From the NCBI GenBank assembly GCA_001769535.1, contig MEOH01000004.1, positions 1 through 64,000 on the forward strand: DNA of 64,000 nt. The letters are read 5' to 3'. Shown piece after piece: positions 1 through 64,000 of this stretch (positions are counted from its first letter, which is position 1; each line of letters starts with the position of its first letter). The stretch comes from Bacteroidetes bacterium GWF2_38_335. GTDB lineage: Bacteria > Bacteroidota > Bacteroidia > Bacteroidales > GWF2-38-335. A model generated the notes under the pieces. It was given only the letters and a program-made list of their open reading frames with translations, had not been told where the DNA came from and ran no database searches. The position numbers were made by a program, and so were the translations under genes.

Positions 1-530
1 TGTGGATGGCATTTCGGCTTTCCACCTTTGCAGATACAAACCGAAAACTAATTAAGTCGCATGAACTGGAATTTTAAAAATGAGATGGGTGCAAAAACTT
101 TTTTGGGGATAAGCGGATTGGGAGGTGGATGATCTAAAATGCCTTGGTTGCTTTTAAATCTCTTAATAAAAAAAATGATTCTTTTTATTTAATAGAAAAA
201 TATGCTATCTTTAGCCTTGGAAAGGTTGTTTGAGGTATAAAAAAGTAAAAAGACAACTAAAAGAGAGCAACAGAAAATCTATAAATAATTACAAGTTATT
301 TGACAAAAATTGTTGCTGATTTGTTACTTTGAAGTACTAGTAACAAAGTTATAATGTTTAATTATAGATTGTTATATGTAGTTTGATAAATCACCGAAGG
401 TAATCTCTCAATAATGTCCACGGATTCAATAAAAAGATTGCTTCGTCGCATCAACTTTATTTAAAATATAAATTTACGTAAGCTCCTCGCAATGACGGAC
501 ACAACAAGGATTTGCAAAGCAAATCATTTA
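1..530. other. Gene-free stretch
   Basis: I find no credible gene in this 530-base AT-rich stretch on either strand. It holds a perfect 8-bp inverted repeat (TTGTTACT at 321-328 with AGTAACAA at 339-346). It also holds a GC-richer patch at about 432-498, containing ATTGCTTCGTCG and CCTCGCAATGACGG, that looks like a degenerate intergenic repeat. It lies downstream of the methionine operon, which is on the minus strand, and I see no clear terminator with a T-run. Confidence 0.6.
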
Positions 531-531
531 A

Positions 532-567
532 AATCTGCTAATCTGCTAATCATCAAATCTGCTAATC
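532..567. repeat. Short direct repeats AATCTGCTAATC
   Basis: The 12-mer AATCTGCTAATC occurs about three times, two copies overlapping, directly after metF. The last copy runs into the metF stop codon. It is probably a small slippage-prone repeat and no function is inferred. Confidence 0.7.
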
Positions 568-1519
568 AAAAAGCCCCCTCCGCAATCCTCCGGATATTAT
601 CCGATTTGCCCATGGTGAAATAATGGATGATGGGAACATTGTTTTTTATCAGATCTTTCGATTGCATGATACCCCATTCGATTCCTACTTGCCTGACTTC
701 GGCATTTGTCTCACATTTTTCAATTTCTTTTACAAGAATTTCGGGGAGGTCGATGTGGAATGTCTGCGGCAAAATATTCAGGTGTGCTTTTATTGACATG
801 GGTTTTAATCCGGGGATAATTGGAACTGTGATTCCGGCTTCCCTGCAGCGCTTCACAAAATCGTAAAACTTTTGGTTGTCGAAAAACATTTGGGTTACGA
901 TGTAATCGGCTCCGGCATCGACCTTGGCTTTCAGGTGCCTGATGTCGGAGTCCATGTTCGGTGCTTCGTTGTGCTTTTCGGGATATCCCGCTACACCCAT
1001 GGAAAAATCGGTGGGGGTGGTGGCAATTAAATCATCATCCACATATTTCCCGTCATTCATTCGCTTGATTTGCCTGATGAGGTCAATTGCGTTGGCGTGA
1101 CCATTGGGATCGGGAACGAAACTGCGGGTGGTTTTGTCGGCATCGCCGCGTACGACCAAAAGGTTGTTGATGCCCAAAAAGTGCAGGTCGATGAGGGCGT
1201 TTTCGGTTTCTTCCATGGAAAAACCGCCGCAGATGATATGCGGAACAATGATCACATCATATTTAAATTTGATGGCAGCCGAAATTCCTACGGTACCCGG
1301 ACGTTTTTTCACCGTCCTCGGTTCGAGCAGACCGTTAGGGTGCTTTTTATACACCACTTCTTCCTTGTGATAGGTCACGTTGATGTAGGGTGGCTTGAAC
1401 TCCATCAGCGGATCGATGGTGTCGTATATTTCCTGGATGTTGGCTCCTTTTTCGGGAGGTAGAATTTCGAAGGAAAACTGGGTTTTCTGAGCGTTTTTTA
1501 TGTGGTTGATTACTTTCAT
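566..1519 (-). CDS. metF: Methylenetetrahydrofolate reductase
   Basis: This enzyme reduces 5,10-methylene-THF to 5-methyl-THF in the cytoplasm, supplying the methyl group used by methionine synthase. The 317-residue product matches the usual length of bacterial MetF (about 300). It shows FEILPPEKG near the N terminus (flavin/folate-site Glu), PHIICGG, a GDADK loop, DYIVTQMFFD and PIIPGL, the standard TIM-barrel landmarks. The frame is open to 1570, but the ATG at 1519 gives the normal MetF N terminus MKVINHIK, and the extra 17 codons are unlike the family. It is the last gene of the riboswitch-led methionine operon, 275 bases after metH, with a palindromic repeat between them. The assignment is secure; reductant (NADH or ferredoxin) cannot be told. 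Confidence 0.95.
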   Translation of the reverse strand: MKVINHIKNAQKTQFSFEILPPEKGANIQEIYDTIDPLMEFKPPYINVTYHKEEVVYKKHPNGLLEPRTVKKRPGTVGISAAIKFKYDVIIVPHIICGGFSMEETENALIDLHFLGINNLLVVRGDADKTTRSFVPDPNGHANAIDLIRQIKRMNDGKYVDDDLIATTPTDFSMGVAGYPEKHNEAPNMDSDIRHLKAKVDAGADYIVTQMFFDNQKFYDFVKRCREAGITVPIIPGLKPMSIKAHLNILPQTFHIDLPEILVKEIEKCETNAEVRQVGIEWGIMQSKDLIKNNVPIIHYFTMGKSDNIRRIAEGAF

Positions 1520-1627
1520 ATGCTTGGTTTTTCTTGTGTTATAATTGGTTTTTCGTACGTTCCGCCGCAATTGGGATTTTGTTTTTTAATGGCCTTTTTC
1601 TGCGGCGGTCTGCACTTTGTTTATTTA

Positions 1628-1674
1628 CCGGGGGCGCTGCCCCCGGCTATAGAGATTACGCCCCTATGGGGCTT
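1628..1674. repeat. GC-rich palindromes between metH and metF
   Basis: Two palindromes lie side by side: CCGGGGGCGCTGCCCCCGG (1628-1646) and a second around GCCCCTATGGGGC (1659-1671). They resemble the other GC-rich palindromes in intergenic gaps of this window. They could act as an RNA-processing or partial termination site between metH and metF, which is inference only. Confidence 0.7.
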
Positions 1675-1794
1675 GGATTTTTCATAGTTATCGGTTTTAT
1701 TTAATTTTCAATTTCATCATGGTGTTCTTCGTTTTGTTTGGAAACCCTCCCCCTGCCCCTCCAGAGGAGGGGAGTTGTTTCCTGCATTTATTAA

Positions 1795-4700
1795 CTATAA
1801 ATTATTGATGTGAGTTGGGATGAATTTTTTTATTGTGTTGATATCCGTGCTTTTTCTTCTTGAATAATCTTTTAGTTGGTCGTTGGAGATTTTGCCAACG
1901 GTGAAATATTTTGCCTGCGGATGGGCGAAATACCATCCGCAAACTGAGGCGCCGGGGTGCATGGAGAGGTTTTCGGTTAGCTCGATGCCGGTGTTTTTGG
2001 TCGCGTCGAGCAAATCAAAAAGAGTGATTTTTTCCAGGTGGTCGGGGCAGGCGGGGTAGCCGGGGGCCGGACGAATTCCCTGATACTTTTCTCTGATCAT
2101 TTCATTAATGCTCAGCTTTTCAGTAGGCTCGTACCCCCAGAGTTCCTTTCTGGTTTTTTCGTGCAGAAGTTCGGCGAATGCCTCGGCCAGTCTGTCTGCC
2201 AAAACCTTCAGCATGATGGCTCCGTAATCGTCGTTTTCCTTTTCGAATTTTTTTACGTTTTCATCGGCATTGATTCCGGCTGTTACCGCAAAAGCTCCTA
2301 TATAATCTTTTACTCCGGTTGATTCCGGGGCCACAAAATCCGAAAGGCAAAGATTGGGTGTTCCGGCTTCTTTCTCCTCCTGATTGCGCAGGAAACAGAA
2401 GGTTTTCAGAACTTCTTTCCGGCTTTCATCTTTGTAAACAACCACGTCGTCTCCACTGGATGCGGCGGGAAAAATTCCGGCTGCTGCGTGGGCGCTGACC
2501 AGCTTTTCCTTGATGATTTTATTCAGCATGACCTGCGCATCTTCAAAGAGTTTTTTTGCTTCATCGCCTTTAACGGGATCGCTGAAAATATCGGGATATT
2601 TGCCATTCATCTCCCAGGCATGGAAGAAAAATGTCCAGTCGATGTATTTTGCAATTTCTTCAAGCGGGTAATCCCTGAGGATGGTCAGGCCCGGTTTGCA
2701 GGGAGGTGAAATGTTTTTGAAATCAGCAACCAGCTTGTTTTTTCGGGCATCTTCAAGGGAAATGTAATTTGTTTTTTCCTGCTGATATTTTTCCCTGATT
2801 TGCCTATATTCGGTCACAATATCTCTGATAAAATCCTTTTTCAATGTGGCAGATAACAAACTGTTCATCACGCCCACCGATTTTGAGGCATCTTTGACAT
2901 AGATGACCGGCGATTCACTGCGCGGCGTAATTTTTATGGCAGTATGAATTTTTGAAGTGGTGGCTCCGCCAATAAGCAAAGGAATTTGCAGATTTTTTTC
3001 TGCCATTTTTTCTGCTACAACTGCCATCTCTTCAAGCGATGGCGTAATCAGTCCGCTGAGTCCGATCACATCAACTTTTTCCTTAATGGCTGTTTCGATG
3101 ATTTTATCTGCAGAAACCATCACGCCCAGGTCAATGACTTCGTAATTATTACATGCCAAAACCACTCCGACAATGTTTTTTCCAATATCGTGAACATCAC
3201 CTTTGACGGTAGCCATCAGGATTTTTCCGGTACTGTGTTTTTCGCCCGATTTGTTTTTTTCGGATTCAATATATGGCAGCAGACAGGCAACGGCTTTTTT
3301 CATCACCCTGGCCGATTTTACTACCTGCGGCAGGAACATTTTACCGCTCCCGAACAAATCGCCCACGGTGTTCATGCCGTCCATGAGCGGACCTTCAATC
3401 ACGTTCAGTGCAAAGGGCAATTCCCTGCGACATTCTTCAACATCCACATCAAGAAAATCGGTCAGTCCTTTAACCAGAGAATGTGCCAGTCTTTCTTTTA
3501 CCGGAAGTTTGCGCCATTCAAGTTGGGTTTCTTCCTTAACTTCCTTTTTGCCCATTTTTTCAGCAAAGGCAATCAATCTTTCGGTGGCATCTTTTCGGCG
3601 GTTGAGCACCACATCTTCGCAGAGTTTCAGAAGGTCGGGCTGAATTTCATCGTACACTTCGAGCAGGGCAGGATTGACAATTCCCATGTCCATTCCGGCT
3701 TTGATGGCATGATACAAAAACACCGAATGCATGGCTTCGCGCACCACATCGTTGCCTCTGAAGGAGAACGACAGGTTGCTGACACCGCCGCTGATTTTGG
3801 CAAAGGGCAGATTTTCCTTGATCCATGCACATGCGCGTATGTAATTCACTGCATAGTTATTGTGCTCCTCCATTCCGGTTGCGATGGCCAGAATGTTGGG
3901 GTCGAAAATGATGTCTTCAGCAGGGAAATTTACCTTTTTTGTAAGAATATCGTATGATCTTTGAGCAATTGCAATTTTTCTTTCAAAGGTATCGGCCTGA
4001 CCTTTTTCATCGAAAAGCATGACCACCGTTGCTGCACCGTACAGCTTAATTTTTGTGGCATGTTCAATGAATTTTTCTTCGCCTTCCTTTAGGGGGATTG
4101 AATTGACAATTCCTTTGCCCTGAAGGTTCTTCAATCCGGCCTCGATCACATCCCATTTTGAAGAATCGAGCATAATCGGGAGTTTTGCTATATCTGGTTC
4201 CGAGGCAATTAATCTCAGGAAAGAAACCATAGATTTTTTGGCGTCGAGCATGGCGTCATCCATGCAGATGTCGATTGCCTGAGCTCCGCCCTCAACCTGA
4301 TCGCGGGCAACGGAAAGCGCTTCTTCGAATTTTTCTTCGGCAATCAGACGGGCAAATTTTTTTGATCCGGCCACATTGGTGCGCTCTCCGATATTCATGA
4401 AATTGCTGTCGGGCCTGATGATCAGCGGTTCCAGTCCGCTAAGCCGCGTCAGTTTCGGAATTTCATCGCCTGTTTTGGGATTGTGTTTGGCTGCCACCTC
4501 AGCAATTTTCCTGATGTGTTCGGGGTTTGTTCCGCAGCATCCGCCGATGATGTTGATCCGGTTTTTTGATAGCAGCCGGTCAATTATTACCGCCATTTGT
4601 TCTGGTGATTGGTCGTATTCGCCAAACTGGTTGGGCAAACCGGCATTCGGATGTGCCGAAATGTGAAATTTTGAAATCACAGAAAGCTCTTCGAGGAATG

Positions 4701-5445
4701 GAAAAAGCTGCTCGGCACCCAATGCGCAGTTCAGTCCAATACTCAGCAGATCGCTATGGGCAAGTGAAATATAAAATGCCTCCAGTGTTTGTCCGGACAA
4801 TGTTCTGCCACTGGCATCGGAAATGGTTCCCGAGACCATGATTGGCAGACGTTTTCCTGTGTCTGTAAAAAGTTTTTCAATACCGAAAATAGCGGCTTTG
4901 GCGTTTAGGGTATCAAAAATGGTTTCAACGAGCAGAATGTCAGCACCGCCATCCATTAAACCCCGACACTGCTCATAATAGGAATCGGCCAGCATGTCAA
5001 AATCCACTGCTCTGAATCCGGGATCATTGACATCCGGAGAAAGAGAAGCAGTTTTGCTGGTCGGACCAATTGACCCGGCAACGAATCTGGGTTTCTGTGG
5101 AGTTGAGTATTTATTGGCAGCAGCTTTTGCAAGTCCGGCCGAAGTTTTATTCAGTTCGTAAACCAGTTCTTCCATGTGATAATCGGCCATGGAAATGCTA
5201 GTGGAATTGAAAGTATTTGTTTCGATGATGTCGGCACCGGCTTCAAGATATGCCTCATGAATGCCGGAAATCACCTCGGGTTTTGTGAGTGAAAGCAGGT
5301 CGTTGTTGCCTTTCAGGTCGAAGGGATAATCCTTAAAACGGGTACCGCGATAATCTTCCTCTTTCAGCTTGTGTCGCTGAATCATGGTTCCCATGGCACC
5401 GTCTAGGACCAGAATTTTTGATTTTAGAATTTCGGTTAATGTCAT
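1795..5445 (-). CDS. metH: Cobalamin-dependent methionine synthase
   Basis: This enzyme transfers the methyl group of 5-methyl-THF to homocysteine through methylcobalamin. At 1216 residues it is full length (E. coli MetH is 1227). The homocysteine domain (1-330) has the zinc ligands Cys240, Cys303 and Cys304. The folate-binding barrel (about 345-610) starts with [10 protein letters not shown]. The cap and B12 domains follow, with the cobalamin ligand His752 in DVHDIG. The C-terminal reactivation domain (about 900-1216) has the AdoMet-binding motif RPAPGYP at 1125-1131. All four modules are therefore intact, including self-repair by AdoMet and an electron donor. It sits between metA and metF in the SAM-riboswitch operon. 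No cobalamin riboswitch is visible upstream. Confidence 0.98.
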
Positions 5446-5480
5446 TTTTTTGGTTTGTGATATAAATATAATCTTTTTTT

Positions 5481-5499
5481 TGCCGCTAATGCGCGAATG
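5481..5499 (+). repeat. Dispersed repeat GCCGCTAATGCGCGAAT, copy 1
   Basis: TGCCGCTAATGCGCGAATG lies in the 100-base metA-metH gap. Further copies or variants are at 41319-41340, 41365-41382, 45515-45564, 57251-57296 and 63651-63670, always between genes. Some copies form inverted pairs. Confidence 0.8.
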
Positions 5500-5545
5500 G
5501 TTTGTTTTTTAATATTACTCTGTTCTACCGTTCCCCCGATAGCTT

Positions 5546-6484
5546 TCAGGGTGTTTTACCGTTCTCGCCAGCCACCATCTTAATATCATAAGGTGTTTCC
5601 TGATAAACGTAATAGTTCAGCCAGTTTGAAAAAAGCAGGTTTGCGTGACTGCGCCAGCGAACCAGCGGTGGTTTAGCAGGATCATCACCCGGAAAATAGT
5701 TTACAGGCATTTCAATTTGTTCGCCCTTTTCAAGATCGCGCAGATATTCTTCTTTTAAGGTAAGCGGATCGTATTCGGAATGTCCCGTAACAAACACCCG
5801 TTTTTTGTTTTTGGTAGCCACCAGATAAACTCCGGCTTCATCAGATTCTGAAAGAAGAACCAGTTCGGGTACTTTCAGTATGTCTTCGCGGTCAACGCTT
5901 GTGTGCCGAGAGTGTGGCGCAGGAAAAAGATCGTCAAACCCACGCACGATGGGATATTTTCGGTCATGGATGATGTGATCAAATACCCCGAACATTTTCT
6001 TTTCGAGTTGATGTTTTCTGATTCCGTAATGGTAATACAATCCGGCCTGCGCAGCCCAGCAGATATAGAGCGTAGAAGTAACACTCACGCTGGCCCAGTC
6101 CATGATTTCCTCCATTTCTTTCCAATAGGCCACATTTTCAAAATCGATGTGTTCAACAGGAGCGCCGGTGATGATCAGTCCGTCGTACTTGTCATTTTTT
6201 ACTTCGGAGAAAGTCCGGTAGAATACCTCCAGATGTTCTTTCGGAGTGTTTTTCGACTCGTAGCTTTTTGTGCGTATGAAATCAATTTCCAACTGCAGCG
6301 GATTGTTTGAGAGCAAGCGAAGCAGATGTATTTCGGTATTGACTTTCAGCGGCATCAGGTTGAGGATGGCTATTTTCAACGGTCTGATGTCCTGTTTCAA
6401 TGCCTGCTCGCGGGTCATGACAAAGATGTTTTCGCTTTGCAGGACTTCCTTGGCGGGCAGGTCGGTGGGGATGTTTATTGGCAT
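5546..6484 (-). CDS. metA: Homoserine O-acetyltransferase (MetA family)
   Basis: This enzyme acylates the hydroxyl of homoserine, the committed step to methionine. The 312-residue protein has the MetA catalytic triad: Cys142 in YICWAAQAG, and His235 and Glu237 in TGHSEYDP. Family members annotated as succinyltransferases often use acetyl-CoA instead. The known discriminator is residue 111, Gly for succinyl-CoA and Glu for acetyl-CoA. Here GAPVEHIDF places Glu at exactly 111, so acetyl-CoA is predicted. This fits the O-acetylhomoserine sulfhydrylase gene upstream. The gene lies in the SAM-riboswitch operon between metY and metH. The 459-base gap before it is filled with repeats, so an internal promoter is possible. 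Confidence 0.95.
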
Positions 6485-6571
6485 TTGTATTTTGTCTAAC
6501 TTAATATGTATTCAAATAATTTTAGGTTTCTCTATTGTTTATTTTAAAGGAAACTTCATAACTCGAATATC

Positions 6572-6618
6572 GGTGTTCCTTGTTCGTCATTTTTTTGATT
6601 TAAGAACAAGGAACATCG
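6572..6618. repeat. Inverted repeat in the metY-metA gap
   Basis: CGGTGTTCCTTGTTC and GAACAAGGAACATCG pair over about 14 bp with one mismatch, separated by an AT-rich spacer. It lies at the metA-proximal end of a 459-base gap. It could form a stem-loop in the polycistronic RNA. Confidence 0.75.
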
Positions 6619-6698
6619 ATTTAAGATTTATGAATGTTGACTTTTGCATAAGTTAATGTTTATTTTAATTATTGGCAGGTTTAATAATTAATCTTTCA

Positions 6699-6887
6699 CG
6701 CCCCAAAGGGGCAACAGCATAAACACAGGGCAACGCCCTGTGAAAACCATGCAAGTTAAAGATAGCCCTGAAGGGGCTTAAGCAAAAAGTCCATAAAACT
6801 GCTTGTGCCCCTTCAGGGCGATGTTTAACGAATCTCGTGTAACAGGGCGTTGCCCTGTTTTGTTGCTGGAGCCCTTTCAGGGCAAGG
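6699..6887. repeat. Cluster of GC-rich palindromes in the metY-metA gap
   Basis: At least five short palindromes follow one another: GCCCCAAAGGGGC, CAGGGCAACGCCCTG, GCCCTGAAGGGGC, CAGGGCGTTGCCCTG and GCCCTTTCAGGGC. A 91-codon reading frame covering this area is a by-product of the repeats, with no domain, and I do not call it a gene. The remainder of the 6485-6943 gap is AT-rich with no gene. Confidence 0.8.
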
Positions 6888-6943
6888 AGATTAGATAAAA
6901 AATACATTCTAGCATTCTTTGCGTTTAAATAATTATTCATAAA

Positions 6944-8303
<1,360 letters not shown>

Positions 8304-8315
<12 letters not shown>

Positions 8316-9683
8316 GTTAGTAAAAAATTCATCATGTATTTCCGAAACCGCTTCAAAGCAGTCTTCCTTAGCTAATAAGAAGTAAGCTGAAACCTGTGAG
8401 GCACCGAAAGCGATCATCTCGATGTTGATGTTTTTGCGGGCCACGGCTGAAAAGATACGGGCGGCGATACCCGGTTTTTCAAGAATGCCTTCGCCCACGG
8501 TTGCAATCACAGAAATACCATCCCGTTGCTGAATTTCACTGATGGCCTGCAGGTTCATTCCACTTACTGTTTCGAATGCTTTTTGAAGATCTTTTGCCGA
8601 AAGAAGAATGTTTATGGCAATTTGCGAAGTAATCACCGAGCGGATGTTGATATTTTTCTCATCAAGCAGGGTGGTTACTTTGGCCAGAATGCCCGGTTTT
8701 ATTCCGACACCCGGACCTTTAAGTTTCAGCACTCCGAAATCTTCAGAAAAAGTCACGCTTTTGATGATGTCAGAATGATGGTTTTCATGGCAGTTTATTT
8801 CGGTCAGGGCATTAAATTCATCAGCTTTATTGATGTTGAAAATTCTGATGGGAATTTTTGCTTCAATCAATGGCTCCACGGCACGGGGATGCAGAATAGC
8901 TGCTCCGAAATAAGCCAGTTCGGCAGCTTCCTTATAAGTCAGCTTGTCGATTTTCTGAGCAGTTTTTATCAAACGCGGATCGGAGCTCATAAAGCCATCA
9001 ACATCTTTCCATACATCCAGGGTTTTGGCATTAAGCAAGCGGGCCAGCGCGGCGGCTGAGTAATCGGAACCCCCGCGGCCAAAGAGCGTTACTTTGTATT
9101 CAGAAGAAACTCCATAGAAACCCGGAACCACGCAGATGGTGTTGGGCGGAAAGAGGTTTGAAATACCCGGAGCAGATTTTTCAAAATCAACCGAAGCGTT
9201 GCCAAATTCGCCATCGGTAAACAAGGGAATTTCTTCAGGAAGAATTTCTCCCGATTTTAGTCCGTTGAAATTCAGTATTCCGGTCAGTAATACCGAACTG
9301 AATCTTTCGCCATAACTTAAGATGCGATCGGATAAAAAATCGGGAGTTTCTTCGATGCATTGAATTCCCTGAAGAAACTGAGTGAGTTTTTCGGCACGCT
9401 TTTCAATTTCTGAAATGATTTTTGCCCGATAATTTATATCCCCAATATTTTCATTAAGCACTTCAATGTATTGGACAGTAATTTCAGAAACACAGTCCTG
9501 AACCGAAGTTTCTTTCTGATGGATATTTTTAATGATGCCGATGATTTTATCGGTGATACCATAAAGAGCAGAAACCACTATCACCGGCGGGTTTTCGTAG
9601 CTTTTTACCGCAGTAATTATTTTTTGTAAATCCGATTTACATTTTAAGTTTGAGCCGCCAAACTTAACTACATTTCTATGCAT
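8304..9683 (-). CDS. lysC: Monofunctional aspartate kinase
   Basis: This enzyme phosphorylates aspartate, the first step toward lysine, threonine and methionine. The 459-residue protein starts with MHRNVVKFGGS (KFGGS nucleotide-binding motif at 7-11). It has the GRGGSDYSAAALA active-site segment near residue 190 and two C-terminal ACT domains (about 310-380 and 385-459), of the kind that bind feedback amino acids. No homoserine dehydrogenase domain is fused, unlike ThrA. It is the first gene of the SAM-riboswitch operon, so this isozyme is probably dedicated to methionine synthesis. The last codons (NPGL and stop) fall inside a GC-rich intergenic palindrome, so the C terminus may have been remodelled by repeat insertion. 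The symbol lysC is used in the generic sense. Confidence 0.94.
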
Positions 9684-9726
9684 GTTTGTTGAATTAAAAG
9701 ATTTCTAACTATGTTATTACGTTGAT

Positions 9727-9755
9727 GCTTCTTCAGAAATTTTTCATGAAGAAGC
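9727..9755 (-). promoter_or_regulatory. Strong hairpin in the methionine leader
   Basis: On the minus strand GCTTCTTCA and TGAAGAAGC form a perfect 9-bp stem around an 11-base loop that can itself pair further (GAAA with TTTC). It lies about 75 bases downstream of the SAM riboswitch and 43 bases before the aspartokinase ATG. No T-run follows, so it is not a standard intrinsic terminator. Its base touches the stop codon of the 21-codon leader frame. A role as an expression platform or RNA-stability element is inference. Confidence 0.6.
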
Positions 9756-9820
9756 TATCGCATACACATAGAAATCTCCCATGCAAAAATTAAAGTTCCG
9801 ATAAAATAAAGTAAACCCAT
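9755..9820 (-). CDS. Possible 21-residue leader peptide of the methionine operon
   Basis: A frame ATG...TAG encodes a 21-residue peptide, MGLLYFIGTLIFAW followed by EISMCMR. It is hydrophobic over residues 2-14 with a Lys-free, Met/Cys-rich end (Met18, Cys19, Met20). It starts just 10 bases after the riboswitch P1 stem and its TAG abuts the 9-bp hairpin. This position suggests either a small membrane peptide or a translated leader whose last codons (ATG TGT ATG) could sense methionine and cysteine supply. No Shine-Dalgarno sequence is obvious, as is usual in Bacteroidota. A chance frame of this length is entirely possible. Confidence 0.3.
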   Translation of the reverse strand: MGLLYFIGTLIFAWEISMCMR

Positions 9821-9830
9821 GATATTTAGT

Positions 9831-9946
9831 TTAAATTATAATTCCAGCGTTCTTGGCTGGCAGGTTTTGGCACCTTCCGGGATTTTCCCGGGGTTGTCGG
9901 AGCATCATCGAGCCTGTTCTCTACGCTCCTCTTTATAATTCAAACA
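9831..9946 (-). promoter_or_regulatory. SAM-I (S-box) riboswitch of the methionine operon
   Basis: The minus strand folds as a SAM-I aptamer. P1 pairs TTTGAATTATAA with TTATAATTTAAA at the ends of the element. P2 pairs GGAGC with GCTCC around the AGGCTCGATGATG segment. The junction holds CGACAACC, P3 is CCGGG-AAAAT-CCCGG, and P4 is built from AGGTGCCAAAACCTGCC. GATGA, ACAACC and GGTGCCAA are the conserved family landmarks. It lies between a Bacteroidota promoter and aspartokinase, leading lysC-metY-metA-metH-metF. High S-adenosylmethionine is expected to lower expression. No terminator follows directly, so control may act on translation or through the hairpin at 9727-9755. Confidence 0.92.
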
Positions 9947-9978
9947 TTCTTAAGAAAAGAATGAATGAAATTCGGGGA

Positions 9979-10010
9979 CAAAGATAAGGTACTACAAAAT
10001 GAAAAGCAAT
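9979..10010 (-). promoter_or_regulatory. Promoter of the methionine operon
   Basis: Reading the minus strand, ATTG (10010-10007) is followed after 20 bases by TATCTTTG (9986-9979). This matches the Bacteroidota sigma-ABfr form TTTG-N19-20-TAnnTTTG. Transcription would start near 9971, about 25 bases before the riboswitch P1 stem. Confidence 0.75.
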
Positions 10011-10029
10011 ACGTGTTTTACGGTAATTT

Positions 10030-10212
10030 TCAGCTTCCGCAACTGCTTTTTTCTTTTACTACGGTATCAGTGCTGTCATTCGTGTTAATTTGTGAATTTT
10101 CGAGGGAATCTTTTTTCAGATTCTTCTTTTTGCCTCAGGTTGATTCACCGCCGCATGAAATCAGGGCGAAAAATGATATAACAGTAAGCACAACAAAAAT
10201 TTTTCTGGTCAT
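10030..10212 (-). pseudogene. Small lipoprotein gene with an in-frame TGA
   Basis: Starting at the ATG at 10212, the frame encodes a lipoprotein signal MTRKIFVVLTVISFFALISC (lipobox LISC, Cys20), then GGEST, then TGA at 10137-10135. The same frame continues without interruption for 34 codons (Lys/Asp/Ser-rich, ending KEKSSCGS) to a second TGA at 10032-10030. The total of 60 codons is a common size for small Bacteroidota lipoproteins. It starts 10 bases after the DUF3795 gene and likely shares its transcript. The TGA may be a nonsense mutation, a sequencing error, or a recoded codon. A 6-bp stem GAATCT/AGATTC begins 12 bases after the TGA but lacks convincing bacterial SECIS features. Without read-through the product would be only 25 residues. 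Confidence 0.5.
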
Positions 10213-10222
10213 GGAAATATGA

Positions 10223-10567
10223 TTAATTGTGAATATTTTTCAAATTGGTTAAAGCGTCGGGGGAAAATTTATGTACCATTGAAACCAGCTCACAACTTTC
10301 AAGGTCATTGCAATCACCGCAGGTTTGATGGCCTTTGTTTTGGGCACATGATCTGATTTTACAATCGTTGCAATGTGCGATTTTAACTCCATCCATGCGG
10401 CAACCTGTACAATTTATGGATGAAGGATTAATTTCCGGTGAATTAAACATTTTCTGCCATTGCTCGGCAGTTTTTTTTCGAAGTACATCGTCATTTGTAA
10501 TGGTTGCAATTCTGGCTTCACAGGTTTCGCAATTTAATCCGCAAACTGAAATTAATGTGTTCTTCAT
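10223..10567 (-). CDS. DUF3795 cysteine-rich protein
   Basis: This is a small cytoplasmic protein of the DUF3795 family, whose role is unknown. From the ATG at 10567 it is 114 residues; eight further codons upstream look unrelated. It is rich in paired cysteines: CGLNCETC near the N terminus, then CTGC, CNDC, a lone Cys, and CGDC further on. This pattern is typical of the family and suggests metal or Fe-S binding. It follows the TPR-SpoIIE gene by 69 bases on the same strand and precedes a small lipoprotein gene by 10 bases. The family is clear from the Cys pattern; the function is not. Confidence 0.8.
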   Translation of the reverse strand: MKNTLISVCGLNCETCEARIATITNDDVLRKKTAEQWQKMFNSPEINPSSINCTGCRMDGVKIAHCNDCKIRSCAQNKGHQTCGDCNDLESCELVSMVHKFSPDALTNLKNIHN

Positions 10568-10636
10568 TGTGATAATTTTTTTCTGATGCAAAGGTATGCT
10601 TATTTTAAAATGAAGGAAAAAACAAGCTTTAAAAAA

Positions 10637-12973
10637 TTACATTCTCAATCCGAATACAAGAATATCATCCATTTGTGGCTGATCTTTTTTCCAATTGTCA
10701 AAAGTGTCGGAGATAAATCTAAGTTGTTCTTCTGCAAGCAGAAATGATGCGTCAGAGAGCATTTTTTCGAATCTTCCGGCCATAAATTTTTCGTTATTTT
10801 CTCCGCCAAACTGATCTTTAAAGCCGTCGGAGCAGAGGTATATCATGCTGCCCGGAGTAATTTCAAGATCATAATTATTGAATCCCATCACCTGTTTTTG
10901 GGAAAAAATTCCTCCTATGTTGTAAAAATCTCCCGAAATAGTTTCAATAACTCCCTCGTTTACTATATAAAATGCGTTGTTTGCGCATGCCGCCCTTATT
11001 TTGTTAGAGTCTTTTTCGAACCTTATAAGAGACAGAACCATGCCGTCGTTTTGGGTATCTTCTTCAAAACCTCCTTGCTTTAGGGCTTTATTTACCCCGT
11101 TGTTAAGGTTTTCAAGAATTTCAGCCGGGTCAAATATTTCTTTTTCAATGATAGTCTGGTTAAGCAAAGTATGTCCGATCATACTCATAAAAGCTCCGGG
11201 AACCCCATGTCCGGTGCAGTCCACAATTGCCAGAAAAACATAGTTTCCTTCATGGGTGTGCCAGTAAAAATCTCCACTGACAACATTTTTTGGACGGTAA
11301 AACACAAAGGATTCGGGAAAATCGGTTTTTATTTGTTTTTCAGAAGGCAGGATGGATTCCTGGATTCTTTTGGCATACAGAATGCTATCGGTAATTATTT
11401 TATGACTTTGGGCCAGTTCTTCCTTTTGTTTTTTTATTTCTTCGTGGTTAAGTCTAAGCAATCGGTTGGCTTTTTTCTTTATCTGGTTTCTATTGAAAAA
11501 CCATGCAGCCAGAATAAAGAGTAAAGCCAGTCCGGAAATGCCTGTGTATAATATAATGCGGCTTCTTTGCTGTTCATTGCGGTGTTCTGACTCTTCAAGT
11601 AATTTTTCCTTTTTAAGCACATCGTTGCTTTTTTCCAACTTATCGATTTGCAGTTTCACTTCAGATTCGGACAGCACCTGGGCTTTTTCCCGGTCCATCA
11701 GAGTATCTTTGTATTGCGAGCAAATATTCATATAGTTAAAAGCTTTCTCAAATAAGTTTAATGAGGCATAGGCATGGGCCAGTTCAAAGGAAGCATCTTT
11801 AATTCCGCCGTTGAAATTTATGCTTCCGGCGATTTTTATTGCATCTTCGAGCATTATTACTCCAACATTTTTTTGACCGGTCAGTAATTTAATCTTTCCG
11901 ATAAGTATTTTGCTTTCCACCATTCCTGACCTGTCATTCATTTTTGATTGCAGATCACTGCACTGATAAAGATAATTCAGTGCTTCCTGATAATTTTTAT
12001 TCATATAGCTGATACCGGCCATGCTAAAAAGAATATAGGATTGTTCCTGGCGGTAGCCTTTTTTTTCGGCGATGAGATAGGCTTTATTGAAATAGTATTT
12101 GGCCGAATCGGCATTGTTTTTGGCAAGATACACGTTTCCCGTATTTATGTGAGCGTTGGCAATGTTTTTTTGTTCGCCCAGTTCGCTGGCAACCGCATAT
12201 GATTTTTTGCAGTATTTTACAGCCTCATCAAAATCTCCCTGTGCCGAATATACTCCGGCAATATTCACATACAATGGAGCCATTCCGGTTTTGAAATTTC
12301 TTTCCTCGCAGATCTGTAAAGCGCCCAGATAGTATTTGAATGCCTTATCATAACTGCCTATTTTTTCGTAAACCACACCCAGATTTCCTATATTTATAGC
12401 CCTTCCAAGCTCATCGTGGACATCCTCGCTGATTTTGATGGCTTCCTCATATTTTTCTATAGCTTTGTAATATTCGCCGGTATTTTTATAGCAGGAGCCC
12501 AGGTTGTTCAAGGGTTTAATTTGTTTTTCAAAAAGGCCAAGTTTTTTAAAAATTGCCAAAGCACTCTGGAAATACTCAAGGGCTACAGAAAAATCTCCTT
12601 TTTCATGGTAAATAAGGCCCAGCGAATTGTATTGGGATGCCTCAGCAGATATATCTTTCAGTTTTTTTGCCATTTCAAACGCCTGAAGCACATAAATTTC
12701 TGCTGAATCAAGATTTCCTTGCAGCAGGTGGTATTCGCCGAGCAGACTCATGCTGTTGAGCAAGCCCTCGTTATAGCCGGATTTTTTTGAAAGTTCGTAG
12801 GCTTTTCTTGCATTATCTCTTGTTACAGCAGGGTCAGAATTCTGGTATTTGTAGGCGGTTTTGAGATGTTGTTTGATTTCAGAAACCTGTTTTTTATCGG
12901 GCACAAGATTTTTTTGTCCGCTAATTTGCAAACACAAAACAACAAGCAAAAATGCAACACAAAAACGAGTCAT
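10637..12973 (-). CDS. TPR-repeat sensor with SpoIIE-type serine phosphatase domain
   Basis: This is a membrane signalling protein of 778 residues. A signal peptide (about 1-19) precedes a periplasmic array of tetratricopeptide repeats to about residue 400, with recurrent GDFSVALEYF- and GEYYKAIEKY-like units. A coiled coil and a transmembrane helix (about 473-494) follow. A second short coiled coil leads to a PP2C-type SpoIIE phosphatase (about 555-778) with VSGDFYW, DCTGHGVPGAFMS (Asp585), a SDGFKDQFGG motif and a terminal DD pair in QMDDILVFG. Metal-binding Asp residues are intact, so activity on phospho-Ser/Thr of an anti-sigma antagonist type partner is likely. No such partner is encoded nearby. 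It starts 3 bases after the upstream SpoIIE gene, so the two are co-translated and may act together. Confidence 0.92.
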   Translation of the reverse strand: MTRFCVAFLLVVLCLQISGQKNLVPDKKQVSEIKQHLKTAYKYQNSDPAVTRDNARKAYELSKKSGYNEGLLNSMSLLGEYHLLQGNLDSAEIYVLQAFEMAKKLKDISAEASQYNSLGLIYHEKGDFSVALEYFQSALAIFKKLGLFEKQIKPLNNLGSCYKNTGEYYKAIEKYEEAIKISEDVHDELGRAINIGNLGVVYEKIGSYDKAFKYYLGALQICEERNFKTGMAPLYVNIAGVYSAQGDFDEAVKYCKKSYAVASELGEQKNIANAHINTGNVYLAKNNADSAKYYFNKAYLIAEKKGYRQEQSYILFSMAGISYMNKNYQEALNYLYQCSDLQSKMNDRSGMVESKILIGKIKLLTGQKNVGVIMLEDAIKIAGSINFNGGIKDASFELAHAYASLNLFEKAFNYMNICSQYKDTLMDREKAQVLSESEVKLQIDKLEKSNDVLKKEKLLEESEHRNEQQRSRIILYTGISGLALLFILAAWFFNRNQIKKKANRLLRLNHEEIKKQKEELAQSHKIITDSILYAKRIQESILPSEKQIKTDFPESFVFYRPKNVVSGDFYWHTHEGNYVFLAIVDCTGHGVPGAFMSMIGHTLLNQTIIEKEIFDPAEILENLNNGVNKALKQGGFEEDTQNDGMVLSLIRFEKDSNKIRAACANNAFYIVNEGVIETISGDFYNIGGIFSQKQVMGFNNYDLEITPGSMIYLCSDGFKDQFGGENNEKFMAGRFEKMLSDASFLLAEEQLRFISDTFDNWKKDQPQMDDILVFGLRM

Positions 12974-12976
12974 ATT

Positions 12977-15900
12977 TTACAAACGGGTCCTTAGTCCAAC
13001 AACGAGAATATCATCAATCTGGCGGGATTCACCTTTCCAATCATTGAAGTTTTTTTCAAGAATTTGCTTCTGTTCAGGTAGCGGTTTACTGCTCATTTCA
13101 ATGAGAAGTTCTTCGAAACGTGCGGTCATAAATTTCTGATTCATTGATCCGCCAAACTGGTCCTGAAAACCATCCGTGTAAAGATAGATAACCGAATCTT
13201 CGGTAAGCGGGATGGTATGGTTGGTGAAAGCAACTTCATCAGTTGAAGAGAAAAAGCCTCCTATGGAAAAAATGTCCCCTTTAATGGAGTTTGTTCGGTC
13301 TTTAGAAACAACAAGCACGGTATGGTTTGCCGAAGCGATTTGAATTTTTTGTGCTTCAAGGTCGATACACACAATAGAAACATCCATTCCGTCGTCTTGT
13401 GATGATTCGGAACGGTCATTTTGTTTGAGGGCCATCACAACCTGCCTGTTGAGGGTTTCAAGAATTACTGATGGTTTGTATTTTTTCTTTTCTTTGACAA
13501 TCTGGTTGAGCAGGGTGTTTCCGATCATGCTCATGAAGGCTCCCGGAACGCCATGGCCTGTGCAGTCAGCAACTGCAAAGAAAATTTTATTTTCAGTTCG
13601 ATGGTACCAGTAAAAGTCTCCGCTTACAATATCCCTGGGTTTGAAGAAGACAAATGAGTCGGGAATATCTGCTTTGATTTCATCATCGGAAGGCAGAATG
13701 GATTCCTGGATTTTTTTAGCATATATAATGCTGTCGGTAATTAGTTTGTGACTGTTTTCAAGTTCCTCTTTGGCCATTTCAAGCATATCTTTCTGCGACT
13801 GGATTTCTTCTTTTTGTTGAAGAATTTCCTCCTCGGCGCTTTTAAGTTTGCTGATATCTGAGTCAATGGAGATGACTTTGGTAACATTGCCATCTTTATC
13901 GAGAATGGGAGTAAGAGTAGTTTGTGTCCATAATCTTCCAAAAATAGTTTTGGACATGGATTCGTAGTGGATGGATTTTTTCTCGTTGATGCACTTGGCC
14001 CAAACCTCGGCAATATTAGGATTGGCGCTTGATTTCATCAGGTTTGATCCTTTATTCTGAATATAAGTTTCAAAGGTATATCCGAATAAACGTGTCAGAC
14101 TTTCATTTATCCAGAGTATATTGGCTTCGGCATCAAGCAGCATGATGGCATTGTCTGTTTCGCGGGCAACAACAGATAGTTTCTCCAGCTCCACATTGGC
14201 CAGTTCGAGCTGATCCCTTTGTGAAAGAATTTCTTCCTTTTGCCGGTTTACTTCTTCTTCGGCCAGTTTAAGTTTGTCGATGTCAGATTCAATGATTACA
14301 ATACGCTTAACATTTCCTTTTTCATCAAGAACGGGGGTAAGGGTGGATTGCAACCATATTTTTTTGGATTTTGTTTCGAAACGCGAACTGTATGAAACAG
14401 ATTTTTTTGTATGGATGCAGCGATTGAAAATATCAAGGATCTGATCGCTTGAGCTGGTGTTTTTGATGTTTGTACCCCGTTCTTTTTTAAACTCTTCGAG
14501 GGTGTAGCCGTAAAGTTTTGTAAAGGCATCGTTTACCCATTCAAAATTCCCGTCGGCATCCATAATCAGGATTGAGTTGTCGGTTTCGCGGGCAACAATT
14601 GAGAGTTTATCAAGCTCAGAATTAATATCAATCAACTGTTCATTTGCAGCCTGAAGTTCTTCCTTTTGCTGGTGGACTTCGGCTGTGCGGTCTTTAATAA
14701 GCCGCTCAAGTTTTTTGTTGTTTGATTTCAATCTGATGGTATATAACCAGGCAATCAGCAAAATCAATAATATTCCGGCAATGAAATAAAGTATATAGGC
14801 AAGTATAGTTCTTTTTAGCGGCGGGTTAACAGTGAACGGGAATTCGGCAATAATGCTTTCAACCCCATAAATATTGCGGGCCTTAACCTTGAAAGTGTAA
14901 CTGCCCTCATATAAATTGGTAAACTCGGCAGAGTTTTTTTTGCTCCAATCAGACCATTCATCACTGAATCCTTCGAGATAGAATGAATATTCAATTTCTT
15001 TTTCCTGCTCATAAAACAACCCTGAAAACTCAAATGAAACGGTATTGAATTCGTAATCTATATCCGGATTGATTCTGAATTTATTGTTCAAGGTGCCCAA
15101 AAATATTACGGAATCTTTTCCTATGCTCACTTTTCGCACAAGCACAGGAAATTTTTTGTCATATTTCTTTTTCACTGCAGGGTCAAAGCAGTATAATCCT
15201 TCGGATCCGCCAAACCAGAAATATTTTTTATTTTCGTCGCAGTAGATTGAGAAAATCTGTGAAGCTTTGGGAATAATTTTAAAGGGAATGCTGTCAAGAA
15301 AAAACTGGTTGTTTCTTTTTATCAGCAAATCAACACGGTTGCTGCCCAGGTGAAGGAGTCTGGCATTTTCTATTTTATCTGTGATGGTCTGGAAATTTTG
15401 CTTATTAATCAGCAGACTCAGTTTTTCATCCTTTTCAAAAATATTTCCGGTTTTTTCTCTTGTTGACTGTTCGTTGAATCTGAAAATACCTTTTTCAGTT
15501 GAAATATACAGTTCGTCATCAATTATAACAGCACCACCCAACTGAATTTTGGGTAATCCGTGACGACTATCGTAAACATCTGTGGGAGCATTAATTGTTA
15601 CCGAATCTGCAAGTCTGAACCTAATCATACATGAGTCGGTACGGGTAGCCCAAACATTTCCTTTATTATCCTGCAGGAAATAAACAACTTCATGTTTAAT
15701 TGCGCCAAAGGTGCCGGCAAACTTCATGGAGTTGCCCTGAATTTTTAAAATAGAAATGCCGTCGCGCGAAGAAGCAATAACAAAGTTGGGATCAGCTTTG
15801 GATTGTGCAAAATATCTGAGGTTTTCAAGCTCAATAACATTTCTTGCAGCTCCCGAAGGAAAAATCTCAAAAACACCAGAACGGGCTCCTGCGTAAAGTT

Positions 15901-17065
15901 TGCCGTTAATCACAGCCGTTGACATAACTCCGTCGATAATTCCTTCAATTTTACGGAAATAGAAATGAGACTGTTCACCATGCATCAGGTTGCCTGAAAC
16001 TTCAAGCCGGTATAAACCCTGCATGGTAGATGCATAAATTTTTCCGTCGTATCTGATTATGGAAGTAACCAACCCGTACAGTCCGTTTTTCTCTCCGAAA
16101 TGAGAAACCGCCGAATTGAGGTCAATGCGGCTGAACCCGTTGTTAAGAAGTACCCAAAGGTTTCCGTTGTTGTCAAGCGAAAGATTGTTGACAATTTCAT
16201 CATGTAATCCGGTTGATTTGTTAAACAGGTTAATCAGCTCTCCCTTTCCGTCAATAATCACAACACCGCCGTAATCGGTTCCGATCACATATTTTTCATT
16301 ATTTATTTTTATTCCATCGTAGATGCCTTTTTCAATGAAATAACTGTTCATGGGAGAATAAAAATGTTCTGCTTTTCCGGTCTTGGCATTGAATCTGAAA
16401 AGTCCGTTGTTTTTTGTGCCAACCAGATATTCATTTCCGCTTATCTGCAACAAACTATAAACGGGCATTCCGGCAAAAAAACCATTATCCACAGCTTGTA
16501 TTTTATCGTTTGAAAACACGCCCAGTCCCTGATCTTTCACATATACATATATGCTGTGCGAATTTTTGAACATCTTAGTTGTTCTTTGCCCATGTTCAAT
16601 AACTCTGATTTGCCCATCATTTAGAATAAATAATTTTGTAAGCCCGTTAAAAATGACATCTTCGCCATTAAAAATAATATCCCTTATTTCAAAACCTACA
16701 TCTTTGGATCTTAGTTTATCCTGAAGAGAAACTTCTTTAATTGCCCCAAGAGAATCTGGTTCCAGATAACCAAACACCCCCTGTCCGCCATAGTAAAGTC
16801 TGCCATCCGGTGCTTTTTCAAGCGCCCTGCATACACCTGAAGTTAAAGCCCGCCAGTTACTGCCATCATATTCCAGCACGCCGGTTCCGTTTCCTATATA
16901 AATCATTCCCCGATTGTCCTGAGTAAAACACCAGTTTTGGGAATGAAAATTGTATTCGGTGGGCGTGTAGTTCTGAATAAATGGCACACCAATGTTATTC
17001 TGCCCGCTGCAAACTGCAGTGAAAATAGCAAATAACAGAAATATGCCGGTTTTTAATCTTTTCAT
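12977..17065 (-). CDS. Propeller-Y_Y_Y-PAS-PAS-SpoIIE membrane sensor phosphatase
   Basis: This 1362-residue sensor has a signal peptide (1-21) and a large periplasmic region of two-component-regulator propeller repeats (about 30-650). A Y_Y_Y domain (about 672-740, with SFYLEGFSDEWSDWS) and one transmembrane helix (about 757-778) follow. In the cytoplasm two PAS domains (about 822-950 and 962-1075) are joined by coiled coils. They begin with nearly the same sequence (ARETDN) and look like an internal duplication. The C-terminal SpoIIE phosphatase (about 1140-1362) keeps VSGDFYW, DCTGHGVPGAFMS and QIDDILVVG. The periplasmic part resembles Bacteroidota hybrid two-component sensors, but the output is a Ser/Thr phosphatase instead of a kinase. 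It heads an operon with the TPR-SpoIIE gene. Ligand and target are unknown. Confidence 0.92.
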   Translation of the reverse strand: MKRLKTGIFLLFAIFTAVCSGQNNIGVPFIQNYTPTEYNFHSQNWCFTQDNRGMIYIGNGTGVLEYDGSNWRALTSGVCRALEKAPDGRLYYGGQGVFGYLEPDSLGAIKEVSLQDKLRSKDVGFEIRDIIFNGEDVIFNGLTKLFILNDGQIRVIEHGQRTTKMFKNSHSIYVYVKDQGLGVFSNDKIQAVDNGFFAGMPVYSLLQISGNEYLVGTKNNGLFRFNAKTGKAEHFYSPMNSYFIEKGIYDGIKINNEKYVIGTDYGGVVIIDGKGELINLFNKSTGLHDEIVNNLSLDNNGNLWVLLNNGFSRIDLNSAVSHFGEKNGLYGLVTSIIRYDGKIYASTMQGLYRLEVSGNLMHGEQSHFYFRKIEGIIDGVMSTAVINGKLYAGARSGVFEIFPSGAARNVIELENLRYFAQSKADPNFVIASSRDGISILKIQGNSMKFAGTFGAIKHEVVYFLQDNKGNVWATRTDSCMIRFRLADSVTINAPTDVYDSRHGLPKIQLGGAVIIDDELYISTEKGIFRFNEQSTREKTGNIFEKDEKLSLLINKQNFQTITDKIENARLLHLGSNRVDLLIKRNNQFFLDSIPFKIIPKASQIFSIYCDENKKYFWFGGSEGLYCFDPAVKKKYDKKFPVLVRKVSIGKDSVIFLGTLNNKFRINPDIDYEFNTVSFEFSGLFYEQEKEIEYSFYLEGFSDEWSDWSKKNSAEFTNLYEGSYTFKVKARNIYGVESIIAEFPFTVNPPLKRTILAYILYFIAGILLILLIAWLYTIRLKSNNKKLERLIKDRTAEVHQQKEELQAANEQLIDINSELDKLSIVARETDNSILIMDADGNFEWVNDAFTKLYGYTLEEFKKERGTNIKNTSSSDQILDIFNRCIHTKKSVSYSSRFETKSKKIWLQSTLTPVLDEKGNVKRIVIIESDIDKLKLAEEEVNRQKEEILSQRDQLELANVELEKLSVVARETDNAIMLLDAEANILWINESLTRLFGYTFETYIQNKGSNLMKSSANPNIAEVWAKCINEKKSIHYESMSKTIFGRLWTQTTLTPILDKDGNVTKVISIDSDISKLKSAEEEILQQKEEIQSQKDMLEMAKEELENSHKLITDSIIYAKKIQESILPSDDEIKADIPDSFVFFKPRDIVSGDFYWYHRTENKIFFAVADCTGHGVPGAFMSMIGNTLLNQIVKEKKKYKPSVILETLNRQVVMALKQNDRSESSQDDGMDVSIVCIDLEAQKIQIASANHTVLVVSKDRTNSIKGDIFSIGGFFSSTDEVAFTNHTIPLTEDSVIYLYTDGFQDQFGGSMNQKFMTARFEELLIEMSSKPLPEQKQILEKNFNDWKGESRQIDDILVVGLRTRL

Positions 17066-17251
17066 CCTTCAGAAAAACTAACAAAAATAATTTATTTATT
17101 TGAATTCCAATTAACTGATCATTTTTTTGCCCGGAAATAATACTTACAATCCACTTTTTAATATAAAACCGAACATTGCATATACGTCTTTTATTTATTA
17201 ATGGTTTGTTTTGATATGAAAGAGAATACAAATATTTTTCTGCTCTTTAAT

Positions 17252-17295
17252 ATGATAATTATCATTGATGAATTAAAAGAAGATACATATATTTG
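17252..17295 (+). promoter_or_regulatory. Promoter and palindromic operator of the ArsR gene
   Basis: A perfect 14-bp palindrome ATGATAATTATCAT (17252-17265) overlaps the -33 element ATTG (17264-17267). After 20 bases TATATTTG (17288-17295) matches the Bacteroidota -7 consensus. Transcription would start near 17302, 28 bases before the ArsR ATG. The palindrome resembles half of a Fur box as well as an ArsR/SmtB operator, so autoregulation or iron/metal control is likely but not proven. The rest of the 264-base divergent gap holds no gene. Confidence 0.6.
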
Positions 17296-17329
17296 CATAT
17301 AAGTATTAACATATATTAATTTCATCGAT

Positions 17330-17629
17330 ATGAGTTTAAAAGATCTGGATATTGAAAAACTCGAGAATGCCTCAAACATGCTTAAAGCTATTGCTCACCC
17401 CATGAGGATTGCCATCCTGAGCTTTCTGGAAGACGGTGCTAAGCTGACAGTTACTGAAATTCACGAGAAACTTAAAATAGAACAGTCAACCACTTCTCAT
17501 CACCTTGGAATTTTGAAAGACAAGGGTGTTTTACAATCAAAAAGAGAGGGTAAAAACACCTATTACTACCTGAAACACGAAAGTCTGAGCAAAATCATTG
17601 AATGCCTCAGCCGTTGCAATATTGAATAG
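17330..17629 (+). CDS. ArsR-family winged-helix transcriptional regulator
   Basis: This is a 99-residue DNA-binding repressor of the ArsR/SmtB type. The winged helix spans about 15-90, with AIAHPMRIAIL at the start and the recognition helix in QSTTSHHLGILKDKGVL, followed by the wing KREGKNTYYYL. The classical arsenic motif (CVC in the recognition helix) is missing. Two cysteines near the C terminus (IECLSRCNIE) could form a different metal or redox site. Its promoter holds a palindrome over the -33 element. It converges on the outer-membrane barrel gene with only 9 bases between the stop codons, and no metal transporter is adjacent. The signal it senses is therefore unknown. Confidence 0.88.
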   Translation: MSLKDLDIEKLENASNMLKAIAHPMRIAILSFLEDGAKLTVTEIHEKLKIEQSTTSHHLGILKDKGVLQSKREGKNTYYYLKHESLSKIIECLSRCNIE

Positions 17630-17638
17630 CAATAATTA

Positions 17639-18652
17639 TCAGAATTTTATTCCAAAATTGGCAAATAATTGGGGCATATTTGCCGGAGTGTAATTTCTGA
17701 AGTTTATAGAAATGTTATAGGCAGGTGCCGGAGTGTACTGAAATCCAAAAATATAATAATTCACATTATCCAGTCCGGTCACCAGACTAAATAAATCAAA
17801 CCGACCGAAAACCTCAGTCTTCCAGTTAATTTTATATCCTGAATATAAGGAAATACCGCTGTAATCGTTATTTTCATTATCTGTAAAATCAACATTCTGC
17901 AACAGATTGTATTCTGCTCCGGCCATTACTTTTTTGTTTCTAAAGCCAGCAAAAACCGACACTGCAGATCTCACCGAAGAGGAGTCTGCTTTTATAGTCT
18001 GATGATCGCAATATAATTTGACCATGATTTTTTCCGACGGCAGATATTCGATGTTTCCCGAAAAAAGAAATCTGGCATCAGCATCCTGATATTTAAAAGG
18101 GCCTTCTCCATTTACGGCTGTGAGCGAAAACCTGATTTTGTCCTTATAGGTGTATTTTAGTCGTGCACCAAAGTCGGCGGGCATCCCGAATTTAAATTTT
18201 TCCTGAAATGTGACATCCACATATCGGTGGTCCCACCACTTATCCTGCACAGTGAGATACTGCTCATTAAGCATTTGCCCCACAGAAAGCTCAAGAAATT
18301 TTTTGATTTTCCAGTCAATCTGTGCCATTTTCAGGAAAGCAGTGTATTTGCTTCCTTCAAAATATCCTGAAATACCCGAAGAGTCGGTATAGCCGAAATT
18401 GGTGGTTCGTGTTACATCATAGAGGATTATGGCATTTACTTTCTCAGAGATTTCTCTTTTATAACCAAGAATTGCTGTTGGCATATTAAAAGCTGAACGC
18501 GGACTGCTGTTTTCATTCAGACCATAATAAAAACCGGCGTAAATGTTGGCAAACACCGATGATTTCAGGTTTTGTGTTTTTGTTGTATCCTTCTGTGAAT
18601 AAGCGCTGCACACAGTTAGGCAGATAAATAAAAGCGTAAGTATATTTTTCAT
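17639..18652 (-). CDS. Outer-membrane beta-barrel (porin-like) protein
   Basis: This is a predicted outer-membrane barrel of 337 residues. A signal peptide (about 1-19, ending CSAYSQ) is followed by many amphipathic beta strands rich in Tyr, Phe, Gly and Lys. The chain ends ANFGIKF with the terminal Phe typical of barrels recognised by BamA. Segments such as KVNAIILYDVTR, LELSVGQMLNEQYL and GARLKYTYKDKIRFSLTAVNGEG resemble OmpL-like putative porins of Bacteroidota. Substrate is unknown. It is divergent from queD and convergent with the ArsR gene, with no operon partner. The barrel assignment is good and the family name tentative. Confidence 0.75.
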   Translation of the reverse strand: MKNILTLLFICLTVCSAYSQKDTTKTQNLKSSVFANIYAGFYYGLNENSSPRSAFNMPTAILGYKREISEKVNAIILYDVTRTTNFGYTDSSGISGYFEGSKYTAFLKMAQIDWKIKKFLELSVGQMLNEQYLTVQDKWWDHRYVDVTFQEKFKFGMPADFGARLKYTYKDKIRFSLTAVNGEGPFKYQDADARFLFSGNIEYLPSEKIMVKLYCDHQTIKADSSSVRSAVSVFAGFRNKKVMAGAEYNLLQNVDFTDNENNDYSGISLYSGYKINWKTEVFGRFDLFSLVTGLDNVNYYIFGFQYTPAPAYNISINFRNYTPANMPQLFANFGIKF

Positions 18653-18730
18653 TCTTTTGATCGTTATTTTTTTATATTTTTACAGTATAAATATCAATCT
18701 TTTTTTGATATAACCAAACAAAACTCAAAA

Positions 18731-19180
18731 ATGAAAATCAGGGTTACTAAGGAAGCGGTTTTTGAAATGTCACATGCTTTGTGGAACTACGATGGTTTGT
18801 GCAGAAATATTCACGGTCATTCCTATAAAGTGGTGGTAACGGTTTCGGGTACTCCGGTTAATAATGCAAATGATCCGAAAAACGGTATGGTGATTGATTT
18901 TGGTGACCTTAAAAAAATTATTAAAGAGGAGATTACCGATGTGTTTGATCACAGTCTGGTTATCTATGAAAAAGCCGGAAAAGAATGGATTGACCAGCTT
19001 CCAAAAATAACCGGACGATTGGTTTTCACACCTTATCAGCCAACAAGTGAAATGATGGTTGCTGATTTTGCGGATAAAATCATGAAAAGACTGCCTGCGG
19101 GAACAGAACTTGTCTCAGTTAAGCTTTATGAAACAGCAACCTCAAGCTCCGAATGGCTTGCCGCTGATCAGAAAACATGA
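18731..19180 (+). CDS. queD: 6-carboxy-tetrahydropterin synthase
   Basis: This enzyme of the PTPS family converts dihydroneopterin triphosphate to 6-carboxy-5,6,7,8-tetrahydropterin, an early step to queuosine and other 7-deazaguanines. The 149-residue protein has the zinc-binding histidines His15 (MSHALWNY), His28 and His30 (RNIHGHSY), and the catalytic Cys24 upstream of them, a spacing typical of QueD. An acidic residue in the KLYETATSS segment would bind the pterin. It is the first gene of a plus-strand operon, 15 bases before a TPR-SpoIIE gene. No other queuosine genes are in the window. A role in tetrahydrobiopterin formation cannot be excluded from sequence. Confidence 0.9.
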   Translation: MKIRVTKEAVFEMSHALWNYDGLCRNIHGHSYKVVVTVSGTPVNNANDPKNGMVIDFGDLKKIIKEEITDVFDHSLVIYEKAGKEWIDQLPKITGRLVFTPYQPTSEMMVADFADKIMKRLPAGTELVSVKLYETATSSSEWLAADQKT

Positions 19181-19195
19181 TAAAAAATTCAAAAA

Positions 19196-21604
19196 ATGAA
19201 GTTTCTTGCTGCTATATTCCTGTTTTTTTTCTCTGCCTTAGGTTCTTATGGACAGATTAGTCCTGAGATCAGTAAGAAAATTCATACGCTGCAAAGTTTA
19301 CCGGAAGATACTATTAAAGCAAAACTTTATTCAGATATATTCAGTGACCTGATGTATGAATTTCCTGATACCAGCATGTATTATGCAAATTCGGGGATGG
19401 AACTTGCAGAAAAATTAAAATACAACAAAGGTATTGCAACAATTAGCAACAATATGGGGGTTGTTTATGAAACCTGGGGCGAGTTTCAAAAAGCACTTGC
19501 GAGTTACAATAAAAGTGTGAAATATGAAAAGCTCATGAAAAATGAAATTGGAGAGGCTTCATCTTACATTAATATAGGGAGTATCAATAAAAATCTCGGC
19601 AAATATAAAAACGCAATAAAATACTATAAAAAAGGAATTGCAATTTACCGTAAAAACAAGATGTTTCTTGAGGAATCCATCGGATATCTCAATCTTGGAA
19701 TAATTTATGACATACAGGGAATTTATGACGAATCATATAAGTACTTTTTACATGCGTTAAAACTTCATGAAGGAAGGCCAAAATCCTATGCTCTTGGTTC
19801 CATTTACATGAATCTGGGTGTTTTTGTAGACAATCAGGGGCGCAATGATGAAGCACTGAAATATTATTTGAAAGCATTGGACTCTTTTACCGGAGAAAAC
19901 AGTTTGAGTTCCGTTTCAAATACATATAACAACATAGGCTGTGTTTATGAGGAAAAGAAAAATTTCGACAAAGCCCTAGAATATTACCGTATGGCGCTGT
20001 CAATAAATGAAAAGCTTGGATTTAAAAATGGAATAGCACTGGTTTATGGAAATATTGGAAGCATACATAAAAACCGGAACAATACAGATTCGGCCATGTA
20101 TTATTACCAAAAGGCGGTTAAGATTTATGAGGAAATTCAGTACGTAGACGCCCTTGCTACAACCTATAATAGTTTGGGCATGCTTTATGGCGGAATGAAG
20201 AATTATCCAAAAGCCATTGAATATCTTGAAAAAGGGTTTAAAATCGGGATGGAAATACAAAATCCGGCGGTTATTAAAAATGCTGCAGAAGAACTCAGCA
20301 TCATCTACAGTAATACAGGAAACTACAAACTTTCCTTAGAATACCATATTCATTACAAAAACTACAGTGACAGTCTGGATACCGAAGAATCAATTCAGGA
20401 AATCACCCAGCTTCAGATGCAATATGAGTTTGATAAGGAAAGAAAAGTTGCCGAGATAGAAAAGGAAAAAACCCAAAAACTGCATGATGCCGAAATTGAC
20501 AGTAAAAATGCAAAAATTGACCAGCAAAGAACGCTAACTGCCTCTTTCATTGTTCTGTTTGTTTTGATGTGTGGATTTGCCTTTTTCATTTACCGCAGCT
20601 ACCGTCATAAAAGAAAAATGAATATGATGTTGTCGCAGCAAAAGGAAGAGATTCTGGAAAAAAACGAAGAGCTACAGCAGCAAAAAGAAGAAATACAGGC
20701 ACAGCGCGACGAAATAGAGGCACAACGCGATTTGGCCACCAGTCAGCGCGATCAGATCATTTACCAGAAAAAGGAAATCACCGACAGCATCCATTATGCC
20801 CGGCGCATCCAAACAGCTGTATTGCCCGATAAAAAACTGCTTAATTCCTTTTTCGCCGAAGCTTTTATCCTTTTCAGACCAAGAGATATTGTCAGCGGTG
20901 ACTTTTACTGGTTTACCAGGGTGGATGAGAAAGTTTTGTTTGCTGTTGCCGATTGCACCGGACATGGTGTTCCGGGTGCTTTTATGAGCATGCTCGGGGT
21001 TACCCTTCTCGATGAAATTGTTACCAAACAGCGAATAAAAAATCCTGCCGAAATCCTGAACCGGCTTAGGGACAACATAATTGTTGCTTTAAAGCAACAG
21101 GAACATGAAAGCAACAATGAAAAGACCGGCACTTTGTCTGCTGTGCGCGACGGAATGGATATTTCGCTGTGCCTGTATGATCCGGCTTCGGGTGAGTTGG
21201 TTTTTGCCGGAGCAAACAGTCCGGGCTACCTCATCCCCCGAAAAGACAGTACTGCCGAAAGGTTGATTGTAGAAATAAAACCCGATAAAATGCCGGTAGG
21301 ACTTTACCTTAAAGAAACCACGGATTTTTCATTCCAAACAGTTAATATCAGCAAAGGCGATATGTTGTTTCTGTTTTCTGATGGTTATGCCGATCAGTTT
21401 GGCGGTTCAGATAAAAAAACCGGAGGACGAAAATTCTTAAATAGCCGTTTTAAAGAACTGCTCAGCGAAATTGCTGCTAAACCCGCCGATGAACAGGAAA
21501 AGGCATTGAATAACGCCCTTGATAACTGGATGAATCCAGCAGGCAATCACAGCATTTCTTATGAACAGGTAGATGATATTCTGGTAATGGGAATAAAGTT
21601 TTAA
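19196..21604 (+). CDS. TPR-repeat sensor with SpoIIE-type serine phosphatase domain
   Basis: This 802-residue protein is the third SpoIIE phosphatase of the window and is built like the one at 10637-12973. It has a signal peptide (1-20), a periplasmic TPR array to about residue 400 and a transmembrane helix near 447-466. A long cytoplasmic coiled coil rich in QKEEI/QRDEI repeats (about 475-540) leads to the phosphatase domain (about 560-802). That domain keeps VSGDFYWF, DCTGHGVPGAFMS, SDGYADQFGG and QVDDILVMG. It lies between queD and hemW with gaps of 15 and 18 bases. The linkage to metabolic genes is probably co-transcription only. Confidence 0.92.
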   Translation: MKFLAAIFLFFFSALGSYGQISPEISKKIHTLQSLPEDTIKAKLYSDIFSDLMYEFPDTSMYYANSGMELAEKLKYNKGIATISNNMGVVYETWGEFQKALASYNKSVKYEKLMKNEIGEASSYINIGSINKNLGKYKNAIKYYKKGIAIYRKNKMFLEESIGYLNLGIIYDIQGIYDESYKYFLHALKLHEGRPKSYALGSIYMNLGVFVDNQGRNDEALKYYLKALDSFTGENSLSSVSNTYNNIGCVYEEKKNFDKALEYYRMALSINEKLGFKNGIALVYGNIGSIHKNRNNTDSAMYYYQKAVKIYEEIQYVDALATTYNSLGMLYGGMKNYPKAIEYLEKGFKIGMEIQNPAVIKNAAEELSIIYSNTGNYKLSLEYHIHYKNYSDSLDTEESIQEITQLQMQYEFDKERKVAEIEKEKTQKLHDAEIDSKNAKIDQQRTLTASFIVLFVLMCGFAFFIYRSYRHKRKMNMMLSQQKEEILEKNEELQQQKEEIQAQRDEIEAQRDLATSQRDQIIYQKKEITDSIHYARRIQTAVLPDKKLLNSFFAEAFILFRPRDIVSGDFYWFTRVDEKVLFAVADCTGHGVPGAFMSMLGVTLLDEIVTKQRIKNPAEILNRLRDNIIVALKQQEHESNNEKTGTLSAVRDGMDISLCLYDPASGELVFAGANSPGYLIPRKDSTAERLIVEIKPDKMPVGLYLKETTDFSFQTVNISKGDMLFLFSDGYADQFGGSDKKTGGRKFLNSRFKELLSEIAAKPADEQEKALNNALDNWMNPAGNHSISYEQVDDILVMGIKF

Positions 21605-21622
21605 CAGATTGAATTATAGACT

Positions 21623-22756
21623 ATGGCCGGTATTTATATTCATATCCCTTTCTGCAAGCAGCGATGTCATTACTGCGATTTTCATTCTTCGGATTCAATG
21701 GCCGAAAAAACCAGACTTATTGAATGTATTTCACTTGAACTCAAAAACCGCAATAAATATCTGGGCAATGAGCCGGTCGAAACAATTTACTTTGGCGGAG
21801 GAACACCTTCGGTATTAAACAAAGAGGAATTATCAATGATTCTGGAGGCTGTCAGAAGTAATTATAACGTAATCCAAAACCCTGAAATTACCATAGAATT
21901 AAACCCCGATGATCTATCGGTCGATTATTTTTTAATGCTCAGAAAACTTTCCTTTAACCGGGTCAGTATAGGCATTCAATCATTCAGCGATGATTTGCTT
22001 AAGCTTATGCGCCGGAGGCATAATGCAGATCAGGGCGTTCGTGGCGTTCTTGATGCCCAAAAAGCCGGTTTTGACAACATCAGCATCGATCTTATTTATG
22101 GGGTTCCGGGATTAACAGGTGAGCTTTGGGAACAAACACTTGAAAAAACCATTTCGCTCAATGTTCAGCATATTTCAGCTTACCATCTTACCATAGAAAG
22201 GGGAACTGTTTTTTCTGCAATGAACAGAAAGGGCCAGTTGAAAATTGTCAAGGAATCCGACAGCGTGAGCCAGTTTCATGAACTGGTTGAGTATTGCGAA
22301 AAAAATGGATTTATCCAGTACGAAATATCAAACTTCGGAAAGGAAGGTTTTTTTTCTATCCATAACAGCAATTACTGGAAACAGAAAAAATATCTGGGTG
22401 TAGGTCCTTCAGCCCATTCATTCGATCTGGAAAGCAGGCAATGGAATGTGTCTGACAACAAAATCTATATTGAAAAATCACTTAATGGTGAAATTTATCA
22501 TGAAAAGGAAATTCTGACCGAAGTGGACAGAATTAATGAATACCTCATGACTTCTTTGAGAACAATGTATGGTGTTGAAAAGGATTATGTTGAGAAAAAT
22601 TTTGGAAAAGAATATGCCGAAAAAATATACTATGGTGTCCAAAAATATATTCAGGGAGAATATGCAGAATTTAAAAATGGTCGATTAACTTTGACAAAAA
22701 AAGGAAAATTTATTTCCGACAGAATTATTACAGAATTATTTGTTTCAAATGACTGA
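21623..22756 (+). CDS. hemW: Radical SAM heme chaperone HemW
   Basis: This 377-residue radical SAM protein is related to oxygen-independent coproporphyrinogen oxidase but is best read as HemW, which delivers heme. The [4Fe-4S] motif is Cys11-x3-Cys15-x2-Cys18 in CKQRCHYCDF. It is followed by Phe20 where true HemN enzymes have a fourth Cys, and the N-terminal HemN extension is missing. GGGTPS and ELNPDDL are the usual SAM-binding landmarks, and the C-terminal HemN_C-like domain covers about 290-370. The start is the ATG after a short gap from the SpoIIE gene. Its last 8 bases overlap the next gene, so the two are translationally coupled. Confidence 0.92.
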   Translation: MAGIYIHIPFCKQRCHYCDFHSSDSMAEKTRLIECISLELKNRNKYLGNEPVETIYFGGGTPSVLNKEELSMILEAVRSNYNVIQNPEITIELNPDDLSVDYFLMLRKLSFNRVSIGIQSFSDDLLKLMRRRHNADQGVRGVLDAQKAGFDNISIDLIYGVPGLTGELWEQTLEKTISLNVQHISAYHLTIERGTVFSAMNRKGQLKIVKESDSVSQFHELVEYCEKNGFIQYEISNFGKEGFFSIHNSNYWKQKKYLGVGPSAHSFDLESRQWNVSDNKIYIEKSLNGEIYHEKEILTEVDRINEYLMTSLRTMYGVEKDYVEKNFGKEYAEKIYYGVQKYIQGEYAEFKNGRLTLTKKGKFISDRIITELFVSND

Positions 22757-24065
22757 ACAGCCAAAAAGACCGGATGCTTTTTACGGATATCTCGAAGGAT
22801 GGATATCCCTGGTGCTAAATATTGCACTTTTTGCCCTCAAATACTGGGCGGGCATTGTTAGCGGCTCTGTTTCACTGTTGGCCGGAGCATGGCATACGCT
22901 TTCAGATTCCTTCACCTCAATTGTTGTGCTTATAGGATTCAAGGTATCATCTGCACCGATTGATCGCAAACACCCTTTTGGAAGGGGAAAAGCCGAGCTG
23001 GTAGGGAACATCATTATTGGAGCTATTCTGGCAGTTATTGGTTCTCATTTTCTCATTGAATCCATATCAAAACTCAGAAACCATGAATCGGCAAGTTTCG
23101 GAACACTTGCCATAATAGTATCAATCATTTCATTGGTTATAAAAGAAGCTTTAGCCAGATTTGCCTTTATACTCAGTAAAAAAATCAATTCGCGTAGCTT
23201 GTTCAGCGAGGGATGGCATCACCGCAGCGAAACTTTTGCCTCTGCCCTGATACTCATCGGTATCGTACTTAATGACCAGTTTTGGTGGATTGATGCGGTA
23301 CTTGGTTTGCTTATTACCGGACTGATTTTTTATACGGCATTTGAACTTCTCAGGGAAAAAATCAGGCCTCTGATTGGTGTAAAACCCGATCCCGAACTCA
23401 TTAATAAGCTACAGGAAATGGCACAAGCAGTTTGCAAACGTGATTTGCATATTAACCATGCCTATATTCATGAGTATGGAAATGTTTCTGAAATTCGGTT
23501 TCATGTGCAGATTCCCGGAAACACCTCGCTTAACGATGCCCATTCTGTGGTCATAAAACTTGAAAAGGAAATTAAAGAGCGCCTTAAAATGGAGGCCATC
23601 ATCCATGTTGAACCAATGGATATTAAAACCATGGACACAAAAGCAGTGTCGTTCTATAAAAGGGAAAACCCCGGACTATATGAAGAATGTCTGAAAATAA
23701 GGAAAGAGGTTTTTGTCGATGAGCAAAAAGTGGACATCAGTCTGGAAATCGATGAACATGAAAACGAATGCAAATTCTGGCTGATTCAGCTCGACGGAGA
23801 GTCAGCCGCCACAGGCAGATGGCGTCTTACCCCCGATGGGTATAAGCTTGAGCGTTTTGCTGTGTTGAATAAATACAGGGCAACAGGATTGGGCCGGATA
23901 CTGCTTGAACACGTCCTTAGCGACATTTTGCCAACCGACAAACCAATTTACCTTTATTCCCAGACTTCAGCAGTTGGTTTTTACGAAAAATACGGATTCT
24001 ATAAAACGGGAGAACCTTTTATTGAAGCAAATATTGAACACTATAAGATGATTTTTGATATGTAA
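22749..24065 (+). CDS. Fusion of a cation diffusion facilitator and a GNAT acetyltransferase
   Basis: The 438-residue protein joins two modules. Residues about 10-210 are a CDF metal exporter with five to six transmembrane helices and the metal-site motifs HTLSD and HHRSE, followed by the cytoplasmic dimerisation domain (about 215-295). Residues about 300-438 are a GNAT acetyltransferase of the ElaA/YjcF type (EVFVDEQ, LERFAVLNKYRATGLGRILL, SAVGFYEKYGF). The CDF family exports Zn, Fe or Mn; the substrate is not evident here. The ATG at 22749 overlaps the hemW stop and was preferred over a TTG at 22740. The join is a continuous frame with no stop or slippery site. What the acetyltransferase modifies is unknown. 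Confidence 0.88.
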   Translation: MTEQPKRPDAFYGYLEGWISLVLNIALFALKYWAGIVSGSVSLLAGAWHTLSDSFTSIVVLIGFKVSSAPIDRKHPFGRGKAELVGNIIIGAILAVIGSHFLIESISKLRNHESASFGTLAIIVSIISLVIKEALARFAFILSKKINSRSLFSEGWHHRSETFASALILIGIVLNDQFWWIDAVLGLLITGLIFYTAFELLREKIRPLIGVKPDPELINKLQEMAQAVCKRDLHINHAYIHEYGNVSEIRFHVQIPGNTSLNDAHSVVIKLEKEIKERLKMEAIIHVEPMDIKTMDTKAVSFYKRENPGLYEECLKIRKEVFVDEQKVDISLEIDEHENECKFWLIQLDGESAATGRWRLTPDGYKLERFAVLNKYRATGLGRILLEHVLSDILPTDKPIYLYSQTSAVGFYEKYGFYKTGEPFIEANIEHYKMIFDM

Positions 24066-24073
24066 TTGTGTCA

Positions 24074-24238
24074 GCAAGAAAACCCCAACTTCTGCGTTAT
24101 GCTTGTCCCAAAAATGCTCATTTACATCAGTAAACTCCGCTTTTTGGGACTTCGCAACCGTAGCGAAGCGGAGCTCACGACCAAAGGGAGTAACCCTTGA
24201 ATTTGGGTTTTTCTCCTCTGTCACTTTAGTTTTCTTGC
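24074..24238. repeat. 165-bp intergenic element with terminal inverted repeats
   Basis: GCAAGAAAAC at 24074-24083 is the exact inverse of GTTTTCTTGC at 24229-24238. Inside, GTCCCAAAAA and TTTTTGGGAC form a second perfect 10-bp inverted repeat, and AACCC/GGGTT flank the ends. Frames across it (both strands) read as repetitive sequence with no domain, and I do not call them genes. It looks like a miniature inverted-repeat or REP-like element between the CDF-GNAT gene and a convergent lipoprotein gene. Confidence 0.65.
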
Positions 24239-24247
24239 AAGCTTTAA

Positions 24248-26005
24248 TTACAATTCCCAATCCTCATCAATCTCCCAGTTTTCCTTGACGGATATGGTTT
24301 TTTCGAAATACTGAACTTTCTCAGGTTGGCGTTTAAAAATGTACTTTCCCGTATCCCATTTGCGGTTTTTGTTGTTATCATAAATCACCCTAACCCGGTA
24401 TTCACCGGGCATTAAACCGTTAAACTTAAGTTTTTTATCCTTCAGGGTAACGGTCTCTCTTTGAATATCGCCTTTTGAATTAAGCAGTTGCACTACGAGA
24501 GGGGATTTTACTTTTTTCAAAGTCATAATCAGCGAGCCATATTTATCAGCAGTGTAGGTAGAAAAGCTGAAAACAGTGGAATCACATGCCATGCCATAAT
24601 AATCTTTTACTGCTCCTGAGTCAAGCAAAATCGTATACTCTGAACCTTCTTCCCATTTGGCAGATATGTGGTATTTACGCAGATAAAAAGTATCGCGCTT
24701 CATGTCAAACGGGATTTCAATTTTGGAGGTGTCCTGACGCATGAAAAGATGGATGGCTTTTTTGTTGAAACTCATTATAGGTGTTCCGAAAGAAACAATA
24801 AAATCCCTTTTGGGATGTAGAATTCCGCCTTTAGTTACCGCCTCGGCCAATAAAACTTTGGTATTGTTTTTTTCGTCTTTTTTTCTCTTGTCTATTGGTT
24901 TTTTATAACTGAACAACAGGGTGTCTTTTATCTGAATTGTTTTTTCAAGCGAATCGACGTCGGGTATAGTAACTAAAAGATAAATGCTGTCTTCTTTATA
25001 GATGGTTGAATCGGTGATCCAGATGGTAACAGAGTCTTTTACTTTATATTCTTCAACCATATAATCTTCAATGGAGGTGCTTATTCCCCGGAATTCAAAA
25101 TTTGCTTTCCCTTTTAGGGGTTTGTTCATTAAAAGGTCAAGGCGGTAAGGCTGTTTCCTTTCCTCTTTTGAAATAAATTGTTTGAGGTTGTCTTCTGCAA
25201 AAAGATTCAATGTGATGTTATCGGGCGAATACTTTATCATTCTTCTTGTTACCAGCGAATCGATTCCGGTTGAATCGTTGTGCAGGGTATCGGTTTTTAT
25301 TTCGCTCGTGACTGAGGTAATAAGCATGCTGTCAAGGAAAGCAATTTCTTCGGCAGGTTGGTCAAAAAGCATATTTGAATTGGCGTCATTCAGGGCAAAT
25401 ATTTTATATTCTCCGTCGTTGATGTTTTTCACCCTGAACAGTCCTTCTTTATTTGTCCGGCATACATAATCAGGTTTGCTTTTTAGAAAATCGATTTCCT
25501 GATTGCTTTTGTAAAGCATGACCAAAATATCGGCCGAGGGTTTTTTTGAAAAAGCATCTTCCACTTTTCCGGCAATTTGCATTGAATCGATGCGAGTGCC
25601 GGTGGAAAATACATAATTGAAATCGGTCAGCGGATTACCTTCAGTATTGTCGGCAATACCATCACCAAAATCAAAGTTATAGGTCATGTCACTTTTCAGC
25701 GTATCATTAATGGTAATAACAACAGATTTTCCCCGCACCTTTATTTCGGGTTGCTGTTTCAGTGGAGGCGATACCATCAGTTTTTGGGTTGCGCTGTTAA
25801 GTCGCACGTATTCATTGAACTCCAGAATTATTTTTCTATCTGTAAATCCCACCGAACGGTTTTCGGGTGATGTTTTTACCACCAAAGGAGGCTCTGAGTC
25901 GGTTTGACCACCGGTAAGCTCGCCCACATTGGCACAGCCGATCGTAAATCCTGTAAGAATTAACCAGAGTTTATATTTTTTGATTCTTCGGAACAATTTT
26001 TTCAA
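24248..26005 (-). CDS. Lipoprotein with an N-terminal Big_5-like Ig domain
   Basis: This is an outer-membrane-attached lipoprotein of 585 residues. The signal ends in the lipobox TIGC with Cys24. Residues about 38-135 form an SbsA/Big_5-like immunoglobulin domain (PPLVVKTSPENRSVGF, IILEFNEYVRL, YNFDFGDGIADNTEGN). A carboxypeptidase-regulatory-like domain (about 145-210, with VCRTNKEGLFRVKNINDGEYKIFAL) comes next. The rest is beta-rich with no known catalytic motif. The C terminus is acidic (WEIDEDWEL). The start codon is TTG; an in-frame TAA lies a few codons upstream and no ATG intervenes before the signal peptide. This architecture is common in Bacteroidota and has no assigned function. Confidence 0.75.
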   Translation of the reverse strand: MKKLFRRIKKYKLWLILTGFTIGCANVGELTGGQTDSEPPLVVKTSPENRSVGFTDRKIILEFNEYVRLNSATQKLMVSPPLKQQPEIKVRGKSVVITINDTLKSDMTYNFDFGDGIADNTEGNPLTDFNYVFSTGTRIDSMQIAGKVEDAFSKKPSADILVMLYKSNQEIDFLKSKPDYVCRTNKEGLFRVKNINDGEYKIFALNDANSNMLFDQPAEEIAFLDSMLITSVTSEIKTDTLHNDSTGIDSLVTRRMIKYSPDNITLNLFAEDNLKQFISKEERKQPYRLDLLMNKPLKGKANFEFRGISTSIEDYMVEEYKVKDSVTIWITDSTIYKEDSIYLLVTIPDVDSLEKTIQIKDTLLFSYKKPIDKRKKDEKNNTKVLLAEAVTKGGILHPKRDFIVSFGTPIMSFNKKAIHLFMRQDTSKIEIPFDMKRDTFYLRKYHISAKWEEGSEYTILLDSGAVKDYYGMACDSTVFSFSTYTADKYGSLIMTLKKVKSPLVVQLLNSKGDIQRETVTLKDKKLKFNGLMPGEYRVRVIYDNNKNRKWDTGKYIFKRQPEKVQYFEKTISVKENWEIDEDWEL

Positions 26006-26131
26006 ATAAACAGCAAATTAAACGCTTTTATCAAAAGAGAACAAATTGAAGGGTGTTTTTATTGCGGGTTGGGTTAATTTATTTATTTTTATTCACGGGT
26101 TTGTGTGAAACAATCTATAATTTAAGTAAAA

Positions 26132-26569
26132 ATGAATACAGATTATATAATTCGTGATTATGTTCCGGCCGACTTTGCAGAAATGGCCGAAATGTGGAAG
26201 CTTACCGGATTGGGAAATCCCGCCAGAGGAGATGGTCCTGAGGTAATTGAAAAAACCCTGAAATGCGGAGGTAAAATGCTTATAATGACTCAGGCCGACA
26301 CAAAAAGGGTAATAGGATGTTCGTGGCTTACCAATGACGGTCGGCGGATTTACCTTCATCATTTTGGAATACATCCCGACTTTCAGGGGCGCGGATTGTC
26401 AAAACCCCTGCTTGCCGAATCACTGAAATTTGCAAAAGAAATGAAAATGCAGATTAAACTTGAAGTACATCGTGAAAACACAACAGCAGTGAATTTGTAC
26501 AAAAAGGGCGGGTTTAATTATCTGGGTGATTACCATGTGTACATTGTCAGGGACATTGAAAAGATATGA
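26132..26569 (+). CDS. GNAT-family N-acetyltransferase
   Basis: The 145-residue protein is a single GNAT domain. Beta-strand 4 ends in IYLHHFGIHPDFQGRGLSKPLL, where the Q/RxxGxG/A acetyl-CoA loop is QGRGLS. ENTTAVNLYKKGGFNYLGDYHVY is the typical C-terminal end. Substrate is unknown. It is a separate gene between the Big_5 lipoprotein (divergent) and the polyprenyl synthase. The start is the first ATG in the frame. Confidence 0.88.
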   Translation: MNTDYIIRDYVPADFAEMAEMWKLTGLGNPARGDGPEVIEKTLKCGGKMLIMTQADTKRVIGCSWLTNDGRRIYLHHFGIHPDFQGRGLSKPLLAESLKFAKEMKMQIKLEVHRENTTAVNLYKKGGFNYLGDYHVYIVRDIEKI

Positions 26570-26626
26570 CAAACAAAAAGTACATCCAAAGATTTTTTTC
26601 CGTAAGTTTGGCTTAAATTATTTTTA

Positions 26627-27601
26627 ATGTCTGCAATAGATATCATTAAGGCCCCGGTTGCCACTGAAATGGATCAATTTGAAAAAACATTCAGGGCATC
26701 CATGAAATCAGATGTTTCTCTTTTGAGTATTATCACCAATTATATTCTGAAAAGAAAAGGAAAACAGATGAGGCCCTTGTTTGTTTTTCTTTCTGCAAAA
26801 CTTAACGGAACAATCAACAAATCTACCTATAATGCTGCTTCGCTGATCGAACTTATGCATACCGCCACACTCATCCATGATGATGTGGTTGATGAGGCTT
26901 ACGAAAGAAGAAATATGTTTTCGATCAATGCTTTGTGGAAAAATAAAGTAGCTGTCCTCACAGGCGATTACCTGTTGGCAAGAGGGTTGTTGCTGGCAGT
27001 TGCCGACAAAGAGCTTGAACTGCTTGAAATTGTTTCTGATGCAGTTAAGGAGATGAGCGAAGGTGAGCTGTTACAGATTGAAAAAGCCAACAGACTCGAC
27101 ATTACCGAAGAAATTTATTTTGATATTATCAGAAAAAAGACGGCTACTTTAATAGCTGCTTGTGCGGGTGCCGGAGCAAAATCCGTGGGAGCTTCATCAG
27201 AGGTGGTGGCAAAAATGAAATTATTTGGCGAATATGTTGGCCTTGCTTTCCAGTTAAAAGACGATATTTTTGATTTTCAGAAAACAAATCTAACAGGAAA
27301 GCCAACAGGAAACGACCTGAAGGAAAAGAAACTTACACTGCCGGTTATTTTTGCACTCAGGCAAGCCCCTGAAAATGAAAGGCGGATAATGATGAACAAC
27401 ATTCGCGATCACAATAAAAATTCAGGAAAAATAAGTGTGGTAATGGACTTTGTAAATAAAAGCGGTGGCATTGAATATACCACTCAAAAAATGAATGATT
27501 ATTGCGAAAAGGCCCGCACATTATTAATGGAATTCAGTGATTGTGAAGCAAGGAACTCATTGCTTGAATTTGTCAATTACACTGTAAGCAGAAATAAATA
27601 A
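26627..27601 (+). CDS. Trans-polyprenyl diphosphate synthase
   Basis: This cytoplasmic enzyme chains isoprenoid units onto allylic diphosphates, most likely to make the quinone side chain. The 324-residue protein has the first aspartate-rich motif in LIHDDVVDEAYERR and the second in FQLKDDIFDF, with the KxxxL-type GKQMRPLFVFLSAKL segment upstream. The small residues before the first motif (LMHTATL) are consistent with a long-chain (octaprenyl/heptaprenyl type) product, but chain length cannot be read with certainty. It stands between a GNAT gene and a convergent OsmC gene. Confidence 0.92.
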   Translation: MSAIDIIKAPVATEMDQFEKTFRASMKSDVSLLSIITNYILKRKGKQMRPLFVFLSAKLNGTINKSTYNAASLIELMHTATLIHDDVVDEAYERRNMFSINALWKNKVAVLTGDYLLARGLLLAVADKELELLEIVSDAVKEMSEGELLQIEKANRLDITEEIYFDIIRKKTATLIAACAGAGAKSVGASSEVVAKMKLFGEYVGLAFQLKDDIFDFQKTNLTGKPTGNDLKEKKLTLPVIFALRQAPENERRIMMNNIRDHNKNSGKISVVMDFVNKSGGIEYTTQKMNDYCEKARTLLMEFSDCEARNSLLEFVNYTVSRNK

Positions 27602-27609
27602 ATCCCTGA

Positions 27610-27999
27610 TCAGATAACCGAACTGTGCACTTCAAAAGCAGGCATTGATGCGATGGTTTTTTTCACTTTGCACATGTCAGCTACCTTGATTAGCGAATCA
27701 ATATATTTTTCGGGAAAGCCCTCAGGAACTTTAATATCCAGTTTAATATTAACCGGTAATCCGGTATCATGATTGTATTCCATTGACTGGATAATTTTTA
27801 TTCCTTCGGCAGAAATACCACGCTGGTCGCAAAACAACTTCACATAGATTCCGGCACAGGTGCCAATAGATGCAAGAAACAAATCAAAAGGGGTAGGAGC
27901 AGTATTGGTTCCGCCAACACTTGTCGGCTGATCGGTTTTAATGGTATGTCCATTTAAATGTGCAGTTACAACTTTTCCGCCGTCTAATGTAATTTCCAT
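27610..27999 (-). CDS. OsmC-family protein
   Basis: This 129-residue protein belongs to the OsmC/Ohr family of thiol-dependent peroxidases and related proteins. The PFDLFLASIGTCAGIYVKLFCDQRGI segment has the first conserved Cys (in TCAG) near the start of the central helix. The second Cys expected in the C-terminal half is in DMCKVKKTI rather than in the usual position, so peroxidase activity is uncertain. A second, different OsmC protein is encoded at 43727-44143. It is convergent with the polyprenyl synthase gene and stands alone. Confidence 0.82.
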   Translation of the reverse strand: MEITLDGGKVVTAHLNGHTIKTDQPTSVGGTNTAPTPFDLFLASIGTCAGIYVKLFCDQRGISAEGIKIIQSMEYNHDTGLPVNIKLDIKVPEGFPEKYIDSLIKVADMCKVKKTIASMPAFEVHSSVI

Positions 28000-28101
28000 T
28001 TGGATTAATTTTTTATGCCACTCAACTTAACATGTCTTGAGGCGAATAATAATATGAATAATTTACTACAGGTACTAAAGATTTTTTTACTATTGAAGTC
28101 A

Positions 28102-28716
28102 TTAAAACAAACCGTGCAATTCGGCATCAATTTTATTAATCACTTCGCGCAAATCCTCTGATTTTTCCGAGAAATTATTGCGGTCCACGTCAATGATGAG
28201 CATTTTGCCCATGGTGTATGAATTTATCCATGCTTCATAGCGCTCGTTAAGTCTTTTGAGGTAATCGAGGCGGATGCTGTTTTCGTATTTCCGGCCGCGT
28301 TTCTGAATTTGGTTTACCAGTGTGGGCACAGAGGCGCGCAGGTAAATAAGTAAATCGGGGGGCTGAATGAGAGAGCTCATCAGTTGAAACAGGCTGAAAT
28401 AATTTTCGAAATCACGGGTGGTCATCAATCCCATGGCATGCAGGTTGGGTGCAAAAATAAAGGCGTCCTCATAGATGGTACGGTCCTGTATCACGGTTTT
28501 GCCAGATTTTCTGAATTCGATGATCTGACTGAAACGGCTGTTCAGGAAGTAAATCTGAAGGTTGAAAGACCATCTTTGCATGTCTTCGTAAAAATCATTC
28601 AGGTAAGGGTTGTCATCAACATCTTCGTAATGGGGTTTCCACTTGTAATGTTTGGCAAGAAGCTCAGTGAGCGTAGTCTTTCCCGATCCTATGTTTCCGG
28701 CTATCGCGATGTGCAT
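28102..28716 (-). CDS. Deoxynucleoside kinase
   Basis: This cytoplasmic salvage enzyme phosphorylates deoxynucleosides. The 204-residue protein has a P-loop GNIGSGKTTL at 7-16, the catalytic and substrate-binding segment DRTIYEDAFIF, and the LID region KRGRKYENSIRLDYLKRL. This is the dCK/dGK-like family, and in Bacteroidota the substrate is usually deoxyadenosine or deoxyguanosine. The exact base preference is inferred only. It is not in an obvious operon; the next downstream gene is the OsmC gene. Confidence 0.9.
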   Translation of the reverse strand: MHIAIAGNIGSGKTTLTELLAKHYKWKPHYEDVDDNPYLNDFYEDMQRWSFNLQIYFLNSRFSQIIEFRKSGKTVIQDRTIYEDAFIFAPNLHAMGLMTTRDFENYFSLFQLMSSLIQPPDLLIYLRASVPTLVNQIQKRGRKYENSIRLDYLKRLNERYEAWINSYTMGKMLIIDVDRNNFSEKSEDLREVINKIDAELHGLF

Positions 28717-28895
28717 TTTTTATAGTTTTTTTCAATTACTAAAGTACAAATATTTTTTGATTGTGGTAATTTTTTTATCAACAGGAGAAGGAAATAAATC
28801 TGATCCTGTGACACCCTTCGGTAGCCGAATGTTTATATGAATACAAGTTTTCAGACTTGGTGTAGGAAAAACGTTATTATTAGAACGGTATGAAG
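28717..28895. other. Short intergenic gap
   Basis: AT-rich gap between a hypothetical exported protein and deoxynucleoside kinase, both on the minus strand. A small palindrome CCTTCGGTAGCCGAATG is at about 28813-28829. No gene, tRNA or riboswitch is seen. Confidence 0.6.
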
Positions 28896-29678
28896 TTATT
28901 CATAAGCGTTTATTTTATTCTCTTTCAGCACAAAAAGCCGGTTATTTTGGATTCGGGCATAATCAGATTCAATGGTCAGTTCAGAAACATCGCTAAATTC
29001 AAGCAATTGATAATTATAAGCCTTAAGCCGGTTATCAGCAAAGTAAACCAACTCGTTGTCAAAAACCTGGAAAGAGTGCAGGTTTTTAATGGGAATGGTT
29101 TTGAAATAAGTGCCGAACTGGTCGAAAAGCAATACCCCATTTTCGGGTATACTGACGTATAGCATTCCGTTTTGCTCAGTCATAAAAACGGGTATTTCAT
29201 CGCTTCCGGTAAGTGCGCTGAGGTTTTCGGACTGGTACACCTGTTCAAGGTTTTTATTAAAGTAAAGTATTTGCTGTGAATTTGAAGAGTAGATCCAGAA
29301 CCCGCCCGATGACGAAGCACATGCTGTTTCGGCCTGGCCTGCGCCCAGGTCATCGATCAGAATTGGTTCTGAAATTTCGGCCAGTTCTTTGTTTAAAAAA
29401 ACCAATTGGTTAAAATCGTGATAAAAAAGCATGATTCTTAAGGGATCCGAAACATCTGAGGCATCAATATTGCCCAGCCGGTTGTTCGAATATTCATATA
29501 ATTTTTCGCCTTCATGAGAATATTTTATGATGTTTTTTCCCGACACAATGTAGACATTGCCCATGTGATCGGTAAGAAAGGTTTTTTCACTGCAGTTTAT
29601 TTCGGCTGTTTTTTTCAATTCGGCTTGTGAACTTGCAGAGAAATATATGGCAATCAATATGAAAGTGAAAATTTTCAT
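28896..29678 (-). CDS. Exported beta-propeller-like protein of unknown function
   Basis: I do not recognise a named family. The product is 260 residues from the ATG at 29678, with a signal peptide (about 1-18, ending SASSQA). The body is repetitive beta structure with blade-like units such as VYIVSGKNIIKYSHEGEKLYEYSN, GGFWIYSSNSQQILYFNKNLEQVYQS and MLYVSIPENGVLLFDQFG, consistent with a six-bladed propeller. Such proteins are common conserved hypotheticals in Bacteroidota. It is upstream of the dNK gene and separated by a 179-base gap. Confidence 0.6.
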   Translation of the reverse strand: MKIFTFILIAIYFSASSQAELKKTAEINCSEKTFLTDHMGNVYIVSGKNIIKYSHEGEKLYEYSNNRLGNIDASDVSDPLRIMLFYHDFNQLVFLNKELAEISEPILIDDLGAGQAETACASSSGGFWIYSSNSQQILYFNKNLEQVYQSENLSALTGSDEIPVFMTEQNGMLYVSIPENGVLLFDQFGTYFKTIPIKNLHSFQVFDNELVYFADNRLKAYNYQLLEFSDVSELTIESDYARIQNNRLFVLKENKINAYE

Positions 29679-29742
29679 GGAATAAAGGTACAAAAAATTT
29701 CTCCTTACTTTGTTAATGCAATCCTAATTCCTGATTTTTTAA

Positions 29743-29880
29743 ACACAGGGTTCCACGATGTTTCACCCTGTGGTGTTACAAATCGGTCTTTCAGACCTTA
29801 AATAAAGATGCGGCAAGGGCAAAGCCCTGGTATTGTAAGCGCGTAGGGTGAAATGAAATGCAACCCTATGCGTAAAAAGC
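29743..29880 (+). repeat. Dispersed palindromic repeat, 135 bp, copy 1
   Basis: The element carries CACAGGGTTCCACGATGTTTC, ACCCTGTGGTG, TCGGTCTTTCAGACC, GCAAGGGCAAAGCCCTG and GTAGGGTGAAATGAAATGC. The same order of motifs recurs at 41424-41554 (inverted) and 57071-57208, with a truncated copy at 57340-57394. Each CCCTG/CAGGG pair can fold into a hairpin. Confidence 0.85.
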
Positions 29881-29933
29881 CATTATTATACACAGATTGG
29901 CAATGTATTTCGCTCTTATGAAAACTAAAGTTC

Positions 29934-29962
29934 AAAAAAAAACCCTGCAGGCCGTGCAGGGT
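29934..29962 (-). terminator. Intrinsic terminator of the exb operon
   Basis: ACCCTGCA and TGCAGGGT form a perfect 8-bp stem with a CGGCC loop. On the minus strand it is followed by a run of seven T. It lies 20 bases after the second exbD stop codon. Confidence 0.9.
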
Positions 29963-29982
29963 TTTATATAGAAATAAAAAAA

Positions 29983-30462
29983 CTATTCGACAACTTCATT
30001 CTTTCGGGTGGAGTAGATGATTTTGAGCATCTGCACCTCCCTGAGTGCCATTTTAATCTGAGTAATGATACCCATTTGGGTGTTTTCATCAACTTTAAGG
30101 GCGGCCATCATTTTATTACGTTTGATTTCAATCTGACCCATCCTTTCGTTTTCGATGAAGTTTTTAATGTCCTTTACATCAGCCACAGCATCGTTGATCT
30201 GAATTCTGGAAGATGTACCCATTGTTCCCTGATCGGCAATTTTGGGTTTGGAGACATAAATTGTAGAGACAAGTGATTTGTCAGTCATTTTTTTAACCTC
30301 ACTTGCTTTTGGCAGAACAGGTTTCTGGAGAACCATATCAGTCTCCCTCATAACAGTTACAGTCATGAAGAAGAATAGAAGCATAAACACGATATCAGGC
30401 AGCGAAGCTGTTGATATTGCAGGAGTATCCTTCTTTCCGTCTTTTCTAATAAACTTTGCCAT
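29983..30462 (-). CDS. exbD: ExbD/TolR biopolymer transport protein
   Basis: This is the peptidoglycan-side subunit of a proton-driven energy transducer. The 159-residue protein has a single N-terminal transmembrane helix (about 23-43). The conserved Asp near its start (SLPDIVFMLLFFFM) is the proton-path residue. The periplasmic domain follows (about 60-159) and ends in TQIKMALREVQMLKIIYST. It is the last gene of a four-gene cluster, 1 base after the first exbD, and is followed by a good terminator. Two ExbD copies are typical of Bacteroidota clusters, where they may serve different partners. TonB is not encoded nearby. Confidence 0.93.
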   Translation of the reverse strand: MAKFIRKDGKKDTPAISTASLPDIVFMLLFFFMTVTVMRETDMVLQKPVLPKASEVKKMTDKSLVSTIYVSKPKIADQGTMGTSSRIQINDAVADVKDIKNFIENERMGQIEIKRNKMMAALKVDENTQMGIITQIKMALREVQMLKIIYSTRKNEVVE

Positions 30463-30463
30463 A

Positions 30464-31342
30464 TTATTTAATCTCTTTAGGTTCTGCTTCAGAAATTTTA
30501 ATGGGAATGATGGTTTCTATTGCATCAATCTTGTCTTCTTCTGTTTCAGTGTCAAGTTCTGCAAAGGGTTTCCCAAATACTTTTTTACAGTATTCTTCGC
30601 GTATTTCCCTGTATGCCCGGGTCAGTTCATTTTGAACAGCTATATAGGCAGCATAGGAAGTGCCCTTGTCGTTTTGCAATGAGATAACAAGCATCGGAGC
30701 TTCGCGGTATGAGCGTTGACCACTTCCGTAAGTCTCCAGGGTTTTGATTGCATTCAGCTTCTTCTCCCATTTTTCCTTTTCTTTGGATGCTTTCTCAAGT
30801 GCGTCGGCTAGTTCTGTTGTTGTTGCCGGAGTGTTGGCTTGAATTGCAGCAGTAGCTTCAGTAATTTTTTCATTGCACAGACTGGTGTTGACAGTTCTGA
30901 ACTCAGGTAAATTACTTTTATCCATAGGGTTCAGTATAAATTCCTTAACCTGATCGCGAAGATCTTCATTTGGAGTGATTCTCATCAGGTCATTATTTGA
31001 AACAATGGAATTTGTTCCTGCATATACATAAACCATTTCTCCCAGTTCGTTTTTTGCAGCGTCAACGAGTTTTCTTGAACTGCCTTCACCAACCTGATAA
31101 ACAGGCATGATTTTTCCCTCAACGAGCATTTTATTGTCTTTGTTGATAAGAACAATAAAAATATCACGTTGCCTTCTGTCCATCTGCTGATCCGGTAGAG
31201 TTTTATCTGGAGGAGGAGGCAATACCCTCATCAGACCGGCATCCTTGTCCATTGTTGTGGTAACAAGGAAAAAGATCAGAAGAAGGAAGGCAATATCGGC
31301 CATCGACCCTGCATTGATTTCTTGTAATGCTCTTTTAGCCAT
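30464..31342 (-). CDS. exbD: ExbD-family protein, long form
   Basis: This is a second ExbD, at 292 residues about twice the usual length. The N-terminal helix (about 13-31) has the conserved Asp in GSMADIAFLLLIFFLV. A periplasmic region follows with a long Lys/Glu-rich central insertion (about 150-200, with EKASKEKEKWEKKLNAIK) not present in short ExbD. The C terminus ends in Glu-rich ETEEDKIDAIETII. It is downstream of the membrane protein at 31378-31854 and upstream of the short exbD. The insertion is characteristic of the Bacteroidota long form. Its role may be contact with a second partner, but this is inference. Confidence 0.9.
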   Translation of the reverse strand: MAKRALQEINAGSMADIAFLLLIFFLVTTTMDKDAGLMRVLPPPPDKTLPDQQMDRRQRDIFIVLINKDNKMLVEGKIMPVYQVGEGSSRKLVDAAKNELGEMVYVYAGTNSIVSNNDLMRITPNEDLRDQVKEFILNPMDKSNLPEFRTVNTSLCNEKITEATAAIQANTPATTTELADALEKASKEKEKWEKKLNAIKTLETYGSGQRSYREAPMLVISLQNDKGTSYAAYIAVQNELTRAYREIREEYCKKVFGKPFAELDTETEEDKIDAIETIIPIKISEAEPKEIK

Positions 31343-31377
31343 ATTAATAATTTTAAATCCGGTTAAACGGATGTTTG

Positions 31378-31854
31378 TTATTTAAACATTTTTGCAATTT
31401 CCACATAGATGATTGACAGGAAAGCTAATCCCATCATTAAATACATCATATTTAATCCGGTTCCTACAGTTTTAATAAGCCCTGGAGTGATTTTTTCAGG
31501 TTCAATTCCGGTAATCCCGAATACTTCAGATCCTGAAAATAAATAGGCAATAAGAAGGACAACAACTAATCCGGCTAATCCTATTAAAGTACCCTTTGCT
31601 TTTTTAAAATTGAAAAAAACCAGAGGAAAAATCACTGCTGAAATTGCTGCGAGGACAATAAGTACGTATGTCCAGGTAAGAGCAGTACCGATATGTATAG
31701 GTATGTTTGTGTCTTCTCCCAAACCGATAATATCAATATCGTAATCCTTTGGAAGAACCGAAGGTCCGAAATACAGCAGAAAGGCAAATACAACAGAAAT
31801 TGCCATTAAGCCGTAAAGAACGAACCTTAAAATATTTGATAATTTATCAGTCAT
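31378..31854 (-). CDS. Four-helix membrane protein of the exb cluster
   Basis: This is a 158-residue inner-membrane protein without a named domain. Hydrophobicity suggests four transmembrane helices near 9-27, 59-82, 88-108 and 133-155. It begins 5 bases after exbB on the same strand and precedes the long exbD. A protein of this kind is commonly found in this place in Bacteroidota exb clusters, which implies a structural or assembly role with ExbB/ExbD. No catalytic residues are recognisable. Confidence 0.7.
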   Translation of the reverse strand: MTDKLSNILRFVLYGLMAISVVFAFLLYFGPSVLPKDYDIDIIGLGEDTNIPIHIGTALTWTYVLIVLAAISAVIFPLVFFNFKKAKGTLIGLAGLVVVLLIAYLFSGSEVFGITGIEPEKITPGLIKTVGTGLNMMYLMMGLAFLSIIYVEIAKMFK

Positions 31855-31859
31855 GATAG

Positions 31860-32699
31860 TTATTTTTTAAGATTGTATTTTACGATCAGGTCAATAAATG
31901 AAATGGAAGCATCTTCCATATTGTTCACAATGCTGTCAACTTTTGAAATGATATAATTGTAGAAGACCTGAAGGATCATTGCAACAATAAGACCAAATAC
32001 AGTAGTGATCAGAGCCACTTTGATACCACCGGCAACCAAAGAAGGCTGGATGTCGCCTGCTGCCTGAATAGCGTCGAATGCCTGAATCATACCAATAACT
32101 GTTCCAAGGAATCCTAACATAGGAGCAAGAGCGATAAACAATGAAATCCAGGATACACCTTTTTCGAGCTGACCCATCTGAACGCCTCCGTAAGCGATAA
32201 TTGATTTTTCAACGATCTCAATATTGTTCTCGGCTTGTGCATTATAACGGTCAAGTCCCTGATAGAAGATACTTGCTACCGGACCTCTTGTGTTTCTGCA
32301 GACTTCTTTTGCAGCTTCAATACCACCTGTGTTAAGAGCTTCTTCAATTTTGGCAAGAAGTTTTTCAGTGTTTGTAGATGAAAGATTCAGATAAAGAATC
32401 CTTTCGATACAAATAGCCAAACCAAAAATCAGAGCAAGCAATACAATGGCCATAAACTCAGGACCACCTTCGATGAATTTTGCTTTCAACATCTGGTGCA
32501 TGGGTTGACCTTCTTCTTCAGCAGGTTTTGCTTCTTCAGCAGGAGCTTCAGTTTCAGCAGGAGTTTCAGTTTCTGCGGTAACAGCTGAATCAACAACTGT
32601 TGAGTCTGGAGTTGCTGCAGTTTCTTCCTGAGCTACAACCTGATTCGATGCAAAAAACAGCATCCCGAAAATAGCCAATAAAGCGAATAATTTTTTCAT
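31860..32699 (-). CDS. exbB: ExbB/TolQ/MotA proton channel protein
   Basis: This is the proton-channel subunit of the ExbBD energy transducer. The 279-residue protein has a cleavable signal peptide (1-24) and a Pro/Ala/Glu-rich acidic segment (about 25-66). Three transmembrane helices follow (about 80-100, 190-210 and 230-255). The MotA_ExbB domain spans about 130-270 with the motif LAPMLGFLGTVIGMIQAFDAI. The gene order exbB - TM protein - exbD - exbD, with 5, 35 and 1 base gaps, is a tight operon. A clear Bacteroidota promoter lies about 180 bases upstream. Confidence 0.93.
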   Translation of the reverse strand: MKKLFALLAIFGMLFFASNQVVAQEETAATPDSTVVDSAVTAETETPAETEAPAEEAKPAEEEGQPMHQMLKAKFIEGGPEFMAIVLLALIFGLAICIERILYLNLSSTNTEKLLAKIEEALNTGGIEAAKEVCRNTRGPVASIFYQGLDRYNAQAENNIEIVEKSIIAYGGVQMGQLEKGVSWISLFIALAPMLGFLGTVIGMIQAFDAIQAAGDIQPSLVAGGIKVALITTVFGLIVAMILQVFYNYIISKVDSIVNNMEDASISFIDLIVKYNLKK

Positions 32700-32884
32700 G
32701 ATGAATTGTTTAATGTTTAAGATTTATTTCTATTTAATTTTAGTTTGAAAATTTCCGTTTTCAGTTTCATTAAAACAAAAACCGTACAATTTTTAAAGCA
32801 AAATTGCGGCGTTCGTCAAAAATGTTAAAAAATTCTTAATTTCATTACTTCACAGAACGTCATTTATCAATTGAATGAAACGCA

Positions 32885-32914
32885 CAAAGATAATAAAATT
32901 GATTCTTGCACAAA
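32885..32914 (-). promoter_or_regulatory. Promoter of the exb operon
   Basis: On the minus strand TTTG (32914-32911) is followed by 18 bases and TATCTTTG (32892-32885), matching the Bacteroidota -33/-7 pattern. The predicted start near 32877 gives a 5' leader of about 178 bases before exbB. No riboswitch fold is evident in that leader. Confidence 0.75.
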
Positions 32915-33274
32915 GATTTTTATTTTTTTTTTTAAGCATATTGAAAAAAAGAGATAATCGGTATAAAAATGCAAGCATTCGGTTTAATTGGGTTTTTCTT
33001 CGGTGTAGATATTATAACTGTACTTTACGGACATTTGACTTTAAAGACTATCGACTTACTGAACTTCCTCATTCATTTCCGCCGGAAGGGGATTTTTCAT
33101 TCTAAGATTTTCCTGACCGGCGGTTTGCCTGATCTGAACTTTAAACCCCGGCTTGAAAGCCGGGGCTGAAATAAGCCGGCCCTTCAGGCCTGTATCATGG
33201 AAGATTATGCTATATGTGCTATAGGTACTTTTGACTTTAAGGACTTTTAACTTTAGGGACTTCCAACTTCCAAC
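32915..33274. repeat. Gene-free gap with a GC-rich palindrome
   Basis: No gene is seen between the exb promoter and the basic repeat protein. CCCCGGCTTGAAAGCCGGGG (33146-33165) and GCCGGCCCTTCAGGCC (33175-33190) are palindromes of the type found in other gaps. The first may terminate the minus-strand gene ending at 33275. GACTTTAA repeats occur at 33037 and 33230. Confidence 0.6.
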
Positions 33275-34873
33275 TCAATTAAATTTTCCCCACAATTTAG
33301 TGCCAAACAACCCGAATTGCGGTTTTCGTTTTTCACTTTTGTTTTTCTTGCTGAAATTGTGCTTGGTCCGCTTTTTGGTCAGACTCCTGTTTAATTTGCT
33401 GAAATCACGTCCCATCCTTCGGGTTCGGTGCGATGATGCATTGTATCTTTTAATAGATGAACGGTGCAGTTTTTTGGAATTTTTTGATTTTGCATAGGAT
33501 TGTTTTCCCTGTCCCCTCAAAGTTCTTTTTCTACGGTTTTTTGAATCAGTTTCTTTATATCTGTTGGTGCTGCCGCGTGTAGAATAAACTTTTCCCTTGT
33601 GTTTTTTAACCGATACTTTATTGTTTTTCTTTTTCCCTTTGTTGTTCAATACTTTTCCCAAGGGAGAGAAAATGGATTTGTTTGTGTATTTGCTGTGGGA
33701 TGACATTCCCGAAGTTCTGCGCTTTGTTTTCCCATACCGGCTTGTTGAACTGGAGTAGGAATATCTTTTTTTGCCTTTGAGCCGGACTGTTGACTGCCCG
33801 CCTTTTTTTCTGCTGCCTAAATTTGGCGAACGCATGAGTTTTAATCTGCCTTTGCCCCGCTTTGAATAACGGGCTTTGTTCGATCCGGCATAGTGGCCGG
33901 TTGAATTTCGCTTTCCATATCGGCTCACCGACCTTGAAACGGAATAGGTCTTTTTACCCGATTTCCGGACCCTTGACTGGTTGCCTTTATTTTTCGATTT
34001 GCCCGAAAAAACTGAAGATAAGTTTATGCTTTTTTTACCTCTGTTGCCGTACCTTGCTTTGTTTGAACCTGCATTACGGCCGCCCGCATTTCTCTTCCCG
34101 TACAGACTTACTGATCGTGAAACCGAGTAGGTTTTTTTTCCGGATCTTCGAACCCTTGACTGGCTGCCTTTGTTTTTTGATTTGCCTGAAATTACTGAGG
34201 ACAAACTAATTCTTTTCTTTCCGCGGTTGCTGTATCTGGATTTGTTAAGGCCTGCATTCTGACGATTTTTATTCCCGCCTGAAAAGACACCTTTTTTACC
34301 ACGGTTTTTATACCTGGCCTTATTTGTGCCGGCATTGCGATTTGCGCCGTTTCCTTTTTTATCCTGATATAACTTAATAGAGGCAGGGCGCTTATATTTG
34401 CCTTTTTTTACTCCGCCGTATAAACTTCCGCCTTTTGAGACAGAGTAATTTTTACCTTTTTTTGATACACTTTTTGAGTAGCTGCCCTTGTTGCTGTTTA
34501 TTTGCCTCTTTTTTCCGAAGGGCAGGAATTCAAATGCTGAAACCTTATTCTTTTTTTCAATTTTTCTTTTATAGTACCGGCTTTTTTTGTAGGACGACTG
34601 GTGTGTTTCGCTTGTTTGTTTCTTTTTGCTGTATAGTCCTTTTGCTTTTGCCCTGGAGTATTTTTTGCCTCCTTTTTTGAATTTTTTATTATGAGATTTA
34701 TTCTTATTGTTGTCGTGCTCTTTTTTGATGAGACGGATTTCCTTTTTTTTCTTCTCGCCGTATTTCTGGTATGCGGGTTTGAATACCTGGGCGCTGACTG
34801 AAGTTTGGGCACCCAGGACGATAATAACAAGAAATGCTATTTTAATTATTGTCCTGATAAAAAACCTTTTAAT
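33275..34873 (-). CDS. Large, very basic repetitive secreted protein (ATT start)
   Basis: I do not recognise a family. The frame from 34873 encodes about 532 residues. It has a signal peptide-like N terminus KRFFIRTIIKIAFLVIIVLG and then a VSAQ cleavage site. The body is rich in Lys, Arg, Gly, Ser, Tyr and Asn. Tandem units of about 60 residues (LSSVISGKSKNKGSQSRVR, TYSVSRSVSLYGKRN, NAGSNKARYGNRGKK) occur twice nearly exactly and degenerate around them. No ATG, GTG or TTG occurs between the signal peptide and codon 224, so ATT at 34873 is the likely start (or the start codon is mutated). A TTG at 34204 would omit the signal peptide. The basic, secreted nature recalls the protein at 56575-57009. 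Surface or nucleic-acid/polyanion binding is inference. Confidence 0.65.
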   Translation of the reverse strand: MKRFFIRTIIKIAFLVIIVLGAQTSVSAQVFKPAYQKYGEKKKKEIRLIKKEHDNNKNKSHNKKFKKGGKKYSRAKAKGLYSKKKQTSETHQSSYKKSRYYKRKIEKKNKVSAFEFLPFGKKRQINSNKGSYSKSVSKKGKNYSVSKGGSLYGGVKKGKYKRPASIKLYQDKKGNGANRNAGTNKARYKNRGKKGVFSGGNKNRQNAGLNKSRYSNRGKKRISLSSVISGKSKNKGSQSRVRRSGKKTYSVSRSVSLYGKRNAGGRNAGSNKARYGNRGKKSINLSSVFSGKSKNKGNQSRVRKSGKKTYSVSRSVSRYGKRNSTGHYAGSNKARYSKRGKGRLKLMRSPNLGSRKKGGQSTVRLKGKKRYSYSSSTSRYGKTKRRTSGMSSHSKYTNKSIFSPLGKVLNNKGKKKNNKVSVKKHKGKVYSTRGSTNRYKETDSKNRRKRTLRGQGKQSYAKSKNSKKLHRSSIKRYNASSHRTRRMGRDFSKLNRSLTKKRTKHNFSKKNKSEKRKPQFGLFGTKLWGKFN

Positions 34874-35230
34874 TCATCAAAAGTACGAATTATCAGATTT
34901 ATCAGATTAAAAGTTCAAAAAATATTGCTTTGTAAGAGGGTGTTTAGATTTTCTTGATTGTAAAAACTATAATCTGAAATTAACACTGATTTGATTGATT
35001 TGACTGATTTACGCAGATGAAATCAGTGTCATCAGTGTCATCAGAAAAAATCAGTGTAAAATTTCCAGTACAATTTTTTACGAAAGAAGTCCAACCATTT
35101 ATATGGTGGATAATATTGCATTATTGTAGATTTATTTGATTAATAATCAGCGTGATAATTATCAATATAAAAATCAGATAAAATTTGCGTTATAAATAGT
35201 TCCGTATTTTTTTAAACAATCCCAAAAAGT
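34874..35230. other. Gene-free gap with ATCAGTGT repeats
   Basis: AT-rich gap between the M43 protease and the basic repeat protein. The octamer ATCAGTGT recurs at 35021-35060 in direct orientation, and further related sequence lies just upstream. No gene, RNA fold or clear promoter is seen. Confidence 0.6.
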
Positions 35231-37291
35231 TTAGTCTATAGCAACCTTTGTAGAGATTTCTCTGTTTATCCTGATAAAATAGATGCCCTTGTCAAAAATG
35301 GAGACATCAATTTCAGCCTTGTTTGTTGTTCCTGAATATGTTTCTGAAATAATTACCTGTCCTGTAATATCAACAAGTTCAATAGTATTCAGATCATTAT
35401 ATTGTATGGTTAGAATATTTTGGGCGGGATTTGGATAAACAAATATTGTTGAGGGGTTTAGAACTTCCTCAACCGGACTTAAATTATTAAAATGAATGTC
35501 ATCAATATACAAAATGTTTCCGTTGTGGCTTTCACAAACGAATTTTAATCTTATTGCCTGTGCTCCGAGGTAATTATCCATGTCGACTTCGAATTCATTC
35601 CACTCACTGTTTTCAGGGATAAAAGTGCTATAAACATAGTCGCCGCCGTTCGAAACCAGAGAGGATGCTGTTTTTACCATTTCAATATGCCATGAAATGC
35701 CGCAATCGTCTGATGAATAAACGATGAACTTATCATAGGAATCGGGACCGGATTTTGCATAGGCAAGTCTGAAAAAAAGTCTGACATTGTCGGTGAGTTC
35801 GCTGATGTTTATTGCAGGTGTAATCAGAATATTCTGAGTTCCTTCCCAGTTGTTGCGGTTGTCGAGCATCATGGAATAATTCCCTGAATAAGCAGCCATA
35901 TCGGTTCTTATCCAGTTTTCATATCCCTGCGAAATGACGGTCCATTTTTTGTTTTCATCTGAAGGGTGTTCGGGGAACAATGAGTTTTCAAATGATTCGA
36001 GATAGGGGGCAAAATAGCCGGAAGAATCGCTCAGGATGTGTATCCTGTCATTGTAAACCACATTATCGTTTCCGGCAGAGTTTGAAACGGTAAGGGTTAC
36101 ATTGAACCATCCGGCAGTGAAGTAGGTGATTTCAGGATTCTGCTCAGTTGAAACAGCAGGTTCGCCTCCTTCAAACTCCCATGCCCATGTCCAGGTACTG
36201 TCCAAATCAGAGTTGTAGCTTCGATCGGTAAATTGTATGGTAATCCCTTCACATCCTTCGGTTGAATCGCATGATAAATCGGCAACGGGGACACAAATTG
36301 CCGGAGCAGGTTCATCAATTACTCCGGTGGCAATGAGGTTTGATTCCTGCCAAAGGTTTACCCTGCCGCTGATTGTCGAATTCATGGTGGCTCTCATCCT
36401 GTCCTTTTGTCCGTATGTAAACATCTTTGTGCAATAGGAATATTCCATGTGGTTTTGCACGTTGTCGAGCGATCCGCAGGTTACTGCATTAAGGTTACAG
36501 GTTGTATGGCCGATGGTATTTGGAGTGTCTTCAACCTCGTCATCAATTTCGCAATTTCCGGATAATTCGGGATCATTGCTGTTGCCCCAGGGGTGCATTA
36601 AATTGAGATAATGTCCGGCTTCATGAGTAAGTACGCGTGCGTGCGACATGGAACTTGTTCCAATGGCACCGACATAATTATGTCTTAAAAGTATCCCGTC
36701 GCGGGTCATTCCCCATTCATTGTCAACGGTTGCCGGATAATAGGAATAACCAGCTGCGCCTGATCCAACGCTTTTTACCACCCAGATATTCAGATATTTA
36801 TCTCTGGGCCATGCCGGAGCAATATCCTTAACATCTTCGTTAGCCGAGTAGGTAAGGAAGGATTGTACTCTTACAACGCCATCGGTACAGTTGCCATCAG
36901 GATCAAGGCGGGCCAGTCTGAATTCAATTCGGCTATCGGCAGCAATGGACTTGAATTCGGAGATAATATCTGATGAATCTTCACACATTTTTCTGAAATC
37001 AAGATTCATCCAAAGGATCGCGTTTTCAATTTGTTCCTTTGAAATATTTTCAGATCCATTATCATGAACCACATGAAAAACCGTTGGAATGATATAGACT
37101 TCATCCCCTTTATCTGTTCTTTTTGAATAATTATTTGTGAATTTCTCCAGCTCTGCTTTTTTTTCTGAGATTCCGGGAATTTTATCTTCAGCCTCCTTGT
37201 TTTTCATATAGGTATCACAAAGCCGCGATACCTGAGCCGAAGCAAGGTTTCCTGCAAAAAGCAGAATAATAGCAAGTCTGAAAAAAATCAT
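35231..37291 (-). CDS. Secreted M43-family metalloprotease with PKD and T9SS domains
   Basis: This is a 686-residue zinc protease of the pappalysin/cytophagalysin family. The signal peptide (1-19) precedes the catalytic domain. It has the zinc motif HEAGHYLNLMH (His223, Glu224, His227, His233) followed by the Cys-rich and Met-turn region (VTCGSLDNVQNHMEYSYCTKMFT). A PKD domain (about 334-420, with WTWAWEFEGGEPAVSTEQNPEI) and a beta-sandwich (about 440-600) come next. The C terminus (about 610-686) has the T9SS type A sorting signal with FVYPNPAQNILTI and GIYFIRIN. Export across the outer membrane is therefore expected. It follows the C10 protease by 13 bases, so the two are co-transcribed. 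Confidence 0.93.
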   Translation of the reverse strand: MIFFRLAIILLFAGNLASAQVSRLCDTYMKNKEAEDKIPGISEKKAELEKFTNNYSKRTDKGDEVYIIPTVFHVVHDNGSENISKEQIENAILWMNLDFRKMCEDSSDIISEFKSIAADSRIEFRLARLDPDGNCTDGVVRVQSFLTYSANEDVKDIAPAWPRDKYLNIWVVKSVGSGAAGYSYYPATVDNEWGMTRDGILLRHNYVGAIGTSSMSHARVLTHEAGHYLNLMHPWGNSNDPELSGNCEIDDEVEDTPNTIGHTTCNLNAVTCGSLDNVQNHMEYSYCTKMFTYGQKDRMRATMNSTISGRVNLWQESNLIATGVIDEPAPAICVPVADLSCDSTEGCEGITIQFTDRSYNSDLDSTWTWAWEFEGGEPAVSTEQNPEITYFTAGWFNVTLTVSNSAGNDNVVYNDRIHILSDSSGYFAPYLESFENSLFPEHPSDENKKWTVISQGYENWIRTDMAAYSGNYSMMLDNRNNWEGTQNILITPAINISELTDNVRLFFRLAYAKSGPDSYDKFIVYSSDDCGISWHIEMVKTASSLVSNGGDYVYSTFIPENSEWNEFEVDMDNYLGAQAIRLKFVCESHNGNILYIDDIHFNNLSPVEEVLNPSTIFVYPNPAQNILTIQYNDLNTIELVDITGQVIISETYSGTTNKAEIDVSIFDKGIYFIRINREISTKVAID

Positions 37292-37304
37292 ACTATATAT
37301 TATC

Positions 37305-39428
37305 TTAGTAACAAATTACTTTTTTTGTTGTTACTTTTCCATTAACCGAAAGGTTTACAAAATATAAACCGGCTTGCAGTTCAGGTGCAATATCTGAAAG
37401 GTTTGTCCTGAATTCACCTTCCGGTTGTTGTCCGTTGAAAGAGCCAAGTGTTTCGCCAATTATATTGGTAACGGAAATATTTACCAATCCGGGTTCATTC
37501 ATCATACAAGTCACAGTAGCATCACCTTTAAACGGATTGGGAAATACTTCGAATGAAGAGGCAGTTTTAATCTCTTCGGAGCTGCTGATGATCGCATTAT
37601 AGTTCAGCGACCAGCCACCTGCATTAATTCCGTTGTCAGAAAAGAACCTGATTATTACTGTTCCGGCCTCAATGGTTATCGGATCAACAGGCAAGTTGTC
37701 GGTATCATATTTCACAACAAGAGTTGAGATATCATTTTTATATATTTTGACATAATCGAGGTCATCGGCCAGGTCAAAATAAGTAAAATCGATGGTGATG
37801 CTGGTTGCATAGGGTGGTTGTAAAATCCATTTGCAATAAGCTGCGCTTTGATAATCGCAAACTCCCGATCCATCGCTGGCATTACCTGAGGCGGCTGTTA
37901 ATACAACATCGTCGAGGCAATATCTGGTTGTATAGCTGGCGGTCCAGCCTGTTGCTGTTCCCGTAGAGTTCGTAACAAAATTAATAAGCATTCCGTTTCC
38001 TGAACAAACAAGGTCAACAGGAGTGTCATCACCGTAATATGCAGCCAGAAGAGGGGCGCTGGTGGTTAACCCGTCATAAACGTAAACCACATCACCTGCT
38101 TCAAGGTCAAAAGAGTCAAAAGTCAGGAATGTAAATGAGCCGCATGTTGGCTGGATTTTCCAGGAACAGTTTTTATTGTTTGCATAATTCTGGTTGCCAC
38201 TGCCGTCGTCGAAATTGCCTTCATAGCCATCAATAGTAAGGGTAGAGCTACATCCGACAGGATAGCCGGATGCCGGCATAATGTTGATCAGAGCATCCTG
38301 ATAGAAAGTGAGATCAAGAGGTTCGCCACCACTGGTTGTATTGATAATTATTTCATTGAGGTAGTAATAACCATTCATGGCACCACCCCAACCATAATTC
38401 TGGTGAAAATAATCGGTTCCCTGATATCCGTCAATGTTCCAGGCGTGGCCGGCTCCTTCTTCGGGACTGCCCGAATAAATAATCGGACGGCGGTTGTCAA
38501 TTTCGGTCCGCATGAGGGTTTCCCATGTGGTTTCGGTATATGAATCACGGCTTACATGATCCATAGCGTTGGAGAATTTAAAATTGGATATCATTTTTTC
38601 GCCGGCAGTTCCCACATCTGCGCCTGAGCCATCGGGGGCATAGTACATTTCAACGGCAACTCCGCAATGATACATCAGAGTGGCAACCGGGTCATTAATG
38701 TTGTCAACATCAAAAGGCATTTCGTTCCAATGATAGGTTGTGGAACCAAAATTGGCAGAAAGTGTTCCATAATCCCATCCCCACCAATAGTCGTATGAGT
38801 TTGAGCCCTGACCTGTAGTTGGATAATTATAATATTTCATTGCCTGAGCCATAGCTACTGCAACACAGCCAACCGGACAACGGCCGTCGGATGCAGCAGC
38901 ATCTTCAGGACAAAGTTCGTTGTAATAACCTGTCTGGTTCCACATAGTAAGCATAAAAGGCTCAATAGTTTCCACATCTTTGATTCCTTTGGTCGGGCTA
39001 TAGGTCAAAAGATCATTCCAGTTTCCGGCAGTCTCGGGAGTTGATTTCACGCCAAGAATCCTTGCCTGTCTGATCTGTTTCTCATTATGTTCCATGATCA
39101 TTTTGTATGCATCGGGAAGATTATCTGCAGTGTATTTTCCTTCAAAGGAATATCCGATAACCGGAACAGCAGCATCTTCGGCCGAAACAATAATAAAACC
39201 ATCGTTTTCATTTACGTTGAAAACATAGTACAGATTTGATCCGGCTTCAGTTTTCTGAACATGGGCAAGTTTGAGGAAAAGGTCATTATATGAAACTTCC
39301 TTAACCTGATTGACCATTTGGTAATAAAAGTTTTTTGCAGCTTTTTGAGCATCACTTAAGGGCACAATCGCAGAAAAGGACAGAGATACGCTGATAAGGA
39401 GAGTGAGTAACAGTAATGTTTTCTTCAT
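37305..39428 (-). CDS. Secreted C10-family cysteine protease with CUB and T9SS domains
   Basis: This is a 707-residue streptopain-like protease. From the ATG at 39428 it has a signal peptide (1-20), a propeptide of the Spi_C10 type (about 25-120, LSDAQKAAKNFYYQMVNQ, FIIVSAEDAAVPVIGYSFEG) and the catalytic domain. The active-site Cys188 is in CPVGCVAVAMAQAMKYY and His328 in GAGHAWNIDGYQG. Two CUB domains (about 393-505 and 510-625) and a T9SS sorting domain (about 632-707, FEVFPNPFKGDATV, GLYFVNLSVNGKV) follow. The 33 codons upstream of 39428 are not a signal peptide and were left out. Its product and the M43 protease are probably released together to degrade proteins outside the cell. Confidence 0.94.
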   Translation of the reverse strand: MKKTLLLLTLLISVSLSFSAIVPLSDAQKAAKNFYYQMVNQVKEVSYNDLFLKLAHVQKTEAGSNLYYVFNVNENDGFIIVSAEDAAVPVIGYSFEGKYTADNLPDAYKMIMEHNEKQIRQARILGVKSTPETAGNWNDLLTYSPTKGIKDVETIEPFMLTMWNQTGYYNELCPEDAAASDGRCPVGCVAVAMAQAMKYYNYPTTGQGSNSYDYWWGWDYGTLSANFGSTTYHWNEMPFDVDNINDPVATLMYHCGVAVEMYYAPDGSGADVGTAGEKMISNFKFSNAMDHVSRDSYTETTWETLMRTEIDNRRPIIYSGSPEEGAGHAWNIDGYQGTDYFHQNYGWGGAMNGYYYLNEIIINTTSGGEPLDLTFYQDALINIMPASGYPVGCSSTLTIDGYEGNFDDGSGNQNYANNKNCSWKIQPTCGSFTFLTFDSFDLEAGDVVYVYDGLTTSAPLLAAYYGDDTPVDLVCSGNGMLINFVTNSTGTATGWTASYTTRYCLDDVVLTAASGNASDGSGVCDYQSAAYCKWILQPPYATSITIDFTYFDLADDLDYVKIYKNDISTLVVKYDTDNLPVDPITIEAGTVIIRFFSDNGINAGGWSLNYNAIISSSEEIKTASSFEVFPNPFKGDATVTCMMNEPGLVNISVTNIIGETLGSFNGQQPEGEFRTNLSDIAPELQAGLYFVNLSVNGKVTTKKVICY

Positions 39429-39603
39429 GGGTTCGCAAGTTAAGTTTTGTGTAAACGATTTGATATTTAATGTTAAATAATCAACCGTTGGTGTAACAAA
39501 AATAGTTAATAACAGGTGAAAAAGCAAACTTTATAATCTTTTATGGGATGCTTTTATACGTATGACTATAATTATTAGAGAAAAGTTGCATGGGGGGGCA
39601 AAT

Positions 39604-39627
39604 GCTGCAGGTCGGGAGACTTGCAGC
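39604..39627. repeat. Hairpin with GNRA-type loop upstream of nadB
   Basis: GCTGCAGGTC and GACTTGCAGC pair over 10 bp (one G-T wobble) with a GGGA loop. It lies 75 bases upstream of the nadB -33 element, so it is not in the nadB transcript. It could belong to an upstream leader of the minus-strand protease operon or be a regulator site. No T-run follows. The rest of the 39429-39736 gap holds only the nadB promoter. Confidence 0.5.
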
Positions 39628-39678
39628 AGCGGCAATCGAAAGTAGAAAACGACATCATTGATAAAACACCGCGTATTT

Positions 39679-39709
39679 TTTGTTTTCCCGAAACCATCCA
39701 CTAATTTTG
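39679..39709 (+). promoter_or_regulatory. Promoter of nadB
   Basis: TTTG (39679-39682), 19 bases, then TAATTTTG (39702-39709) matches the Bacteroidota consensus closely. Transcription would start near 39716 and leave a short leader with AAGGAG-like sequence (39724-39731) before the ATG at 39737. This also excludes the earlier frame start at 39680. Confidence 0.8.
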
Positions 39710-39736
39710 CTGATCAAATCAAGCAAGGAGAAGAAA

Positions 39737-41302
39737 ATGGAACGCAAGGTTGATTTTTTGGTCATTGGTTCGGGGATTGCCGGATTAAGTTATGCGATTA
39801 AAGTTGCCGATCATGGCAAAGTTTGTTTGATCACCAAAACAAAAGTTTACGAAACAACCACGCGATACGCTCAGGGAGGCATAGCGGCCGTTACCTACGA
39901 ACCCGATTCCTTTGAAAAACACGTTAAAGACACCCTCATTGCCGGTGCCGGACTTTGCGACGAAAAGATTGTCCGAATGGTGGTGAGCGAAGGACCAAAA
40001 TGCATTGAGGAACTTATTGGTTGGGGAACCAATTTCGATAAAAAACCCGATGGCGAATTTGATCTTGCTAAAGAGGGCGGACATTCCGAACACCGCATCC
40101 TGCATCATAAAGACAATACAGGGTATGAAATTCAAAGGGCACTCACCAACATCATTCTGAATCACCCCAACATCGAAGTGCTTGAAAATTATTTTGCCAA
40201 TGAAATTATTACCCAGCATCATTTGGGTAAACTGGTAAAAAAATCGACCAATGATATTGAATGCTATGGCACTTATGCGCTTAACCTTAACACTGGCGAA
40301 ACTGAAACCATTCTGGCAAAAATAACCATGATTGCCACCGGTGGAACAGGCAATTTATATCACACCACAACCAATCCGTTGTTGTCAACCGGAGATGGCG
40401 TTGCTATGGTGTACCGCGCTAAGGGAACTGTCGAAAACATGGAATTTATGCAGTTTCATCCCACTTCATTGTTTAACCCGGGCGAAAGACCGTCATTCCT
40501 GATTACCGAGGCACTCAGGGGTTTTGGTGCCGTGCTGAAAACCATCGAAGGAAAGGAATTCATGCACCGCTATGACGCCCGTGGCAGTCTGGCCCCCCGC
40601 GATGTGGTAGCAAGAGCCATTGACAACGAAATGAAAGTGCGCGGCGATGATTTTGTTTACCTCGACGCCACTCAGCTCGACAGCGAAAAACTCAGGGAAA
40701 AATTCCCCAATATCTATAACAAGTGCATATCCATCGGAATAGATATCAGCAAAAATATGATTCCGGTTGTTCCCGCTGCCCACTATCTCTGTGGCGGGAT
40801 AAAAATCGACGAGCAGGGAAAGACCAAAATCAAAAACCTGTATGCTGCCGGTGAGGTGGCTTCATCGGGATTGCATGGTGCCAATCGGCTGGCTTCAAAT
40901 TCCCTGGTCGAGGGGGTTGTTTTCGCACATCTGGCTGCCAAATCATCTGTGTCTGAATTTGAAAAGATAAGTTATATGGAAAACGTGCCCAAGTGGAATG
41001 ACGACGGCACCACTTTTCCCGAAGAAATGATTCTGATTACCCAAAACCTCAAGGAAGTTCAGCAGATCATGAGCAATTATGTTGGTATTGTCAGGTCAGA
41101 CCTTCGGTTGCAGCGTGCTATGGTGCGACTGGAAATCATTTACAAAGAGACTGAAGAGCTCTATAAAAAATCAAAACTTTCGCAAAACCTCTGCGAACTC
41201 AGGAACCTCATCAATGTGGGCTATCTGATTATCAAGGCGGCCATGGAGCGCAAGGAAAGCCGCGGATTGCATTACAATATTGATTATCCGAATAATGTTT
41301 AG
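39737..41302 (+). CDS. nadB: L-aspartate oxidase
   Basis: This flavoenzyme oxidises L-aspartate to iminoaspartate, the first step of de novo NAD synthesis, working with quinolinate synthase NadA. The 521-residue protein has the FAD-binding dinucleotide fold VIGSGIAGLSYAIK near the N terminus, the active-site region TTRYAQGGIAAV, EFMQFHPTSLF and the FAD-tail HGANRLASNSLVEG. The start at 39737 is supported by AAGGAG 6-13 bases upstream and by the promoter; the frame opens 57 bases earlier but within the -33 element. nadA and nadC are not in the window. It is followed by repeats, with no downstream partner. Confidence 0.96.
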   Translation: MERKVDFLVIGSGIAGLSYAIKVADHGKVCLITKTKVYETTTRYAQGGIAAVTYEPDSFEKHVKDTLIAGAGLCDEKIVRMVVSEGPKCIEELIGWGTNFDKKPDGEFDLAKEGGHSEHRILHHKDNTGYEIQRALTNIILNHPNIEVLENYFANEIITQHHLGKLVKKSTNDIECYGTYALNLNTGETETILAKITMIATGGTGNLYHTTTNPLLSTGDGVAMVYRAKGTVENMEFMQFHPTSLFNPGERPSFLITEALRGFGAVLKTIEGKEFMHRYDARGSLAPRDVVARAIDNEMKVRGDDFVYLDATQLDSEKLREKFPNIYNKCISIGIDISKNMIPVVPAAHYLCGGIKIDEQGKTKIKNLYAAGEVASSGLHGANRLASNSLVEGVVFAHLAAKSSVSEFEKISYMENVPKWNDDGTTFPEEMILITQNLKEVQQIMSNYVGIVRSDLRLQRAMVRLEIIYKETEELYKKSKLSQNLCELRNLINVGYLIIKAAMERKESRGLHYNIDYPNNV

Positions 41303-41318
41303 TTTTTGGGAGGATAAT

Positions 41319-41382
41319 TGCCGCTATTGCGCGAATGAAAGTTTAGGTGTAATAAAATAATAATGGCCGCTAATGCGCGAAT
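41319..41382. repeat. Dispersed repeat GCCGCTAATGCGCGAAT, two copies
   Basis: TGCCGCTATTGCGCGAATGAAA (41319-41340, one variant base) and GGCCGCTAATGCGCGAAT (41365-41382) are direct copies, both followed by AGTTTAGGTG within a few bases. They lie just after nadB, before the larger inverted repeat. Confidence 0.8.
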
Positions 41383-41423
41383 AATAGTTTAGGTGGGATT
41401 TTTTTACGCTTAGAATTTCTTTT

Positions 41424-41554
41424 TTCGCATAGGGTTTCATTTCCTTTTACCCTACGCAGTTACAATGCCAGGGCGTTGCCCTTGGTGCGTCGGGGTTTAA
41501 GGTCTGAAAGACCGCTTTGTAAAACCACAGGGTGTAACAGAGTGAAACCCTGTG
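41424..41554 (-). repeat. Dispersed palindromic repeat, 135 bp, copy 2
   Basis: This is the inverse-oriented copy of the element at 29743-29880, with GCATAGGGTTTCATTTC, CCAGGGCGTTGCCC, GGTCTGAAAGACC and CCACAGGGTGTAACAGAG. It occupies most of the 307-base gap between nadB and the thioredoxin gene. No gene is present in the gap. Confidence 0.85.
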
Positions 41555-41609
41555 TATAAAAACAATTTTCATGCATCAACATAAACTCCGGAACTTTTTC
41601 TTGCAGAGA

Positions 41610-42026
41610 TTAAGCTTTTTTAATCTGAGCCAGCAAAAAATCCTTAGACTTTACTCCCACAAAGCGTTTAACTTCCTTGCCGTCTTTGAAAAGAATCATG
41701 GTGGGAATGCCCCGCACTTTGTATTTTTGGGATACTGAGCCAAACTCTTCCACATTAAGTTTTCCGATTTTGGCGTTTCCGTCGAGTTCGCCGGCCAGCT
41801 GGTTGAGAACGGGCGCCATCATGCGGCACGGTCCGCACCAGGCAGCCCAGAAATCAACCAATACTATTTTGTTTTTCAGTTGTGCCGAAAAATTTTTGTC
41901 TGTCAGGGTGATGATGTCCTTATGGTCATCGACCATTGGGGCTTTTCGCATTTTTATACGGGCAATTACCACAAGTACTAAAAATAGTCCCAAAATTGCT
42001 CCGGTAATTATTAAAGCTGTTTGCAT
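41610..42026 (-). CDS. Membrane-anchored thioredoxin
   Basis: This is a 138-residue thioredoxin with an N-terminal transmembrane helix (about 4-23). The active site is WCGPC with Cys64 and Cys67, and the cis-proline loop is GIPTMILFKDG. It would reduce disulfides at the membrane, on either side depending on topology: the positive KMRK after the helix suggests a cytoplasmic domain. It is the last gene of the OsmC / Trx-like / TrxB / DUF302 / Trx operon and abuts DUF302 with no gap. A short gap of repeats follows. Confidence 0.92.
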   Translation of the reverse strand: MQTALIITGAILGLFLVLVVIARIKMRKAPMVDDHKDIITLTDKNFSAQLKNKIVLVDFWAAWCGPCRMMAPVLNQLAGELDGNAKIGKLNVEEFGSVSQKYKVRGIPTMILFKDGKEVKRFVGVKSKDFLLAQIKKA

Positions 42027-42419
42027 TTATTTAATATTTTCAATTACGTTCATTACTTTTTGTCTGACTTCACCGGCCAGCGCGCCCAAAGCTTCATTTT
42101 TAACCGCCGCCATGGATGCAAACGGATCAACAACCGAAACCTCAAACCCGCCCGCATCATCGTCTTCGATAACCACATTGCAGGGAAGGAAAAGTCCGAT
42201 CTTATCCTCGGCCAGCATGGCTTTATGGGCGAATGCCGGATTACAGGCACCTAAGATGAGATAGTTTTTAAAATCCACACCGAGTTTATTTTTAAGGGTG
42301 TTTGTTACATTTATTTCGGTTATAATTCCGAACCCTTCTTTCTGAAGTTCACCGGTTACCAGCTCCCTGACCTCCTGAAAGCTTTTGTTTTTTATGATTT
42401 TGCTGAAATAGTAGCTCAT
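42027..42419 (-). CDS. DUF302-family protein
   Basis: The 130-residue protein matches DUF302, a family of unknown function often found with thioredoxin and sulfur-redox genes in Bacteroidota. It has the typical segments VRELVTGELQKEGFGIITEINV, LILGACNPAFAHKAM (conserved Cys) and IGLFLPCNVVIEDD (second Cys). The two cysteines are compatible with a redox or thiol-transfer role. It overlaps the stop codon of trxB by 4 bases and is directly followed by the thioredoxin gene, so translation is coupled. Confidence 0.88.
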   Translation of the reverse strand: MSYYFSKIIKNKSFQEVRELVTGELQKEGFGIITEINVTNTLKNKLGVDFKNYLILGACNPAFAHKAMLAEDKIGLFLPCNVVIEDDDAGGFEVSVVDPFASMAAVKNEALGALAGEVRQKVMNVIENIK

Positions 42420-43354
42420 TTTATTTTCTTTTTATTGATGTAATCTGCTGCGGCCAATGCGGCAACTGTACCATCGGCAACTGCCGTTGTAATCTGGCGG
42501 TATCTTTTGGCTGTGCTGTCGCCGGCGGCAAAAACGCCTTCAACATTGGTTGACATGTCATTTTTAACAACAATCTCTCCCCATTTGTTCAGTTCAACCT
42601 TTTCTTTCATGGTTTCGGTGTTGGGCACATATCCGATAAAGATGAACACTCCGTTTGTTTTGAAATTTTCGGTAATACCGGTTTTCAAATTTTTTATATC
42701 AACACTTTCAACTGAATCTGTACCATGAAATTCGGTAATAAGCGATTCCATGATAAAATGGATTTTGGGATTTTTCTTTGCTTCCACAATAGCATGTTCA
42801 AAAGCCTGAAAATGATCAAACTGGTGTACAATGGTCACTTTGCTGGCATATTTAGTTAAAGAAACAGCTTCTTCGAGGGCCGAATTTCCTCCGCCAACCA
42901 CAACAATTTCCTTGTCTGTAAAAAAATCACCGTCACAGGTGGCACAGTAGGAAATTCCTCTGCCTTTAAGTTCACTTTCGCCCGGCACGCCAAGGGTGCG
43001 TGATCGGCCACCCGGAGCTAAAATCACTGTATCTGAAGTAAAAACTTCACCCGATTCAAGAGAGATGGTTTTCACATCTCCTTCAATATCCAAGCATCCC
43101 ACTGAAATGTTGTTTTTTATTTCACAACCAAAACTTTGTGCCTGCTTTTTCATGATGTTGGAAAGCTGATATCCGCTGATGCTTTCTACTCCGGGATAAT
43201 TGGCAATTTCATGGGTTAAAACCATCTGACCGCCAGCCGTTCCCTCATTCAAAATCAAAGTTTTCAATTTTGCCCTCGAAAGGTAGATGCCTGCCGTTAG
43301 ACCGGCAGGTCCTCCTCCTATCACAATGCTGTCATAATGATTTATTTCTTTCAT
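42416..43354 (-). CDS. trxB: Thioredoxin reductase
   Basis: This flavoenzyme reduces thioredoxin with NADPH. The 312-residue protein has the FAD fold VIGGGPAGLTAGIY near the N terminus, the redox pair Cys137-Cys140 in YCATCDGDFF, the NAD(P)-binding VVVGGGNSALEEAV and the C-terminal GVFAAGDSTAKRYRQI. The upstream frame starts at 43393, but the ATG at 43354 gives the normal N terminus MKEINHYDSIVIGG. It starts 4 bases after the thioredoxin-like gene. NADPH versus NADH preference is not settled by sequence. Confidence 0.95.
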   Translation of the reverse strand: MKEINHYDSIVIGGGPAGLTAGIYLSRAKLKTLILNEGTAGGQMVLTHEIANYPGVESISGYQLSNIMKKQAQSFGCEIKNNISVGCLDIEGDVKTISLESGEVFTSDTVILAPGGRSRTLGVPGESELKGRGISYCATCDGDFFTDKEIVVVGGGNSALEEAVSLTKYASKVTIVHQFDHFQAFEHAIVEAKKNPKIHFIMESLITEFHGTDSVESVDIKNLKTGITENFKTNGVFIFIGYVPNTETMKEKVELNKWGEIVVKNDMSTNVEGVFAAGDSTAKRYRQITTAVADGTVAALAAADYINKKKIK

Positions 43355-43358
43355 TTTA

Positions 43359-43715
43359 CTATGCTTTAACTGTTTGTGCAAATTGCTCGTCAAGAATTGC
43401 AGTTACCTGTTGTTTGGTCTGAATGCTTGAAGTGGCTTTCACTACTTTGCCATTTTTGTAGTAAATGGTAAATGGAATTCCCATAAATCCCCTTACCTCA
43501 GGGATATTGCGAATAACATGCGATTCGGGATTGTCAAATTCCATGTCAAAGAATTTTACGTGCTTGTATTCGTTTTCAAGTTCTTCGGCAATTCCGTATA
43601 CCGGTATGCACATCGGACCCATTCGTCCGCATATCACCATTACGTTTTCATTTTCATTGATTACTTTGGCATGATTTTCAGCCGATTCGATGTGTTTTAA
43701 ATTTGTGTATAACAT
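43359..43715 (-). CDS. Thioredoxin-like protein with a CX6C motif
   Basis: The 118-residue protein has the thioredoxin fold. The cis-proline loop is GIPFTIYYKNGK and the third beta strand is HVKFFDMEFD. In place of CXXC it has CGRMGPMC (Cys29 and Cys36), two cysteines six residues apart. This is the form seen in some sulfur-redox thioredoxins of Bacteroidota and would not behave as a standard reductant. The gene is second in the redox operon, 11 bases after OsmC. A role as a redox carrier or scaffold for the partner proteins is inference. Confidence 0.82.
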   Translation of the reverse strand: MLYTNLKHIESAENHAKVINENENVMVICGRMGPMCIPVYGIAEELENEYKHVKFFDMEFDNPESHVIRNIPEVRGFMGIPFTIYYKNGKVVKATSSIQTKQQVTAILDEQFAQTVKA

Positions 43716-43726
43716 GACTATAATTT

Positions 43727-44143
43727 TTAATTGTTAATTTTTATTTCGTAAGTGATCTTCATTGTTTTTTTATAAACTGCCGACACGCCACAGTATTTTT
43801 CCTGCGACATATTGATGGCTTTTTCAAGTTTTTCGTGATCCAGGTTATTACCTTTAAAAGAATAAACCAGATGCATTGAGGTGTAATGTTTCGGATGATC
43901 TTCGGTAACATCGGCTTCGATGTCAACATTAAAATCCTGAACTTCAACACGCATTTTTTTCAGAATCGAAATCACATCCATTCCGGTACATCCGGCAAGA
44001 GCAGAGATCATAAGTTGTTTTGGTCTGACACCTTCATTTCCGCCACCCGATTCTTCGGAGGCATCCATTATAATATTGTGTCCTTCGGCAAGCGCATTGA
44101 ATTTCATGTTGCCCATCCATTTTGTATTTACCTTGTGTTTCAT
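43727..44143 (-). CDS. OsmC-family protein, first gene of the redox operon
   Basis: This is a 138-residue OsmC/Ohr-type protein. It has PKQLMISALAGCTGMDVISILKK with the first conserved Cys, and MSQEKYCGVSAVYKKTM with the second. This is the usual pair of catalytic cysteines of the thiol peroxidase fold. It opens the five-gene operon ending with thioredoxin, with gaps of 11, 4, -4 and 0 bases. Reduction of the OsmC active site by the neighbouring thioredoxins is a reasonable inference. A Crp/Fnr regulator on the opposite side may control it. Confidence 0.88.
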   Translation of the reverse strand: MKHKVNTKWMGNMKFNALAEGHNIIMDASEESGGGNEGVRPKQLMISALAGCTGMDVISILKKMRVEVQDFNVDIEADVTEDHPKHYTSMHLVYSFKGNNLDHEKLEKAINMSQEKYCGVSAVYKKTMKITYEIKINN

Positions 44144-44334
44144 TTTTTTAAATTTTATGATGATACAAAGTTACAGCATCGAATCACTGTTTGTTAGAAA
44201 ACCTCATTAACGTGCATCTGTTCTGAAATTGATTTAGCTCAACTTATTTCTTGAGATGAATTATTTCTTACGGATAAAATTAAACCTTTAAAGAATAAAC
44301 AAATCTATATATATAAATATAAAAATAATTAAAA

Positions 44335-44341
44335 AAGGAGG
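44335..44341 (+). promoter_or_regulatory. Strong Shine-Dalgarno site
   Basis: AAGGAGG stands 4 bases before the ATG of the His-rich protein gene. Most other genes of the window have no comparable site, which suggests high translation of this small protein. Confidence 0.7.
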
Positions 44342-44345
44342 AAAA

Positions 44346-44687
44346 ATGAAAACCTTAATGATGACTGTTATTATTCTGATTATGGGAATCTCCAATTCCT
44401 ATTCACAGGAAGTTAAAAAGGATCCTGCAAATGAAACCGGAAAGGTTACGGCGGGATATGGTAATTACACCGATAAAAACGATGACGGTGTATGTGATAA
44501 TTATGCTGAAAGGCATTCTGACGGAAAAGGCATCCGGTATTCAGACAGCAACGATGACGGTGTATGCGATAACTATTCCGATGCCGGGCACCACCGTGGT
44601 CATGGATACAGAAACGGAGGTGTTTGTCGTGGAGCTCACCACAAGGGCTATGGCCATGGACACAGACATTGGCAGGAACGCAAATAG
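44346..44687 (+). CDS. Small exported protein with EF-hand-like repeats and a His-rich tail
   Basis: This 113-residue protein has a signal peptide (1-20), then two matching repeats DKNDDGVCDNY (43-53) and DSNDDGVCDNY (67-77). They resemble calcium-binding EF-hand or dockerin loops and each carry one Cys. A C-terminal His/Gly-rich tail (about 81-109, with HRGHG, HHKGYGHGHRH) could bind metal. A strong AAGGAGG (44335-44341) precedes the ATG, rare in Bacteroidota. A clear terminator follows. It lies between the divergent redox operon and a Crp/Fnr regulator. The function, perhaps metal binding or buffering in the periplasm, is inferred. Confidence 0.7.
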   Translation: MKTLMMTVIILIMGISNSYSQEVKKDPANETGKVTAGYGNYTDKNDDGVCDNYAERHSDGKGIRYSDSNDDGVCDNYSDAGHHRGHGYRNGGVCRGAHHKGYGHGHRHWQERK

Positions 44688-44696
44688 GTGGTAAAT

Positions 44697-44724
44697 AAAA
44701 AAGGAGAATTAGTTCTCCTTTTTT
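44697..44724 (+). terminator. Intrinsic terminator after the His-rich protein gene
   Basis: AAAAAAGGAGAA - TTAG - TTCTCCTTTTTT is a perfect 12-bp inverted repeat, flanked by A and T runs, so it could work in both directions. It separates the His-rich gene from the Crp/Fnr gene 25 bases downstream. Confidence 0.9.
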
Positions 44725-44748
44725 ATTAATTTTACAAAAAAAAATAAA

Positions 44749-45444
44749 ATGAAACCAATTTCCGAAGGCGACAGCGAATTTATCTGTGATATTCAGGCTC
44801 CATGTTTTCAAACGCTTACACCCGAAGAAACTGAATTGATCAAGGCGGGAAAAACACAGGTGCTTTTCAGAAAGGGAGATAACCTTACCAAGCAGGGAGC
44901 ATTTGCCTCGTATGTGCTTTTTATGATTAAAGGTGTTGCCAGACAATATGTTGAAGGCGATAACAATAAAACCTATAACCTGAAAATTATTAGTCCGGGC
45001 GAATTCATCGGACTCTCCTCAGTTTTCAATAAAAACACCTTTACTTATTCATCGGTGGCTCTTACCGACAGCCATGTATTTTTAATTGAAAAGGATGTTA
45101 TTGCAAAAGTTGTGAAAAGCAGTGGTGGATTTGCATATAATATCATCAGAAGGTATTGTGAAGCCAATGACCGGCTTTATAAAAACCTGAACATGGTTGT
45201 TTTCAAACAAATGAATGGCAGGTTGGCCGAAACATTGTTGTATTTGAATTCATTCCGCAGAACATTCCCTGATATTTTCAAAATGCTATCCAGAAAGGAG
45301 ATTGCTGATTTTGCAGGAATTTCAACGGAAAGCACAGTTAAACTTCTTAAAAGTCTTGAAGTTGAAAAAGTGGTTTCACTGGTTGAAAAGGACATCATCA
45401 TTACCGATGAGGCAAAGTTGGTAGTAATTAGCAAAAACGGATAA
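44749..45444 (+). CDS. Crp/Fnr-family transcriptional regulator
   Basis: The 231-residue protein has a cyclic-nucleotide-type sensor domain (about 20-140, with FRKGDNLTKQGAFASYVLFMIKG, LKIISPGEFIGLSSVF) and a C-terminal HTH_Crp domain (about 150-225, with MLSRKEIADFAGISTESTVKLLKSL). The residues that would bind cAMP (RxSE motif) are not evident and the Fe-S cysteines of Fnr are missing. The ligand is therefore unknown. The adjacent class III adenylate cyclase gene at 45576-49277 and the divergent redox operon are possible partners. It begins just after a terminator, so it may depend on read-through or on a promoter overlapping the terminator. Confidence 0.87.
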   Translation: MKPISEGDSEFICDIQAPCFQTLTPEETELIKAGKTQVLFRKGDNLTKQGAFASYVLFMIKGVARQYVEGDNNKTYNLKIISPGEFIGLSSVFNKNTFTYSSVALTDSHVFLIEKDVIAKVVKSSGGFAYNIIRRYCEANDRLYKNLNMVVFKQMNGRLAETLLYLNSFRRTFPDIFKMLSRKEIADFAGISTESTVKLLKSLEVEKVVSLVEKDIIITDEAKLVVISKNG

Positions 45445-45514
45445 TCCGATCTGAGGTTGGCGTTTTTAGTACTCCGTTTTTTTTGTGCACAGATTTGCAA
45501 TGCGTATTATTTTT

Positions 45515-45564
45515 TGCCGTTAATGCGCTAATAAATAAATTTAATTAGCACATTAGCGGCAAAA
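45515..45564. repeat. Dispersed repeat GCCGCTAATGCGCGAAT, inverted pair
   Basis: TTGCCGTTAATGCGCTAATAA (45514-45534) and TTAGCACATTAGCGGCAA (45545-45562) are opposed copies and can form a long imperfect hairpin. It sits between convergent genes, 12 bases after the cyclase stop codon, and may act as a terminator for both. Confidence 0.75.
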
Positions 45565-45575
45565 TTCTCATGACT

Positions 45576-48500
45576 TTACAGCATTCCCTTAAGTTTCTCG
45601 AGTTGGTTGGCCTTATTCACATTTCTCAGTTGCCGTGCAGTTTCTGTAAAATACTGATGTGTTTCGATAAATTTTAGTTGCATACGGTTCCATTCCTCAA
45701 TGGTTTTCACCTTGTTGCGCTCAAAAAGTTCTCTGAAAAGGTTTTGAGAAACGGGAATAAAATCGCCTCTTCCAAGGTAATCGAGATCGGCATCACAGAG
45801 GATTTCCTCCAAAAGATTTTTGGGTTCGGGCGGATGTTTTGTCGAATAAATCAATTCGCAAATAGTTTGAACCTGACCATCGGTATAGTCATAGCGCGGG
45901 AGCATATCCTGAGCGATTTTTATTCCCAGCAGTTCATGGTCGTCGTAGCCGATGGTAAACCCTGTATCATGGAAAATTGCGGCAGTTTTAACCAGCAGCA
46001 TATCTTCGTCTGAAAGACCTTCGGCGCGGCCCAGGAGCTCAACTTGTGTGATCACATCCACGGTATGTTTCAGGTTGTGGTAATACAGGTTTTTAGGCAA
46101 TTCTTTTTCCATTTTGTTCATAATCAACTCTTCAATATCGCTGAGGCGGATGAGCTGAAACTTGGTTTTGAATTTTTGGTTTGGTTTAATGCCCAGGGGA
46201 TCTTCAGAGTATTCGGGTTGTAATCTGTTGACAAAGTACATGTCAATTTCACCTTTGTATTTTACAGGCATTTTTCCACGGTATTCACAATCAAAATATT
46301 CCTTGATCAATTCGTGGGTATACCCGGTAATATTAACTTTTCCCACTGCGCCCGATGATTCCATCCGACTCGCAATGTTAACCGTATCGCCCCAGATGTC
46401 GTAGGTATATTTTTTTGTGCCGATTACTCCGGCGATAACCGGACCGGTATGAACTCCGATTCTAAGTCCCCATACAGGATGATTTACAGATGATTCCTGA
46501 AAAACTTTTTCCATTTGGCGTTGCATGTCAAGGGCGGCGAGCACCACTTCGATGGGGTTGGTTCGGTTTTTCTGGGGAATTCCGCCTGCGCACATATAGG
46601 CATCACCGATTGTTTTGATTTTTTCGATGTTAAACCGTTCGACAATGGAGTCGAAGTAGAAGAATATTTTATCAAGTTCATCGATCAGGGCTTCGGGATT
46701 CATTTCCTCAGCAATCTTTGTAAATCCCTGAACATCTGAAAACAGAACGGTAACAAGTTTAAATCTTTGAGACTTTGCCTTACCCTCGGTTTTCAATTCG
46801 TCGGCGGTTTGTTTAGGCAAAACGTTGGCCAGCACTTCTTCGGCTCTTTCTTTCTGGATAACCAGTTCTTCAGTTCGTTCCCTGATAACTTCCGAAAGTT
46901 TATGTTTTTCCTGCGCATGCTGGTATTCGCGGTACTTTACGATAGCTAAAATGAGCGTGCCGATAAGAAGCAGGTAAATGAGATAAGCCAGCCAAACCCT
47001 GTAAAAAGGGGGTCTCACTGAAAATGTATATTGCGCTTCGTTGGTAACGTTTCCGTATTTGTCCTTTGCCTGAACCCTGAAAGTATAAGTCCCTTCGCTG
47101 AGATTGGTATATTCTTTCATGTTGGTTTTTGACCAGGCAGACCATTCTTTGTCGAATCCATCGAGGAAATATCTGTAAAGAATTTTGCCTGTTGAATTAA
47201 AAAGTGGTGCGGCAAATTCAAACCTTACGGAGTTGAGGTTATAAGAAAGGTCGTTTATGAGGGAATCACTGCCCATAATTCCCCCATTATAAATTATAGA
47301 GTCTTTTCCGCATATTACCGAACGGATAAGCGTATATTCTGTTGGTTTTTTAATGTCTTTGTGCGCTGAACTGTATCTGATAAGACCATCAAAGCCGCCA
47401 AACCAAACAACACCGAAATCGTCGGGATAAATGACTTCAACCGTGAAATTATCCATGACCTGGAATTGGGCAAATTGTTTTTGGAAACGTCCGGTTTTTT
47501 TATTTTTCGCACAGACCATTGTTTTGCGCTCATAGGAATTTAGATATCCGGAGCTCAACCAAAGGTTGTTTTTATTGTCTTCCCTGATTGGATAAACCCA
47601 GGTGTTGCCCTGACTAAAATCAATTCCAAGTACAGTATCCGGGTAAAAGGTTCCTGTTATATTGTCAAAACGGTAAATGCCTTTCTGAGAAGAAAAAAGT
47701 ACGCCAACAGAGGTTGCATAAACATCAATCCACCTGTGGTTTTCGGGTAAGCCGTGAGAATTTTTAAATTGCTGAACATTGGCATCAACATAGAAACCTG
47801 ATGAAACATCGGCTTTAAAGACTCCGTCATAATTGCTTCCCAGCCAAAGATTTCCATGTTCATCTTCGGCAATGGTCCTGATATGATTTGCAAGTTTATT
47901 AAACTTTCCAAGTTCATTCCATTTTCCGTTTTCAATTTTTAAAGCTGAAACTCCGGTACTTTTTGCAAGGTAAATCACCGAAGGATCGGATTTCGACCTG
48001 TAAAAATCCTCAAACTGTCCAAGGGAAATCAATTTACCCTGAAACATATCAATTTTATATAGTCCGTCAACTGTAGAAACCAAAAGATCTCCCTCAATTG
48101 AAAATAAACGGTTGCAGTTTGTGGTAATGCCTTCGACCGGAATAAATTTTTCAGATTTTGCACATTGAGTTCCTTTTGCAAAAAACACTTGATCAGAGAG
48201 ATAATAAACACCCTGTGTGGTGGCGATGTAAAGTATTCCCTCGTGCCTGATAACCGAGGAAACGCCACCCTTTATTCCTGAATTCCAGTTAAAATAAGAA
48301 AATGCCGAAGGAGTTTCAATGCGGCTAAAGCCAAAATTCAGACTGGCCCAAAGGTGATCGGAACGGTCAATGTAAAACTCCAGAATCTCATCATCATTGA
48401 GTCCGTTTTCCTTATTAATATTAAACACCAGATTCCCCCTGTTATCCACAATCACAATTCCACAGCGCTTGGTTCCAAAGGCGTAGTTTCCGTCTGAAAG

Positions 48501-49277
48501 TTTTATTCCGCACTGATAATCGTTTGCCAGAAGAAAATTATCTGCCTGTGTAGGGAAGGGTTTGGGTTCAATATTGTTGTATGTCACAAATCCCAGGCCT
48601 TCAAGTTTCACAAGAATTCCTTTTTCATAGGACAAAACATCCTTCACGGGATTTTTAATAAACCATTCGCCACCGGTAAGAAGGGTAAAAACGCCTTCTT
48701 TATATTTCATGAGACCAACCCCGGGTTTAAAAACAAAAACACTGCTGTTAACCCTGAACGCTTTATAATCTTCTTCAGAAACATCAACCAATTCAACGCC
48801 ACCACTGTAATATCTGAAAAATTTATTGCCGGCTACAAACAAGACTTCATTTTCAACGGGGAGGACTTTGTCAACCTGTCCGAAATTTTTTTGATTTTTC
48901 GGAAGATTGGAGATAAGAGAATAAAAACTCTGTTCGCCGCGGTAATTGGTTTTCAGGCATCCGAAATCATTGTAGCCCCCGGCATATATTATTCCGTCGG
49001 GCCCCGATGCCAGCTTAGGCTCGCCGCTGAGTGAAATAAGCCGCCAGTTGATGCCGTCATACTCAATAATCCCGTTAAGGTTGCCCACATAAAGTACTCC
49101 GCGGTGATCCTGAACTATTGAGTAATTCTGGCTTTCATAGCCATAGTCTTTTGGAGTGAAATTCTGAATAAAGGGCACACCCAGCTCGCCGGATTGAGAA
49201 AATCCTGTATTTTGAATAAAAATAAATAGGAATAAAAATTTAATAATTGTAACTTTATTCGCTTTTAAAAATTTCAT
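45576..49277 (-). CDS. Propeller-Y_Y_Y sensor fused to adenylate cyclase and HD phosphohydrolase
   Basis: This is a 1233-residue membrane signalling protein. It has a signal peptide (about 1-28), a periplasmic propeller region (about 35-660), a Y_Y_Y domain (about 679-745) and a transmembrane helix (about 762-782). In the cytoplasm a coiled coil leads to a class III nucleotidyl cyclase (about 835-1020). Metal-binding Asp848 (FSDVQGF) and Asp892 (IGDAYM) are present. Lys888 and Asp960 fit the ATP-selective pair, so cAMP is the likely product. An HD-type domain (about 1050-1200) ends the protein, with His1067, His1071 (HNLKHTVDV) and His1103-Asp1104 (FHDTGF). Such domains hydrolyse cyclic nucleotides or other phosphoesters. 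Synthesis and breakdown may thus share one sensor. It is next to a Crp-type regulator gene. Confidence 0.92.
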   Translation of the reverse strand: MKFLKANKVTIIKFLFLFIFIQNTGFSQSGELGVPFIQNFTPKDYGYESQNYSIVQDHRGVLYVGNLNGIIEYDGINWRLISLSGEPKLASGPDGIIYAGGYNDFGCLKTNYRGEQSFYSLISNLPKNQKNFGQVDKVLPVENEVLFVAGNKFFRYYSGGVELVDVSEEDYKAFRVNSSVFVFKPGVGLMKYKEGVFTLLTGGEWFIKNPVKDVLSYEKGILVKLEGLGFVTYNNIEPKPFPTQADNFLLANDYQCGIKLSDGNYAFGTKRCGIVIVDNRGNLVFNINKENGLNDDEILEFYIDRSDHLWASLNFGFSRIETPSAFSYFNWNSGIKGGVSSVIRHEGILYIATTQGVYYLSDQVFFAKGTQCAKSEKFIPVEGITTNCNRLFSIEGDLLVSTVDGLYKIDMFQGKLISLGQFEDFYRSKSDPSVIYLAKSTGVSALKIENGKWNELGKFNKLANHIRTIAEDEHGNLWLGSNYDGVFKADVSSGFYVDANVQQFKNSHGLPENHRWIDVYATSVGVLFSSQKGIYRFDNITGTFYPDTVLGIDFSQGNTWVYPIREDNKNNLWLSSGYLNSYERKTMVCAKNKKTGRFQKQFAQFQVMDNFTVEVIYPDDFGVVWFGGFDGLIRYSSAHKDIKKPTEYTLIRSVICGKDSIIYNGGIMGSDSLINDLSYNLNSVRFEFAAPLFNSTGKILYRYFLDGFDKEWSAWSKTNMKEYTNLSEGTYTFRVQAKDKYGNVTNEAQYTFSVRPPFYRVWLAYLIYLLLIGTLILAIVKYREYQHAQEKHKLSEVIRERTEELVIQKERAEEVLANVLPKQTADELKTEGKAKSQRFKLVTVLFSDVQGFTKIAEEMNPEALIDELDKIFFYFDSIVERFNIEKIKTIGDAYMCAGGIPQKNRTNPIEVVLAALDMQRQMEKVFQESSVNHPVWGLRIGVHTGPVIAGVIGTKKYTYDIWGDTVNIASRMESSGAVGKVNITGYTHELIKEYFDCEYRGKMPVKYKGEIDMYFVNRLQPEYSEDPLGIKPNQKFKTKFQLIRLSDIEELIMNKMEKELPKNLYYHNLKHTVDVITQVELLGRAEGLSDEDMLLVKTAAIFHDTGFTIGYDDHELLGIKIAQDMLPRYDYTDGQVQTICELIYSTKHPPEPKNLLEEILCDADLDYLGRGDFIPVSQNLFRELFERNKVKTIEEWNRMQLKFIETHQYFTETARQLRNVNKANQLEKLKGML

Positions 49278-49357
49278 TTTTTTGCCAGGTTCTTTTAAAA
49301 ATCAAAGCCAAAATTAAGATTTTTAACAGTACTAAAAAACTAAAAAACCAATTATCA

Positions 49358-50185
49358 GTGCAAATTAGTAAAAATACCATACTTGTTCCCTGGGATTTTA
49401 CAGAAGTGACAGAGAATGCCTTAAGCCACGCCATAAAGATTGCAGGCAGGATAAAATCTACTGTGACACTGATACATATTGCTTCTTCGAAGGACAGGGT
49501 CAGGGATTTTGAAAAACTTGCTGAAGAGGATTGCAATAGAGCATTTAACAAATTTGGATTGAAACCCGGATTTATAGTGAAATCGGGAAGCATTTTCTCA
49601 ACCATTAATGATACGGCTGTCGAAATTGAAGCCGCCATGGTTGTTATGGGCACTCATGGTGTAAAGGGAATGCAAAAACTTACAGGAAGCTGGGCACTCA
49701 AAATTATTGCCGGGTCAAAAATCCCATATATTGTTGTTCAGTCAGCACCCCAACATGATCATTACAAAAAATTGGTTTTTCCTGTCGACCATAAAACCGA
49801 AAACAAAGAGAAGTTGCTGTGGGTGGTGTATCTCTCAAAATTTTATAAACTTGAAGCAGAGCTTTTTATTCCTTTAATTCAGGATGAAGATACTGCAAAA
49901 AAGATTCAGGTTAACCTAAATTTTACAAAAAAATATCTGGCTGATAATAACATTGAATTTAATGTTTCTGTTGCACCAAAAAAGGGTTCGTTTGGGGAAC
50001 AAACAGTTGAGTTTGCGCATGAAAGAGATGCAGACCTGATTCTGATCATGACCACCAAAGACATAAAATTTATTGATTACCTGTTTGGTCCCACTGAACA
50101 ACAAATTATTGCAAACAGCGCCAAAATTCCGGTTATGTGCATTAATCCGCGGATGGATTTGAAAAAAATTGGTATTTATGCGTGA
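49358..50185 (+). CDS. Tandem universal stress protein
   Basis: This 275-residue cytoplasmic protein has two UspA-like domains, about 1-135 and 145-275. The first has ILVPWDFTEVTENALSHAI, the ATP-binding-type VVMGTHGVKGMQKLTGSWALKI and PYIVVQSAP. The second has LVFPVDHKTENKEKLLWVV and ends NSAKIPVMCINPRMD. The start is GTG at 49358, as there is no ATG in the frame near the first conserved residue. It is divergent from the cyclase gene, with 80 bases between the starts. Its role, likely stress adaptation or ATP binding, is inferred from the family. Confidence 0.88.
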   Translation: MQISKNTILVPWDFTEVTENALSHAIKIAGRIKSTVTLIHIASSKDRVRDFEKLAEEDCNRAFNKFGLKPGFIVKSGSIFSTINDTAVEIEAAMVVMGTHGVKGMQKLTGSWALKIIAGSKIPYIVVQSAPQHDHYKKLVFPVDHKTENKEKLLWVVYLSKFYKLEAELFIPLIQDEDTAKKIQVNLNFTKKYLADNNIEFNVSVAPKKGSFGEQTVEFAHERDADLILIMTTKDIKFIDYLFGPTEQQIIANSAKIPVMCINPRMDLKKIGIYA

Positions 50186-50293
50186 GGATAATTTTCCGGC
50201 AAATGTCAATGCCGGCAAGGTTTTAATGTAAAATAATCCATAATGGTTTGTTTTATTTGTTTTTGATGTTATTTTTGAACAAATATATTCCGG

Positions 50294-53200
50294 ATGTCTA
50301 CATTGCATAAAATAATTTTCAGGATAGCTTTGGCTGTCTTTTTTTCCAATCTGGTAACAGGAGTTTATTCACAGATTGTGATCAATGAAGCCTCGAACAT
50401 GAATGCAACGATTATTGCCGATGAGGATGGGGAATTTGAGGACTGGATAGAACTTTTCAATAACAGTTCCGATCCTGTCAGCCTCTTTGGATGGTCAATT
50501 TCTGACAATCCTGCTGATCCGCAACAGTTTATTTTTTCAGATGTAATTATTGAATCACATGGCTTCAGGCTTCTTTATGCTTCAGGAAAAAGCAACGGAA
50601 CGCTGAACAATAACTGGCAGGTGCCGGTAAGTGCTTCTGAAACATGGAACTATCTTCCGGGGTCGGATACCATCTCTTTATCCTGGATCAACAACGGTTA
50701 TAACAGTTCCGCGTGGCTCACAGGTCCCGGGGGTTTTGGATATGCTGATGGAGATGATGAAACAGTTTTAAGTGCCACCGTTTCGGTTTTTATTCGCAAA
50801 ACATTTAACGTGACTTCTGTTGCTGATGTTTACGGTGCCATACTTTATGCAGATTATGACGACGGGTTTGTGGCATATCTCAATGGAACTGAAATCACCC
50901 GAAGTATGAACATGGGCGATACCGGATGGGATGATGTTGCAACCTACGACCATGAAGCAATTATGTATCAGGGATATGATCCAGAGGTTTTCCCGATTGA
51001 CTCGGCGCTGGTCCAAAGTCTGCTGGTGCCCGGAGAAAATGTTCTGGCCATTCAGGTTCATAACACTTCACTCGCATCATCTGATCTTTCTGCAATTTTC
51101 ACCCTTGCATTAAATATGGCGCCCGAGGTTTTTGCCTACCCGCCATACTCCTCAGGTACAACAGGAAATATTCACCTTAATTTCAAACTTAATAACTCGG
51201 GAGAAACAGTTTTTCTTTATAATCCTGCAGGTGTTTTGCAGAGCCAGATTCTGGTTTCCGGACTCGGTATTGATCAATCTTTAGGATGCGTTACAGACGG
51301 ATCTGCAACAATTGGTTATTTTATGGATCCTACACCGGGCTCCACGAACAATACTGATTCATATTCGGGCATTGCGCCCGTTCCAACCATGAACCCCGGT
51401 TCGGGCTTCTATGAATCAGGTGTTTCAGTTACACTGACTTCACCCTCACCTTTGTATTATGTGAGATATACCTTAACCGGAGATGAGCCAACAGCCTCTT
51501 CTCCAATTTATATTTCTCCGATTAATGTGGGATCAACCAGAGTGGTTAAAGCCCGATGCTTTGAAATTGCCGGAAATTTACTTCCTTCCCCGGTCATTAC
51601 AAATACCTATGTTATTGAACCTGAAGAAAATATTTCTCTGCCCGTTATTTCTATCAGCACCGACAGTCTGAACCTCTATGGAGACAATGGAATCTACGAT
51701 AACTGGTCAACCGACTGGAAAAAGCCATGTTATATCGAGTATTTTGAGAAAAACGGAAATCATATTTTTGAACAGCGTGCCGGAATCAAGATTGACGGAG
51801 GGGCAGGGGGAAGTAGAAGCAATGCCCAAAGAAGCTTCAGGGTTGAACCCGACCATAATGTATATGGTGACGGATACATCAATTATCCGCTCATACCCGA
51901 CAGATTCCCGGTAGATAAATTTGGCAACATTTATCTCAGAAATGGCAGTAATTATTGGAATTCATTGCCATACAAGGAAGCAGCCATGCAAAGAGTTATG
52001 AAAAACACCAACAATCTCTATCTTTCATATACTCCGGTAGTAGCTTTTCTCAACGGAAAATACTGGGGCGTTTACGAACTCAGGGAAAAAGCTGATCAGG
52101 ACTGGATCGAAAATATTTATGGGGGAGATAAAAACGAGGTTGATATTTTATCCATGAGTTACTGGTACGGACCAAATGTGCTGAGGGTGACTGAAGGATC
52201 GGATACCGCCTTTTACACCATGCGCGATTACATCAACAACGGTGAAGAAGAAACAGCCGAATATCTGAATCAGGTAGGGACCATGCTTGATATTGATAAT
52301 TACATCGACTATATGGCCACAGAAATCTGGTACAACAATACAGACTGGCTTTGGAATAACATGAAAATTGCCAGAAGCAGGGCCACAGATAACAAATGGA
52401 AATATGTCATACAGGATATGGAGTTGGGTTGTAACGGATGGTCCAATATCTACACCAACATGTATGAAGTGATGTTCAACGACCCGGTGGATATTTACAC
52501 TCCTCCCACCAACGATATGTTTTCTGAGATGTTTTACCATTTGTTACACAATCCGGATTTTAAAAGACTTTTCATTAACCGTTTTGCAGATTTGATGAAC
52601 ACAGTGCTGCTACCCGAAAATACAATTCCGGTCATCGAACAAATACACGCCCAGATCAGACCCGAAATGGAAAGACAGTATGAAAAATGGGATGCCGGAA
52701 TGACACTGGCTGCTTTCGATGGCAACAAAAACTATTTTGAAGAATATTTTTTAACCCGCAGCCCCATTGCTTTTGAACAAACGCGCGAAGAATTTGATCT
52801 TGAAAGCATGGTTCAGGTAACACTCAATGTAGAACCGGAAGGAGCCGGAAGGATTTTCATCAGTACTATTGAGCCTCAGGAATTTCCATGGACTGGCACC
52901 TATTTTAACGGAAACCCCGTGAAAATTACTGCGGTACCCAATCCGGGATATACTTTTGAAACATGGGAATCAAGCGACCTTGCCTTTGATTTGTCAAACG
53001 CTGTGTTTGATGGAAATATCTCAAATGATAATACATTTACTGCTGTTTTTTCGGGCGAGGCTGTTCCGGTTAATGTAGTGGTTTCGGAAATCAACTACAA
53101 CAGCAGTCTGGGTTTCCCCACAGGTGACTGGATCGAATTGTACAATTACGGACCAGAAGCAGTAAATCTTGATGGATGGGTGGTAAAAGATGAAGAAGAC

Positions 53201-53809
53201 ATGCATGAGTTTGCCATCACAGGTGTAACAATCAATTCGGGTGAAAGATTGATCATTTCAGCTGACACTACTATGTTCAAGGCATTGTTCCCCGGAGTAA
53301 CGCTGATTCCCGGTGAACTAAACTTCGGATTTGGTCCGGATGCCGATGAAGTAAGATTGTTCAACACCTTTGGAGATTTGGTAACCAATGTGCCCTATAT
53401 GGATTCCGATCCGTGGGACTCGTTAGCCGATGGTACAGGCATGACGCTGGAATGGCTCGAATTTGAACTGCCACAAACCTCACCTGCATTTTGGTTTGCA
53501 GGGTGTGTGCCGGGGGGTACTCCGGGTGAAATGTTTACACCATGTGGTGTTTCGGTCGAAAAACATGATGTCGAGGAAGTATTCTTATATCCGAATCCGA
53601 CAGATGGAGAAATTTTTATTTATACAGGCTCGTCAGAGATTAACAATATCAGGGTTTACAACCTTCAGGGATTGTGCGTTTATGAATCTACAAACTTGAT
53701 AAATAATAAGATTTCTTTACCCGAAAATATTTTGGACGGATTATATTTTGTAATGGTTGGCTATGATGATGGAAGGAATATTTCGAAAAAAATTATCTTA
53801 AAACGATAG
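50294..53809 (+). CDS. T9SS-exported CotH kinase-like / lamin-tail protein
   Basis: This is a large secreted protein of 1171 residues. It has a signal peptide (1-26), a lamin-tail domain (about 28-100), a beta-sandwich (about 110-280), a chitobiase-like C-terminal domain (about 360-440) and a CotH domain (about 450-800, with AGIKIDGGAGGSRSNAQRSF, GKYWGVYELREKAD and QDMELG). A bacterial repeat domain (about 845-915), a second lamin-tail domain (about 930-1010) and a T9SS sorting domain (about 1095-1171, FLYPNPTDGEIFIY) follow. CotH proteins of spore formers phosphorylate spore coat; here the secreted target is unknown. The QDME motif of the CotH active site is kept. It has no operon partner. 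Confidence 0.9.
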   Translation: MSTLHKIIFRIALAVFFSNLVTGVYSQIVINEASNMNATIIADEDGEFEDWIELFNNSSDPVSLFGWSISDNPADPQQFIFSDVIIESHGFRLLYASGKSNGTLNNNWQVPVSASETWNYLPGSDTISLSWINNGYNSSAWLTGPGGFGYADGDDETVLSATVSVFIRKTFNVTSVADVYGAILYADYDDGFVAYLNGTEITRSMNMGDTGWDDVATYDHEAIMYQGYDPEVFPIDSALVQSLLVPGENVLAIQVHNTSLASSDLSAIFTLALNMAPEVFAYPPYSSGTTGNIHLNFKLNNSGETVFLYNPAGVLQSQILVSGLGIDQSLGCVTDGSATIGYFMDPTPGSTNNTDSYSGIAPVPTMNPGSGFYESGVSVTLTSPSPLYYVRYTLTGDEPTASSPIYISPINVGSTRVVKARCFEIAGNLLPSPVITNTYVIEPEENISLPVISISTDSLNLYGDNGIYDNWSTDWKKPCYIEYFEKNGNHIFEQRAGIKIDGGAGGSRSNAQRSFRVEPDHNVYGDGYINYPLIPDRFPVDKFGNIYLRNGSNYWNSLPYKEAAMQRVMKNTNNLYLSYTPVVAFLNGKYWGVYELREKADQDWIENIYGGDKNEVDILSMSYWYGPNVLRVTEGSDTAFYTMRDYINNGEEETAEYLNQVGTMLDIDNYIDYMATEIWYNNTDWLWNNMKIARSRATDNKWKYVIQDMELGCNGWSNIYTNMYEVMFNDPVDIYTPPTNDMFSEMFYHLLHNPDFKRLFINRFADLMNTVLLPENTIPVIEQIHAQIRPEMERQYEKWDAGMTLAAFDGNKNYFEEYFLTRSPIAFEQTREEFDLESMVQVTLNVEPEGAGRIFISTIEPQEFPWTGTYFNGNPVKITAVPNPGYTFETWESSDLAFDLSNAVFDGNISNDNTFTAVFSGEAVPVNVVVSEINYNSSLGFPTGDWIELYNYGPEAVNLDGWVVKDEEDMHEFAITGVTINSGERLIISADTTMFKALFPGVTLIPGELNFGFGPDADEVRLFNTFGDLVTNVPYMDSDPWDSLADGTGMTLEWLEFELPQTSPAFWFAGCVPGGTPGEMFTPCGVSVEKHDVEEVFLYPNPTDGEIFIYTGSSEINNIRVYNLQGLCVYESTNLINNKISLPENILDGLYFVMVGYDDGRNISKKIILKR

Positions 53810-53828
53810 ATTTTTTGATCTAAAAGAG

Positions 53829-54392
53829 CTAAGCGAAAAACAAATGCTCAACCATTATTTTAACGCCGATTCCCACAAGAATTAACCCGCCCACTACCTC
53901 CATTTTCTTGCCAAAATGGGCGCCTGTCTTTTTCCCAATCAGGATGCCGGTCATGCTGACAATGAAAGTAACTGCTCCGATTATCAGTGCAGCCAAAATA
54001 ATATGAACAGCCATGAATGAAAAGGTAATTCCAACCGCAAAAGCATCTATGCTGGTTGCCAAAGACATTCCAATCAGCACCCAAAAATGCAATGGGTTTG
54101 AACTGTCTTCCACATGTTTCTGGAAACCTTCATAAATCATTTTTCCGCCGAGAATTGCAAGCAATCCAAATGCAATCCAGTGATCAAAATCTACAATGTA
54201 CACCTTTACGGTATTGCCTAAAAGCCATCCGAGCACGGGCATGGCAGCCTGAAAAAAAGCCAGAAAAAAGGCAATTTTAACAGCAGACCAAAAGACAATT
54301 TTCGGTAGTTTTAGTCCCGAGCAAACCGAAACGGCAAAAGAATCAAAACTTAATCCGAGTGCAATAAGAAAAACGGTAATATATTCCATCAT
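53829..54392 (-). CDS. mntP: Manganese efflux pump MntP
   Basis: This is a 187-residue inner-membrane manganese exporter. It has about six transmembrane helices in two related halves (LSFDSFAVSVCSGLKL and MSLATSIDAFAVGITFS), each with the Asp typical of MntP-type exporters. The GGKMIYEGF motif marks the loop between the halves. It overlaps the Na/Pi cotransporter gene by 4 bases (ATGA), so the two are translationally coupled. The yybP-ykoY manganese riboswitch that often precedes mntP is not seen here. Confidence 0.92.
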   Translation of the reverse strand: MMEYITVFLIALGLSFDSFAVSVCSGLKLPKIVFWSAVKIAFFLAFFQAAMPVLGWLLGNTVKVYIVDFDHWIAFGLLAILGGKMIYEGFQKHVEDSSNPLHFWVLIGMSLATSIDAFAVGITFSFMAVHIILAALIIGAVTFIVSMTGILIGKKTGAHFGKKMEVVGGLILVGIGVKIMVEHLFFA

Positions 54393-56455
54393 AATTCTTT
54401 GTTTAAACTTTTATCCCATTCAAGGTGAATTCGGGCAATATTGGTGGCGTGGCTTGCCATTGCTTTGAGCATTCCCAGTATTTCAAGATGTATTTTACTG
54501 CTTCCCAGTGATTTATCAACATTATCGAACAATCTTTCATAATGATGTTTTTCGTACTGGTGAGCCATGTCGCTATATTTCTTGAACTTGGTTTTCATGT
54601 TACGGGCTTTTTCCAGATTCAGGTCCCGGAACACCTCAATGGCTCTGCTAATTTGTTTTTGTGTTTTCAGGTGGTACTCCGTGATTTCTGTCTTTCCCGC
54701 ATCTGAAAATTCGGCATTGGAGGCAATCCATTCATCGGCCTGTTTTTTGAGGTTTGTGGAAACGATATCGGCAATCTGTTCAATTTCCTTTACAGTGTAC
54801 ATAATTTGAAAAGCCTCCTGGGCCTGTTCTTCCTGAATATATCTGCGGCTGATTTTCAGAAGATAGGCGTTGATATTTTCCCTGAGGAAATTCACCTGCT
54901 CTTCCTTTTTCATGATTTCAGCCAGCACCTTTTTGTCTTTCAGGAAAAATACAAGCAATATATCGTTGACCATATCCTGGGTGATGTTGGCCATGCGTAC
55001 CACCTCCTGTTTTGCCAGGTTGAGGGCAAGTGTTGGTGTGGTAAGAATTTGATTGTCAAGAAATTTGACCTTGAATTCATCATCAGAGCCGGTTTTTTCG
55101 GGCAGCATTTTATGGACCATTTTGGCAAAGGCATCTGTGAGGGGAAGAAACATGAGAACGATGAGAATATTGAAAACAGTATGGGCGTTTGCTATTTGTC
55201 GCGGCACATTGTCCGATAATGCTGAAGCCATGTCGGCATTACCTGATTTTGGCGAAAGCCATTCAATGAAATCAGCAAAAGAGGGAATCCAGAAAATAAA
55301 AATAACAACCCCGACCATTTTAAACATCAGTTGAGCCAGACCAACCTTTTTAGATTCGCGGTTTGATTTTAATCCTGCTAAAATGGCGGTTGCCGGGGTT
55401 CCCAGATTGGCGCCAAGAACCATTCCGATGCCCGCTTCGATGCTGAGCAATCCCTGGGAAGCCAGAATGATCATGATACCAATAAAAGCAGCGCTGCTGT
55501 GAATTAATGCGGTAATGATGGCACCTACGGCCACACCGATAAGCGGGTTTTCAAGCCGGACAATAAATTCAATGAACGGTTCATAAAATTTCAGTGGCGT
55601 AAGAGATTGCGACATTACAAACATTCCATAAAACAGCAAGCCGAATCCCAATACGGCCTGACCAATATTTCTGAGATTTTCGCGTCCGGCAAAAAACCGC
55701 ATGCAAAAACCTATAACAACGAAAATCAGTGAATATGCCGAAAAGTTAAAAGCAATAAGCTGAACAGTGATTGTTGATCCGATTGCTGCACCCAATATCA
55801 ATCCGATGGTTTGAGAAAACCGCATCAGTCCGGAGTGCACAAAGCTCACCAGCATCACACTGGTTGCGGTGCTGCTCTGGATGACAGTAGTAACAAAAGC
55901 GCCCACACCCACGGCAACAAAACGGTTGTTGGTGACCGACGACAGGATGGAACGCATTTTATTACCCACAGCCTTTTGAAGGCCTTCGCTCATCATGAAC
56001 ATGCCGAAGAGGAAAATACCCAATCCGCCCAGCAAGCCAATTGACATCATAAGGAGCCAGTCGGGTTTTCGGGCGTGCATCGAAAAAACTTCTATTGAAT
56101 TCTCTGCCCTCACCGACACCCGGTAATCGCCTTCCTTATCGCCAAGGGTAACAATGGCCGAGGCATAACCATTATTGTCGGTAACAACCAGGGTATCAGA
56201 CAAGGAAAAACCCTTTGAATTCAAGGGGAATTCAACAAAACTGAACTGCACAGCAATTCCGGACTGCGGCACTCCATCTTTGAGAACTTGTATTTTTATG
56301 GGATTTTCAAGAGATCGTCCGGCGGTTTCATGCTGGTTATCGCCCGACATACCTGCCCGGGGCTTAACCAGAGTGTACTCATTACCCACTCCGAAACTGC
56401 TCAGATGCGAGCAGATCATCAGAAACAAAGCAGTAATAAATACACGAAGCCCCAT
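54389..56455 (-). CDS. Na/Pi cotransporter family protein with PhoU-like domain
   Basis: This 688-residue protein of the NptA/PNaS family has a signal-like N terminus (1-22), a periplasmic Ig-like domain (about 30-125) and about eight membrane helices (133-430). The duplicated signature VIQSSTATSVMLVSF and LIHSSAAFIGIMIIL (QSS and HSS motifs) marks the substrate site. The C-terminal PhoU-like helical domain (about 460-688) is cytoplasmic. It probably transports phosphate with sodium. The Ig domain in front of the transporter is a common Bacteroidota feature. It is the first gene of the two-gene mntP operon. Regulation is not evident. Confidence 0.9.
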   Translation of the reverse strand: MGLRVFITALFLMICSHLSSFGVGNEYTLVKPRAGMSGDNQHETAGRSLENPIKIQVLKDGVPQSGIAVQFSFVEFPLNSKGFSLSDTLVVTDNNGYASAIVTLGDKEGDYRVSVRAENSIEVFSMHARKPDWLLMMSIGLLGGLGIFLFGMFMMSEGLQKAVGNKMRSILSSVTNNRFVAVGVGAFVTTVIQSSTATSVMLVSFVHSGLMRFSQTIGLILGAAIGSTITVQLIAFNFSAYSLIFVVIGFCMRFFAGRENLRNIGQAVLGFGLLFYGMFVMSQSLTPLKFYEPFIEFIVRLENPLIGVAVGAIITALIHSSAAFIGIMIILASQGLLSIEAGIGMVLGANLGTPATAILAGLKSNRESKKVGLAQLMFKMVGVVIFIFWIPSFADFIEWLSPKSGNADMASALSDNVPRQIANAHTVFNILIVLMFLPLTDAFAKMVHKMLPEKTGSDDEFKVKFLDNQILTTPTLALNLAKQEVVRMANITQDMVNDILLVFFLKDKKVLAEIMKKEEQVNFLRENINAYLLKISRRYIQEEQAQEAFQIMYTVKEIEQIADIVSTNLKKQADEWIASNAEFSDAGKTEITEYHLKTQKQISRAIEVFRDLNLEKARNMKTKFKKYSDMAHQYEKHHYERLFDNVDKSLGSSKIHLEILGMLKAMASHATNIARIHLEWDKSLNKEL

Positions 56456-56544
56456 AACTACGGTTAATATTTTTTTATACGGGCAAAAATATAAATATTT
56501 GCAGCAGAAACATAAAAAAATGTATTTTAGGCAACAAAATGTCT

Positions 56545-56552
56545 TATTTTTG
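56545..56552 (+). promoter_or_regulatory. Promoter element of the small basic protein gene
   Basis: TATTTTTG fits the Bacteroidota -7 element TAnnTTTG, with a weak TTTT/TTTAG at the -33 distance. The predicted start near 56559 leaves 16 bases before the ATG at 56575, which supports that start over the earlier frame start at 56539. Confidence 0.5.
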
Positions 56553-56574
56553 CATTATTAAAGAAAAGATTGTT

Positions 56575-57009
56575 ATGATTTTACGTTTAAAAATATTTAT
56601 TGCAGTTATTTTCCTCATGACTTTTGTGGTATTGCCTGAAAAGGGGCTGGCGCAGAAAAGGGTCAAGAGGGAAAAAGTTCAGACAGGGCAAAACGATGTG
56701 ATAAAAGACGGAGATCAGAACTGGGGAATAAAGCAGGGGAAAAACAAGAATGTAAAGCTTTCAAAGAGAGGCAGGCGCTACACCAATTCAAAAGAAGCCA
56801 CCAAAAGCACCAAATACAATCAGGAAAGAAGGGTTAAACCCGAAAAGAGAAAAACCAAGAAAAGATACCACGATAAAGAAGCCAAACAGAACCTGAAAAA
56901 GTTCAATAAAGAAATCCTCACCAAGGAAAAGGATTTCAAGAAGCAGGATAAGGCTGCCAGGAAGAGGCGGAATGCTACTATTAAGAAGAATAAGAAGATA
57001 TCATCATAG
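56575..57009 (+). CDS. Small very basic exported protein
   Basis: This 144-residue protein has a signal peptide (1-26, ending GLA before QKRVKREK). The rest is extremely rich in Lys, Arg, Asn and Gln (KRGRRYTNSKEATKST, KPEKRKTKKRYHDKEAKQNL, ARKRRNATIKKNKK). No domain is recognisable. It recalls the larger basic repetitive protein at 33275-34873 in composition, size of the leader and the lack of ordered structure. A role in binding nucleic acid, polysaccharide or the cell surface is possible. A good terminator follows directly. Confidence 0.7.
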   Translation: MILRLKIFIAVIFLMTFVVLPEKGLAQKRVKREKVQTGQNDVIKDGDQNWGIKQGKNKNVKLSKRGRRYTNSKEATKSTKYNQERRVKPEKRKTKKRYHDKEAKQNLKKFNKEILTKEKDFKKQDKAARKRRNATIKKNKKISS

Positions 57010-57011
57010 GG

Positions 57012-57039
57012 AAAATCCCGGCCTAAAGGCCGGGATTTT
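57012..57039 (+). terminator. Intrinsic terminator of the small basic protein gene
   Basis: AAAATCCCGGCC - TAAA - GGCCGGGATTTT is a perfect inverted repeat right after the stop codon. The core CCGGCCTAAAGGCCGGG is shared with the palindrome at the aspartokinase 3' end. Confidence 0.85.
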
Positions 57040-57070
57040 CGAATTAATGGGAAGAAGGATCATTTTTTTT

Positions 57071-57208
57071 GCACAGGGTTTCACTGTGTTTCACCCTGTG
57101 GTGATACAAATCGGTCTTTCAGACCTTAAATTCGGATGATGCAAGGGCAACGCCCTGGGATTGTAGAGGCGTAGGGTGGAATGAAATGCAACCCTATGCG
57201 AAAAAAGC
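57071..57208 (+). repeat. Dispersed palindromic repeat, 135 bp, copy 3
   Basis: This copy has CACAGGGTTTCACTGTG, CACCCTGTGGTGATAC, TCGGTCTTTCAGACC, GCAAGGGCAACGCCCTG and GTAGGGTGGAATGAAATGC, matching the element at 29743-29880 in order and orientation. Confidence 0.85.
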
Positions 57209-57250
57209 TAATAAAATCACAATTTAATACTAATGATAAAACAATCTTTC

Positions 57251-57296
57251 ATTCGCGCATTAGCGGCTAAAAAATATCTGCCGCTAATGCGCGAAT
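57251..57296. repeat. Dispersed repeat GCCGCTAATGCGCGAAT, perfect inverted pair
   Basis: ATTCGCGCATTAGCGGC (57251-57267) and GCCGCTAATGCGCGAAT (57280-57296) are exact reverse complements over 17 bp with a 12-base spacer. This is the best-preserved pair of the family. Confidence 0.9.
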
Positions 57297-57339
57297 GTTT
57301 TTCCTGACTTCGTCAATGCAATCCCTTCTTGGTTTTTTT

Positions 57340-57394
57340 CACAGGGTTATACTGTGTTTCACCCTGTGGTGATACAAATCGGTCTTTCAGACCT
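57340..57394 (+). repeat. Truncated copy of the 135-bp repeat
   Basis: It covers CACAGGG through TCGGTCTTTCAGACC and stops, so only the first half of the element is present. Together with the copies above it fills the gene-free stretch 57010-57446. Confidence 0.8.
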
Positions 57395-57402
57395 AAAACA
57401 AA

Positions 57403-57425
57403 AAACCCCGAAAATTTCGGGGTTT
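57403..57425 (-). terminator. Terminator of the 57.4-58.8 kb gene pair
   Basis: AAACCCCGAAA and TTTCGGGGTTT form a perfect stem. On the minus strand a TTTTTTGTTTT run follows, 22 bases after the stop of the gene ending at 57447. Confidence 0.85.
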
Positions 57426-57446
57426 AAAATTCTTTTTGGAAAATGA

Positions 57447-57899
57447 TTAATTACCTGAATCGTCTTTAAATCCCACAAGGATGGAGACGCATCCGCTCTG
57501 AATCATGTCATTTTTCTTTGACTTTTCGGGAACAACCACCTGCACGATGAGCTGCTGGGTTGAATTGGCTTTGAAATCCCAAAACTGGACGTAGTCAAAT
57601 TCCTTATTGTCAAAAATGAGGTTTCTTTCAGTGTCAAGAAGTTTAAAATGCAAACTTCCCAGGGTTTCCTGGTTGCAGACAAGGATTCGGTAACTTTGTC
57701 CGGCATAAAAAGTGAGCAACAGCTCGGCAGCATCGCCTTCGTTGAGAACGGCAGAGTTAAGCTGTCCGTTATAGGTGAAAGGCTCGATTCCGGGTAAGCA
57801 GTACTTTTTGGTAAACTGTTTACACTGGGCATTTGCAATAGATGTCAGTCCTGCCAGCACTATCATCAATATCAGTTTGGTTGCAAATTTACTTCTCAT
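57447..57899 (-). CDS. Exported protein of unknown function
   Basis: This 150-residue protein has a signal peptide (about 1-25, ending ANAQ) from the ATG at 57899. The frame opens 30 bases earlier, but those residues are not part of a signal. Mature sequence is beta-rich (AAELLLTFYAGQSYRILVCN, FKLLDTERNLIFDNKEFDYVQFWDF) with four Cys. No named family is recognised. It is the second gene of a pair, 22 bases after the lipoprotein gene, and ends with a terminator. A role at the cell envelope is all that can be said. Confidence 0.6.
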   Translation of the reverse strand: MRSKFATKLILMIVLAGLTSIANAQCKQFTKKYCLPGIEPFTYNGQLNSAVLNEGDAAELLLTFYAGQSYRILVCNQETLGSLHFKLLDTERNLIFDNKEFDYVQFWDFKANSTQQLIVQVVVPEKSKKNDMIQSGCVSILVGFKDDSGN

Positions 57900-57921
57900 A
57901 TACTTGTCTTTTTGAAAAATT

Positions 57922-58815
57922 TTATTCAATAATTTCTTTTCTGATATTTTTTACAATATTAGATATTTTTTTGATATCCTCAATGGTTACAGTAATATCA
58001 GTTTTACTGTCGATGGTTGTTATTTTATTTACTTCGTCGGTTGTAATCTTATTTAATTTATAATCAATTTTAATATTTTCGAAGGCAAGATACAGTTTAT
58101 TAAGCTTTTCCACAAACGGAAAAACATCTTCGTCTTCATAATAATCCTTCAAAAGTTCAAGCATATTTGAAAGAGAATATTTTTGTTCGGCAATTCTTTC
58201 CATAATTTCCAGATTGGGTTTTTTCTCATCAATCATGTTTATGGAAATATACAGAGCTTCAACCCATCCGCCTACGAGAACCAGCACTGCTGATCCGGCA
58301 CGGTCATTTTCCTTCAGATAGGAATCTGTTGTTGAATAGGTGTCGCCGATAATTTTAAGCAGGGTGTCGCGGTGTTCCATGTGTTTTTGAATCTGGCTCA
58401 CGGCAAACCCGCCTTTTTCCTCGGGAATTCCAAGTTTGGAAATAAGTTTTTTAATTTTTGCAAGATATTCAATGGAAACCTGAATCTGGTCAAACAGACG
58501 GGCATAACTGAGGTCGGTGCCATAAACGCCCAAATTCAGTGACATTTTTGCATTGGTGGTATATTTTGATTCGTTTGAAAGCGGATTGATCAGGTCTTTA
58601 TTATAATGTGATCCGGCTCTTTGAATCAGCAAGGTCATTTCAAGCGGTGATGGCAGGTTGTAGAAAATTTTTGTTACTTTTTTACCCTTATCGTCCAGGG
58701 TATCTTTTTGGAACTGTTTTACCTGTTTTTCACCACTCTCGTTGGTCTTGGTTGAGCAAGAAACCAACAAAACGATGAAAACAAATATTAAGGTTTTAAA
58801 AAATATCTTTGCCAT
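57922..58815 (-). CDS. Lipoprotein of unknown function
   Basis: This 297-residue protein is a predicted lipoprotein with the signal KIFFKTLIFVFIVLLVSC and lipobox Cys20. The body is mostly alpha-helical (LFDQIQVSIEYLAKIKKLIS, RIAEQKYSLSNMLELLKDYYED) with a C-terminal Lys/Ile-rich helix. Conserved hypotheticals of this type occur across Bacteroidota. It starts an operon with the exported protein at 57447-57899. No enzyme motif is visible. Confidence 0.62.
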   Translation of the reverse strand: MAKIFFKTLIFVFIVLLVSCSTKTNESGEKQVKQFQKDTLDDKGKKVTKIFYNLPSPLEMTLLIQRAGSHYNKDLINPLSNESKYTTNAKMSLNLGVYGTDLSYARLFDQIQVSIEYLAKIKKLISKLGIPEEKGGFAVSQIQKHMEHRDTLLKIIGDTYSTTDSYLKENDRAGSAVLVLVGGWVEALYISINMIDEKKPNLEIMERIAEQKYSLSNMLELLKDYYEDEDVFPFVEKLNKLYLAFENIKIDYKLNKITTDEVNKITTIDSKTDITVTIEDIKKISNIVKNIRKEIIE

Positions 58816-58957
58816 TACCTTTGTTGTTTTTTCTTTGATAACATTCCTTTTATACGGTCATGTTGTTGTTTGGTTTCGCGAAAAACCGGCTTTATAAATA
58901 TTTTTTTTCAAATCATTAATTGTCAGATACTTTAATAACGAAATTTTTCTTCAGTTA

Positions 58958-59635
58958 TTATTGTACTGCTGCAGCGTCTTCTTTTTGTGGCTCAACAGGT
59001 TCTTTTGTTGCTGTTTTTTTAAAGAACCGTCCCTGGAATATGAGCAAGAGGAAAACGCCCACTGTTATTGAAGAATCTGCGATATTGAAAACGGGCGGGA
59101 ATACTTGTCCGCCACCAATCCACGGCATCCATTCGGGCCAGTACATTTCAAAATACAGCATGTCAACCACGCATCCTTTAAATGCGGGGGCATAACCTTC
59201 GAAATTCATTTCGGCTACTCCGGGATATGGAATCCACCGGTTAATTTCAGGTGAAAAAACCATTCCCTGATCAAATATCAAACCATAAAATGCCGAATCG
59301 ATGATGTTTCCAATTGCTCCTGCAAAAATCAGGGCTATGGAAATAATCAATCCGACAGGGGTTTTTCTTTTGGTCAGATAAACCAGATACCATCCGATAC
59401 CGATTACGGCCAGAATTCGGAAAATACTCAAAAACAATTTTCCAATGCTGCCACCAAGTTTCATTCCGAATGCCATTCCGGGGTTCTCGGTAAAATGAAG
59501 TTTAAACCAATCGCCCAGCACAGGGATTTCCTCGCCAAGGTAATAATTGGTTTTGATGTATATTTTAAGCAACTGATCAATGAGCAATACAAAGAAAATA
59601 ACCAGAATTGCTTTAACGAGCGGACTAATTTTCAT
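58958..59635 (-). CDS. lspA: Lipoprotein signal peptidase (type II)
   Basis: This inner-membrane aspartyl peptidase cleaves the signal of lipoproteins after lipidation. The 225-residue protein is longer than the typical 160-170, because of a periplasmic insertion (about 125-180) common in Bacteroidota. The catalytic aspartates are in GNIIDSAFYG and FNIADSSITVG. Four transmembrane helices are present and the C terminus carries a short charged tail. It is 101 bases after the DksA-like gene and is the last of the ileS-dksA-lspA set. A terminator lies between dksA and lspA, so lspA may also have its own promoter. Confidence 0.93.
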   Translation of the reverse strand: MKISPLVKAILVIFFVLLIDQLLKIYIKTNYYLGEEIPVLGDWFKLHFTENPGMAFGMKLGGSIGKLFLSIFRILAVIGIGWYLVYLTKRKTPVGLIISIALIFAGAIGNIIDSAFYGLIFDQGMVFSPEINRWIPYPGVAEMNFEGYAPAFKGCVVDMLYFEMYWPEWMPWIGGGQVFPPVFNIADSSITVGVFLLLIFQGRFFKKTATKEPVEPQKEDAAAVQ

Positions 59636-59680
59636 CAGTGAATTTTAAATTTTCCCCAAAACTATCTAAAAATGCGGTTA

Positions 59681-59716
59681 AAAAAAAATGACTGACAGAT
59701 AAAATGTCAGTCATTT
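59681..59716 (-). terminator. Terminator after the DksA-like gene
   Basis: AAATGACTGACA and TGTCAGTCATTT form a 12-bp stem with a 7-base loop, followed on the minus strand by at least eight T. It lies 20 bases after the DksA-like stop codon. Confidence 0.9.
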
Positions 59717-59736
59717 CATATTTTTTAACAAAAAAT

Positions 59737-60117
59737 TTAGCGTTGTTTCAGTTTGGCATCCATGCTGAGTGTGGCATGGGGCACTGCGCGCAGCCGTTCT
59801 TTTGAGATAAGCTTGCCTGTTTCGCGGCAAATTCCGTATGTTTTGTTTTCAATACGTACCAGTGCGGCCTGCAGGTGCTGAATAAATTTCTGCTGCCTTT
59901 GGGCAAGCCGGCCGGCTTCTTCCTTTGATAGTACTGAAGCACCTTCTTCCAACACCTTAAATGTGGGCGAAGTATCCTGAGTATCGTTTCCGTCACTGTT
60001 GTTAATAGAACTTTTCAGGATTTCGTAATCCTTTTTTGCTTTTTCAAGTTTCATGTTAATCAGATCCCTGAATTCTTTTAATTCTTCATCAGAATATCTT
60101 GTTTTTTCCTTTTCCAT
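59737..60117 (-). CDS. DksA/TraR-family protein with a reduced zinc finger
   Basis: This 126-residue protein belongs to the DksA/TraR family, which acts on RNA polymerase. An N-terminal coiled coil (about 10-80, with EELKEFRDLINMKLEKAKKDY) is followed by the C-terminal module with YGICRETGKLISKERLRAVPHATLSM. Only one Cys is present instead of the usual four-Cys zinc finger. This reduced form is the normal one in Bacteroidota. It follows ileS by 38 bases and precedes lspA. Its part in transcriptional control here is inferred from the family. Confidence 0.9.
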   Translation of the reverse strand: MEKEKTRYSDEELKEFRDLINMKLEKAKKDYEILKSSINNSDGNDTQDTSPTFKVLEEGASVLSKEEAGRLAQRQQKFIQHLQAALVRIENKTYGICRETGKLISKERLRAVPHATLSMDAKLKQR

Positions 60118-60155
60118 AATTTCCTCCGTTCTTGGTTAATCTCTTAAAACCCGCG

Positions 60156-63100
60156 CTACATCTTGGTTATTTCAATATATGTAGTGATATCATTATCAAC
60201 TTCTACGTACCTTGAATTGTTTTGTTCCAATTTGTCGGATAAAATAATTGAAACCGCCAGCGTTTGCGAGCTTATATAGTCTTTATAATTTTCAATGGCA
60301 TTATTTATTGCATCATGCTTTTGAATTTTAATGTGAATTTTATCGGTCACATCAAAATTGCTGTCTTTTCTTATATTTTGAATGCGGTTGATGAATTCCC
60401 GGGCAATTCCTTCCTGTCTGAGCTCTTCAGTTACGGTGATATCAAGGGCAACAGTGTATTTGCCCTCGTTGGCCACGAGCCATCCCGGAATATCTTCGGA
60501 GTTGATTTCAACATCTTCGGTGGTGATATCAATTTTTCCGGTTGATGTTTCAATGGCAAACACCTTTTCTTTTTCAAGGGTGGAGATATCGGTCTGACTG
60601 AATGCTCCGATGGCGGCAGCTATTTCTTTCATTTGCTTGCCGTATTTTGGTCCGAGCACCTTGAAATCAGGTTTTATCTTTTTTATCAATATTCCGGCTG
60701 TTTCAGTCAGATATTCAATTTCCTTCACGTTAACTTCAGAAATAATCAGATTGCTCACTTCTTTCAGCTGGGCAGCAAAATTATTGTCAAGGATGGGGAC
60801 CATTATTTTGCTCAGTGGCTGTCGTACTTTGAGATTGACTTTTCGCCTGAGTCCCAGAATCATCGAAGAGATTTTTTGGGCAATATCCATTCGCTCCTCG
60901 AGTTGTTTGTCAATGAATTTTTCATTGAATTTCACAAATTCGGCGAGGTGCACCGATGAGAATTTATTTTTGCCTGATACTTCATTCAGGTCAATATAAA
61001 GTTTGTCGGCATAAAAGGGAATGATCGGTGATGAAAGCAGTGCCACGGTTTCGAGGCAGGTGTACAATGTTTGATAGGCAGCAATTTTATCTTTCGAATA
61101 AGATCCGCCCCAGAATCTTTTGCGGTTTAGCCGAACATACCAGTTGCTGAGATTTTCGAGTACGAAATTTTGGATGGCGCGACCGGCTTTTGTGGGCTCA
61201 TAGTTTTCGTAATGCTCTTCGACTTCTTTTATCAGTGAGTTGAGCAGTGAAATTATCCAACGGTCAATTTCAGGCCTCTCGTTTACCGGAACCTCTTCTT
61301 CGGCGTAAGTAAATCCGTCAACATTGGCGTAAAGAGAAAAGAATGAATAGGTATTATATAATGTGCCGAAGAATTTTCGTTTGACTTCATCCACACCTTC
61401 GAGGTCAAATTTGAGGTTGTCCCAGGGTTGTGCATTGGTGATCATGTACCAGCGCAGGGGATCGGCCCCGTATTTTTCCATGGTGGTAAAAGGATCCACG
61501 GCATTTCCCAGGCGTTTTGACATTTTATTGCCATTTTTGTCGAGCACCAATCCGTTGGAAATAATATTTTTATATGCTACCGAATCAGAGTACATGGTAG
61601 CGATGGCGTGCAGGGTAAAGAACCATCCGCGGGTCTGGTCCACACCTTCGGCGATAAAATCGGCCGGGAAGAATGTTTTGTTTTCGACCATTTCCTTGTT
61701 TTCGAATGGATAGTGCAACTGTGCGTATGGCATGGCACCTGAGTCAAACCAGACATCAATCAGGTCGGTTTCGCGGATCATTTTTTTGCCGGTAGATGAA
61801 GCCAGAAAAACCTCATCCACAAAGGGGCGATGAAGGTTAATCTGCTCGTAATTTTCAAGAGAATTATCGCCGGGGACAAATGATTTCAGAGGGTTTTCCT
61901 TCATGAATCCGGCTTCGACCGATTTCTGTATTTCATTTTTCAGTTCTTCGACGGAGCCGATGCATTTCATTTCGCTGCGGTCTTCGGTTACCCAGATAGG
62001 CAGTGGAGTTCCCCAGTATCTTGAGCGGCTGAGGTTCCAATCCACCAGGTTTTCGAGCCATTTTCCGAACCTTCCTGTTCCGGTTGACTGAGGTTTCCAG
62101 TTGATGGTGTTGTTGAGTTCGATCATCCGGTCTTTTACAGCAGTTGTTTTGATGAACCAGCTGTCGAGCGGATAATAGAGCACCGGTTTGTCGGTACGCC
62201 AGCAGTGCGGATAGGAGTGTTCGTATTTTTCGACTTTGAACGCTTTATTTTCCTGTTTGAGCATGATGGCGATATCGATATCCAGCGTAGTGGCGTCGGG
62301 GGCAGCGTTGCTGTCGTATTCGTTTTTCACGAATCTGCCAGAGAAAGGTTTATAAATTTCGACATTGACAAAATCCTGAACGAATTTTTTGTCCATGTTT
62401 TCGATGGGAATCATTCTGCCCTGTTTGTCGACCAGAGGCGAGATGGTATTATCAGTAGTATCAACAAGCAAGCCGGTGATGTTGTTGTCTTTACCGGTTT
62501 TAAAGTCGTCGGCGCCAAAGGTTGGGGCGATATGCACCACTCCGGTACCATCCTCGGTGGTTACAAAATCGGCAGTCACCACTCTGAAAGCGTCACCTTT
62601 TGGTCTGACCCAGGGGATGAGCTGCTCGTAAGATATTCCGGCCAGTTTTGCACCCGGGTATTCGCCGGTGACAACAAAGGGGATTTTTTTATCGCCTTCT
62701 TTGAATTCATCCATTTTCAGTTCGGCATTTTTTGCAGGGAAGAAAGCTTCGAGGCGGTCTTTGGCCAGGATAACGGTAACAGGTTTTCCGGTGTATTGAT
62801 TATAAGTCTTAACTTTCAGGTAGTTAATTTTGGCACCAACAGCCAGGGCGGTGTTTGAGGGCAGCGTCCATGGAGTGGTGGTCCAGGCGAGGATTCTCAG
62901 ATCTTCATTGTCGTTTTCAAAAAGGAAATCGGACTGTTTGTCTTTTTTCACGATAAACTGGGCCACGGCGGTGGTATCTTTCACATCTTTGTAGCAACCG
63001 GGCTGGTTAAGTTCGTGGGTACTGAGGCCGGTTCCGGCAGCCGGAGAATATGGCTGAATGGTGTATCCTTCATAAAGCAGGCCTTTGTTATAAAAGTCTT

Positions 63101-63596
63101 TCAGCAAGAACCACAAAGTTTCGATATAACGGTTGTCATAGGTGATATACGGATCGTTCATATCAACCCAATAGCCCATGATATCTGTGAGATTTTCCCA
63201 AAGACCGGTATATTTCATCACATCTTTTTTACAGGCGTTGTTATATTGTTCAACCGAGATGGTTTTGCCGATATCTTCCTTGGTAATTCCGAGTGCTTTT
63301 TCAACGCCCAGTTCAACGGGCAGACCGTGGGTATCCCATCCCGCTTTGCGGTGAACCTGATAACCTTTAAGGGTTTTATACCGGCAGAAAATATCTTTAA
63401 TGGCGCGGGCCATCACGTGGTGGATGCCAGGAATACCGTTAGCAGAAGGAGGGCCTTCGTAGAAGACGTAAGTTTGATTGCCCTCGCGGGTTTTGATACT
63501 TTTCTCAAAAGTTTTGTCGTTTTGCCAGCGTTTGAGTACTTCCTTATTAATATCAGAAAGATCAAAATTTTTGTACTCGTTAAATTTTCTGCTCAT
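60156..63596 (-). CDS. ileS: Isoleucyl-tRNA synthetase
   Basis: This enzyme charges tRNA-Ile and edits mischarged valine. At 1146 residues it is of the long, eukaryote-like IleS2 type found in Bacteroidota. The class I HIGH-type motif appears as PPSANGIPGIHH (49-60), and KMSKR is near residue 692 (NGNKMSKRLGN). The CP1 editing domain lies between them and the anticodon-binding domain and C-terminal extension follow (about 790-1146). IleS2-type enzymes are often naturally less sensitive to mupirocin, which is a known property of the type and not tested here. It opens the ileS-dksA-lspA cluster, 38 bases before the DksA-like gene. Confidence 0.97.
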   Translation of the reverse strand: MSRKFNEYKNFDLSDINKEVLKRWQNDKTFEKSIKTREGNQTYVFYEGPPSANGIPGIHHVMARAIKDIFCRYKTLKGYQVHRKAGWDTHGLPVELGVEKALGITKEDIGKTISVEQYNNACKKDVMKYTGLWENLTDIMGYWVDMNDPYITYDNRYIETLWFLLKDFYNKGLLYEGYTIQPYSPAAGTGLSTHELNQPGCYKDVKDTTAVAQFIVKKDKQSDFLFENDNEDLRILAWTTTPWTLPSNTALAVGAKINYLKVKTYNQYTGKPVTVILAKDRLEAFFPAKNAELKMDEFKEGDKKIPFVVTGEYPGAKLAGISYEQLIPWVRPKGDAFRVVTADFVTTEDGTGVVHIAPTFGADDFKTGKDNNITGLLVDTTDNTISPLVDKQGRMIPIENMDKKFVQDFVNVEIYKPFSGRFVKNEYDSNAAPDATTLDIDIAIMLKQENKAFKVEKYEHSYPHCWRTDKPVLYYPLDSWFIKTTAVKDRMIELNNTINWKPQSTGTGRFGKWLENLVDWNLSRSRYWGTPLPIWVTEDRSEMKCIGSVEELKNEIQKSVEAGFMKENPLKSFVPGDNSLENYEQINLHRPFVDEVFLASSTGKKMIRETDLIDVWFDSGAMPYAQLHYPFENKEMVENKTFFPADFIAEGVDQTRGWFFTLHAIATMYSDSVAYKNIISNGLVLDKNGNKMSKRLGNAVDPFTTMEKYGADPLRWYMITNAQPWDNLKFDLEGVDEVKRKFFGTLYNTYSFFSLYANVDGFTYAEEEVPVNERPEIDRWIISLLNSLIKEVEEHYENYEPTKAGRAIQNFVLENLSNWYVRLNRKRFWGGSYSKDKIAAYQTLYTCLETVALLSSPIIPFYADKLYIDLNEVSGKNKFSSVHLAEFVKFNEKFIDKQLEERMDIAQKISSMILGLRRKVNLKVRQPLSKIMVPILDNNFAAQLKEVSNLIISEVNVKEIEYLTETAGILIKKIKPDFKVLGPKYGKQMKEIAAAIGAFSQTDISTLEKEKVFAIETSTGKIDITTEDVEINSEDIPGWLVANEGKYTVALDITVTEELRQEGIAREFINRIQNIRKDSNFDVTDKIHIKIQKHDAINNAIENYKDYISSQTLAVSIILSDKLEQNNSRYVEVDNDITTYIEITKM

Positions 63597-64000
63597 ATAT
63601 ATTTTATTTTCCAGGTCCCGTTACAGGGAGCATTATTTTTTTGTTTTTTTTGCCGCTAATGCGCTAATAAATTTTTTTTTGAAGAGATTATTATTTGCAC
63701 ATCAGGGGTAAAAAATCTGCCACTTAAGACCCAAATAAAAATTTGTGATCCCGATACCGGGGAGTGGCAATAATCAATTTTACCCGAATTGATTACCCTT
63801 AAAAAAAGAAACGCAAATATAGATTATTCGATCAAGAAGACCAAAAAAAATATTGAAGAGGGGTGAATAGGGAGGGGGATGGGGTTAAAAGGGGTAAACG
63901 GTGTTGGTTTAATTGAAGAATGTGTTTTTGGGTTGAAAAGAAAAAGAGGAAAACAATTTGTGCTTATTCGATAATAAATATAGTTGTTGTAAACAATGTA
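63597..64000. other. Gene-free end of the window
   Basis: No gene is seen in the last 404 bases. A copy of the dispersed repeat lies at 63651-63670 (TGCCGCTAATGCGCTAATAA). The rest is AT-rich with a G-rich patch (GAAGAGGGGTGAATAGGGAGG, 63855-63875) and no clear promoter for ileS. Confidence 0.6.

Follow-up and report, generated by a model that had tools for sequence, protein, structure and literature searches.

The window, a 64,000-nucleotide stretch of a Bacteroidetes bacterium GWF2_38_335 contig (MEOH01000004.1), carries on its reverse strand (45576..49277) an intact open reading frame with an ATG start. It encodes a protein of 1233 aa in which a propeller, a Y_Y_Y domain, a transmembrane helix, a putative adenylate cyclase and an HD domain follow one another. 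The N-terminal part (47202..49277) comprises a signal peptide (approximately aa 1-28) and a periplasmic propeller (to approximately aa 692), detected as Reg_prop in Pfam (best stretch aa 463-482, E = 2.5e-11) and by a PDB search in which aa 461-743 matched the HTCS sensors 3v9f and 4a2l (E = 1.1e-9 and 2e-9). Next come Y_Y_Y (aa 693-754; 47016..47201; E = 1.5e-15) and a single hydrophobic helix at aa 761-782 (46932..46997), the predicted transmembrane segment, which was picked by eye, as was the signal peptide. The remainder consists of a class III cyclase catalytic domain (aa 835-1017; 46227..46775), assigned from its residues and from Pfam (Guanylate_cyc, E = 5.1e-55, 186.3 bits against a cut-off of 21.9), and the HD domain (aa 1040-1233; 45579..46160), assigned from Pfam (aa 1069-1164, E = 1.1e-7), alignments and a model with a pLDDT of 95. 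The CYC-HD model had a pLDDT of 86.8. All Pfam domains exceeded their curated cut-offs, bearing out the original prediction that a propeller/Y_Y_Y sensor, a class III cyclase and an HD domain share one chain; a histidine kinase output was absent from the Pfam scan of the protein. A periplasmic propeller and Y_Y_Y are found as well in the hybrid two-component sensors of Bacteroides (3v9f, 4a2l), whose output, however, is a histidine kinase/response regulator instead of a cyclase and a putative hydrolase.

The catalytic residues sought were all found. In the cyclase, the four named in the original prediction are present, the metal-binding Asp848 and Asp892 and the base pair Lys888 and Asp960, and so is the transition-state pair Asn967 and Arg971. 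Since Lys888/Asp960 is the ATP-type pair of adenylate cyclases, we infer ATP as the substrate and predict cAMP as the product. The nearest solved structures are mammalian adenylate cyclases. In the HD domain, the residues His1067, His1071, His1103-Asp1104, His1114-Glu1115, Asp1162 and Asp1164 are present, and these include an HNxxH...HD...D metal site of the class I phosphodiesterase (PDE) type (H1067, N1068, H1071, H1103, D1104, D1162). In an unfiltered alignment of 103 HD domains, conservation was 98% for H1067, 97% for H1071, 98% for H1103 and D1104, 100% for D1162 and 67% for N1068. We quote these unfiltered figures, as the invariance of the metal ligands in our alignments A2 and A4 is partly built in (A2 was drawn from HD-motif seeds; A4 holds 86 of 122 rows, HD-dead rows having been removed beforehand).

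Comparisons of the HD domain with known families pointed in two directions. PDEase_I (PF00233) matched the window's HD domain with 13.8 bits, below the cut-off of 24.8, and at E-values up to 1 it matched 36 of 86 members of the HD family (best 2.3e-4), fewer than HD-CE (63 of 86). The sole PDEase_I-like match in 198 Bacteroidota genomes was itself a member of the family (22.1 bits, again below the cut-off). The GYP motif of HD-GYP c-di-GMP phosphodiesterases was absent from aa 1040-1233. The modelled HD domain superposed on PDE10A and PDE7A over 188-190 of 194 residues (2.4-2.6 Å, Z about 17), but YpgQ, 2pq7 and 3b57 matched the fold as well as the PDEs did (Z = 17.4-17.7, VIA-align). Among the rows listed, the YpgQ/YedJ/2pq7 type superposed over 160-177 residues and the PDEs over 187-190. 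Foldseek placed YpgQ-type HD hydrolases above the PDEs, with an E-value of 0.001 reached only by 2pq7. A PDB search with the single HD sequence gave nothing significant; when sequence was compared with solved structures, the first five matches were HD hydrolases (2pq7, Lin1889, YedJ and relatives, 2.9e-10 to 1.1e-6) and the best PDE reached 0.004.

The architecture is recurrent. Of the 41 genomes searched (own genome included), 17 had a cyclase-HD unit, whether joined to the sensor or not, and the full architecture including the propeller was found at ten named loci. Together with near-full-length matches at 36-42% identity in three genomes (G005, G032, G037), these loci exclude a chance arrangement. 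In three other genomes (G013, G027, G028) the HD domain is a separate gene directly behind a sensor-cyclase, and at one locus (L191) it is fused to a different type, a GAF-PAS cyclase. It also exists as a free-standing protein. A scan of viral contigs yielded one locus. In a phylum sample of 69 HD loci (about half of some 140 HD matches, mostly better-scoring, hand-picked and without the own genome), a cyclase lay in the same ORF or flank in 10, compared with 0.21 expected. In the literature searched, which leaves out most subscription papers, we found no description of a bacterial cyclase-HD fusion or of an HD-PycTM protein.

A second frequent partner was a PycTM-like part, fused to the HD domain at 26 of the 69 loci and confirmed by Pfam as PycTM at L038, L105 and L104. 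These proteins of Bacteroidota carry the same HD family on a membrane effector domain of a type that responds to cyclic nucleotides, although without a cyclase on the chain. Their genomes contained a class III cyclase for 15 of 26 loci (11 of 26 lacked a PF00211 match), as against 39 of 43 loci without a PycTM fusion. Overall, a PF00211 match was absent from 30 of 107 HD genomes, or from 28 of 101 when six genomes having only weak HD matches (E = 1e-7 or worse) are left out. The two groups also differ at position 1200. A QxxF motif at 1200-1203, similar to the invariant Gln and the Phe clamp with which class I PDEs bind the base, was present in 51 of 51 close relatives, with Gln in 42 of 86 wide ones. 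Gln1200 occurred in 16 of 16 cyclase-fused, nine of nine YitT-linked and 13 of 36 other HD domains, and only one of 21 PycTM-fused ones, the remaining 20 having another residue. The contrast between cyclase-linked and PycTM-linked domains fits a change of base, or mere kinship.

We scored both active sites in 121 cyclase-HD proteins, the cyclase being called intact when D848, D892, N967 and R971 were kept and the HD domain when H1071, H1103, D1104 and D1162 were kept. Both sites were intact in 69 proteins, only the HD site in 32, only the cyclase site in 20, and neither in none. Residues 888/960, outside the definition, varied in 24 of the 89 rows scored as cyclase-intact, and in five of the 32 rows scored as cyclase-lost Glu replaces the first metal Asp, so that these cyclases could be active. 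The set was freed of copies of the window (L001, L021), duplicates (L069 and L070, of L009 and L011), a truncated copy of L068 (L010), the other cyclase architecture (L191) and fragments (L016, L067, L165 and one L163 ORF). As the relatives were the best 80 of 487, the counts describe the sample; search patterns included the HD motif, and HD-dead rows entered only as neighbours of HD-intact seeds or via the cyclase search. On the tree (quick search, LG+G4, long branches flagged), the state of the cyclase changed at least 14 times, and loss of the HD site mapped to a single change in one clade of 20 proteins. Because of this single change, the empty class is not a result of independent replicates. 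Reciprocal loss as statistical proof of antagonism was likewise dropped, HD loss being one event and the paired sign test (p = 1) powerless. Retention of the HD metal ligands in close homologues, the yardstick set with the original prediction, gave a mixed outcome: 14 of 15 propeller-type proteins and 101 of all 121 cyclase-HD proteins have them, and the clade of 20 has lost them.

With moderate confidence, we read the protein as a one-protein transducer in which a sensor-driven cyclase makes cAMP and the HD domain most likely opens the same cyclic nucleotide. The propeller and Y_Y_Y, of a type known from hybrid two-component sensors, would bind a ligand, probably a carbohydrate-like one. The signal would pass via the single membrane helix and a coiled coil and alter the pairing of the two cyclase domains in a homodimer, and the paired class III domains would convert ATP to cAMP. 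The C-terminal HD domain would act as a metal-dependent hydrolase, most likely on the same 3',5'-cyclic nucleotide, so that one chain could both raise and lower its messenger. That the HD domain might break down the product of its own cyclase had been suggested originally, and the suggestion is favoured rather than proven by the repeated joining of the HD domain to cyclases and PycTM, the HNxxH site, the PDE-like fold and the complementary, separable loss of sites, as far as these can be read from sequence.

Action on another phosphoester, the other option of the original prediction, keeps some probability because YpgQ/2pq7-type hydrolases tie with the PDEs in fold and win in sequence. The HD domain would then be an active hydrolase of a different nucleotide, e.g. 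YpgQ/YedJ-like on NTPs or dNTPs, travelling with cyclases through a shared sensor readout or the tuning of nucleotide pools. The first ranks in Foldseek and the lack of a PF00211 match in 30 of the 107 HD genomes fit such an activity, which we nevertheless regard as rather unlikely: the domain is fused or adjacent to cyclases in several settings and joined to PycTM as well, and it combines HNxxH with a sub-threshold PDEase_I signal. The Gln1200 contrast would also fit a change of base in a cyclic-nucleotide hydrolase, though kinship would account for it too. The stand-alone hydrolases YpgQ, YedJ and 2pq7 share fold and metal motif with the HD domain, and we know of no cyclase fusions among them.

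It is improbable, in our judgement, that the HD domain is chiefly a regulatory or dimerization module, binding the messenger (or metal) and controlling the cyclase, with only minor catalysis of its own. The clade of 20 does retain the domain although its metal site is lost while the cyclase site is intact, so part of the HD role may be structural, and at 17 of 17 tandem loci the HD-dead gene adjoins a paralogue with an intact HD domain (the intact one being the search seed). Yet 101 of the 121 proteins keep the ligands, including the 32 with a broken cyclase site, which tells against a regulatory role because the regulator of a dead cyclase would need none, and the domain also occurs free-standing. 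Quite improbable is a Pycsar-like defence system, rather than sensory regulation, in which the cyclase would make a pyrimidine or guanine cyclic nucleotide. PADLOC models of PycC match the cyclase (E = 1.3e-17), and other genomes carry fusions of the HD family with PycTM; the PycC match, however, may reflect no more than common class III ancestry, Lys888/Asp960 is an ATP-type pair, PycTM (the Pycsar effector type searched) is absent from the window's genome, and among the gene's neighbours are thioredoxin, thioredoxin reductase, OsmC-like, MntP and Usp genes.

If the two-way transducer that we favour is correct, it has counterparts elsewhere. Synthesis and breakdown are joined on one chain in GGDEF-EAL proteins (c-di-GMP) and in RelA/SpoT (ppGpp), both with paralogues in which one domain is dead; their synthesis domains are unrelated to the cyclase, from which a cyclic mononucleotide is expected. 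Closer is CAPE (COMBINED AC with PDE), known from liverworts and streptophytes, which is described as a class III adenylate cyclase combined with a class I cAMP PDE (PMC5159850, PMC8115329), and in whose PDE half mutation of either of two His residues four positions apart abolished PDE activity (PMC5159850). Both proteins would place a class III cyclase and a putative cyclic-nucleotide hydrolase on one membrane-linked chain. In the window's protein the HD part is C-terminal, 194 aa long and below the PDEase_I cut-off, whereas the PDE of CAPE is described as N-terminal, bona fide class I and eukaryotic; a propeller, present here, is not mentioned for CAPE in the available text (PMC5159850).

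A built-in on/off switch, if the HD domain breaks down the messenger, would concern bacteria with little known cAMP signalling. To our knowledge, cAMP use in Bacteroidetes is poorly understood; a census of 2005 recorded no adenylate cyclases for the four Bacteroidetes genomes available at that time (PMC1183210). The cyclase-HD proteins, their partner gene and the synthase-only or hydrolase-only paralogues make the question testable. As a possible but doubtful extension, the HD family might form a new class of bacterial cyclic-mononucleotide phosphodiesterases across Bacteroidota, fused to cyclases as an off-switch and to PycTM-type membrane effectors as a messenger-clearing brake, with residue 1200 (Gln versus Asn/Ser/Thr) tuning the base. 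In Bacteroidales, a cAMP circuit operating without canonical CRP might be made up of this HD domain, the propeller sensor, the adenylate cyclase and a UspA-family protein, with paralogues specialized as synthase-only or hydrolase-only forms. A phosphodiesterase activity would bear also on the HD-PycTM proteins of the phylum sample.

A Crp/Fnr-type regulator gene (cNMP_binding and HTH_Crp_2; 44749..45444, forward strand) lies convergent to the cyclase-HD gene. The gap of 131 bases to which the original prediction drew attention is real, but adjacency did not hold up as a recurrent feature: a Crp/Fnr relative within 1000 bases occurred in one of 120 other rows, many of which have short flanks, and none besides the window's lay within 350 bases. 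In the exception (L188), the Pfam-confirmed gene is the next one upstream, at 372 bases on the same strand. CRP's Arg-Ser/Thr phosphate cassette for cAMP was seen by eye in none of the seven cNMP_binding proteins of the genome, the Crp/Fnr-type regulator included. That none of them resembles a canonical cAMP receptor counts against the favoured reading of the cyclase-HD protein. Given the poor conservation and the missing cassette, a dedicated effector role of the Crp/Fnr gene was dropped, and it is probably not part of the module. The conserved neighbour of sensor-type cyclase-HD genes is instead a UspA-family gene, which adjoins 31 of 53 sensor-branch rows (20 rows not observable) and in the window is divergently transcribed with two Usp stretches (49358..50185, forward strand). 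Among 22 divergent-type Usp neighbours, the glycine motif had a spacing of 8 instead of 9 in 14 and a spacing of 9 in four, and four had neither form; the 14 same-strand neighbours had neither. Binding of the messenger by the UspA-family protein is speculative. Other neighbouring genes encode thioredoxin, thioredoxin reductase, an OsmC-like protein and MntP.

The gene at 45576-49277 (minus strand) forms an uninterrupted ORF of 1233 aa. Pfam assigned to its product a Reg_prop propeller in the periplasmic part, followed by Y_Y_Y (aa 693-754), Guanylate_cyc (aa 835-1017) and HD (aa 1069-1164) domains; a signal peptide (first 28 residues) and a single hydrophobic helix (aa 761-782) were recognized by eye. 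In a PDB comparison, the periplasmic part matched the solved hybrid two-component sensors 3v9f and 4a2l. The cyclase domain retains both metal Asp residues, the Lys/Asp base pair and the Asn/Arg pair, and the HD domain retains H1067, H1071, H1103-D1104, H1114-E1115, D1162 and D1164. The intact ORF, the domains and these catalytic residues confirm the original prediction of propeller sensor, cyclase and HD domain on one chain. A 1362-aa propeller/Y_Y_Y protein at 12977-17065 (minus strand) carries PAS domains and a SpoIIE phosphatase output (Pfam), so this genome wires the same sensor type to different kinds of output.

Most likely, judging from its sequence, the protein is an adenylate cyclase that would be gated by the periplasmic sensor, with the HD domain as its own phosphodiesterase-like off-switch. 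We infer that the cyclase acts on ATP and the HD domain on a cyclic mononucleotide, that the chain dimerises and that its activity is coupled to the sensor. Plant CAPE provides a precedent for such a union of synthesis and breakdown enzymes: according to PMC5159850, its class III cyclase and class I phosphodiesterase (PDE) sit on a single chain, and assays of the separate domains measured both activities.

Among 41 genomes (the own genome and 40 relatives), near-full-length matches were found in G005, G032 and G037. In three further genomes, the match was divided between two genes, the separate HD gene starting no more than a few bases from the end of the sensor-cyclase gene (G027 and G028) or about 15 bases after it (G013); each gene was taken to start at the first in-frame start codon. 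The cyclase-HD fusion was present in 17 of the 41 genomes, own included (the G007 copy is truncated at the end of its contig). Scanning GTDB contigs yielded 80 named loci, the best 80 of 487 relatives; 79 were titled Bacteroidota or a subgroup, and one (L118) Chlorobiota. Among the loci listed, the proteins came in three forms: (i) a sensor-less form (~465 aa); (ii) a short form (~620 aa), with Y_Y_Y in L114, the single member scanned with Pfam; and (iii) the full propeller form, at no fewer than 10 loci (L124, L128, L136, L137, L142, L150, L156, L164, L173 and L187). A contig of a viral collection (L191) encodes a GAF-PAS-cyclase-HD chain (Pfam) whose cyclase appears by eye to be of a different type.

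The two active sites proved separable. Of 121 cyclase-HD proteins, 69 kept both sites, 32 only the HD site and 20 only the cyclase site, while none had lost both; both were intact in 14 of 15 proteins of the propeller type. In the 32 cyclase-lost proteins, the first metal Asp was replaced by Asn, Tyr, His, Gly or Ser (22), replaced by Glu (5; these cyclases are possibly still active), or kept with loss of Asn967 (5). A quick tree required a minimum of 14 changes in the cyclase state and a single one in the HD state. The sensor-less branch (68 proteins) kept the HD metal site throughout and showed repeated cyclase decay; one branch on the sensor side had lost the HD site and retained the cyclase in 20 of 20 proteins. 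At all 17 tandem loci, a cyclase-intact, HD-dead gene adjoined an HD-intact gene, the latter being the search seed. In the own-genome paralogue L051, Asn replaces the first metal Asp in the cyclase, and the HD site is intact. Opposed activities acting on a single messenger would be expected to leave such a pattern, as in GGDEF-EAL proteins, although the one HD loss carries no statistical claim. Tandem loci such as L114, L119 and L140 have the order sensor-less cyclase-HD gene, apparent secreted propeller protein, HAM1/RdgB-like gene (both called by eye) and membrane cyclase with degenerate HD.

Searched alone, the HD domain matched in 107 of 296 genomes of the phylum (six by weak matches only). 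HD and cyclase occurred together in 77 genomes, HD only in 30, cyclase only in 84 and neither in 105 (Fisher p = 6e-6, uncorrected for kinship). At 69 hand-picked, mostly better-scoring HD loci (about half of ~140 matches), a cyclase lay in the same ORF or fetched flank in 10 cases versus 0.21 expected from cyclases per genome if these were placed at random in genomes of 4 Mb. In 26 of the 69, the HD was joined to a part resembling PycTM, the membrane effector domain of Pycsar defence (phmmer, three fragments as queries; confirmed by Pfam on three proteins); in L035, L038, L105 and others, the HD is fused N-terminally to this part. The genome bore a cyclase for 15 of these 26 loci, compared with 39 of the 43 others; the remaining 11 PycTM loci lie in genomes without a match to the class III cyclase model PF00211. 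A third group comprised YitT/DUF2179 membrane proteins joined to or adjoining the HD at 10 loci (L023, L026, L027, L029, L033, L034, L037, L039, L046 and L071); a class III cyclase was nearby in five, which suggests that YitT is tied to the same signaling. Some stand-alone HD genes adjoin a gene read as NAD-dependent DNA ligase (L060, L061 and L062; L061 also UspA) or a small SixA-like histidine phosphatase gene, as read (L079, L081, L082, L084 and L085).

Structure did not separate PDEs from stand-alone HD hydrolases. With the AlphaFold2 model of the HD domain (pLDDT 95), Foldseek ranked 2pq7, YpgQ and class I PDEs together, only 2pq7 reaching E = 0.001. The two groups also tied by VIA-align Z: PDE10A (17.8; 189 residues, 2.5 Å), 2pq7 (17.7; 160, 3.1 Å), 3b57 (17.6; 164, 2.3 Å), YpgQ (17.4; 171, 2.7 Å) and PDE7A (17.1; 190, 2.6 Å). 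In the sequence profile search, YpgQ/YedJ-like proteins led (first five, 2.9e-10 to 1.1e-6); class I PDEs followed from 0.004, over the HNxxH...HD stretch. Up to E = 1, PDEase_I was seen in 36 of 86 HD members and HD-CE in 63, and the sole PDEase_I-like match in 198 Bacteroidota genomes (22.1 bits, under the cut-off) was a member of this family. Gln occupies position 1200 in all 16 cyclase-fused HDs, in 3 of the 4 that are cyclase-adjacent and in all 9 YitT-linked ones. It was seen in 1 of the 21 PycTM-fused HDs, where Asn, Ser and Thr prevail, and in 13 of the 36 remaining HDs; because this pattern tracks subfamily lines, kinship accounts for it as well as function. By the curated PDEase_I test, the HD domain falls outside the class I PDEs, but may work like one. 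The suggested two-way control of the messenger is supported in part: intact sites and the recurrent association with cyclases and PycTM favor it, while the single HD loss and the PDEase_I result weigh against it. More widely, this HD family may represent a bacterial cyclic-nucleotide phosphodiesterase.

In the sensor branch, 31 of 53 cyclase-HD genes have a UspA-family gene no more than 350 bases away (20 not judgeable, with a flank under 900 bases); in the sensor-less branch, 3 of 68 do (8 not judgeable). The window gene was entered by hand from its own coordinates. In L173 and L187, HydF-like and Lgt genes are found upstream in place of UspA. A link to the neighboring Crp/Fnr gene is not supported: among 120 other cases, one (L188) has a relative of this gene no more than 1000 bases away. 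By eye, the CRP-type Arg-Ser/Thr cassette was absent from all seven cNMP_binding proteins of the genome. In L188 (1215-3363), the cyclase-HD gene has MntP-like and Crp/Fnr genes upstream; in the window, too, both gene types occur less than 10 kb from the cyclase-HD gene. A cNMP_binding domain inside an apparent ZIP-type metal transporter of the own genome (L194, G000:C18) is a possible cyclic-nucleotide effector. At 50294-53809 (plus strand), the window encodes a 1171-aa protein that combines CotH and lamin-tail domains with a T9SS sorting tail.
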